From Diphasiastrum complanatum (lineage: Eukaryota > Streptophyta > Lycopodiopsida > Lycopodiales > Lycopodiaceae), in NCBI GenBank assembly GCA_029204225.1, contig CM055113.1, positions 14,783,471 to 14,847,470 on the forward strand: 64,000 nucleotides of DNA, written 5' to 3'. Under the pieces are notes generated by a model. That model searched no databases. It saw nothing but the letters and a program-made list of their open reading frames with translations, and had not been told where the DNA came from. Position numbers and translations under genes: made by a program. Positions 1 to 64,000 of the stretch are shown here, one piece after another. Position 1 is the first letter of the stretch, and each line of letters starts with the position of its first letter.

Positions 1-581
1 AAAAAGAGGGCGCAGTCAGCTCAGAAGGCTGTAAATTAGTGAGTGACAGCTCGCTCAGCCTAGCATAAGTTAGCTCAGGCAGATTGTCATATTCATCGTA
101 GATGAAGCTGATCGTTGTGAAGAACATTATTACCCCACTGATTCTTGTTGTTCTGCAGTGCTTCATCATTATATGTATGTTTTGTTGTAAGGGTATAACT
201 CTATATAAAACCATGTTCTAACTCACATTAAATATGATCCAGAGAGTAGTGTTGTCTTTTGTCGAAACAGATTCTATGTCAAAAAAGATAGTGAGACGAA
301 TGAGGCCAAAGAGTATGTATACATGCCTCGAGTATGCTGATTTCTTGCACCTCTCTGTCAATTTCAAGAGAACTCCTTCATAACTCAATCCTTCAACATT
401 CTTTCCAGTAATGTGATTGATTGCTGTGGTGGTATGCCTGTATTAGAGTGTACTAGTAAAAAGATTAATTAGACCTTTCAACTTATCTTGTACGACGTTA
501 TGCCCTATTTATTCCAGACATACTTGAATGCAGGGATCATAGTGTCCATATGCTGTATCAAATCAACCTGTATGTAACATT

Positions 582-10044
<9,463 letters not shown>

Positions 10045-10228
10045 TTGGTAGTCAGTGGTGAAGTTCACTTCTCGTTGAAGGACCAAAGCTTTCTCGTTCA
10101 GCGAGATCGATTAGGGTGCCTGCGGAATAACACCTATCTTTGATTTAAAGTTAAAACAACCAATATTCTAAACAGTCCATCTCCCATTAACACAAAGCTC
10201 AAAAGAGAGGTTAAGTTGCTGGACAAGG

Positions 10229-10230
<2 letters not shown>

Positions 10231-10298
<68 letters not shown>
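10231..10298. repeat. (TC)n microsatellite at the 5' edge of LINE copy B
   Basis: A 68 bp TC tract lies about 190 bp upstream of the ZGRF1-like start codon and abuts the truncated 5' end of LINE copy B. Confidence 0.99.
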
Positions 10299-10303
<5 letters not shown>

Positions 10304-11394
10304 TTCGACTTATCACTTATATTCAAAGAGTCAGGTTATTCACATTGAATGAGCAGAGGTATACACATGCAGCACTTATCTCATCTCAGCACCTTCATAG
10401 TCAAGGCTTCCAGTTATCATGGTTCTCTCAGGCCTCTCGTTTACTTGACACACTTGGCACTTCTATCACAGACCTTCCATGACTACATCAAACGGTTCCT
10501 ATACAGAGCATATTTGAGTCGAAACCCACGGACTCACTTCTTGAAGTTGGATACAGTAGGGTTCCTAGTTCTACCACGTTATTTGGATTCAAGATTATCG
10601 CACGGTCTGAGGCTCATATTGGGTCAGTTCAGAGTCTCATCCCATCAGCTTATGATTGAGACTGGGCGTTTTCAAAGAACCCCAGGGGAGGAGCAAATTT
10701 GCCCGATGTGCTTATTATCCGAGATAGAGTCCGAGGAGCACTTCTTATTTAGATGTCCTGCATACTATGAGATCAGAGGAAGATATCACTGTCTTTTTCA
10801 CAATGCACCCATCACTCTACAGTCGACCATAGCATATGAGGATCCAAGTTGTGCGGCACTCATGATCATAGAGATGTTACTTCTATGACAGGATCTATGT
10901 CAACCAGCTCAATCTAGTCAGCTTGACTAACAGCTCCAAATCACCTCCTTTTCTCGCAGGAGGTCACAGCATGGTCCAGACTCAGAGGATAGTGAGAACA
11001 ATAATGACTCTCGACACAGAGACGTGAGACGAAGTATCACCCAGATTCCTGTTGCTCGTAAGATCACTGGTATGAGGAGATACACACTACACAAACGACC
11101 TCCTAGACGACATCATCAGCACACATTACCTCCAGCTACAGTTTCCATTACATCTTTCTTCAGTGGCAGCCGGAATCGATTGATTGAGTTTTGATTTTAG
11201 GATGAGAATATACATGTCTACCAGCACCACCATCATTTGTAGCTACTCGATGATATTTTTAGTAGCTACACTTCATATATGTTTTCTTTATTGTTATCAA
11301 AGACGTTTTACACACTCCTATTTGCACCGCACACTTAATATGTACTTTATGTCTTATATGCCTTTGGCACAGAAAAGACGTTAATAAAGCGCTC
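10299..11394 (+). mobile_element. LINE copy B, 3' part only, flanked by (TC)n on both sides
   Basis: Only the C-terminal protein region and the 3' UTR remain. The coding part (10320-10888) holds CPMC...HFLFRC and YYEIRGRYH like copy A, with one frameshift near 10480. The 3' UTR ends with TGCCTTTGGCA and AAAAGACGTTAATAAAG directly before another (TC)n tract at 11395. A truncated 5' end in (TC)n and a 3' end in (TC)n suggest insertion into a TC microsatellite. The element lies in the upstream region of the ZGRF1-like gene, transcribed away from it. Confidence 0.88.
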
Positions 11395-11414
11395 GCTCTC
11401 TCTCTCTCTCTCTC
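11395..11414. repeat. (TC)10 tract between LINE copies B and C
   Basis: A short TC tract joins the 3' end of copy B to the 5' end of copy C, giving a head-to-tail tandem of two related LINEs. Confidence 0.95.
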
Positions 11415-13220
11415 ACACAGATGGCGCGAGGGTTGTAGGGCATAGGGGCTCTCTCCACCGCTGTCTGCTGTCTATGGCCAGAAAAGGGAAGGGGAGACCA
11501 CCCCCCCCCCCCCCCCCACGCGCCTCTGTCCCTGCTCCTTCAGCGCTGCCCCCCCCTTCACCATCGCTGTCCCCTCCATGCACTTCTGTCCCTTCCCTTT
11601 CAGCGCTGGCCTCCCTTTCATTGCTGTCCACCATCACTGATGAGTCATTACCGCTGTCCACCATTGCTGCAGAATCTGATCATAACGATGCTTCCATCGC
11701 TATTACGAATGGAGCCTCCACTTCTAATGCAATTGATGCTCTATGCATTGAGAAAGATGTTAAAGTGTCAGCGTTACCTACGGATCTAGCAGCTTCTATC
11801 CACACTCCCTGCCCTCCATCTGCTCGCTCCTCTTTCTTGCTTCCTGAAATCTACACACCTGTCAAATCATTTGAGCAGTACATCCTCTCCTATATCGAGC
11901 AGATCAAACAAGAATCCAGCTCTCTACGAAAAGAAATGGGACAACTTCAAGCGACCATTTAATCTATGTCCGCTGAAAGAGAAATCATACTATCCCGGAT
12001 TATTTCTTTGGAAGCAGCAATAAGCAAGCAAGGAGAACCTACAAGGATTCAAGAGTTGGAAGAAAAGATAGAGCAACACAAGGCTGAGACAAAAACGTGG
12101 GCTTCCCTTTTCAAGGCAATAAGGAAGGTACACCCTCCTTCAATAGGGTCATTCCAGCCACCATATCTGAAGAGCGAATGCGGGAGTACAAATCTCTGAA
12201 TATTAGGGTCCGAGGGGTTGAAGACATTATTGATCCAATGACCGAAGCAACCAGCTTTCTTTCAAGTACACTTACCCACCACTCCGAAGGATTGGATAGA
12301 GCTTGGAGAACCAAGAGAGACCCTTCTACACTTATTGTTTGCTTCACAGATTTGGAAGAACGACGGGCAACCCTCAAACTGTGGGCCAAGCTTAGAGGTA
12401 CACTTATATTTATGGATGATGATCTCACTCCCATGCAGGTTGCAGATCGGAAGAAAGCATTCAGTGCGACAAAAGCTTTGAGGAAGAGGGTAATTTATCG
12501 GGATGGTAAGGCTCAGTACCTTGATCCTCCAAATGGAACTACAATGGTATTCACTCTTCAGCTACAGCAAGGGATTTCGGAGATTTTTTTTGCGAATTGT
12601 GATATCTTACTACTCACTAAGACACATGAGAGTCCAGAGAGGGGACTACCGGTCATTGAGGGTTTATCTTGGTACTTTGCACATCGGAGGGCAATGAGAG
12701 CATTGACAGATCGAGGTTCAGGTGGGGTGGCCTGCTTAGTCCGAGCCTTCATTCAGCCTTGGTCGAGTTGGTACATGCTGATGAGCGAGCTCACTATATT
12801 TGGATTCGGGTGGACCGGACTTTGATGAGCCTAGACCGAGACCTCTTTATGGCCATTTGTTATTTTCCACCGGATATATCAGCTTTCACATCAGATGAGG
12901 AGTCACCTTACATGGATATCTCCTCAGACATTGTTAGATACGAGGAGCGGGGTTATATTCTTTTAGCTAGCGACTTTAACGCCCGGACGGGGTCCAGGCA
13001 GACTGAGTTCCATAGAGCAGAGGATGATCCGCAGCGGATACATGCTTTAGACTGGGATGATCTTGGCCTCCGGTGACGATCAGCAGATGCAAAGGGTCTA
13101 GTTACTGCATATGGAGAGCAGATGCTTCAGTTGGGTGAACCGTACCTGGCCAAAACCAATGCAAGTAATTTTCTAATTGGTGTAGCTCCATTCCAAGAGG
13201 GTCCACTTGTGGCATTGGAG
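11415..13220 (+). mobile_element. LINE copy C, 5' half (ORF1 and endonuclease)
   Basis: The element starts at or just after the (TC)n tract and carries ORF1 followed by an APE-type endonuclease. Its RT half is absent: Ty3/gypsy RNase H sequence begins at about 13230. Copies A and B supply the 3' half of what is probably the same family, inferred from adjacency and the shared (TC)n association rather than from overlapping sequence. Confidence 0.8.
11474..13076 (+). pseudogene. LINE C ORF1 (proline-rich, coiled coil, RRM-like) fused in frame to endonuclease
   Basis: The frame opens with MARKGKGRPPPPPPP, then Ser/Pro-rich sequence, then a heptad-rich coiled coil (about 11870-12090) interrupted by a TAA at 11960. 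After a frameshift near 12110 it shows an RRM-like ORF1 core (SLNIRVRGVEDI, VCFTDLEERRATLKLW, a basic ALRKR). The same frame runs directly into endonuclease sequence: DILLLTKTHE, RGSGGVACLV, then after another frameshift near 12740 ICYFPP and SDFNARTG. The first endonuclease block is missing, so an internal deletion probably fused the two ORFs. The catalytic Glu of the usual LTETHE-type motif reads Lys. This copy is inactive. Confidence 0.8.
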
Positions 13221-13229
13221 ACATTATTT

Positions 13230-14660
13230 GTATGGATCCAATTTTGTTGTCTTAACAGACAATCAATCTTGAAAGTGTTGTTGTACTGCTTCAGATTTGA
13301 AGGGTCGAAAAGCAAGATGGTTAGAACGTATGCAAGAGTTCGACTTTGTAATATTTAGAAAAAAAGGTTTCCACTAAGAAGGTGGTCAATGTACATAGTT
13401 GGATAGGTGAAGTGAATTAGATGAGTGTGAAGATCAGTCTGATCTCTATCACGCCCTAAACGGCCTATGTTCTTCTAATGCATTCTTTGGTTATATATTG
13501 CAAGAAGTCCAAATCAAGGTGCCATATGCAAGCAATCAACTTAGTGAACTTGAAGCTGATTTAGAGAATATAAGATTAGAAATCACTATGCAATTCATAA
13601 TGGATGGCTGTTTCCAAAAATGGAAGTTTGTGTGCCAAAAACCTTTTGGATCCAAGGCAACAAATCCTAATCAAATATCAGGATAGCCGAAGTGTTGATC
13701 ATCAAGGCATACAAAGGAAACATGACTTAGTTCAAAGAACATATGTATTGGCAAAGATGAAATCATGTCCTCAAGTATCCCTAGTGCCAAGTGAATAGAG
13801 CATATCACATTTAGGCAAGAGAACTATTGCCTCCATTGGGAAGCCCAAATATGGGAAAGTATTTCCATGGATTTTGTGGTTGGATTGACTAGAACAAATA
13901 GAGGTCATGACTCTATTTGGCTGGTAGTGGATAAACTTACTAAGAAGGCAATATTTTTTTCAGCCAAAAATAGCATAAAGGATTCAAAACTTGCCGAAGT
14001 TTTTCATGAGAGGCTATTTAGTCTCTATGGCTTGCCATGTAAAATCGTTAGAAATAAAAATCTATTGTACACTTCTAAAAGAAGTTTTTGATAAATTGGA
14101 AGCTGAGTTGAGTCTCACATTTTCTAATTATCTTGAGTGAGTAAATTAGACAATGGAAGATATGTTCATTCGTCTACTAGGTCTAGTCCTTACATGTCAA
14201 TGTATGAATATCAACCCAAATAACTCTGGATGGTCGACCTTAACAATGTGAAGGCAGGTTCCGATTTTTGCAAGATCAATAAAAAACATTGAAACTTGCA
14301 AAGGGAAGCATAAAAGGATCAAGCTAAGTTCTAAGGTTATCAAACACAGTCACCTAAAAATTTTAAGAAAGATATGATGGGTCACCTGAGAGTACCAAAG
14401 CAATTACAACTATTGAAGACGAATGTTTATAACTTCTCTCGTAGATAATGTGGACCATATAAGACAATCCATAAGATTAATAAGATCACATATTGATTGG
14501 CTTTACCCTCCAGAACAAAAGTTCACCTTGTCTTTCATATTAGCAGATTGAAAAAAAAGTTGGTTGCCGAGACAATTTGGTTTCAATTAAAGAAATACTA
14601 CAGTTTGAAGAGATATTTGACTAACATATCATTTGAGGTAGAGTCTACTCTAGAAAACTA
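13230..14660 (+). mobile_element. Ty3/gypsy pol fragment: RNase H, integrase, integrase C-terminus
   Basis: Decayed pieces appear in the correct order. RNase H end: LTDNQS and RKARWLERMQEFDF (in shifted frames, about 13240-13360). Integrase zinc region remnant near 13720-13790. Integrase core at 13867-14091: MDFVVGLTRTNRGHDSIWLV, VDKLTKKAIFF, LYGLPCKIV. Integrase C-terminal GPY-like and HLVFHISRLKK block at about 14450-14560. Stops and frameshifts are frequent and no LTR was recognised, so this is an old fragment that replaced or interrupted the 3' half of LINE copy C. Confidence 0.85.
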
Positions 14661-17600
14661 AGTTTGACAAGATGGAAGGGCAGATTTGAGAATGAGGAGT
14701 CTAAGAACAAACAATTTCCAACATTTTTTACTACAAACATTTTCACTTAAGGAAGAAAGAATGTTATTCTCTCAATAAGACATAACTAGACTGGCCTTGG
14801 TTTAGGGACGATCCAATAGGTTAGCAAGGACACCTTGCTTTACCTACCTTTACGGATCAGTACTGGCTTTAGGCCATATAAGGATGAATGGCCTAGAGAG
14901 ACAAGACATGCTTGGAGAAGTACTTCCACAGAGATTATGGACTAGAGGACAAGTTAGGGAGAGATAATCAAGCCATGCATGTAGTATGTGCAGTATGGGA
15001 CACAAATATGAAGTGCATGTGATCATGTTTGAGATGATGGAAGGTTAGGGCTTGAAGGGAGGTTATTGTACAAAGTCTGTGGCTTGGAGGAGAATCGCTT
15101 AGGATGGACATGGCCCGAATAGAGCGTTGGTGCATTACAACAAAGCGAATAAGAATCAGATCCATCTTATTATGGTTGTTTCACTCAAAGGGGATTTGTG
15201 CATATGGCCACTTTGATACTTCATAGAGATCATAAATGGAAAGAACTCATCTTGAGACTTGCATATTCTTAAGCTTCAAGACATCCATGACCCCTACAGC
15301 GCATACATGCATACATCTATAATAGTTCATGTAGCTATCATCACAACCTTTTTCACACCATATATGCATCATGTGGTACTTCACAGTCATGGTACATGCA
15401 ATAACCATTCTTCTTCTATTTGCCATATAGTGAATTTCATAAGCTCACATTTTGCATTTTTCATTTCCTATTTTGTAGTTTCATGGAAAACTAGGCTTAT
15501 GTTTTGGATAGTGCCTGGTATTATTTAAACAAATCCTCAAAAAGACAACAATTGCCAATTGTGTATTATGAAAGAAGTTGAGATGGAAGAACATTTTATT
15601 TCCACTATCAAATCAACTATGAGATTAGGAGTAGATACTATTGTGATCAATCAGCCACCCTTTATTCTAAGGCTCCCTAGACCGATTGTTATCAGTGGCT
15701 TGAATCAACCAATGATCAATCCATTTGATTTAGCTAGGTAACAAGTCTCAGGAGTTGGAAGTCCGAAGTTCCGCGTCAAAATTTGAATTTCAGTATCGAT
15801 TAATCACAAAATATAATCTACATGTTACCCATTAACACTAAGAAAGCACTTGGTTTTGACATAATCGAAGGGTAGAAATTAAGGGAGAGGGGGGGGGGGA
15901 CCCTAAAGCCGATTTGTCGGTTCAAACCTGGAGAAGCTAATTCTTTCCCGATTCAAACCTGATTCAAACACGGTTCGAAAAGGTGATTTGAAAGGTACCA
16001 TAAAACTTTGAGTCCTCAAAGATACTCCACGGACCTTTACAACAATTATTTTCATGGTTTTCCCTTAGCTTGATGCACAAAAATTATTTGCCCGATTTGC
16101 AAGGCTAGGCACCCTATGCAACTAGAGAAATGTAACACAATATGGAGAGCCGTCATGAGCCACAAGCTCCTAAGCTATACAAAACCAATGTGGATACTCT
16201 ATCGAGTAGAGAGCAAATGCAATAGAGGATCTTTGTGCATTAGGCAATTGTTGTTTCCTTGATTTCTTATGAGACTCATTCTAGCACTATTGCTTCTATA
16301 GAGACTAGGAGAAAAGATCTCCAACAGATACTATTTTGAAATGATACCCTTGTATCAGTGGGCAACTACATGCTTTAAATAGCCTATGATACTATCAAAT
16401 TAGATACTAGGCACAATAGAAGTGAAAAAAGGGCGGCTCATGTCATTTTCACTCTTTGGTCTATTCTTTGTAGGAGGCTATCAACAATCATCCTCTCCAA
16501 AGAACTTGCTATACATTGTACACTTTATATTTAGTTCTTGTTGATCATTGTGAGATCTTAGTTGAAGATTGATTTCCAATTTCAAATTTGATACCCATTG
16601 ATGATTCCACTATTTTTTTGTTCTTAAACTATTACGAGTTTGATGAAAGACTATTCTCCTTAATTTAGTTCCATTCTTTGCTAATTATATGAGCAAACCA
16701 TTTGACATCTGAAAAGTTTTTCAAATAGTCAAATCTCTCTCAGTATCTACACAACGAAAACATGTTGAGGATTTTTCTTCAAATTTTTCTACAGATTAGC
16801 ATATCATCAAGGTAAACAATAAAGAATCTGTCCAAACAGGAGGGCACACACTATTCATCAATGTCCTATCCATACATGCGGCCCATGTGTCAGTCCAAAA
16901 TGTGTAACTCGAAATTTCAAGGAACATACTATGGTTTACGCATTGTGTCGACTGTGGAAGACACACTCCTGATTCTTATTCAGTGGTCAAAGCTCCAAAT
17001 TCTGCTCCTACTAGTTGTCTGACAATTCGTTACTGCAAACCAATGGATCCAATAAACAGATGTGCTTGGCTTAGTCTCACATTGTTTAGTATGTTATTTG
17101 CTATTCAAGTAGCCCTTTCAGTTTCTTAAAGGGAACCTGTTTGTAAGACCCAAATGTAATCAAGAACTAGGAATAATGTCAATGGCCTGATTGATTGAAC
17201 ATCTTCTAGGAGAATTATTAGAAATAGATTGACATAAGTGATATTAAGGATTCAAGCTGCAGGCGTTTTTTATTAAATCTTCTCTGCCTTTTAGTAAACA
17301 CTCAATGATTCTTTGATATCTCAAGTTTGTTGCAGAGAACATGCCTTGCCAGGTTTTGCATCAACAAGTTTTGCACTTCTTTGATATCATCAAAGTTTCT
17401 TGTCATTCCTTTGCTATTTGTTTACACATTAATACCTCTTGCTCAAGCAGTTTGTGATTGCAAACTCAGTGAATAAGAACAGTTTTTAATATCGAAACAG
17501 GATGTTTTGGACGATTCCTTATCGTTTTTCTTTACATGAACATCATAATCTTAAGATAGAAACTAATAAGTTACATTTTCCATGCCCACTTTCCAGCAAA

Positions 17601-18355
17601 GGGAGAGATTGTAAGTAGTTTCAAAATCTAGTAAAGTAACGACGCTGTATTTCTTTCCCACTCCGAGAACATAGAGGAGATGACGAGGCCGCAATAGTTA
17701 TCCATAGAGGTCCTTGCATTACTGCCATAGCCTCTTGGTTGACTGTTGTTCTTAAATTTGTGTTCATTAGAATTGCATAAGCTCGAGTTTGCTTGATCAG
17801 CAGAATATCGGATATGAAATCACAAGTTGAGAGAACTTGAATGTCATGCTCTCATGTATTTCTTACTATATTCGAACTTCAGAATCATTTTGAAACAGGT
17901 TTGGACGTGAAACCTTCAGTTTGTAGAGAAAAGCAAGCATTCTCATCAATAAACATAACTAGGATCTCCCAACAAATCTACCATAATTTAGATACAAGCA
18001 AACAAACAAACTCACTCATTGTGTTTCTCCTCAGGATAAATTCAAAGCCGAAGCAAAACAAGCAGTTGTAAGTTGTATCCTGCTCCTGCGCTCAGCGTCC
18101 AAATCTAAATCAGGCAACACTTGTATAAGCGCAGAAACATGAGTGCTCCATGAATCGATCGTTTAGCTGAGAACGAAGATCGTCGCTCGTTAAACTGAAG
18201 CTTATTAAATGATTGTGACAACACGAATCAGAACTCGCAAAATTGAAGCTAAAAGCCCGCCAAAATGGTAAATCAAGTATTTCAGAATTCGGCATCTAAG
18301 AAAAGAACAAGTGTTTGAGGCTTGTTCCCAATTCTAAATTTCTAGCCTATGCCAT
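14661..18355. other. No recognisable gene; decayed intergenic sequence
   Basis: Short open frames are scattered through this AT-rich stretch with no recognisable domain. A run of about 10 G occurs at 15889-15899. Some of it is probably further retrotransposon debris, but I could not assign it. Confidence 0.5.
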
Positions 18356-18359
18356 GAGC

Positions 18360-18645
18360 AACGTTTCCTCAACGTTGAGGCTGTCCACGTGGCATCCATT
18401 TGTTGGCCTTGCAACGTTGAGGCTATGCTAATCACGTGCCATTAGTTTGTTGGCCCTGCTCTTCTTGGGCGTTCATCTCGGGACAAAAGCTATTCTTCAG
18501 TTTTGCACAAGATTTTTGGCCCTGCCCTTGTTGGGCAGGGGGATACTTTGACAGGTTCACCAACTGATGACGTGTTAGCATCACGTTGATCTGGGGGACA
18601 AAAGCTATTTCTCAGTTTTGCAAAACATTTTTATTAATGATATTA
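18360..18645. repeat. Short diverged direct repeats with CACGTG-type motifs
   Basis: GGGACAAAAGCTATT followed by CAGTTTTGCA occurs near 18480 and again near 18595. CAACGTTGAGGCT occurs near 18370 and 18413, each near a CACGTG core and a TTTGTTGGCC block. The array lies about 250 bp beyond the 3' end of the minus-strand DUF3444 pseudogene. It could be a regulatory repeat or transposon remnant. Confidence 0.6.
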
Positions 18646-18896
18646 TTGGACATGCACATGAAGGCCACGTGAATCATTATGTGGTCATTGTGACCCCATC
18701 ATGCTGCACGTGATAAGGTGATAAGTGATAACGATCAGAGCACAACCTCTACCTTGCAACTGAGACATTGAGACAGAGCACAACCTGTATCTTGCTACTC
18801 GAACAGACGCTTGCATCTGTTGAAGACATCGTGTTGCAAAGAGGTCCAGTTACATGACAGAGAATTGTCTATTGTGGTAACATCTTTCCGCTTTTT

Positions 18897-20290
18897 CTAA
18901 GCTTGAAGATGTTTGCTCGTACAGTATTTCCCAAACATATCATCCAGCTTCATGTCTTTAAATGATTCGCGCACTAGAACTAGCGCAGGAGGAACATTTA
19001 CACCGGTTTCCTCTGAGAAATCTATAAAAACCTCAACTATCTCATTTAAGGCAGGTAGAGCCCCTAGCCATTTCATGGATACACCAAACTTATCACCACT
19101 GATAACTTTCATGATACGACAATAGAACCTCGGCATTCCATCCAAATCATCATATACTGCCCATATTTGTCCCACACTAAAACACTTCTCCAAGCGATCT
19201 TGATCAAATACATAAAAATCTGGATCAGGTACAGGAATTCCATGTTGCTCATCATCATTGTCAGGCTCGTCACCATTGAAAGGCTCATCATCATTGTCAT
19301 CCTGTTCATCGAGTTGCCTTTTCGGGCTTCGATGCACTTCAATTGGTACAGTATTTCAATTCTGCAACTCTGCAGTAGCACGTACATCAGCTTTACCTCT
19401 TCTTGAACGTGGGAAAGCTACCAGATTATCATCATCACTGCCATCAAAATTATAATCAATATTGTTTTTTTTCCTAGATGATCTTCGAATTTCACACTCC
19501 ATAGCAGCATCGTGTGGGCCCTCTTGGTTGTCTGACACTAATCTGTTCAGCTTCTTAACCTCTTTCTCATACTCTTCTTCATGCTCATACTCATCTTCAT
19601 CACGAGGTGTAGCTTTCTTCAATGTTTTTCGACTTTGGAAATCTTCTACCTTATGGCTAGAGTGAACCTTATTAATATTGTCATTTCCTGTACTAGCACT
19701 CGGAATTCATGTTGCAACTTCAGCAGTAGCAGAGCCTGGAAAGTTGCTGCCTCTTTCATTCGTAGTGTCCCTTCCTGTAGTAGCACTTGGAACTGCACTT
19801 CTTGTTGCAACCTGAGCAAAACCAGAGCTTGGAAAATTGCAACCTCCTTTATTCATAGTGTTCATTCCTGTAGCCGCACCTGGAACTGCATTTCCTGTTG
19901 CAATCTGAGCAGTATCAGACCCTGAAAAACTGCTACTTCCAAATAATTTATTCATAGTGTCCCTCCCTGTAGCAGCACTTGGAACTGCACTTGTTGTTGC
20001 AACCCGAGTAGCACAAGAGCCTGGAAAACTGCTGCTTCCGAACGAGTTATGGACGCTCGGATAGAACATAAAACCCTGAGGTGGTTGAGTGCCCACAGTG
20101 GCATGAGAATTTGGATACTCAAATGATGTATTCATACCATTTACATATGCATTATGTATATCTCTTGCTACAAAAATGTTTAGACATTTATTGCATTTGA
20201 GATTGAAATTCAGATACGTCTAATAATATTCATACTGCATTTTGCAATGTGGACATGTCATCCACAAGCTACCAACATGATTGTTTCTCG
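18897..20290 (-). pseudogene. DnaJ-family DUF3444 gene, 5'-truncated, three in-frame stops
   Basis: One reading frame runs from about 20290 to the stop at 18897 (about 460 codons) without a frameshift but with a TAG at 20222-20220, a TGA at 19709-19707 and a TGA at 19358-19356. It starts with a zinc ribbon of the DnaJ/DUF3444 family (CPHCKMQYEYY, stop, TYLNFNLKCNKC). Then follow four Ser/Gly-rich repeats of about 30 residues (each with FPGS- or FSGS-like and VAT-x-x-AVP-like blocks), an acidic and basic linker, and the start of DUF3444 (PDPDFYVFDQDRLEKCF, GQIWAVYDDLDGMPRFY, KWLG). The J domain that usually precedes this and much of the DUF3444 domain are missing. Plant DUF3444 DnaJ proteins are presumed co-chaperones of unknown role. 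The clean frame suggests recent inactivation. Confidence 0.85.
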
Positions 20291-20347
20291 CATCAGATCT
20301 GCAATCAGCATCTACTCGCTACAAAAACACATCTGGCAGTTGCTTCT

Positions 20348-20560
20348 CTACTACGAAACGCGACCTCCATCTGCACAGCACTTCCATCTGCGTTTCTAGA
20401 GAGGCAGAGCTTTTACTTTTTACCTCTCTGTGTCAGCACATTTTCGTCGGGAACTCCATGTGACCTCCATCTGCATTGCATCTTCACATCACTTCCTTCT
20501 GTGTTTGTGGGGAGGAGCGAAGCTTTTTCTTTTGATCTCTCTCTTTGTATGTGGTATGCT
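20348..20560. repeat. Tandem pair of about 110 bp, diverged
   Basis: GACCTCCATCTGCA starts a unit near 20352 and again near 20463. Both units continue through a CACTTCC...TCTG(C/T)GTTT block and an AGAG/GGAG...AGCTTTT block to TCTCT. It lies just upstream of the DUF3444 pseudogene. Confidence 0.7.
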
Positions 20561-20639
20561 TGCTACTGACATGGATGTGCATACTTGCTATGCGTGGTAG
20601 CTGTTTCCTTTTCATGTCTTTAAATTAGAAAAGCATCAG

Positions 20640-20935
20640 TAGCTGTAACCTGAGCAGAATTCTACTATCAAATGGCCTAATGGAGCATCTGGTCTATCGC
20701 TGCTCCAATGTCTATATTCTGAGCCAAAAGTTGTGATGAATGGCAAAAGGGAGCCTCTGTAGGCTTTGTCGCAACTCTAGAGACTACCTTATGAAAAAAA
20801 TGCTACTATCAAAATTTAATGCCTTACTAGAGTTTCTGTCTCCAATGCCTGCTCCCTCAGCAAACGCTACTAAACAATGGCCGAAGGGAGCCTCTGCTCC
20901 ATCGCAGCTCTTGCAGCTGTATCCTGACATCTCAT
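20640..20935. repeat. Three diverged copies of an approximately 68 bp motif
   Basis: AATGGCC-like, GGGAGC(C/A)TCTG and TCGC(A/T)(G)CTC blocks recur at about 20671, 20738 and 20876. The spacings are about 67 and 138 bp, as for a 68 bp tandem array with one lost unit. Function unknown. Confidence 0.5.
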
Positions 20936-20949
20936 TCATAGTGTAGATG

Positions 20950-21793
20950 TTGCTTTTTTTACATTGGCAAAACTAGTGATTTGCTAGCTTTCTAACCCAG
21001 GATCCTTTTATGAATTTAGATCATCAACAGAAGAGCAGAATCATTGTTGGTTGCTACGAAAATCAAACGTTGTTGGAAGGATCCTACGCCTGTTGGGAGA
21101 GCATAATCATTGCTAGCTGGGTGTTGGAAAACACTCCTACAAAACTTTCGAAATCTTACAGAAATCAACTGGCTCATCTGTCTTCAAACTTCGCAAATAA
21201 GATTCGATCTTTTCCAATCTGCTCAGGTTACCTTCCTTATAACTTGTGACTTTTGAATTTCTGATGTATGTCGTTTTAAAACTACAAACATTCTGATTGA
21301 AATTGAAGTCGCGACAACAACATGCATTCTAGGACCTGCTGTAGCTAATACGTTTGCAATGGCTAAGAGCGTGTCTGCATTGGGCATTGAAGTATCGTAG
21401 GAGTCGTTACCAGATCATAGTTTTGCCTGCACTATCAGAACATTTTTTGAGTAAATATTCAGAATGTATGCCTTGGGGATTGAAGTATCGTAGGAGTCGT
21501 TACCAGATCCTAGTTTTGTCTGTATTATAGAACGTTTTTTGAGTAAATATTCATGGGTGCAAATGAGGAGCTCAATTCCGTCACTAATTCATGATAAGGC
21601 AGGCTTGGTTTGACACACAATTTATCAAATGTCATGGCAACAAAGTGGCTAGAAAATCTTGACGGACAGCTCAAATAATGTCTTTCACCTTGTATCTCAA
21701 TACCTTAATAGGCAATCCACATATGTTATAATATCGTGTAAGGCATGGAAATTTCAGAAATTTGCAAGCAACAATTGATTGGATCAGTGGTTT
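20950..21793. other. No recognisable gene
   Basis: Contains a 79-codon frame at 21010-21249 with no recognised domain. A short direct repeat (ATTGAAGTATCGTAGGAGTCGTTACCAGATC...TAGTTTTG) occurs at about 21387 and 21479. I see nothing else. Confidence 0.5.
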
Positions 21794-23768
21794 GTAGAGT
21801 ATCAACTCTTGGTCCATAGATTAATAATCCGAATACTGCATATAGCAATAGGCTATTATAAGCAGCCAAAAATCTTGCGGTTGGACTGAGCTTAGTGGGC
21901 CAAAAGTTCATGCAAGTCTTATTTCCTCCAACCAACTTCCCCGAAGCCTTAACATCACCTCACAACAACAATTGTAGAAAGTGTGAACTAGTCGAGAGAC
22001 AAAAACATATGATTGTCAATGAGAAGATAAGAGAATTGAGGGTAATGAACAACGGACTCATTACTGACTATTGGAGTCCCAGGCATGACATTTGCTACTG
22101 ATTTAGAATTAAATTGTTATCTATAGTATTCTAAGAGCAAAACATTTGAACTTTGGTAAATGGTTGGAATTGAGTTTCAATTGGTTTCTATTGTAGCAAC
22201 GTTGTGTGGGCGTTGTCATCACCTAATTAAACTTTTCGTTTTCTTTGATTGAATCAACCCATAACTTAATAATAGTTACGGCAAAATCATCCAAGAAGCC
22301 GTGCAAATGCTACTTCTTATTGAGACGATCTAGGAGCCGCATTTTCTCAAACATGGGCTTTGACCTGGCAAAGTATGCGATACGGCGCTCTGCGAAATGC
22401 GCCGATGGACTGAGGCTGGTTTGTTGAATGCGTGCGGCGTTCAAATTCAATCTTAATAGAGCCTAGGTTCTGGCTTTAGAGATGTCAAGAAATAGTTCAA
22501 CATCTTTAAGTCCTCTCCGATTTGAAGTTGGAGTGGAAAATCGAAATTTGATTGAGCTTATGTTCCATCCTTTGGCTCTCGCTCTCCAATTTCTTTCTTT
22601 CCAAAAAGAATATCTTTTACTTTGTTTTCTTCGTCTTTTGAGATCTCTTGGTAGAGATCTTCGAACTTTTTCTTGTCGCGACTTTGCGATTGACCAATTT
22701 TTACACGCGCATTGAGAGTGATGAGCAGCGGATTCGATCGAAACCAAGAAAATGTTTCAGTGTGGCAAAAATCTAGAAAAACCAAGAGTTTGCAAAATGA
22801 ACGAGATATGAATACATAGGCATGATCTACCTTCTTTGTAATATATGATGTAAGTTCATTCAACTTTACTTGCATATATCATTCAACTTTGAAGAGCTCT
22901 ACTGACTTTTCCCAGAAGATGAGTACAAGTTATTTATATGCATTTCGCATTGGTAAAATAATGTCAATTAGATGCGAACGATCTTTTCTTTGGCAAACTT
23001 CAAAGTTCAAGTTTCATACTGCGAAATTGTACGGAGACAGGCATAATCTCCTTCTTGAAAAATTTGAAGAGGACAATTGCCACCTCTTCATGGCAACATG
23101 CCAACAACACAATACTAACATTTCTAACTTATAACAATTACTAACAATGTGGCAAAGGTTGTTCGCATCCAATCGACATTATTTCATCATTTTAAAATGG
23201 ATATATTATGATTGTCCGTATCTTTCACATCTTAACATGCAAAAGGATTACAAATGTATGTATCATGAGATCACATAGAAGCGTGAATAAACACATATAA
23301 CTCAAATTTAATTTACAACATAATCACATAGTTTTGTATAATCATAAATAGATAGAATTGTTGTGCCTTGTAGATTGCCATATGTATTGAGCAATAGGAC
23401 ATGGATCGTGTTTCTATTAGATTCTAACACAACTCAGGATATTTCATGATATTTTGTGAGGTTTTTTAATCCTCTTGCTTCCTAATATTTAATCTTATTG
23501 ATGGCGATTATATTTGCACACATTTGTAATCCAACGTAGTTTAATTTTCAATTTCCTACTTTTGATTTTTAATATCGCTTTTCCATGTTAAAAAATATTT
23601 TTTTATTATATGCAATTTGTTGTTTTAACAATTGTTCTGCAATCAAATTTGTTACTGTAAATTCAAAATTTCGACATTAGTAACCGTTAACTTTTTTTGC
23701 AAAAATTATCGGTGACTAAAGAAAAATTCTTCTCAAATCTTTACGTACATCTATTTGCTGATCAATAA
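21794..23768 (+). repeat. Segmental duplication, copy 1
   Basis: Three blocks of this copy match copy 2 at high identity in the same order: 21794-21945 with 23885-24037, 22568-23589 with 24039-25069, and 23590-23768 with 25912-26090. Copy 1 has 622 bp (21946-22567) that copy 2 lacks, and it lacks the 842 bp present at 25070-25911 of copy 2. A 72-codon frame at 22919-23134 is open in both copies with few changes, but I recognise no domain in it. Confidence 0.9.
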
Positions 23769-23884
23769 GTGGATTCAACAACATTCAGTTACAAGAAGCT
23801 CTTTGTAATGGCTATGTGCTATTGATGAATCTCAATAACCATTTGTGTACCTGATAATTATTGATACATCTTTGGTGCATGTTC

Positions 23885-26090
23885 GTAGAGTATCAACTCT
23901 TGGTCCATAGATTAATAATCTGCGAATACTGCATATAGCAATAGGCTATTATAACCAGCCAAAAATCTTGCAGTTGGACCGAGCCTAGTGGGCCAAAAGT
24001 TCATGCAAGTCTTATTTCCTCCAACCGACTTCCCTGAATCCTTTGGCTTTTGCTCTCCAATTTTTTTCTTTCCAATTCAGAATATCTTTTACTTTGTTTT
24101 TTTCGTCTTTTGAGATCTCTTAGTAGAGATCTTCGAACTTTTTCTTGTCACAACTTTGCGATTGACCAATTTTTACATGCGCATTGAGAGTGACGAGTAG
24201 CGGATTCGATCGAAACCAAGAAAATGTTTCAGTATGACAAAAATTTAGAAAAACCAAGAGTTTGCAAAATGAACGAGATATGAATCACATAGGCATAATC
24301 TACCTTCTTTGTAATATATGATGTAAGTTCACAAAACTTTACTTGCATATATCATTCAACTTTGAAAAGCTTTACTGACTTTTCCAAAAGATGAGTACAA
24401 GTTATTTATATGCATTTCACATTGGTAAAATAATGTCAATTAGATGCGGACGATCTTTTCTTTGGCAAACTTCAAAGTTCAAATTTCATACTGCGAAATT
24501 GTACGGAGACAAGCATAATTTCCTTCTTGAAAAATTTGAAGAGGACAATTGCCACCTCTTCATGGCAACATGCCAACAACACAATACTAACATTTCTAAC
24601 TTATAACAACTACTAACAATGTGGAAAAGGTTGTTCGCATCCAATCGACATTATTTCATCATTTTAGAATGGATATATTATGATTGTCCGTATCTTTCAC
24701 ATCTTAACATGCAAAAGGATTACAAATGTATGTATCATGAGATCACATAGAAGCGTGAATAAACACATATAACTCAAATTTAATTTACAACATAATCACA
24801 TAGTTTTGTATAATCATAATTAGATAGAATTGTTGTGCCTTGTAGATTGCCATATGTATTGAGCAATAGGACATGGATCGTGTTTCTATTAGATTCTAAC
24901 ACAACTTAGGATATTTTATGATATTTTGTGAAGGTTTTTTAATCCTCTTGCTTCCTAATATTTGTTTTTTAATCTTATTGATGGCGATCATGTTTGCACA
25001 CATTTGTAATCCAACGTAGTTTAATTTTCAATTTCCTACTTTTAATTTTTAATATCGTTTTTCCATGTTTGTACTTATTCTATATTCATTTTTGGTGCGT
25101 GGCTATTTCTTTTGTTATGTGCTATTGATGAATTTTTAATAACCACTTTTGTGTTGATAATTACTGATTTTTCCTTGGTGCACAACTATTCATTTACCTA
25201 GCTATTTTTGATGAATGTATAACTACTATGGTTGTTTGTTGCATGGTTAGTTGCCAATTCCTGGTTATTTTGAATTCATTTCTGGTTCACGACTATTCAC
25301 TTGGCTATGTGCTATTGATGAATCTCAATAACCATTTGTGTACCTGATAATTATTGATTCATCTTTGGTGCATGACTATTTACTTGATTAGGTGTTATTG
25401 ATGAATCTATAACTACCATGGTTGTTTGTTGCATGATTACTCTTCAGTTCCTGATTATTCTAAATTTGTTTTTGGTGCACGACCATTTACTTGGCTAGGT
25501 GTTACTCATGAATTCCCAATAATCATTTCTATACCTGCTAATTGTCGATTCATTTTTCGTGCATGGCCATTCATTTGGGTAGGTGCTATTGATGAATGCA
25601 TAATTATTATGGTTGTCTGTTGCATGTTTATTATTTAATAATTGTGTGCATTCTATGACTGTGTTGCCTGAAGATTTTAAAAATATATAAATGTTTCAAT
25701 TTTAACATTTTTAGTATATGTTTTTATTTTTGTATGTGATTTAGTACATTTCAATTTTGTATTTCATATTTCAATTACAACACATGCTTACAATTTCATG
25801 TTTCTAGTATTATCAACTCATTAACTTTTTTATGATTTGTAATAACTTAATTGTGATTCATGAAGTGGGCTTTATTACGAAGCTGGGTCTGTAAATTGTT
25901 ATTCCTAACTAGTAAAAAAGATTTTTTATTATATGCAATATGTTGTTTTAACTGTTGTTCTACAATCAAATTTGTTATTGTAAATTCAATATTTTGGCAT
26001 TAGTAATCGTTAAGTTTTTTTGCAAAAATTATCGGTGACTAAAGAGAAATTCTTCTCAAATCTTTACGTACATCTACTTGCCGATCAATA
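23885..26090 (+). repeat. Segmental duplication, copy 2
   Basis: The partner of copy 1. The 622 bp deletion joins flanks without GT-AG signals on either strand, so loss by splicing is unlikely. The small frame at 24391-24606 matches that of copy 1. Between 23770 and 23884 lies a fragment of the minisatellite of copy 2, so the two copies overlap in a chain rather than as a simple tandem. Confidence 0.9.
25085..25650. repeat. Minisatellite, about three units of about 189 bp
   Basis: GTGCTATTGATGAAT-type blocks start units near 25117, 25305 and 25495. Each continues with an AATAACCA-like block, a GGTGCA(C/T)(G/A)AC(T)ATT block and a GGTTGTTTGTTGCATG block. A partial unit also lies at 23812-23880. 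Confidence 0.8.
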
Positions 26091-26092
26091 TG

Positions 26093-26220
26093 TGAAAGTA
26101 CTGTACTTTAGGACCATAATTGGATCTACAAAAGATCCACAAGAGTGATTGGGTGCTTTCTTAACAATCTATCAAAAAACTAGACACAAAAAAGTTGATC
26201 TAGATTCTCACTACTAGTTC
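26093..26220. mobile_element. LTR-like terminal fragment
   Basis: TGTGAAAGTACTGTACTTTA starts about 125 bp that match, in inverted orientation, the end of the LTR-like unit at 34175-34297. It begins exactly where segmental duplication copy 2 stops, so this is an insertion or recombination junction. Confidence 0.7.
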
Positions 26221-26224
26221 TTTT

Positions 26225-26640
26225 TGCTTCTGTGCTCTGGTGACCACCATCAAGGGTGCACTTGGTTTATTCTGAGCTACTGGTCTTTGTTTGATTGTTA
26301 TCAAATTTACAGGTGCTGTAGCTGGTGGTGGCTTCAATCTTGCTGGACAATCTTTATAGCAATGCCCATAACTATAGTCACGACAGAATGGTACAAATTT
26401 TTTTTTATTTGGACATTCTGCAACTCTGTGATTTTTTCCACATGCAAAGCATCCAAGTGGTGCTCTGGTCCAATTTCTAGAAGCTTGTTGTTGAGCGACA
26501 ACATAAATGGCATATTGTTCTGAAGATCCACCTTCCTAATCATTACCATAGTTCCATTGCTCAACACTTCCGTAAGGTTCTGGTTCCATCAAATGTAATT
26601 CATCAAATAAATCAAGTAAAAAAAAATCCGTCTAGCACTG
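26225..26640 (-). pseudogene. Retrotransposon Gag fragment with two zinc knuckles
   Basis: A minus-strand frame carries CFACGKNHRVAEC (CX2CX3HX4C) and a second Cys/His cluster, FCRDYSYGHCYKDC, after a Ser/Gln-rich lead (LFDELHLMEPEPYGS...). It ends in a Pro-rich tail with VVTRAQKQKE. A TAG or TGA-type stop interrupts the lead near 26538. The double knuckle fits a Gag nucleocapsid region of an LTR element, probably Ty3-type. Neither a protease nor pol follows. Confidence 0.65.
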
Positions 26641-26654
26641 TATTTGAAAATTAT

Positions 26655-27509
26655 ATCTTACTTTTAGTCGGTGATCATGCACAGCTTCCAGCTATTTGTA
26701 AACACAAATCAGAATCACTTTGTTTAATATGTCATCTTTCAAACTCTCCATTCTGGAAAATTGCAACACACTTGCAGCTATCCTACTCAATTAGACATGT
26801 TGAAGATCCCGAATACCTTAATTTCCTGAACAAAATTAAATTCCAAAAGCCCACGCAACTGGAAATAGACGAAACATTAACTAGTTGTGCACTTTCTAGG
26901 TCCGACATACCTGAAGTAACAAACCATAATACGACCATCATATGTACTCATAGAGAAGATGTGCTCTATTTCAACAACCTCATCTGAGAAAAACTATTTT
27001 CTACCTTTGATATACTACAAATTTCTGTTAAAACAAATGCTACATTCAAAAGCGACCTGACAACATGGATCAGTGATCCATTCTTCCATCAAATTCCAAA
27101 ACTAGCTATAGGAGCAAAGGTGATGATACTTGCAAACTTGGATATTTCAAATGGTATAGTCAATGGCACCATAGCTCACATAACTGCCTTCAAATATTCC
27201 AAGATTCATGAATTGACAACAATCATCATTCAAACTGAAACTCAAAAAAAAAAAAATCAATATAACAAGATATGCATTTGCAAAAATTTGATTCGATACG
27301 AAAATATTTTACAAATCTACATTTCCAATAATGTTAGCATATGCTATCACTGCACACAAAGCACAAAAAAAGCCATCCTAGATGTAAGATCAAATTTTGC
27401 ACCTGGCTTGGTTTATGTCATGTTATCTCGAGTAACAAAACGTAAAAACTTGTTGTTAACAACTAAATTGACACCAGAACATTTCCAACCGATATTGATT
27501 TCCGTCTGA
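26655..27509 (+). pseudogene. PIF1-type helicase, C-terminal half
   Basis: One frame from 26667 to 27509 with a single TGA at 26985. It opens with motif III (VGDHAQLPAI), continues with an SIRH...EDPEYLNFLN block, KLAIGAKVMILANLDISNGI (the conserved region that follows), and ends with motif VI (NFAPGLVYVMLSRVTKRKNL). The Walker A and B half is missing upstream, and the region before motif VI that normally reads as an ITxHKSQG-like block is degenerate. PIF1-family helicases unwind DNA 5' to 3'. Copies of this kind occur in Helitron-like elements and as stand-alone genes; no Rep/HUH domain is seen here. A mobile origin is inferred from the GIY-YIG neighbour and the decay. Confidence 0.8.
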
Positions 27510-27632
27510 AACATAAATATCCGAAATACTGTCATATCTTCAGAGATGTACTATAATCATTTTTACCCACTTATTTTGTCTTCATGTATGATTTTATATT
27601 TTTATTTTTAAATATGTCTTTCTGATATTTGC

Positions 27633-28350
27633 AGATTATCAGAAAAGGAAATGGCATACGAAATTGAGTATGATCCAAAAGAGGTAATTATACAAATTTC
27701 ATTTCCACTTTGGACTCATAAATGTCCTTTCTCGGAATAACTACAATATCAAATTCATTGTTTCAGTTATTTCAAAAATTGAAAGCCGAGGTCTCCTCTT
27801 CGAAAACTTCTCCTGAAATACCATCATCCACAGAAAAAATATTCCCAACAACAAAACAGATGTTCTTATTGAACTCCTGTGGTATTGATCCAAACACATA
27901 CAAGGAAGGCTTCCAAACAAATTTAGCTCTAGGCAGATTCATTGAACAAAAGAAGCACGAAAGAGGTCAATACATCAATCAATATCGTATATATACATCT
28001 TTTGAAATGCCATTCTTATTTCGGGGTTTTTAAAACATCTAAATAACATATTCTCCATAAACATCCCTGCAACAATCACAACAAATCGACCAGCAATACA
28101 ACATTTTGATGCTATGTTAAATAAGAACTACTACACAGCGAGAAATCTTTACTTTGGCTACAAGATTCCAATTGATAATTGGAAAGACATGAGTCATGCT
28201 AAACTGAATGCAATCACAATGGATTTGGGAAAAAAAATTAGGCCACTTGTCAGATGACAGCACAAAGCTAACAGATGGGCCGATTCAAATTGACACGATT
28301 TTGGAGATTCTCAAAGGCGAAGTTTATGCAATGATCACTAACCTAGTAAG
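27633..28350 (+). pseudogene. Spliced accessory exons between the helicase and the nuclease
   Basis: An exon from about 27633 (after a ttgcag acceptor) ends at AAAGAG|gtaatt near 27684 and joins in phase to an exon after tttcag at about 27766. That exon reads LFQKLKAEV, then PTTKQMFLLNSCGIDP and GRFIEQKKHERG. The T-KQ-x-x-x-L...GIDP pattern is like short domains that sit beside nuclease and helicase modules. After a frameshift at a T-run near 28028 the frame continues with HFDAMLNKNYYTARNLYFGY and KIRPLV, then a shifted LTDGPIQIDTILEIL block ending at CTA|gtaagt (28346-28347). Function unknown. It is probably part of the same gene as the helicase or the GIY-YIG domain, because introns and order are consistent. 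Confidence 0.55.
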
Positions 28351-28554
28351 TGTGTGTTGCCATCTACATTTCCATATATGTGATTATAAATAATCGTTTT
28401 AACTCATTACATATTAATACAAAATTTCTTGCAAGAAGAAACTTCTCCATCGGCATTGCCATCTACATCCAGTACGTAGGTGAATTTGAACCATACAATG
28501 ATCTTCTTCTTTATTTATAAGCTTTCCATTAAACTAATATGATTTCCGGTTGCA

Positions 28555-28883
28555 GGAAACAACATCAACAAAAAAATGTCCAAGATCAAATATTCAATCT
28601 ACAAAATAGAATGCAAAGAAACCCATGGTGTCTACATCGGCCAAACATGCAATCTACGACGTCGATTGCAACAGCATGCAAGGCTACCACCCAAAAAAAA
28701 TGAGAAAACACTATTCTATGGACCGATCTTTTTATGAGCAGTTTCATGTTCAAGTTTTAGATGTTGTTGAAGATAGAAATATAGCTAACAGAATCGAAAG
28801 GTTTTATGTTCGACATTATAAATCAACAAGCGAGTCTGGATACAACAAACTAAGATGTAATTCTGTAAATTCAAAGGCATACT
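28555..28883 (+). pseudogene. GIY-YIG endonuclease domain, one frameshift
   Basis: After an acceptor (ccggttgcag at 28547-28556) the frame reads YSIYKIECKETHGVYIGQT, with the GIY-YIG-type pair as IYK...VYIG, then NLRRRLQQHARLPP (catalytic Arg and His region). A run of eight A near 28694 shifts the frame. Beyond it the domain continues with a DVVEDRNIANRIERFYV block (catalytic Glu in NRIERFY) and ends GYNKLRCNS. Length and motif order fit a full domain of about 95 residues. GIY-YIG domains make nicks or breaks in DNA and are used by homing elements, Penelope-like retroelements and repair enzymes. There is no reverse transcriptase next to it, which argues against a Penelope element. The homopolymer shift could also be a sequencing error. 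Confidence 0.8.
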
Positions 28884-29094
28884 AGTATTTAAAGGGACGC
28901 AAGCTCCTATAACTCTGTTCATAATACATTTCTCACATGCCTTTCGTGTATGCCTGCCAATTAAGCTTTTGGCTTGTTAATTTCAAATTTTTCTTTGTTC
29001 TTATGCTATATGTTACAACAACTTGGTTTTTTGCAAATTGTAATTCTAACAATTCTAGATACAATTTTTTTAAGCTTTCGATGTTCTTGATTTT

Positions 29095-29242
29095 TGTTGC
29101 AACTCTTACAAATAAGTCAATAGCCTCGTTTTCTGCAACTCAATGCAAGGTTAGAATTGCGTAGCTAGTTGTAACTTTTACAATGTGTCAATAGAATGTT
29201 TCTTCAACTCAATGCAAGTCTAGAATTGCGTAGCTAGTTTTT
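29095..29242. repeat. Tandem pair of about 71 bp
   Basis: CAACTCAATGCAAG followed by TAGAATTGCGTAGCTAGTT occurs at about 29138-29172 and 29208-29243, with matching TTGTAACT...TTACAA...GTCAATAG upstream in both. It lies just 3' of the GIY-YIG remnant. Confidence 0.8.
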
Positions 29243-29881
<639 letters not shown>

Positions 29882-29899
29882 AACAACAACAAAAACTTT

Positions 29900-30419
29900 T
29901 ATGATCATCAAAACGTACTATTTAGCAAACCATTATGATACAAAAATTCAAGTCTGAGACTTTGTGATAAGCCATAATAGCATCATGTTTTATGCATGTA
30001 CAAGCAACTGTTGTATGATATTTCTATGTTGTCGCTCGGGCGATAATTTCTACCCTTAATTTTGTTTCACTTAAAAAACAAGATAGATACATCTAAGGAA
30101 AAAACAAAGTATCCATGAAAACATACAAAGCCATAAATTTTGCTCAAGATATAGTGTAATGGACACTCAATGTTGCACTTCATCAATGATGTAAATAATC
30201 AATCCAAAGATAATCGATGCACTTACTTCTAATCTTCTATACTGAGATGATAAAGTACATTGTGTCTTTTAGTCTAGCATATTGATTAAAGTGGTGTGTC
30301 ACTACATCATGTGACAATTTAGAACGCTTTGTTATATTATATAGTTCCACCAAATGCAAACTCAAGTCATCTAAATGTAACCGTACCAAAGCTTTCTTTT
30401 TTTCTTGAAGGTTAACCAT
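29900..30419. other. No recognisable gene
   Basis: AT-rich sequence between the microsatellite and the 3' end of an L1-type LINE. No domain is seen. Confidence 0.5.
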
Positions 30420-31950
<1,531 letters not shown>

Positions 31951-32066
31951 CTGAAGTGCCAGTATACCATATTAGGACTATTCCATGTCCTTAACAAAAT
32001 ATGGCCATAGCATTATTCCTCCCTTAAACTGGTTATGTCCTGAAAACGGTAAAACATTCATTTTCA

Positions 32067-32288
32067 TCAATGTGATGCTAGTCTAGCTCTATTTTTGTAC
32101 CTCACTAGACCTTGCCCTCCTTGAGGTTCTTCTTCCTCAGCTATGACAAGATCAAACATATCTTGGAGCACAAGTAGTGACTCCATTCTTACTTTCCAAG
32201 TTGAATAATTATTAGAATTTAGCCTTTCACTAGCCTCAAGAAGATAGGCTCCAATTGAACCCATTCTATCTAGTAACAAGTACAACAA
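32067..32288 (-). pseudogene. Copia Gag N-terminus fragment
   Basis: The frame reads LNSNNYSTWKVRMESLLVLQ with an acidic EEEE stretch soon after, which is the start of Ty1/Copia Gag (DUF4219/UBN2 type). It lies about 600 bp inside a primer-binding site on the same strand (32879-32888). The rest of Gag and pol are cut off by the L1-type LINE fragment at 31950. Confidence 0.8.
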
Positions 32289-32878
32289 ATGTACTATTCA
32301 AAGGCTCTCCCTTCTTCCTTTCTCAGAATTTAGCTTAAATGCTACTCTCCTGAATCTCACTAGACCCAAGAAGCAAGATCTATAATGATCTTGAACTCAA
32401 AAAGATTTGGAAAACAGTATTCTACACAATCTATTCACTTAGAAGCTTGGATTTGACTCTTGGAAGTGCCAATGCCTTCCAATAGTGTTTAAAATGGTTT
32501 TAGTTTCACTCTTGAACTAAATAACATAAGCCTCAAACTCTCTTTCAAGGATTTGTAGGTTTAATAAGCTTCTAACACCATTTACTCATCAAATCTATGA
32601 AGAAAACAATGGTTTTTCATAAGCACATCACTAGTTTCACTCTACACAACTTGTTTGAAGCTCAAATATTGAAAAAACACAAAGTTTTGGTGAAAGTACA
32701 ACTCCAGCAGCCTCTCACACGTGTGAGAAGTACATCTAAACTTTCCACACTAATTTGAACCTCAACATTACAAGTAAACTATTAGAAAAGGTCGCCCTCC
32801 TTCAAAATAAATCTCGCACCAATGCTTTCACCAAAATGAAGATTTTTTGATCATCAACTAAGCTCTTTGACTTGTTTC
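32289..32878. other. Copia untranslated leader, presumed
   Basis: Sequence between the Gag start and the primer-binding site of the minus-strand Copia remnant. No open frame of note. It contains the perfect 16 bp palindrome TCTCACACGTGTGAGA at 32713-32728. Confidence 0.45.
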
Positions 32879-32888
32879 TGATACCATG
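32879..32888 (-). other. Primer-binding site of Copia remnant
   Basis: On the minus strand TGGTATCAGA follows directly after the ...TTTTTTACA end of the LTR-like unit. This is the usual initiator-tRNA-Met complementary site of plant LTR retrotransposons, so the unit to its right is a 5' LTR in minus orientation. Confidence 0.7.
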
Positions 32889-34297
32889 TAAAAAATCAAA
32901 GTTTAAGGACTGAATTTGATCTACAAATGATCACAAAGAGTGATTGGTAGCTTGGGATCTTGATCTATATCAAGACTAGCTTCCAAATCTAGCTTCTACT
33001 TGACAATCTTTGTGATTCCAAGCAAGAACAATAAAAAATGATGATCCACGGCTTCACACGTGTGAAGTACAGCTAATGTACGGCCTGATAACAAAGAAAT
33101 AGTTTACTAAACATCTACTTAGCATTCATCCACAAAGAAAGTGCCTAAGAGAGTGAAAAAACAAAGATTGCTTCACAAACCAAGATTTCTCATCATTAGC
33201 TCAATAATTGATCCATCATGGATCAAGTACAAAATCACAATAATCTCTCTCAAAGCTGGATCTAGCACATGTGGGACAGCTCATTGTACTCATCCATATC
33301 CACTTTGGATAAGATCTATCAAGTTTGCCACATCATCCACTGGTGGTTTGTGTTGACCTTCTAGATTCCTACAATCTAGGATGTAACTCCTATAATTTAG
33401 GAGATGTCATATTAGACTCAAATGAAGTCATTTCACACGTGTGGATAGGTCCCCTTTAAGAGGTGGTGAAAGATCCTTCATGGACATCATTCTCTATTGG
33501 AGTCTCAAAAGTTCCTAGTTTGTAGCTGGATTTTTTAGACACTTCTAAAAGCATTCATTCATCTAGCAAGAGAGTTGTAAATAGATCAAGCTAAATTTGA
33601 GGAGTTGAAGATTTGCCAAAAATTGGCAAATCTAGCTTGATAAAAAATGATGTAGAATCATGTAAATATACATAAGTGGGTCCCACACATGTGTGGCCAT
33701 GGAGCCAGTGGGAAACCTATCCTACTATAGGTTAGATCAAGTCTAAAGGGTTGGTCATGTCATTTTGGTAGTGATTCCTAGATTATAGGACCTACACCTA
33801 AGTTTAAGGTGAAAAATTGACCAACTAGTCACCTACTAGGCAAGACTCTAGGAAATAGACTAGGGTTTCATTTTAGGGCAAAAAGACTAAGTTAACTTCC
33901 TTTTTACATGCTGGAAATTCACCTAACTTTACAAAGGAAGTCACTTTTGCTATGTATTCCATCTCTCCATAGTAAGGAGATAGATTATTTTTGGAGCTCA
34001 TTGGCAATCTCGAGCTAGTTCACAGTGTACATTGAGTTATCCTGATTCAAATGGAACCAAATTAATTTCTACTTCAAACTTTGTCTACAAGTCCTATAGC
34101 AGGCTGTGGTTCACACGTGTGGGCTTGGATTCAATGTTGATCAATTCTTTTGATTGTTAATGCTTGTTGTTTGTCAGATTGCCAATCTAGATCAACTTTT
34201 TGATGACTAGTTTTTTGATAGATTGTTAAGCAAGCATACAATCACTCTTGTGGTCTTTCTAAGATCCATTTATGGTCCTAAAGTACACTACTTTCAC
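32889..34297 (-). mobile_element. LTR-like unit of 1.4 kb with inverted-repeat ends and CACACGTGTG palindromes
   Basis: In minus orientation it begins TGTGAAAGTAGTG at 34297 and ends ...TTTTTTACA at 32889, next to a primer-binding site. The first and last roughly 190 bp also resemble each other as inverted repeats: GAGTGATTG and CACACGTGTGAA blocks sit at matching distances from both ends. Perfect or near-perfect palindromes lie at 33052-33067, 33434-33443, 33683-33696 and 34112-34121. The other LTR was not found. A TIR-bearing DNA element is the alternative reading, but the primer-binding site argues for an LTR. Confidence 0.6.
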
Positions 34298-34305
34298 AAT
34301 CTTTT

Positions 34306-34480
34306 CATCAAAAGAAAATTTACAATTCCTTACACTCTACCATAGAATGGGGTGTCAAAATGCAAGAAAAGATCAATTATGGACAAGGTGAGATGTGTTA
34401 TGCATGAAAGGGAGCTTTGGAATTTTTCGCATGTAGAAGTGGCAAGCATGGCAACCAAACAAAAATTTGATAACTGAAAG
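34306..34480 (+). pseudogene. Copia integrase fragment
   Basis: The plus-strand frame reads FTIPYTLP, stop, NGVSKCKKRSIMDKVRCVMH and then EREL, which is the YTPQQNGVxERKNRxIxxxxR block of Copia integrase. It directly abuts the LTR-like unit on the opposite strand, so one of the two was inserted into the other. Confidence 0.8.
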
Positions 34481-34903
34481 TATAAATTTGATCAACACCT
34501 AGAAGATCAAATTATTATTAGATAAGAAAATTATTATCTTGCATATGGTGGATAAGACTTGGTCACAATTGCTTGGAAGGACTTGTGTCTCCAAATATGA
34601 AGTGATAACTCTAGTTGAATCAAACGTAGACTTGAATCCAATCGTTGCATGTGGCATGTTGGACCTATGATTTCTGCATCCACTATTCATGGCGGCACCA
34701 TGATTTCAAAGAAGTAGATGGCATGTATATGCTCATGCTAATTTACTTTGTGGTTGTAACTTAGTCATTTGTTGTCATGTTTGAAATGTGCTCAAGTAGA
34801 CTCAATTGATTAAGAGGCACCCAAGTGCCCATAATTAGTGAAGCTAAGTAGTGTGCCATACTGTAATGTGAGTAGGGACACATCTTAAGAGATTAAAGTC
34901 ATA

Positions 34904-34904
<1 letters not shown>
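34481..34904. other. Decayed Copia-related sequence, no clear gene
   Basis: Weak continuation of the plus-strand integrase region. No further motif can be assigned with confidence. Confidence 0.4.

Positions 34905-34989
<85 letters not shown>
34905..34989. repeat. (TC)n microsatellite, 85 bp
   Basis: A pure TC tract between two Copia pol fragments of opposite orientation. Confidence 0.99.
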
Positions 34990-34990
<1 letters not shown>

Positions 34991-35059
34991 ATTATCAAAA
35001 GATTCAACAATCACTCCAATTTATTCATCATCTCATCAAATGTAGCATGCCTAGAAGCC

Positions 35060-35300
35060 ATAAGCTTTCGTGCATTCATGTCATACATCTTGTATGTCGT
35101 GGCTTCTTGTTATAGCCAAGAAAATATACTTGACAGCGTTTGCATTCAATTTTCTTTGTTTCTCATCAATAATATGTGCGTAAGCATCACAACCAAATAC
35201 TCTCAATTGAGAAATATTAGGTTTTTTTCTAATAAAAGACCGATTCACGATGTGAGTTGTTGTGCTACAAGCTTCTGTGTGAAAATTTGTCAAAATTTAT
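35060..35300 (-). pseudogene. Copia pol fragment after integrase
   Basis: The minus-strand frame reads TTTHIVNRSFIRKKPNISQL, then RVFGCDAYAHI, DEKQRKLNANAVKYIFLA. This is the integrase-to-RT linker block of Copia (LRVFGCxAYxHxxDExRxKLxxKSxKCIFxG). It is the opposite orientation to the integrase fragment at 34.3 kb, so at least two elements are nested here. Confidence 0.85.
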
Positions 35301-36300
35301 CTTGGATATTTGTGTGTTTCTAGTTTGTGAAAAATATCACATGTGTAGTGAATGTTCCCACATGTAGAAAAAGTAAAAATAGTTTAGTCATGTTGACTTA
35401 AGGGGTATCATAAAGATTTTGTATCAAGCATCTTGGTGTAGAATTTTGATAGGGCCAATTTTGGCTTTAGAGGTCAAATGGTCAAGTACACATGTTTTGT
35501 CATGATTAGGCCAAAATTCAATTGTGATGTAACTCGAGCTAGTTAGGTTGCTTACACATGTCAAGTTTAGGTTTGATGAGTGATGCACCCTATGTGGTGG
35601 CAAAAGTTAAAGGGTCCAATCATAAGTGAGAAAATTGGTAGAAGGGCCCAATCAAAATCAAACGATGTGAAGTCACTCATCCAATAGGATGTTAGAGGTC
35701 TTAGAAAAGATAGGATTGAAGCATGGATCTCCACGAGTTCTATATGTACATTGATTTTCTATCATAATCTAATGTGAGTTTTTGAGTCAATTTGGAGATT
35801 CATCGATTTTGAGTGTATTTCTCTCTCTACCCTTCACCAAAAGTGGTGGTTTCTCTCTCTACCCGAGGAGAGGAGCTTTTTGGGACTTATTTTCAGTAGT
35901 ACATGTTTCCACACGTGTGAAACTACTTTGGTTATGAATGTATGCATGTAACTTTGCCTCTTTGCCTTAGATTTCATCAATTGACATTGGATTTCAATCA
36001 ATAGAAGATCTATAGTGCAAAAGCTTCGCTTAGGAGATCAATTTTACACTTTACGGCATTCCCACATGTGTGAAGTTTCACATTTGGCCCAAAAGGTATT
36101 TGGCAAACCTTTACTATTCAGCATTGCCTAGGCCATCTCAACAATAAATTTGTTTTTTTGTTCTACAACTCCATTTTGCTATGGAAAATAAGATATTTTT
36201 GTTATTTACTTTTTTCTCTTGTTGTTTTTACTCGCCACTTTCATAGTGCGAAGTACATGGCAAGATCTATTAGAGGACACACCTTGGTGAGTAAAGTTGA
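35301..36300. other. LTR-related non-coding sequence with CACACGTGTG palindromes
   Basis: No gene is seen. CACACGTGTG at 35910-35919 and CACATGTG at 36063-36070, each in a TTTC/GAAG context like those at 33-34 kb, suggest more sequence of the same LTR family. Confidence 0.5.
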
Positions 36301-36640
36301 TTACTCGTCTATTACTTGCTCTTGAATTTTTGAGATTTCTTGCTTATTTGTAGCATTCTTACTCGCTCTTTTTCCCACAAACTCTGTTAGCCTTCTCCTA
36401 TCAAATAATATACTCGCCGTTTTACTCATGCTTTTACCAGCAGCATTACTTGCACGTATAAAAAAAATTAATTTTACTTGGCCTATTACTTGAGATTTGA
36501 GATTTCTCACTTATTTTGCACCATATTTACTCGCGTTTTTTTCCGCAAACTTCGTTGGCCTTCTCCTACAAAATAATTACTCATTGGTTTACTCACGGTA
36601 TTACTTGGTTGGAAAAAAAAAAAAACTTAGTTTTTTCTTA
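36301..36640. repeat. Tandem pair of about 185 bp
   Basis: ATTACTTG, TTTGAGATTTCT, TTACTCGC, CGCAAACT-like, GGCCTTCTCCTA and TTACTTGG blocks occur in the same order in 36301-36485 and again in 36486-36640. Confidence 0.75.
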
Positions 36641-36656
36641 CTCTTCCTTTTTACTC

Positions 36657-36657
<1 letters not shown>

Positions 36658-36688
<31 letters not shown>
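36658..36688. repeat. Poly-C run of 31 bases
   Basis: An unbroken run of C preceded by a long A-run and T-rich sequence. Such a length is unusual in plant DNA and is prone to assembly error. Confidence 0.95.
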
Positions 36689-36689
36689 T

Positions 36690-38985
36690 TTCCAATTTTT
36701 GTTTAAAGGCTAGATAATTAAGTCTAAATGTTAGGTAAGCATAGTTTAGGTAGACTAAGATTCTCTTTAGAATTAGATAGGTTAAGAGGTAGAATTAGTT
36801 CAACTCTATAGCCTAGGTTAATCAGTTTAGTCAGCTTAGGACCATTCATGTTTAATTGCATAGGTATTGATAATATAGGAGGTCTTGCTAATTAGGATTT
36901 GACAATAAGCACGTAGGTAGATGTTATGATCAGTTAGGATAATTAGATAGATTAAGGTATGTTAGTCAACCCTTAAAACTTCTAGGTTTAGAAAGTCTCA
37001 TCTAGGTAGGTCGTTAATCAATTCCCTAGTTAGAATTTTTCTGGTAGAGTGATGTATGCCTTAGAAATAATCGTCAAGATAAATACTCCATACAGACCCC
37101 ATACATATTCTTGTATATATCCCTATACTATTATTTTTTGACTTCTTGTAAATTTTTAATTGTACTATGAGACAAAAGAAAAAGGGCCACCCTATAAAGC
37201 ATTTTTAGATATCAAAGAAAGAGGTGGTTATCAATTACCAACAAATGTCGAGGACCTCAACAAGCGAGAACCGACAAACCTTATCACTCTTCTACATCCT
37301 CAACCACTTCACGCAACATCTAGAGCTGCTAAAAAAATATCTTATAGCTTTGGCCAAAATTAGGGTTGATCTAGCATACCATTCCATTCCAAGAAGACAA
37401 GCATGACATGCCCTAAAGACTCCCAACGTTGGGGCATACAATTGGCCCAAGATCCACTCATCAAATGGTTGGGCTAATTCAGTCGATTTTGTACGAGCCC
37501 TAAACGGATTCTAGATGACGCGACTAATTCTCTTTCTAATTATTGTACTTGGTTGATTCCTACAATGACCACTCGAGTTAAAATACGATCTTGATGGAAG
37601 TGTAGATAATTTTTTAATCTCTTTATGTATAAAAATTAAAATTTTCAAACAACACTCACAAGGATATGGATAGATTAATTACGTCTATTTTCAATATTTT
37701 TGTCAAATGATGCCTCTATGATTAATTTTGAGGATTCATGTGACCATTTAATAGAATTTTACTTTAATATGTCAATTTTGTTTGAGTGAATAAATATCTT
37801 CAATGTTCTTTCAATACATGCTTTAATTGCCCCCAACCCCCAAATCTCAAAAAAAGAAAGAAAGAGAAAAATGGCTCATTTGGTTGTGGGTTTCTTTCAT
37901 TTCCAATGGCAACCTATTGCACAATAATGAAGAATCTAACTTACATCAATACGCATACAAGTGGTTGTATTGCCTCCCATTAATTTAAGCTTCATAAATA
38001 TATATTAAAAAATCAAACCTTTGTTATAAGCTTTTATTTCAAAAATATAACATAGATTTCAAAATTTTATTTTTGAACGGACTAAATGACAATTGAGATA
38101 AGATAAAAAAAAAATAAGAAATTTATTTTAAAAAATGTTATTTTAGAATTTGAAAATGCTGTAATGTATATCAACTATCTTATTGGAAGAATAGTGATTC
38201 ATAAAGCCAAAAAAAAAAAAAAAAACAAACTTACGTCTTTTTTGATATAATTCTTATACGATTTATTTATTTTATATTATTTTACTATTGAGAAACTAAT
38301 TCTTTTCACCTGACTTTTTTCTTTCATTTTTGAGTGGTTTTCTCAAAGTTTGTAGTATTTTAACAATGTCTAATTTTTTTTGTGAAACACTTTTCTGGAC
38401 AAAGTGAAATTCACAAAAATTGTCACTCTTTTTAAGGATTGTGATCATTTCAAAAGATTCCATGTCACTTTTATTTGCTTACCCAATGCCTACTCCATTG
38501 TCAAAGTTAACCATTCTGTTTGCTTTTATAATACGCAAACCAGCTACACTTATGTTTGATTTGTTTAACCATGACAATTATGGTGTATTTTTGTGAACCA
38601 TAATTGTAGACGTGTAAATAAATGCTCTTAAGATCATAAATCAATCACAACGATCAATCAAGCATTAGAGCTTGCACTAGTAGACAACAAAAACCCCAAA
38701 ACTAGTCTCAAATTTTTGAACAATTTCACTTTGTTGGCAATTAATCCTAGAATTCAATGATCACAAAGCAAAGTATATTCATGAAAATTTGAAATGTAAA
38801 AACTGCAAGATTTTCTTGACTACTTTTGGTCATTTATGAATAGCTTTGCATGGCAAGTGGACCAAGGGCTCTACTTTGATCTATTATAACTATTTTTTAT
38901 ATAGTAAGGCCATTTAACATATGTCACCATCATGTAAAAATTGAGTCAAGCTTGCCTTGTAATGGAGAGAATTGAACCTCCTATT
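36690..38985. other. No recognisable gene
   Basis: AT-rich sequence. A 67-codon frame at 37160-37363 (YKAFLDIKERGGYQLP...) has no recognised domain. An A-run of 17 lies near 38209-38225. Nothing else stands out. Confidence 0.5.
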
Positions 38986-39789
38986 TGTTGGAAAAATAAG
39001 TTGTATCTCTGTCGAATAACTAATTGAAAACGATAGTTCGATTAACTATTCAACAATGATAGGTCGATAGTGGACAATAGAAATGATAGTTAATGTAATA
39101 CCAAAAAACTAATTTGATACTACCATAAACACAACTTATTATCACTCACGAGTGTGAAAAATGAACGATAGAAAAAGATCACATTCTTGTCAATTTTCAA
39201 AGCTCAGATCATAATAGCTTCAATAATAGAGTAACACTAGAACAAGATAAGTCATGTGTCGAATTGCTAAATTCAATATGTATTGCAAAATGATGAAAAA
39301 TACATCTGTTGTCTCCTTTGATTGCACTATAATAATAGTGCATCTAATTTTGCTATAAATTTCACTCTTACACAAGCTATAATCATGATAGCTTATTAAT
39401 GATTAGTCTATGCCTATGGCAAAAAATAGAGGAGAACAAGAAGAATGAATATTGATGAACAATTACTAAAATTGAACTTATTGAAATGAACTGATCTAAT
39501 AATCTATTTATAGTGTTGATGGCACAGCCCTAATGGAATGCGTCGTTATCCACCTAGCAGGTGCCACATGGAGCTACAGAATTGGACTTGAAATATCTAG
39601 TGGATAAGACTCCACTATCAAATCTGCTTTAGTCATTATTCAGTAACCCTCAACAATTATTTCCACTCTGTGTCGACAATACATGTATTTCTATAAATGA
39701 TCTCAAATCCTTCGCCACTATCTCGACAATGTGAGTAAAACTGCAAAGTAGTTCCACATTACAAATAAATTTTAGGAATGTTCCTAACA
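38986..39789 (-). mobile_element. Copia 3' LTR, 804 bp
   Basis: In minus orientation the unit begins TGTTAGGAACATTCC directly after a polypurine tract (AAGGGGGAG at 39790-39798) and ends TTATTTTTCCAACA at 38986. The TG...CA ends, the size and the neighbouring RNase H coding end identify a 3' LTR. The 5' LTR is not in reach on the high-coordinate side. Confidence 0.8.
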
Positions 39790-39798
39790 CTCCCCCTT

Positions 39799-40080
39799 AA
39801 TGTGAACTCATAAAAAATTGAGGTATTAAGTTGAGGATACTACTAAGCTTGGAATGATTGTCGAATGATAATGCTTTAGTATATATATCCATTGTCATGA
39901 ACTCTGTTCTGCAAAAGATTAGAACAATTTCCCTTTCGAGTACCTTGCTTTACAAAATGATACTTTATCTCAATGTGCTTGCTCCGAGAATGATCCCTTA
40001 GATTAACATATAAAGCAATTGTAATCAAGTTGTCACAAAAGCAACCTTTGACTAAGATTAAGTATTATAAGAGAAGATAT
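39799..40080 (-). pseudogene. Copia RNase H C-terminus fragment
   Basis: The minus-strand sequence reads RSKHIEIKYHFVKQG (the standard SKHIDIRYHFIRE block near the Copia pol end), followed by decayed text up to the polypurine tract. It belongs to the same element as the LTR. Confidence 0.75.
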
Positions 40081-41120
40081 TTTTATAGATTGAAAATATG
40101 TTTTATCAATAAAAGAATGTATACAAATATACTCCTCATGCTGAGGTTAGGATATTAGAGAAGATTGTATATCTCTACATATTCTTGCTTAGAATACCAA
40201 ATTAGCATCATTTTTAAAACAAGCTATCACTAGATTAGAATATTTGTATCAAAAGTAGGCCTTCACGAGTTCTGATAGAATCTAGTGCAATATGTAGATC
40301 ACATCACACAATTACCATAGCTACTCCTCACAAGCTCTCAAAGATGGCACACAAAAGTTATGTATATTACAAAGAACACTGTACATATAGGAAATCCCTA
40401 ACTACATGAAAGGACAGGTGTCCTAAAATTGGCCTACCACCTGTGGGGCCCAACATGGCCAAAATCGACCGCAACAAACTCAAGACATGCCCCTGAGTAT
40501 AGCAAGTACTGTATATAACTCTGTACAGGCTAATTTTTCCTATGTGTGGCTACTCAGCTAACCCAAGTAGTCGGCTACAGGATCAGTGCCCAATCAATAT
40601 ATCCCAACGGGTTACATCCCGATCACAACCACATATAGTAAAGCAAATAAACTGTACAGTAATTACATCATCACATTTATAGCTTATACTAATGAATCGG
40701 ATTAGAACTGATTTCTAACTCTCTCCCTTCAGCTCAAATGTGATAGGAGTAAAGAAATACAAACTGTAGCAATGTTTGGAGTGTCCAAAAAATGTTATGC
40801 ATGTCCATGTTGCCTTGTACTTGAATCACACTCAAGCACACCAACAAACCACTAGGTTTGACTCACAAAGTGTCATCTAAACAAATGCTCACAACATGAA
40901 ATGCTACAAGAAAAATCATTTGGAGAACTTAAAAGCATGTTTGCTAGCTTAGTACCTCCTCCTACTCCTCTCACTCCACTTTAAGCTTCAGTTCCAACTC
41001 CATACTTAGTTTCAGTACCCAGTGTATCTCCGTTACCTGTACCTCCCCAGTTTATTTAAAGATTTGAACTGACCAATCTTTAACGGAGAATAAAAGGACA
41101 GAAATACCGATATTATTCAA
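40081..41120. other. Probable LTR or leader sequence, unassigned
   Basis: No gene. Text such as AACTCTCTCCCTTC next to a sequence break near 40720 resembles a polypurine tract in reverse, but no LTR ends could be fixed. Confidence 0.35.
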
Positions 41121-41139
41121 ACCTTTCTTAGCAAATGGA

Positions 41140-42057
41140 CAAACATAAATGCATTGAAACAAACTCCAGACCATTTACAAGCCTTAGAAGCTAGCTTATC
41201 CCTAGGTCTCATGGCCTACAAATGGTGGCTGAACCTCCAGGAGACTAGGCAGACCCTCTAGTCATGGAAGGCTTTCAAGGAAGCCTTCGACCTACCAGAG
41301 TTCTTGCCGGCCAATGAACTTGATAGGGCTTGGGAGGCTTGAGAAAAGTTAGTCATGGACAAATTCCTAACTCAATATATATCACAGTATAGAAAATCTA
41401 TTCTTAAACTTAAAAACGTTGATGACTATTAGAAAGTCAGGGGCTTTGTCCATGGGCTTCGAGACAAGTATAAGGTGGAAGTTCAGCGTAACTCACCTAC
41501 TACTCTTGAATATGCAATTAAGTTTGCCCAAATCTATGATGACTCATTGGGCAGACAAAAAGCCAAACAATCTATCACTGATAAGACTTCTCAGTCAACC
41601 TCCTCATTTAAGAAATAATTTTTTAAACGAAAAAAATTTGATAAATCTAATGAAGGTTTTCGGAAACTCTACAATCATTCAACCATAAAAAACTGAAGAT
41701 TATGAAAAAGCAACACAAGAATGGTTATGTTTTGTTTGTATGGGTAAAGGACATACAGTTAGACAATGCCCTAAAGGACCCTTCTATAAAAAGAAATATA
41801 ACAAGCAAGTACACCTAGTTCAAACCGTGAGTTTCTCCACTGATTCAGAAGCTACTGAAATAGAGGTGTTCCATGAAGACCATGAGCACCATTGTCAGTT
41901 GACCACTACTATGCTAGGGAGACCCTCCAGCTTTGGGCCTCATGACCTAGTACGCATGCATGGGAAATTAGTAAGAGTAATGGTGGATGATGGGGCAACC
42001 CATAATTTCATCAATTACACCCTAGTCAAAAAAACTACAGCTTCCATAAACACCTAG
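41140..42057 (+). pseudogene. Ty3/gypsy Gag and protease fragment
   Basis: Gag capsid-type sequence (LMAYKWWLNLQET, FKEAFDLPEF, LTQYISQYRKSILKLKN) is followed by one CCHC knuckle, CFVCMGKGHTVRQC, and then an aspartic protease start, VRVMVDDGATHNFI, where the usual DSG reads DDG. Several stops occur, for example at 41341 and 41431. The order Gag, knuckle, protease is that of Ty3/gypsy. RT and integrase are absent downstream. Confidence 0.85.
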
Positions 42058-42254
42058 TCAACATAGGTATATAGTTTCTTTGGCGAAGGGTCAGGATAAG
42101 ACAATGTGAGAAACCTGGTTATCCAATGATATTTAGATAAGGTAGCCAGAACCACCAAGCCCAAGGGAAAAATGTAATAAATCTAATAGATCTACTCCCA
42201 AATGATTCATAGCCTTCCTCCCTTGTCTGCTTTGACTAGTGTCGAATGCTCAGA

Positions 42255-42509
42255 TTATTCTGATTTTCCACTTGATATTTCTACGTTTGGATAGGAGTGA
42301 TCTACTCTTCTTTTCTCCATAATGACCGCATCTTGACAGATTTGTGGCAGTGAAGTGTAGGATGCAAACTTTTTCATATCGGACTTGATCTTGTTGAGTA
42401 GTCTGATATAGTAGTTCTTCATTATGGTCTCTGAGCTCAGTAGATCATTGTCTTTCACCAAATTGCACAGTCGCATGGTATATTGTTGAACTGTCTCATC
42501 AAGAAACAT
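42255..42509 (-). pseudogene. Retrotransposon Gag fragment, minus strand
   Basis: The frame carries ETVQQYTMRLCNLVKDNDLL and ICQDAVIMEKRR, similar to the C-terminal half of a Ty3-type retrotransposon Gag domain. It faces the Ty3 Gag fragment at 41-42 kb and is from another copy. There is no knuckle or protease. Confidence 0.6.
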
Positions 42510-43379
42510 CTGAAATGAAGCTAATCAGACAAACTCGGTAGTCATGGCTGGAATGCAGTGTAGTCTTGATGTAAGAGATTGTTTCAGGGGTTGCACAAGT
42601 GTGGTGTCCCACTTTTTAAAAAAAAAAATTAATAATAATAATTTTTTAATGAAAAACGGACAAATTTTTACAAGGAAGAGTAGAAGGAGCGCAAATACAA
42701 GGAAAATGGCTCCCTCTTATAGATTTGAGAGGTGAGCCCCCTCATGGTGGTTGGCTCTTGAAGTTCCATCAGGATCACTATCGTGATCGTCAAAGATCAC
42801 TTTGTGTTTCCTAACTCAGGAACTTTATAAAAGCTAAGTTTAAAATACTTTACTGAATAATTGTGTTGCATGGCATTTATTAGCCTAAGGCCCAATGTTG
42901 GACCAACTGGTCGCCTGTTTCTAATATATCCAGCTCTCTACTTCAGTTATGTAGTGTTTGGGCTTATTGTAGTCGTTCTCAGAATCGGACAACATAGAGT
43001 TTTCTCCCCTCTATTAGCATGTAAAATGGAGTGCAAGAGGTTCCTTTTTATTCTTGGGGAGGCCCTTGCCCCTTTTGTTCTATTGGCTACTTCTTGGAAG
43101 GGAGAAATTATATTCCTAACCCTTCAAAAGAAACACATCTAAATCTAAGGTGCACAAAGAAGCACACTCCACCTACCACCACTTTGACTTTGACTAGTAC
43201 TTAGGACTTAAACAAAACTTAATCAACTTAGACTTTGGGCATTGTGACCCAATCTTTTGTTTGATATCTTAAATAACAATCAACCAATGATTTAGAATTA
43301 AAAAAGTGTAAATATAATTTTATAAAAAGACAGATGCAATACCATCACCTCACAAATTTTGATATTGGTATATAATTTA
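42510..43379. other. No recognisable gene
   Basis: A 93-codon frame at 42861-43142 is hydrophobic (YFSYVVFGLIVVVLRIG) but has no domain I recognise and no splice context. I treat it as non-coding. Confidence 0.45.
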
Positions 43380-44545
43380 TGGAATAAAAAAAGATGTTGG
43401 TCTCTCATGATCTATTGTCAATAGACTTATGAAATGAGATGTTATAAAAGTGGATTGCAACAACAACTATTATAGATCCAAGAAAACATCATTTTATTGG
43501 GAGATATCCCTCTTGGCAATGTACTAATAACCATCTGCATACATTGAAAATGGCTTTCATATATTTTATCTGGTTTACTACAAATGACATTAATTTAAAA
43601 TCATTGATTTTCATCATAGTAGAACTATTTTGCTATAAGTTACCTTCGACTTCCAAATGTCTTGGCCTATGTGCAAGATAGGTGTTTGGGAGTAGGAAAA
43701 ATCAATAGCATGTTCTCCTTGTAATCTAAGGACTCTAATATCCAAACAAAAAAAATCTATTTTTTAAATGGATGTTTTTGTACCTCTGTGAAAATTTTGT
43801 AGCTTTGATACAAGAGACAAAAGTAATGTATAAGGGAGCAAACTCACTCTTGACATTGTCAAGTGCAAGTTGATTGACTCTATAGATTTATAATAATACT
43901 TTATAGTTTGAGTCAAGATGCAACTCAAAGATATCAAATGAACAAAAATAATTTTCTAAGTACCAAGTTCAAGTTGCTGATCCGTGTACTTAGAAAATAA
44001 CAAAACTATGTGAAAACTCGTTTTCAAAATTTTCAAGTTGCAGCAATTGGACCTTTATAGTTTTAAATGAATTTTTCTCTTTTGGCTTAACTAGAATAGC
44101 ACTCAAAGCATATAAAATGAACAACGTTTTAGTGAAGACAAGGTCAAGTACCTTGACTTGCATAAATTCAATCTAATGCCTTATAGGCTCGCCCAAGATA
44201 CAACTTAAAGAACATCAAATAAATAAACCCAGTTTTACTTAGAATCAACTATAAAACACATATATGCTTGATATCATTGAGAGGTAATGACATTGTACAT
44301 GTTGCATTTAAGTCAATTTAATAAGCATTAAGCATAAAAAAGAAGGAAACGTAGGTTTCATTTGTTATCCTATCTTAGAATTTCATTCAACACAATAAGA
44401 TAATGAGCAATTTGATATGTAGTCAACTTTGAAGTCTTCAACCAAGAGTTTCAGCATGCATAGTGTGGGTCATATGCTACAAGTTTCCTAGTCGTGCTAT
44501 GTGCAACCAATAGTAGGTGCATGCTTACATTGATTTTTGAGCAAC
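43380..44545 (+). repeat. Ancient direct repeat, copy 1 (about 1.2 kb)
   Basis: Matches 45780-46950 in order with many substitutions and indels: GATCCAAGAAAACATCATTTTATTGG-like text, CTCTTGGCAATGT, AGTGCAAGTTG with GACTCTATAGATT, ATAATGAGC, GCATAGTGTGGGTCATAT and ATGTGCAACCAA...TAGGTGCATGC (first 20 bases or fewer compared). The offset is about 2.4 kb. The pair may be very old LTRs or a duplicated repeat. Confidence 0.7.
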
Positions 44546-45779
44546 AAATGTTCATATATTTCTAATTTTCTTATCATGCAAAATTTTTAAGCACAAACCA
44601 TAAGTAGCCAATAACATTTGCTTCGAGAGTATACAAAATACCCCCCATCTTCAAGATAATAGGCAATCATAATAATATATGAATTCATACATCAAATTGT
44701 GTGAAACAAAAATGGTTTTTAAAGTAACAAGAGGCCTTTGGCAATAATTTTCCATGAAAACGACTAAGTTTATCAGTCTTACATTTCTTCAACTGTACAA
44801 ATTTGGCCAACCAATTCAACTAGCCATCCTTCATTTTCCATTTGAAGTTGCACTAGTTTTGCACAAAATCCTGACTTTTGATGATTAACACAAGCATCCT
44901 TATGATTGAGACTCTATGGATTCTTTGCAAATTTTCACCTCCAAGCCCAATTAATAGTAGGATATATTGTATATATCAAACTATATGTATGTTTGTCATG
45001 TTTTCATATCTTGGACAACTTGTTATAATCTCCATCAAGAAACTACCTCAGAAATGAGATTTTTTTTTGGCTAAACCGTGAGTAACCACTAGGTCAATCC
45101 TCATCTAGCTTTTATCATTCATATCAACCTACAAAGTAACGTATAGAGAAATAAGATTTTTATTGATTCCTTTAATAAAAAATAACAACTTTTCACAAGT
45201 AATAACACCCTTCTAATGGACTTGAACCTTTGAAGCTACATAGCTACCTGAGTTAAGAACATCCTATTTTTCCTGAAAATTATTTTGGGATTGTCAATAA
45301 CTTCCCGTATCCAATACATCCAAAAATGATCTTAGACTACATTTAATCTTTTTTTTTCATTAGCATATTTTATTAAACTTCTAAGTCCTATATACCTAGT
45401 TCTTCAATTTTCATTAGAGCAGCACAAACCTTATAGTCAACCAAATGCATAGCTACAACAAAAGTTTTGAGTTGATTGGCTGACAAGTCTTACTAGCTTC
45501 AATAGGATTTGGGGCATAGATAATAATCTAGGTATTGAAAGAAAAGACTAAATAGCCCACAAAGAAAAAACCTCCAAAAAGCCAAGCTTTTCTTTTGGAA
45601 GATCATTAAAAATAGGTGTTTCTACCATGTAAAGGTTAAATAGAATGTTTGAATTAAATTAGGCCTATCCAACTTTTGGAACAACCCAAGAAATAATTTT
45701 TCTACTCTTTTTTTCTTTTTTTTGAAAGTAAGCGCTGGGGCATATATTAACAAAGAGAAATTTTACAGTTATACAATAT
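44546..45779. other. Spacer between the two ancient repeat copies, no gene
   Basis: AT-rich sequence without open frames of interest. If the flanking copies are LTRs this would be the decayed interior. Confidence 0.45.
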
Positions 45780-46950
45780 TGGAGAGGATTTTTTTTTACT
45801 CTTCACAAGAGATATTCAAAGAATGGGTATTGCAACATCATTTGTTATAGATTCAAAACAACATTATGCTCTCTCTTGGTAATGTTAAGACAAACATGGG
45901 CACACATTTTGAACTGTTTTACTATATTCTATCTAGATTACTAGGAATAGTGTAATTTTTTACAAATCAACAATGGTTTTTTCCTTTTTTGATAAAGACT
46001 TTAATAATTTGCTATTTTGTTCATGGACATTTTGTAACTTTGTAAGATTTAGTTTTGATACAAAGAGAAAAAGAAAAAAGGAAAAAAAAGGAGAGAGGTG
46101 TGATAGCAAACTTATTCTTAATCGCGAGTGCAAGTTGCTTGACGCTATAGATTGATATGCATACCTTTCAAGCTTGAGGATACAACTCCAAGATATTATA
46201 TGAGCAAACAAAGTTTTTAGAGTAAGACACTCAAGCCACTTGATTTGTATTATTTAGGATACAACAAAAGCTTATGAAATGAACAAATTCATTTCCAAAA
46301 GTGTCAAACTAATGTTGTTTGATCTTTATATTTTCAAATTAATGGTTTATGGGTTTACTCATGATATGACTCAAAAGCATATTATATAAACAAAGCATAT
46401 AACATGAGCAAACACATTTTCGATGTTGCCAAGGTGAAGTTGAGTGATCTTATTGTATATGCCCAACTTGATTTTTATAGGCTTGCCTAGAATACCAGTT
46501 AAAGCATTAAAAATCAACAAGTTCATTGTCAAAAATCTTGGTCACTTTTGTGTGCGACCCACACTAGATTGAACTAGAACAAAGCTAGGCAATGTGTTCA
46601 ATTGTGTTTATGTAGATAATCAAGTTTTGTGGTATGAATACTTACAATCAAATACTAAAGTACTGATATGCATAACATCATGAAGAGGCATTGACGTTGT
46701 CCATTTGCATTCCATTCTTTCTTATAAAGAAAAGCATCAGAAAGAAGATCTAGTTTTTGTATGTTATCTTGTGTTAGAACTCCATAAAACACAAAAATTA
46801 AATAATGAGCCATGTGAGTTGTAAGTTTATGATGAAGTCAACTTTAATGTCTTTACAATGACTTCCATCACGCATAGCTTGGATCATATATTACAATCTT
46901 CCATGTGATGCCATGTGCAACCAAGGTTAGGTGCATGCCTAATGTATGAT
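45780..46950 (+). repeat. Ancient direct repeat, copy 2 (about 1.2 kb)
   Basis: Partner of the copy at 43380-44545, same orientation. GCGAGTGCAAGTTG with GACGCTATAGATT near 46125 and ATGTGCAACCAAGGTTAGG near 46914 are the clearest anchors. Confidence 0.7.
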
Positions 46951-48625
46951 GGTGATGTGAATGCTTATTGAAACAAAGAAAGTCTAAATTGCCTTTCATG
47001 TTTGAGAATGTCATCTTTCATAATCAACTAGAGATTTTGCCTATTTATATATAGGCTTGCTAGACCACATTTGTTAAACTTCTCGTCTTAGCCATCTATT
47101 TATATCTATGGTCTAGATTCAACTACTCAACAATTAACCAATGAATTTTGATGAACTTTGACTAAAGAAATGAAAGATGATTGGAGAGATGAACTTGGGA
47201 CCTTTCTTGTTGGTTCCACAAGTGTGAGAGAATGTGAACTTGCACTTGGTCTATGAAAATACATGCCTCTCAAGGTCCAACCCCATCTTTCTTGAGTAAT
47301 GTACATGCACTTTTTGTATTCCTTTTCAGATAACTTCATTTAGCTTGAATAACTGTTTTGAATTATCTACAAAGCCAAGTTGTAAGGTTTACATAAAAGA
47401 TAGTCGGAATCGTCTTTGAAGGACACTATTTTTCATAAACATCGTTATGAAAGCTTGAACATTGTTTATATGAGCGTAGCCATGTTATGCAAAATCCTAG
47501 TGATATTTTTTGGTATTTGGCAAGGAGGATCTTGTGGCACTTTCTCTGAAGTAGAGATTTTGTCATCGAGAACATCACCAAGTATCAAAAGAGGATTTTT
47601 AGATTCAAAGCAACATACTAGTTTTTCTAAATTTTTGTCCTTAGAATATCATGAAATTATAAGATAACATGTTTTCCCTCCAGTCCACACACCACCATGC
47701 ATAAAATAGAGACAATGTTCATTCCAAATGAACTTGAGAGAACATAGATCACTAATGTGCCTTGCGAACCAATTCTTGAATGCGAGCTTAAGGTCATTTA
47801 AATCTTTTTTTATTAGATTCATCCCTTCTTGATGAAGACCAAGATCCATGACAATATCTTTCTCTTCTTTGTCATCACCAAGATTTATCATACACATCTG
47901 AAGAGTAGAATACTTAAAAATTGAAGCCACCACATCAAGGTTAGTAGCCAATACTACTTTGCTCTCTCTCTAGGTGCAATTCTTACATTAGGTGATATAT
48001 TCTTTCGCAATAATTATCCATGAGGTTCATTAACTTCAAGAATTTGAAGGATGCTTGAGTATCTCCACTTATCATATCATAAGGCATCAAATCCAATGCA
48101 ATATGAGATCTTTCACACTTGAGAAAAGATGTCAAGGAGAGTATTGACTGTGAATAGTTCTAACACGAGAATGTAGATCGGTGATAAGTAAATTGGTTAA
48201 CTTGGTTTGGTGGGTCATGGCATCGAAGTTGTGGAAAGTTGTTTATTGCAAACAAGCAAGTACACAAATTTTCATTATAGTGTCAAGAGCACCAGATAAG
48301 AAGCCTAAATGATAGATTTCCCAAACATGCTAGATGCAAACATATCCTTGTATGAGGAGTGCCCTAGTGTTGCATTTCCTTGAATCGTGGTTCATTTGTA
48401 CCCATATCACAATTCCATTGAGTTGATATGATCTATTTTGGATAAGGCTTAAAAGTTTTATGACTTTTTTGTTTACAAAAATCCGATTCGAATGGAAAAA
48501 TACCTTCACTAAATTAATGTTTGACTCTCCTACATTTATCAATGTTGAATTTGTTGGAGAGAGGGAGAGTAGCAAGAGTTGAGGAAGGTGTCGTATATAA
48601 AATAATAATAAAAAAATTTAGCTCA
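46951..48625. other. No recognisable gene
   Basis: AT-rich sequence with short frames and no domain. Some of it (47400-48580) reads as weak coding-like text on both strands, but I cannot assign it. Confidence 0.45.
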
Positions 48626-48629
48626 GATG

Positions 48630-48960
48630 GGTAAGACGAACACGAACGAGACACGAGACACGAATGAGAAACGAACTCGAACGAGAAACGAACTCAAATG
48701 AAAATTGTTCGTGCGCAGTGGAACGAGCTATGCGACTCTCTCCGAAAGCATGACTACGCCTATCAGAACGAACAGAACATTAGTGATGGAAATCACGGTC
48801 GTTCTTGATTATGTAGCCAAACATTAATGAATGAAGCGTCAGAAGAATAATTTGTTGCGAACAACTAGACAAATTATGTGTCGCGAATGATTCACGAAAA
48901 ACTAGACAGTGATCGACAGATAATTAGTCGCGAAACATTCGCAAAAGACACGACTAAGTG
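48630..48960. repeat. CGAACGAG-type simple repeats and CG-rich palindromes
   Basis: CGAAC, ACGAGA and GAAACGAACTCGAACGAG blocks alternate at 48638-48692. Further on (48860-48970) TCGCGA cores and GACTAA...TTAGTC pairs recur. The CG-rich islands stand out in an AT-rich region and could be recognition or terminal sequences of a transposon. Confidence 0.6.
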
Positions 48961-50251
<1,291 letters not shown>

Positions 50252-50667
50252 TAGTGACATTTGCACCAGATAAAGCAGCTACTGTGGGACCATTAAGCCG
50301 ACCCATTATTGAAGGGCCATTGAACCAAGTGTAAAGGTCACGAATAGCTTTTTCCCACAAGCAGGCTCAATGTTTTATGGGTTCACTAACTCCACCAAAC
50401 CTTAACACAACATTAGAGGAGTTCTCAATATCAAAAAGACCCTTTAAGAAATGCCATGTAGGATATAGAAAAATATCAAAATAAAAAAAACAATATTGTT
50501 TATTTGCTTGCCCACACCACTCCCAAGGCCTCCCCAACTCCCAATGATCTAACCACAGTGTCTATAGTCACAGTTAAAAACTATTAACAGTTTGCAGTAT
50601 AACTTACTAAACTCAAAAATATTCCCTCCATTGGTTACGAAAAGGGCAATATTTTCAACAGATCTAG

Positions 50668-50810
50668 AATATGACCGCCATCCCCAAATTTGAATCAGAA
50701 AAAATTGCAAAATGTTTACATATGCATTCCTTCCACGAGAATGGAAATATGGGTGCCATCTCCAATTATGAACGCCATCACCACTTTGTAATGGAAATAT
50801 GAGCGCCAAC
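50668..50810. repeat. Four subterminal GCCA-type repeats
   Basis: ATATGACCGCCATC, ATATGGGTGCCATC, TTATGAACGCCATC and ATATGAGCGCCAAC occur at about 50669, 50748, 50767 and 50797. A related GGGCGCCAAAAATC lies at 59428 near the opposite end of the candidate element. Such repeats often bind transposase. Confidence 0.5.
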
Positions 50811-51042
50811 TACCTATTGGAATGAAAAAAAGAGTGGCATTTCCAAATTTGAATCAAGCATACAAGCATGGAGTTTGGATTGATCGTACATAGTATATAA
50901 TATAATCAAAGATGAGTACTTTGCTTTGCTTCATAGAATCTGGTCATAGTACTTTGATGCAACTGATTACTCTATTATTTTTTTGATGATGACATTGTAT
51001 CATCTACATGTGGATATCCCTATTGATTTGGCACCTTTGCAG

Positions 51043-53644
51043 AGAAGAGGAGGCAAAGGAATTCAAATATCTGTTGAGGATCGTTCTCGTTACAGGGCAG
51101 AAGGGAGAAAAAACTTGGATTTGTGGATAGATGGAACATTATATCCACAAGATCCAAGCACTTTGACACATCCCACGTTCTCTTCAATAACTCATTTAAT
51201 CACATGGATATGCAATGGACATAGTGGATTACTAGGATATTGTGAAAGATTTCAGAACCATGGAAAACGACTTTATATGAATAAAGTTCACTTTTTAGAA
51301 GGTGAGTTAATTCGGATATCCTCTTATTGTCATAATAGAGATTGTCATCTCCAAAAGACATTAGAAGAAAATGAACAACTTAAAAAAAATAATGAATCAT
51401 TACAGAAGATAACAATCAATATCAAATCAGAACTAGAGCAAATGTAATCAGTCTTACAGTCTATTCGTATTGAGAACTTACAATTATTGAAGGATGTGGA
51501 TTTGGCAAAGAAGAAGGCTGAAAGTAAGAAGCAAAATTGAAAAAGTTGCAAAGATATTCAAACACTTTCAAAAGGAGGTTATCGAAATAGAAGGATCCGT
51601 GCATTCAAGTAAGCATATTTTGATTTTTGTAAGTTTTTCAATGACATTTGGATTTAATTTCGGCTATGGTGATATTCTATTAACTATCTGTTTTTTTTGC
51701 AGATCTGCATTAGTAGCTCCTCGGAATATTAAAGACAATGCTTCACTAGGAATGTCATTGGGCACAATATTGACTTGAAAATCGACTGAGCGTATCATGA
51801 TGAACAATAGGATTTCAAATGTAAAGTGTAAAATAGCAGAGTCTTTGATGGTGGACATTCAAATTTTTTTAGATAAGACTATAGTTCAGGGTGCTTGTGA
51901 TTTTGCGGGTATTAGCAGGGAAGCATATGCAACAATATTTAAACTAATTAGAGAAGCTTTTAAGCAAGTTCAAATTAGAAACATCCCAATCCCTAGGACA
52001 TATCACTTGAAGAAAGAAAGGGATACATTAAACATAGGTATGCATAAGATCACTGGAACTCCATTTCATATTGAGGAGGTGTATGAAACTGATGGAAGAT
52101 TGATATTCTATAATTCATCAAACAATTTATTTGTTGATCTAAATTACTTGCTGAGATACATCGTCACATTCTATGATATAACCTATGAAAAGGTGAATGG
52201 CAAAATAATCATAGTACTTAAGTTAGATGAGTCAGAAATTGTGAAAGGGCAGAAGATGGAGAGGGTTAGTATAACTCTCATGAATGGTGCTCTATCACAA
52301 ACAGAGAACCAAGAAGATTTCAGATTCAGTGTCCAGTCAGAAAATGATATATGGTGGTTGGCAGCGTTTCAGGTAACTAGCCTCATTATTACACTACATT
52401 CATTGAATAGTATTCATACATTGTAAATTAAGTCTGATTAATTTTTTTGGACAGGTGCTAAAAGAGGATCATGATATTTTATCATGGATATTCTCAAGGA
52501 CATCTTATCCTAGGATCATCAAGGACCATATGGATGGAGGACTTCTCAATGTTCCAGGAGTTGGAGACTTCAATGTTGAATGGCACTTAGCAGGTGATTT
52601 GAACACATTAGAATGTATGTATAATGTCTCTCACGGTGCTACATCAAAACACCCTTGTTTGTACTGTATGAAAATGGCAAAAGATGTAACTAGGGGCACA
52701 TGAATTACTAGAGAATATGCAGAACCAAACTGGAAGCCTGTGCTACCTATTCCCTTACAAAATGTGCATGTTTGCACTCTTCATGCAGAAGTTAGATTTA
52801 TAGAAAAGATCATTTATCTTCATATAGTTTTTGCTTGGAATACTAAGCCAGCATCATTAGCAAAGGAAGTTATCTCTCGATTAGAAGATGTTTTATCGAA
52901 AGCAGGACTCCATAAAGGACATGTCAAAATTCAAAAAGATGAAAAGCTTTTAGGAAAGAATGGGAACATGCCAACTAAGCCAAGCATAGGAGGAGCAAAA
53001 GCACGTCGTTTCCTATCAAATCATACTGGTAGGGCTTCTAATATTCAACACTCAGTCTGGACAGATATTATTGCTGCTACTGAGGACTTCGAGAAAGACG
53101 GCAAAATCAGAGTACTAAAACTTGATGTATGGAAAAAGCTTGATAGTATGATTGCTATTTTAAGAAAAGAAAAATACTCTAATATTGATAAGAAAGCTGT
53201 CCAAAGGACTTGTGTCGAGTTTGTTAATGCAGTATCAAAGGCATAGGGAGATGATCACATCACTCATTACATGGTTAGTATTAAATTCTTAAAATGCTTT
53301 CAAATTTAAATATATATTTAGATCCAAACATAAGACTAACATTATGATTTTGACATATGCAGCACATACTAAGAGATCATACAACATTTTTTGCAAATAC
53401 ATATGGAAGCTTGAGTGCATGGTCATCACAAGGGATGGAGAAGTCACACTGGCAAGCACGAGCAGCATATTTCATCGAAATACACAACATGGAGGAACCA
53501 ATAAAAAATGAAACTACTTTTGTCAATTGTTTCAGTGGTTCTACCGCAGAGTTCAAATTCGACATAGAACAAAGTCCGCACAATACAAGAAGTTTAGAAA
53601 AGCATGCAAGTTCATACATGACTAGAAAATTAGATGATTGTTGA
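51043..53644 (+). pseudogene. DDE/RNase H-like transposase candidate, four exons, five in-frame stops
   Basis: Exons 51043-51608, 51703-52372, 52455-53273 and 53363-53644 join in phase through GT-AG introns and give one frame of about 780 codons without an indel. In-frame stops: TAA near 51445, TGA near 51537, TGA near 51777, TGA near 52701 and TAG near 53244. Exon 1 ends in a long coiled coil (LQKTLEENEQLKKNN). Candidate catalytic residues are Asp in VLKLDESEIVKG, Asp in WHLAGDLNTLECM (followed by the metal-type pair SKHPCLYC) and Glu in SSQGMEKSHWQ near the end; CTLHAEVRFIEK lies between. The GDL...HPCxxC and H...GxExxH pattern resembles uncharacterised proteins seen in many invertebrates. 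I cannot name the superfamily; KDZ-type (Zisupton, Dileera) is one possibility. The true start may lie upstream of 51043. Confidence 0.6.
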
Positions 53645-54100
53645 GTACAAGGTCATCATTATCATCAAATCATGACATGTTCAGAATTGCTTTGCAAATT
53701 CATTGAACAAGAAAGGAGAAATACTCAATGTAAATGTATTGATTGTATTATACCAAAATACAAATTGTTAACTATTCATCATCAGATCTTGTGTCAAATT
53801 CTATGGCAGTATTGTCATGAAAAAATTCTCTGCTAGCGTATGCATCTAATAGATTTGCATTATTCTTATTTCCACTAAGCTCAATATAAGTGGAATACAA
53901 TGAATAATGGGAGCTCCTTAAAGAAAAATTCCCATCAGTAAAGCCTAAAATGTTCAAAACATAAGATCTTTTGACAAAAATGATCTTATTTGTCTTTACA
54001 AATTTATGTCCTCCTAGGTAAAATGATAAAGCTTTAACTGCCATTATAAGAGTCTCCCCGACTGGGCTCAGCTTGGAATGAGCAATACATATCTCATTCT
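53645..54100. other. Spacer between convergent genes
   Basis: Short AT-rich sequence between the 3' ends of the transposase candidate and of the minus-strand acidic-protein gene. A 90-codon minus-strand frame here has no recognised domain and ends opposite the expected 3' UTRs. Confidence 0.5.
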
Positions 54101-55287
54101 TTAGGAATGCCTAAGATAGTGGCCAAGTCCACTATCCCTCTGGAAAGACGATGCGTGTTGTCTGAAACCACCTCGTCTCGTAGCAAAATCATCTATTATG
54201 AGAGCATCCTGCAATAGAAAATTTCTTAGCAAAAACACATCCAGTGATGAGAAATATCGTAATGCAAGGAAGTTCTAACACTTACACATTCTTCATCATC
54301 AGCAGCAACCAGATCAGGATGATCAATATAATGACCACGTACTGAATTGGAATCATCCGTGAAATGCAATAATGATGGACGAGAGAAGCCCATCTGGGAT
54401 TGAAATGCCGTGAATTCTTCATCGGATGGTCTGCCTTGCCCATCCTCAGTTATATTTGATAAAGTCTTAGTCAAGCATTCTTCAGCACTCATAATTCTCT
54501 CCTCATCATCAAAATCAATACCAGCAACAAGATCATCTGTTTCAAAATCTACGAAGTCGGAGAATTTGAAAATTGTGCCGGATGATAAACATAGAACCTC
54601 GTCTTCACGATGGTCAAAAAATTTACATAAATCAGCAGTAGTGAAATATACATCGTCATTAATATAATATACAGGCAAATTGAATAGACATTTAGAATCC
54701 TCTATAGGGTTGGATTCATCAACAGATGTATTTTGGCCAATAAAAGAATCCCGTAGAGAATCAGTATTTATATTTATAAAGTCACTTTCCTTATCAGGAG
54801 TGTCGATAAGAAAGTGACTGATGTCCTTGATAGCTGACTGAACGGAGGATGATGAAAAGGGAGGGTCAACAACATAAATTTCATCATCATCTGGGATCTG
54901 AACTAACAAGAAAAGTACGAAACCACTATGATATTCAACCAATCGACATTTCTTATTGCAATAAGGACACAATGAACTACTTTTGAAAAGATCAAACAAT
55001 TTGGTGGACATTCTATCCAATCTATGTCTGAAAGCTAGAAAGAAGTGAACCAGATCAGTATAATGCATGTACTGGAGTGAACCTATGGAGAAAACAGGCT
55101 TACTAAGTATATCTCTGAAGCTAACATAATGTTGATAAAAAACGTCAAAATTCGGTTGTGCAGTCCTGAAAACATGCAGATATGGCCTGAATAGGCTGTG
55201 GAAGTAGTCCAGATTTTTAGTAATCCCAAATTCACTAAGAAATGAACTCAAGCCTGAATCTCGTGAGGATCCTGAGGAAGAGGCCAT
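54101..55287 (-). CDS. Unknown acidic protein with CxxC...C cluster, two exons, intact
   Basis: Exons 55287-54286 (334 codons) and 54208-54101 (35 codons plus stop) join in phase over a GT-AG intron (gtaagt at 54285, attgcag before 54208), giving 369 residues with no stop or shift. The start is MASSSGSS. Residues about 20-110 look like a helical domain rich in Phe and Tyr (YFHSLFRPYLHVFR, YQHYVSF, FFLAFRHRLDRM). Next comes CPYCNKKC, a possible zinc site, then long acidic stretches (DDDEIYVVD, DFETDDLVAGIDFDDEE, ADDEEC) and a basic tail ending RRGGFRQHASSFQRDS...YLRHS. I recognise no family. It is divergent from the H3-like gene and shares its promoter region. It is the only gene of the candidate element without stops, which suggests either younger age, selection or chance. 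Confidence 0.7.
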
Positions 55288-56119
55288 TGAAATAAAGTGA
55301 ATATCGCACTTGTGCGCGAGGAAGATGAGAAAGAAAACTAACTATCAAGATGACGCACAAGAGAGATATGTACGGCTCGAGATACCGAATATCGCACTTG
55401 AGCGCAAGTAGGTGTCATTGAGTGCAAACGGTCAACAAAGCGCGTGCACAAGAGCGATATGCCATGAATTTCGTTAACGGAAAAAGGATAAAAATTAATA
55501 GGTTTTCATGTCATTTATACTAAATTTTCACATGTGCGGTCAACGGTCAATGGACACATGTCTACTTTCGATTCGACTACAGCTACTGGCACGTGTGAGG
55601 TGACACTTGGACATGTGTGAAATGACAACTGGACACGTGTTGCATGTTCATTCGTGTGCTCAAAAACACGTGTCCCTCTATCATTTGCTCGTACAAATCC
55701 CACACGTGTAAAGTGACAACATGACACATGTCGCTCTGTCATTTGTTTGTACAACTCCCACACATGTGATTGGACATTCTTTCGCACGTGTGAACCAAAA
55801 TATAAAACCACAAATTTCGATGAATTTTTTTCACTTTTTTTTTCGCTTCGCATATCGCACTTGTGCGTGTCCTTCACACTCAAATTTCCACCTACCGCCT
55901 TTCATGCGCACAGGTCCAATACACCTGCCTACATGTCCCCCTGTATCGCACTTGTGCGCGTTTCTTCAGAACTAATATCTTTCTGTTATATTCAGCTCGC
56001 ACAGGTTCGATATACCGTACGTTCCTTCCGTACATATCGGTCCTCTGTGAGATTTTTGTCACCCTTTTGTTCTCATCCTCCCCGTCGCGCGCAAGTCCGC
56101 TATTGCATAGTACACATCC
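55288..56119. promoter_or_regulatory. Divergent promoter region with two palindromic motif arrays
   Basis: Motif 1, (AT)ATCGCACTTGTGCGC, is a CGCAC/GTGCG dyad found at 55303, 55390, 55853 and 55944, plus a diverged inverted copy at 55446-55460. Motif 2 is a G-box-like dyad, ACACGTGT or ACACATGT, with about ten copies at 55529-55793, several in a repeat of about 22 bp (GGACACGTGTGAAATGACAACT-like; first 20 bases or fewer conserved). Motif 1 copies lie close to both gene starts and motif 2 lies between them. They could bind a bHLH/bZIP factor, a product of the element, or both. Confidence 0.65.
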
Positions 56120-57869
56120 ATGGATAGGAGAAAGTAGACCCGGAGGGACTTCTTCTCTTATGGCTCATCCTCAGCCCTTGCGGTGGCCATTACCCCTCCT
56201 GCTAGACATAGAATGCGCAACCGCAGCAGGTGGCTCTCTGAGATACGCAAGTACCAGAGATCAACTACGCTGTTGATCCCAAGGGCTCCATTCTACTGTG
56301 CTGTCCAAAACATAACAAGAAATTATCTCGGACAGCTTGTCAAATTTACACCCAGTGCTCTTCAGTGCCTTCAGGAGGCTGCTGAAGATTACCTTAGTCT
56401 TTTTTTTGAAGATTCATCTTTGCTTGCCATTCATTCCAAGAGAGTCACAATAATGCCCAAGGACTTTCAGCTCCTGATGAGAATGAGGGATAGGTTCTGT
56501 AGGTTGCACGTATCTCAGCCTTCTGCTCCCAAGCCAACACCTGTAGATAGGACTGATCTTCCTACGAAGCGTCCTAAGAAGCAGAGTGCCCCCAAGAGAG
56601 CTCCAAAGAAAGATCGTAGACACCACAGATTTTGTGAAACCTTACCCGGAATCAATTGTAGATAACGTTGTTGTTGATAATGCTGTAAATATAGCTACAG
56701 TTGTTTTGGATATTGCTTTAATTCCTATAGATACTACACATCCACCTCCTCCTCTTCCTCCAATTTTTTATACATATATAGATTCGGATGAGTATCTTAG
56801 ATTTGAGAAAGACATATCAGATGCTATAGATAAAATTGGCACTCCTTTTTGTTTTAGACTAGATGAACTTGATTTTAGTATTAATTTTAGAGTTTTAATT
56901 TGCTTGGATCTCAAAGACAGACGAACTTCTATCAGTGATCCTGTGATAGAGTCCGGGCTGACACTCTTGCAATTTGACATTGCAAGAGATTCATCAAACG
57001 AGTTGCTGGTTCTAAGTAACTTTCTGCTCCAGGCCTTCAAGGAGAATAATGACACATTGTCACAGTGTCTGACAAGTGGATTCACACTAGCAACAAAGTA
57101 TCTGGTCATTCCTTATCATACCAAGTAAGATATATTAAGTGATTCTTCCTGTTTTATGCATTAACATTGACATTTTTAATTTAAATAGATCTCAAAATTG
57201 TCGCTAAAGTACTTTCAATCTTATTTTGCAGTGACCACTGGAGTTTCAACATGATCTCTATTAAGAGCTCTGTAAATAATAGTATCAAAGGTTTTTGTGT
57301 CAAGATGAATTCGGCGAAAAATACGCATAAGGATGTAGATATATATCTGCCATATTTAAGTAAATATATTCCTACAGATGTTTCCCATTTTGTGGACTGG
57401 GAGATCGTGAGTTTGGAGGTAAACTCTATCTTTCTTAATAGCATGTTGAAATCAATATTCTAATGTGATTGTTTCATTCTAATTCATTCTGTTTCATAAT
57501 TGATTTCTTTTGTGTTGAATTATTTTGCAGTCACCATAGCAAAATGATTCAGCTGTGGGTGGTACACGTTATACAATGCCAAGTTATTTTTTGAGTGGTT
57601 CAACCTTCAGGAAGATGTTGATATTTCCAAGGTAATAAATTCTGTTTATTCTTATTTTTGGAATCATGATTAGTTTTCTATTTTGTTGATGTTTTTAGCC
57701 ATTACTAATACATGAATGTTCTATTTTGCAGTTTACACTTCATGAGTACACATCAAGCTAGGTGTACAGATTCAGACAAGAAATCATCCTGAGTATACTG
57801 GCTAGGGCAAGGCTTCAGCCTCTCTTTATTGATGATCGTGCAAAGGATGATGTAGTAGTACTAAATTAA
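56120..57869 (+). pseudogene. Histone H3-like (CENH3-leaning) domain followed by Ulp1/C48 protease domain
   Basis: ATG at 56120 gives MDRRK, TAG, TRR, which aligns with the H3 tail A-R-T-K-Q-T: R2, K4 and T6 match and the stop sits at Q5. The histone fold follows without a shift: RWLSEIRKYQRSTTLLI, LQCLQEAAEDYL, LFFEDSSLLAIHSKRVTIMP, KDFQLLMRMRDR. Loop 1 is one residue longer than in canonical H3, and AEDYL and KDFQL are CENH3-like. A basic Pro/Lys-rich linker ends in another frame shift near 56590-56630. The Ulp1-like part uses exons to 57124, 57232-57418, 57531-57631 and 57732-57869, all GT-AG. It shows LVIPYH, catalytic HW (DHWSFNMI), QNDS and, one base out of frame, CGWYTLYNAKLFFEWF with the catalytic Cys. 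TAG stops also interrupt at 57537 and near 57759. It is unclear whether H3 and Ulp1 were one protein or two. Confidence 0.7.
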
Positions 57870-58064
57870 GATCAGAACATATATAGATAGCATAGAAAAA
57901 AAATACATGTATAGAATTCATAGAAAAATATACATTTATATATCAAATGCTGCTCCATTTTATGAATTTGGGAGCACAAAATACATGTATTGATGCCCAA
58001 CTTGGGCTTTCATTTATTGAATGAAAGAGTGTATACACAGATTTTTACTAAAGTTTATTTAAAA
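57870..58064. other. Spacer between convergent genes
   Basis: Short AT-rich sequence with AATAAA-like text, between the 3' ends of the H3/Ulp1 gene and the minus-strand unknown gene. Confidence 0.5.
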
Positions 58065-59414
58065 CTATTGTTCTCCCTCAATGGTGATTGTTGTAGGTAG
58101 ATCTTTGCAGCACGTTATCAGCTCCTGTCTTTTTCGCATCTGTGACATGACAAATATTAGTGAATGTGCAATTGTAAATCATGAAATTGTCTATTATTTT
58201 GTTCTATTTTGACATGGCAATAAACATAAAGTACTTACGAGTCTTACGTTGATGATAAATCTGAAATATGTTGGTAGATTGGTTTGTAATAGCATGAGCT
58301 CTGTTCTGATAAAATCAAGCTTCCAATGTTCTTCCACCTCAACCATAGTAAAATATTCCTCATTGTAGATAATGCTTATCTCCATTCGATTTGTGTGACC
58401 TTTTAGTTCAAAGTCTTGATCCAGTGGTAGCCATGTACCTTCAATTTTCTTGTATCTCTAGTAGCTAAATGTGAGACTGAGCATTTGCTTTTCGATATGA
58501 TAACGAAAAATCATTGAGGATTTTTTAATCCTGCATTCTATGTCATTATTTGTTTTACTATCCCAACCTTGATCCATGAGATCTGACAAAGTCTCATCTG
58601 ATAAATCCTTGCAAACAAATAAAGTTGGTGTCCTACGAACACTAGCACTCGAGAAAAAATCAACAAATATATGTAATGAGATAAACCAACTTAGGTGAAC
58701 AATTTTCGAGTATGAGCATAGCATTTCTAATATCAATTAGTAGCTTGCATCTGAAGGATTCAGAAACGCCACTCATCACTTTGAAAACTAGGCAATGGAA
58801 TTGCTTCGAGCTTGCCAAAACCTCCATCTGTTTGTGGCGTATATAAAGATTCATAAAAATAGATACCACAATCTGCAAGTTCCTTTGGACTTCTTCCTCT
58901 GTATTGCAGCTTTCCAACATCAGAGTGAATCACGTCTAATATTCCTGCAAGTGATTGTGTGGGCTCCCATTCACTTATGCATGATGGATATAAATCTGAA
59001 AGGAAAAAACAATGTTGAAGCATTTAAATCATAATCTGAAGGAGGAAATCACCTATGATTGTTGTAGAGTGCATATGTTTTGATATACTTACAATTACAT
59101 TTTTTATGATCATGAGGATTGATATCATGTACTTTGATCTCTGAATGCATATATACATGTTGCACTAAGACTTATGATATCGATTGGCCTCCCGGGGTAG
59201 TCTTAAACTCCAAAATTTTTGCTTTTCAATAAGATTTGTAAGTCATTTTTGCTCTTTTCTTTTGTCGAAAATTGCCCTTTGATGATGGATGCAGCAATAC
59301 CCATGAGTTCTTCATATATTTTGTTGGCTTCCAGTTATCAGCTTCATCTTTCTCATTGTAGAAAATCACAGAATCGATTGTAGATCTGGGTCTCCTTGCC
59401 ATTGCTATTTTCAA
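58065..59414 (-). pseudogene. Unknown spliced gene of the candidate element
   Basis: Exon 1 is 59414-59093 (MARRPRSTIDSVIFYNEKDE..., ending VHDINPHDHKKCN at a gtaagt donor) with TGA and TAA stops in frame. Exon 2 starts at 58995 after ctttcag and joins in phase (LYPSCISEWEPTQSLAG...CGIYFYESLYTPQTDGG). Further coding text to 58239 is in shifted frames (SVRRTPTLFVCKDLSDETLS, then FSY, TAG, RYKKIEGTWLPLDQDFEL and EEHWKLDFIRTELMLLQ), ending at a gtaagt donor. The last exon, 58139-58065, reads MRKRQELITCCKDLP...EGEQ and a stop. No domain is recognised. At least two frame changes near 58740-58770 remain unexplained. Confidence 0.5.
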
Positions 59415-59646
59415 AGCTTGGGCGCCAAAAATCTCTCTGATATGTTACCTAATTTTAATTTTTCGTATCACATTTAATCTAATGTGAATGCCAACATAGT
59501 CACAGTTACTGCGTATACCATATTTTATGTAACTGTACATACTATATTTCTATAACTGTAACTAGTATAGTTAGAAAATTTCATTATACTAACCAGCATA
59601 GTAAAGTAAATTTAACTTGAGGTATTGACGTCGGGTAGATTAGCAC

Positions 59647-59698
59647 GTGTCGGGCAGGAAGAAGAAACCAATGGGATACGTCCATGTTGCCCGGACAC
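59647..59698. repeat. Inverted repeat near the right edge of the candidate element
   Basis: GTGTCGGGCA at 59647-59656 pairs with TGCCCGGACAC at 59688-59698 with one bulge and a spacer of 31 bases. It contains or adjoins CACGTG. It may mark an element end or be a small foldback insertion. Confidence 0.5.
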
Positions 59699-59700
59699 AA

Positions 59701-60677
59701 ATTTCAAAGTTTTCTATATTGCATTTTTATTTTTTTGTTAATTTGAACTACGTTACGTAGATTTCAAATCTGTGCATTTTGATTGGGCCTGGTGATGGTC
59801 GAAACTAAAAAAATAAAAATAGAAGTATCTTCACAAAGGGCCTTTTGATATTGAGAACTCCTCTAATGATTCTTAAGGAAAGCCAACCTTTTGTAAGATT
59901 TAATCATGAAGAAACATGAGGGAATTTTCCAAGTGAATTCTTTACGTGAGGGGTAAAGGCACATGTGGGAGAGCTTTACACTTTCAAGGGCCCCTCTACC
60001 AATCCATGGGTGGGGAGGCAAAATGGTGTAAAGCTCAACACTCTAGCTTTTATCCTACCATGCTCATAAAACCCATGGGCTCTCAGCATAACAAATCCTT
60101 AAATTGAACAAATTCTTTTGTTTGTGATATCCTATAATGCCCTAAAAAATGAAGTGAGTTTTTGGCAAGGCTTTCAAGGATATGTCAACCTCGTGTTTGA
60201 AAGCCAAGGTTTTCAAAATTCATTTCAAAAACACATCTCAGAACATGTCTTCAAATATTAAAACTTCTCTATACACGACATTTGAAAGGCATAAAATAAA
60301 GTACCATATCAAGGCAGGTTACAAGAAAATGATACCCTTTATAGAGAAAGGAAGCTATGGACTACAGATTACAAGTCTAATTGTGATGTCTGGCCTCTTG
60401 CATGAACATCATGTATTTGAACTTTGAAGCCTACTTCTATTTCCTACATTCAGGCTTAGAGAGACTGTTGCAAACACGAGCAAGGCCTCTAGTTTTATCA
60501 CCTTGCTACAATACAAAGTTGCTTTCAAATGGTATAAGTATGTACAAAAGTTTGAGGTGTAGAAACTATCAGTAGGTAATTGAGAGTGATGATCCAGGCA
60601 GTCGTATGTACCTATTTCACGTTCTCACAGTTCTGAATGCAGTAAACTGTGTCAGCATGTTTTCAAGTAATTGCAGT
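59701..60677. other. Intergenic region, no gene seen
   Basis: AT-rich sequence between the candidate element and the 3' end of the conserved gene. A frame of 81 codons at 60182-60427 has no recognised domain. The part next to 60677 is the presumed 3' UTR of the conserved gene. Confidence 0.55.
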
Positions 60678-63303
60678 TCAAAAACTAAAAGAGAAGTCCA
60701 TATTTTCTTTAACAGGTTGTATTTCATCAACTGCAAGCTCATTATCACTGACAGCTCTTTTGAGGGCAGATGCAAGTCGAGACTCTCTGCTTTCAGATTG
60801 TTCCTTTATTACTGCATCATCAACTCCATCTTCACTAGAAATGTCTCTGGGATGAACTCTACAATGATTATTTCCTTCTCTACTCTGTTTTGGAGTCAAC
60901 CCCCAGGGCATGGACTCAATTTTTTGGGGCTGAGATCGATTGAAACTAAAAGAATGATTAATATTGCCATTGGCATCTGTTTGGTGATCCTGATTTGAAA
61001 GTCTTGAGCTTGTGCTACCATCAGGTGAATGATATACATTGGAACGCGTTGGGCTAGAGTTGCCATCTGACTGATAATGCCATTCAGATTGCTTTGGGCT
61101 GGAACTGCTAATTGATGCATGATGTTGGTGCCGATCCAACTTCCTTGGACTTGAATTTCGTGATGTAGGGTTAGAACGCCCATCCCTCGAACCAACAGGT
61201 GCAGGCTCATCTGTTACCCCAGTCCTAGAACTGGCATTCACTTCTAACTTCCATCCTTGCCCGTCAAAAGCACCATCCCAGATCATGAGATGGAATTGAA
61301 TAGGTTGCTGAGCTTGTCGGTGTGCAGAGAGTTTTTCACTTATAGATATAGTATCAAAGCACCTGATTGACCCTGATGAATTTACCATCCAAGGAGTGAC
61401 TTTCTCTCCAGCTACACGAGAGATAACAAGAAGCTTTTGAGCTGAACATGCTCCTTCATAAAACTTCTTTAAACCAGCACGGTCTGCTGCTGTTCCATGA
61501 TCTACTGAAGAAACATAGCAAAAGCCCTGCCAACACAATAGCTTGTTTTAGCTCCTCATTTTAATGATAGGAAATGTACACCACATCACTATAGAATTCG
61601 AGAAGACAATCAGTACTATATCTCATTATGAGATTGGCAAGTATTCAAGTTGGAATTGTAATATTAGCAATGTCATTAGGCAATATGCTCAGAACAAAAT
61701 ACATATTAGACTTAAATGAGTCCAAATATCCATATCAAACCATCAACATGAACAGGACAAGGAGTACTACTTATCAGCATCAGTTGTTGAATGAATGAAG
61801 AAAAATAAAAAACACAGCCTACCAAAGCTTTAGAAACGGTGAACTCCTTAGCTCCAAACTTTTCACTGACTATCGTATATGATATGATGTGCAACTTCTG
61901 TTAGCGAAATTTCAGAAGATTTCATGGCTTTTGGAGATTACAGAAACCTAATTCTAGATTCCTAAAGTTCTGGCTATTTTACCTCCTCAGTCCTGCTAAT
62001 GCCAACACCTAGTCGTGTCTCACCCACAGTTGGCTTCAGATTGACGGATAGCTCAGCCGCAGCAGGGGCAAACCAGAGTCTTATTGCCCTAACGATGTGA
62101 ATATCAGTTCCCTGCCAATCTTGTATGGTGTACTTGCCTACATTCACCACACTCGGAAGGTCTTCCTTTGAGCTTGAACCAAAATAACTTGAGCCTGATC
62201 CCTGCGTAACAAAGAATATATGAGAGTCGATTTTCAACCAGACATACCAACTGCTGTTACATCAACATACATGTATTGCTAAATGTGATTTGAAAAGGCT
62301 TAGAAAACAAGCACGGTATTTGTGGTGGTTCAATGGAAGGACCTGCAGTAGTATCGGTTCGATTTGAATGTTAACAAAGGTGATGGGAACTCCAGAAGTC
62401 TGTGCAGACGAAAGCCAGGCCATTGCCCTCGCCGACGTCTCTTCCATATCGTAAAATTCTGGAAAAGCACGATTTGGTTGGAAGGGCATCAATAGCAGGG
62501 AAAATATCATGCCAGAGTTCGGACAGGGAAGAAAGGACTGCATCTTTTGCTGCCAAGTGTACGGTACAAGGCAATCCTTCAATTGAGCATTAGCCACGCG
62601 TGATCTCCTTACCTCCTCAAGAACCTTGCGAGTTTCATCTGCCGCCCATATCTCAACAATAGCAAGTCAAGAAACTAGTACGAACTTAATAAATTAACAA
62701 ATCAGAGATCGAGAACAATGAAGCAGTATAGCTTAGAATTCCGCAGGACTGCAATCGGCACACGTAAAAATGAAATACAAAGACAAGAACAAGGTCAACG
62801 ACAAAATCCCACTCTCACAATAAAGTGCAAAAGCATTGAGGCATTTCTGATAGCTCATGCTGCGGAAAGCTCATTTAACCTTGAAAGCCATGGCTCTTAC
62901 TTTGCAAAGAGATGCACTCTTCTTCTGACCCATCCATAAGTACGATTATATGGCTTTTATCATTGGCATCAGCTAAGGAGTAGTGTTTCTTCCGCATAAC
63001 TGATTCCTCAGCCACCACACAGGCATGCACTTCTACAATTATGGCTTCTTTGTCTTGTCGTCGTCCTCGCCTCGCCTTCACGATTACTCTTGCGCCAACA
63101 TTGTAGATCTCGCGAAGTTCACTTTGAAGACCTGCCTTGCCCCCTGGGAAAGGGGCATTCACTAATATCACAACATTGCTTACCACCCTCAGCTGCTCCA
63201 GAACATCTCCTGGAAGTAGTTTATCCTTGCTCCACCACTCCAAACCGCCAGCACCCGTCACAGATTTCACTGCCACAACCTGCCTCAGTCCGAGACCTTT
63301 CAT
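60678..63303 (-). CDS. Conserved plant protein of unknown function with PDZ-like segment, four exons
   Basis: Exons 63303-62880, 62638-62343, 62201-61983 and 61526-60678 join in phase through GT-AG introns into 595 codons plus stop with no lesion. The start MKGLGLRQVVAVKSVTGAGG is chosen because the conserved text begins there; an upstream in-frame ATG lies at 63342. Exon 1: LLPGDVLEQLRVVSNVVILV, NAPFPGGKAGLQSEL, IVKARRGRRQ. Exon 2: LEEVRRSRVANAQL, SLLLMPFQPNRAFPEF, MEETSARAMAWLSSAQ. Exon 3: SVVNVGKYTIQDWQGTDIH, RAIRLWFAPAA, RLGVGISRTEE. Exon 4 completes the PDZ-like GFCYVSSVDHGTAADRAGL and ends in a long Ser/Asn/Gln-rich disordered tail. I recognise the block pattern as a plant-wide family without an assigned function. 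It is intact and ordinary in codon use. Confidence 0.88.
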
Positions 63304-64000
63304 TTTGTGTTCTTGACCCTTACCTGCCAGTGTTGCGCACAAAAAAACTGTCTATCAATTGGAAGAAATAGAGCAATCAAAAGCCATGAACCACTCCATG
63401 ACCTTTCAATTCATTCGTCACTCTTCGTGAGTTGGATCTCATATTTCTTCAACTGCCGTTAATGGTAGTAGTTACGATTTCATCTCTTCTATATTAAGGA
63501 CAAGCTGGTTTGAATTGCTCTTGGTGCTGATGACGAATCAGCTTGAACATGAGCTCCACCATCCGATGCAAAGATATCAGCCTAAAGACACAACTGGATC
63601 GCAACCCTTGCCAACATACTAACGAGCTAGTTGAGTATCCGTGCCCGTAGTCAAGCCAGTTCGGAAGAAGGCAGAGCCGACGAACATAGATCCTTGTGAA
63701 GCACTACGAGAGTTCTCTTGAGTGTGAACCAATCAAGCCTACAAATACTCAGATCCTATAGGTCATCGTTTATGCAAACACGATCTAGGCATGGATAGAA
63801 GACAGGACCTGGAAAGATCACAAACACTCAACCGTGCAGCAAATTTTCACAGTAGGCAACAAGAATATTCCACGAGCTAAACGCATAAAGTGAAGATTTA
63901 TCTCACATCAGATAAAGCTCCCCTCATTTCTAAATTCTCAACCATTATTCTTTCAATCCAATTCATTTAAGACTAAGCTGGACAGCTCAAACATCCAGAT
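63304..64000. other. Upstream region of the conserved gene
   Basis: Presumed 5' UTR and promoter side of the minus-strand conserved gene. I see no further coding sequence or clear core promoter element. Confidence 0.5.

Follow-up and report, generated by a model that had tools for sequence, protein, structure and literature searches.

A Transposon of Diphasiastrum complanatum With a Predicted Protein That Joins a Variant Histone H3 to a Ulp1 Domain

Introduction

Why would a stretch of plant DNA place a histone H3-like fold directly before a SUMO protease domain, and to what does such a gene belong? The question is raised by positions 56120-57869 of the window, by which we mean the whole 64,000-nucleotide stretch of Diphasiastrum complanatum DNA analyzed here (GenBank assembly GCA_029204225.1, contig CM055113.1, positions 14,783,471 to 14,847,470, forward strand). 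A sequence-only reading of this locus had recognized a histone H3-like domain with features of the centromeric variant CENH3, followed by a Ulp1 domain, and had offered two explanations: the capture of a CENH3-like gene by a transposon, or an element-specific histone that loads with the element's own deSUMOylase.

The Element and Its Transposase

The locus lies within a transposable element that spans 50411-59868 on the forward strand (9,458 bp). Self-comparison of the window revealed terminal inverted repeats, the left one beginning CATTAGAGGAGTTCTCAATATC (50411-50445, forward strand) and the right one lying on the reverse strand at 59834-59868, which match at 94% over 35 bp. The right boundary is identical in the window and in ten fetched copies, compared over 10 kb each, and the left boundary is visible in the window and in copies L010, L011, L014, L015 and L021; the common right end, together with its 35-bp inverted copy at 50411, therefore delimits the element. 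About 160 bp to its left, at 50122-50250, the window holds a long CT/TC microsatellite, with complementary arrays at 29.7 and 30.9 kb, and the stretch at 21.8-26.1 kb contains direct repeats spaced about 1,472 and 2,093 bp apart.

In the 1.745 Gb of genome searched (5,176 contigs), the 26-bp core of the inverted repeat occurs 694 times in forward and 707 times in reverse orientation, or 1,401 times in all, and a reversed-pattern control occurs 0 times. The H3 open reading frame (ORF) gave at least 150 strong matches and 7,311 first-look candidates, many lying within open frames of about 340 aa. Among the 100 places listed for the repeat core, all on C1 and reaching to 98.48 Mb, 28 were counted by eye at 64.97-66.68 Mb and 20 at 95.0-98.5 Mb. 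Ten repeat ends sampled from these two dense clusters have one common flank per cluster, which points to local duplications that amplified a unit with an element end; centromere targeting, considered on account of this density, was therefore rejected.

Besides the H3-Ulp1 gene, the element carries a transposase, the divergent gene ORF2, and ORF3. The transposase is encoded on the forward strand in three exons. The first (51779-52372, an ORF with 36 relatives, whose annotated start is provisional) holds the first catalytic D in KLDESEI; the second (52455-53273) holds the second D in GDL, a CxxC motif and HVCTLH, and has two in-frame stops; the third (53363-53641) holds HILRDH and GSLSAWSSQGMEKSHWQAR, comprising an H(4)H motif and the likely catalytic E. 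In an alignment of relatives the first D is present in 32 of 32 filled rows and the second in 35 of 35, the C and H columns are nearly invariant, and the H(4)H and E motif of the window's third exon recurs in relatives P0074, P0075 and P0084. The 36 relatives (P0072-P0107) are found in metagenome records, and a Pfam domain is annotated for none of them. At least 12 of 85 transposase places have an H3 match on their own strand at a distance of 2-4 kb, in a by-eye comparison of the matches listed.

Searched by sequence, the transposase gave 0 matches in the PDB and stray weak matches only in Pfam, and a structure model of one relative has the RAG1/Transib transposase fold, matching RAG1, the amphioxus RAG-like transposase and Transib. 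Because we know of no solved structure for a CACTA, Mirage or Chapaev transposase, the fold does not tell these branches of the CACTA-Mirage-Chapaev-Transib (CMCT) clade apart. The hallmarks given in the excerpted text of PMC12730594 for CMCT transposons (CACTA/EnSpm, Mirage, Chapaev, Transib, RAG-like and Plavaka), namely D-D-E with C(2)C and H(3-4)H, are all present, and the element is a DNA transposon of this clade. It differs from those relatives in that its inverted repeat starts with CATTAG rather than CAC, in the lack of a regular target-site duplication in eight element pairs (one 3-bp match, TCA, one 2-bp match, three 1-bp matches and three without any) and in its H3 gene. The marks of RAG-like and Transib elements, which the excerpt of PMC7204232 gives as a repeat starting with CAC and a 5-bp target-site duplication, are absent, the latter being seen in 0 of 8 pairs, so the element is not classed with either group.

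Of the accessory genes, the first exon of ORF2 (54226-55287, reverse strand; 353 aa, MASSSGSS...) is divergent from the H3 gene and had no family match in a profile search; the second part of ORF2 (53772-54110, reverse strand) and ORF3 (58194-59023, reverse strand, broken in the window) each have a relative in one copy of a second element family, described below as family B. None of the accessory ORF pieces tested matched kelch or PHD domains, and no RAG2-like gene was found among them.

The H3-Ulp1 Gene and Its Copies

The H3-Ulp1 gene of the window has four exons on the forward strand. Exon 1 (56120-57124) covers the H3-like tail, the histone fold (56222-56509, forward strand), the linker and the start of the Ulp1 domain; exon 2 (57232-57418) contains the DHW motif, exon 3 (57531-57631) the QNDS..CG motif, and exon 4 (57732-57869) completes the gene. 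The frame from 56120 reads MDRRK*TRRDFF..., with a stop at codon 6 (56135-56137), and the copy is damaged in at least five places, with stops at 56135 and in exons 3 and 4, one frameshift near 56612 and another within exon 3. The stretch 56120-57869 is a decayed copy of a transposon gene. The stop at codon 6 recurs in 4 of 21 copies (the window, L009, L016 and L022), either inherited from one ancestor or arisen more than once.

Every one of the 25 separate copies examined from this family (family A) has Ulp1 sequence after its H3 fold, namely the window, L002, L004, L006, L008 and L009-L028; L001, L003, L005 and L007 duplicate the window, L009, L010 and L011 and were not counted. The Ulp1 match after H3 extends over 25 residues in L002, about 120 in L006 and about 90 in L008. 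An association in 25 of 25 copies rules out chance and, with the profile matches given below, bears out the arrangement first read at 56120-57869.

Twenty of the copies were fetched at 10 kb each for having an H3 match without stops, so their fraction of open genes does not represent that of the genome. Three are open through four exons to the usual stop (L010, 479 aa; L014 and L020, 470 aa each), L018 is open over four exons without the usual stop, 11 are broken, and exons 2-4 were incompletely located in five (L015, L017, L019, L021 and L026). The introns of L010, L014 and L018 are of the GT..AG type, and in many family A copies a frame of about 340 aa that opens with H3 continues without a stop into the Ulp1 domain as far as a splice donor. 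From these frames and splice sites, the open copies are predicted to encode one protein of 470-479 aa that consists of a variant H3, a basic linker and a Ulp1/C48 domain.

The H3 and Ulp1 pieces, together in every family A copy examined, were not seen fused in protein-database relatives: no H3-Ulp1 fusion was found among 5.8 billion proteins (candidates of about 258-822 aa), the fused-protein query gave 15 matches with a histone and without C48 in their Pfam annotation (six of these sequences were read), and the H3 ORF alone gave 56 protein matches in a search that covered proteins up to 306 aa.

The Histone Part and Its Possible Affinity to CENH3

The ORF at 56138-56662 matches the Pfam Histone profile (PF00125, E 2.9e-26) and H3 in the PDB (E 6.3e-24), an AF2 model likewise has the H3 fold, and open copies match the Histone profile at 1e-27. 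The profile search thus upholds the first assignment to H3, and its finer claims proved correct at their positions: a tail start with R2 and K4, a stop in place of Q5, then T6, a loop 1 longer by one residue in PDB alignments, and both AEDYL and KDFQL.

In open copies the tail reads D-R-R-K-Q-T-R-R-D and is followed by a complete H3 fold. All 21 copies retain R2, K4, T6 and R8, and none of the 21 has K at position 9, where 18 have D and single copies have G, N or Y. ARKS at position 27 is absent from the copies read, and the element H3 accordingly does not have the canonical tail with K4, K9 and K27. CENH3s also retain MARTK and are not known to have K9. The loss of K9 would fit an escape from H3K9 methylation and would also fit descent from CENH3, since it may have come with the donor gene rather than by selection. 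The 10 kb of L023, which include a family A copy, also hold a decayed H3-like stretch on the minus strand (near 9418-9790) that starts MARTKSIARA.

Plant CENH3 and the element H3s fall together in a tree of 74 rows (support 96/86, bootstrap not converged) and, less firmly, in one of 77 rows that includes the three long rows P0056, P0065 and L043 (86/87), the plant CENH3 set being four rows, of which three are provisional sequences. An approximately unbiased (AU) test gave p 0.43 for the grouping with CENH3 and p 0.20 for that with canonical H3, which is not rejected. The term "CENH3-like" finds support in the trees and in the longer loop 1 of family A and is weakened by the AU test and by family B, where loop 1 has the canonical length. 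We only lean towards a CENH3 origin of the element H3. Common to it and CENH3/CENP-A are the H3 fold, AEDYL, the lack of K9, the extra residue in family A and the leaning of the trees; it differs in being a multicopy transposon gene fused to Ulp1, and the extra residue is lacking in family B.

Family B is a second set of H3-like matches, found with a CENH3 query, with open frames of 305-421 aa (L041 with L035 at C18:43252938-43254197, L036-L040, L042 and L046). In the six fetched, the protein ends directly after the histone fold and is proline-rich in five; the family B stretches examined gave no Ulp1 match. The C18 copy, the only family B start seen (two copies were read upstream), has the tail MARTKQTARR, again without K9. 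Next to a copy on C19 lie relatives of the family A genes ORF2 and ORF3, in a changed order. The H3s of the two families cluster together (96/89 in the 74-row tree), which is most simply explained by a single acquisition and later reshuffling. Among those listed for the CENH3 query there are many further open H3 matches, unsorted by family.

No host CENH3 was identified, the best matches listed being canonical-type H3s (L034 and L044 were read) and element copies. A candidate on C14 (L043, 239-703, minus strand) was not accepted in that role and is another intronless H3-like gene; it starts MARTKQTARL..., has no K9 and a loop 1 longer by about four residues, has a partial relative on C3 (L045), and is either an element gene or a host gene.

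The Ulp1 Domain

The peptidase profile PF02902 is matched by the decayed window copy (E 6.7e-5, 23.2 bits) and by an open copy (E 1.1e-10, 42.2 bits; cut-off 20.7), and the open copies L010, L014 and L018 contain DHW and QQNDSF[SN]CG, which confirms the Ulp1 domain with HW, QNDS and CG motifs reported at the outset. Yeast Ulp1 (1euv) is matched at E 0.0015, and the H, Q and C residues line up in that alignment. No Asp stands at the column aligned with the catalytic Asp of yeast Ulp1, where the Asn of a KMNS motif could be placed with a gap. Of the 18 copies in which exon 3 was read, four (L011, L016, L020 and L025) have another residue in place of the active-site Cys; in L012 the Cys is deleted, and L020 is one of the three fully open copies. 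In such copies the domain may bind without cutting.

Selection on Both Domains

We counted variants common to at least 3 of 21 copies in exon 1, which we infer to be mostly older than the insertions, and expressed N/S relative to expectation. The lowest ratio, 0.18 (17/31), falls on the H3 fold, followed by the N-terminal part of Ulp1 at 0.23 (13/19), the tail at 0.28 (6/8) and the linker at 0.69 (33/18); against the linker, Fisher tests gave p 0.005 for the H3 fold and p 0.04 for the Ulp1 part. Read in its remaining five frames, the H3 stretch gave 1.52, 1.25, 1.15, 0.91 and 0.37, the last being the reverse frame whose third positions coincide with those of the H3 frame. With a threshold of two copies, the values were 0.25 (H3 fold), 0.39 (Ulp1 N-part), 0.33 (tail) and 0.74 (linker). 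Exons 2-4, which hold the catalytic motifs, gave 0.24 (16/21) in 16 copies, compared with 0.76 and 2.63 in the other forward frames. Both the H3 and the Ulp1 domain are under purifying selection, and low N/S at both ends of the protein indicates that both were retained for function while the element spread. Together with the inverted repeats, the 1,401 repeat cores and the single frame, this supports an element-specific, transposon-borne histone with a deSUMOylase-like domain, as in the second of the initial explanations, whose loading of the two together stays a prediction.

Comparison With Known Systems

Viruses are known to encode histones, such as the bracovirus H4 and the Marseillevirus doublets. 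These resemble the present case in that a mobile genome encodes a core histone variant, but the element is not a virus and its histone is fused to Ulp1; in the viral contigs searched, no relatives were confirmed.

A close parallel is offered by the VANDAL elements of Arabidopsis. Their VANC protein removes methylation from its own transposon family and is anti-silencing (excerpt of PMC5735166), and KIU genes are, according to the excerpt of PMC13317346, VANC genes with a Ulp1 domain whose role is not established. As far as these excerpts describe them, both systems have a transposon-encoded chromatin factor, in KIU with a Ulp1 domain, but VANC binds DNA motifs, whereas here an H3 fold occupies the position of the targeting part. 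VANDALs are also MULE elements without inverted repeats, in contrast to the CMCT transposase and inverted repeats of the present element. Fungal DNA transposons with TET/JBP and oomycete ones with SET methyltransferases, CMCT members included, are described in the excerpted text of PMC12730594; as described there, these too carry chromatin factors, but modifying enzymes rather than the histone itself. Transposon-encoded chromatin factors are thus already known, and as far as our searches reach it is the histone that is new: no transposon-encoded H3 was found in the listed titles and abstract starts of open-licence PMC papers.

What the Protein May Do

Methylation of H3K9 is a mark of silenced plant transposons. 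We propose that the H3-Ulp1 protein acts on chromatin against silencing, a model built from sequence to which we give about an even chance of being correct. The H3 fold would pair with H4, and histone chaperones would carry the protein into chromatin, or it would bind nucleosomes; the Ulp1 domain, tethered to chromatin in this way, would strip SUMO from silencing factors or histones, or bind it if inactive, and a tail without K9 could not receive H3K9 methylation. The net effect would be anti-silencing, a role like that of VANC in VANDAL elements. The anatomy of the element, the fusion, the splice sites, the copy number, the selection and the related H3s of a second family were observed, and from these we infer the pairing with H4, the entry into chromatin, the SUMO activity and the anti-silencing. 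The C-terminal fusion may sterically hinder entry into nucleosomes. A bolder version, in which the element exchanges the nucleosomes on its own copies for a self-made, K9-less H3 with a SUMO-removing domain and so builds its own chromatin, strikes us as rather doubtful.

The best placed of the alternatives, unlikely as we judge it, has the element H3 entering centromeric chromatin, either as a safe site or for meiotic drive, while Ulp1 blocks the SUMO-dependent eviction of misplaced CENH3. The unrejected grouping with canonical H3 (AU p 0.20), the canonical loop length of family B and the local origin of the dense C1 clusters sampled, which leaves no sign of centromere targeting, argue against such mimicry of CENH3.

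Next comes a role in transposition itself, to which we assign a small probability. Here H3 would link the transposase complex to nucleosomes, governing target choice or the timing of excision, and Ulp1 would act on SUMOylated transposase or repair factors. RAG2 reads H3K4me3, and both the RAG1 fold of the transposase family, as modeled in a relative, and the retention of K4 in 21 of 21 tails favor this idea, against which stands the lack of a kelch or PHD match in the accessory ORF pieces tested.

It is less probable again that an H3 or CENH3 gene was caught by chance beside the transposon's own Ulp1 gene and that its product is useless to the element. Plant elements often hold captured gene pieces, according to the excerpt of PMC13317346, and in 17 of the 20 fetched copies the frame either does not stay open as far as the usual stop or could not be followed to its end. 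Yet purifying selection acts in the H3 fold and the Ulp1 exons, is weak in the linker and is mostly absent from other frames, and H3 is retained in two element families, one copy of the second having other genes in common with the first. That H3 and Ulp1 are merely two neighboring genes, or a polyprotein always cleaved, is most improbable, for although the family B protein stops directly after its histone fold, the family A frame of about 340 aa is stop-free from the H3 start into Ulp1 in many copies.

Conclusions

The anti-silencing model would widen a cargo that so far comprises DNA-binding anti-silencing factors, TET enzymes and SET methyltransferases. Should the protein enter nucleosomes, this would be a new escape from silencing, by replacement of the substrate of the silencing mark, would supply a natural means of editing SUMO on chromatin, and would bear on the pace of exchange between fast-evolving H3 variants such as CENH3 and mobile DNA. 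With at least one more such histone family in this genome, transposon-encoded core histones may be a class. Our findings suggest that a mobile element makes a chromatin part of its own, perhaps against silencing.
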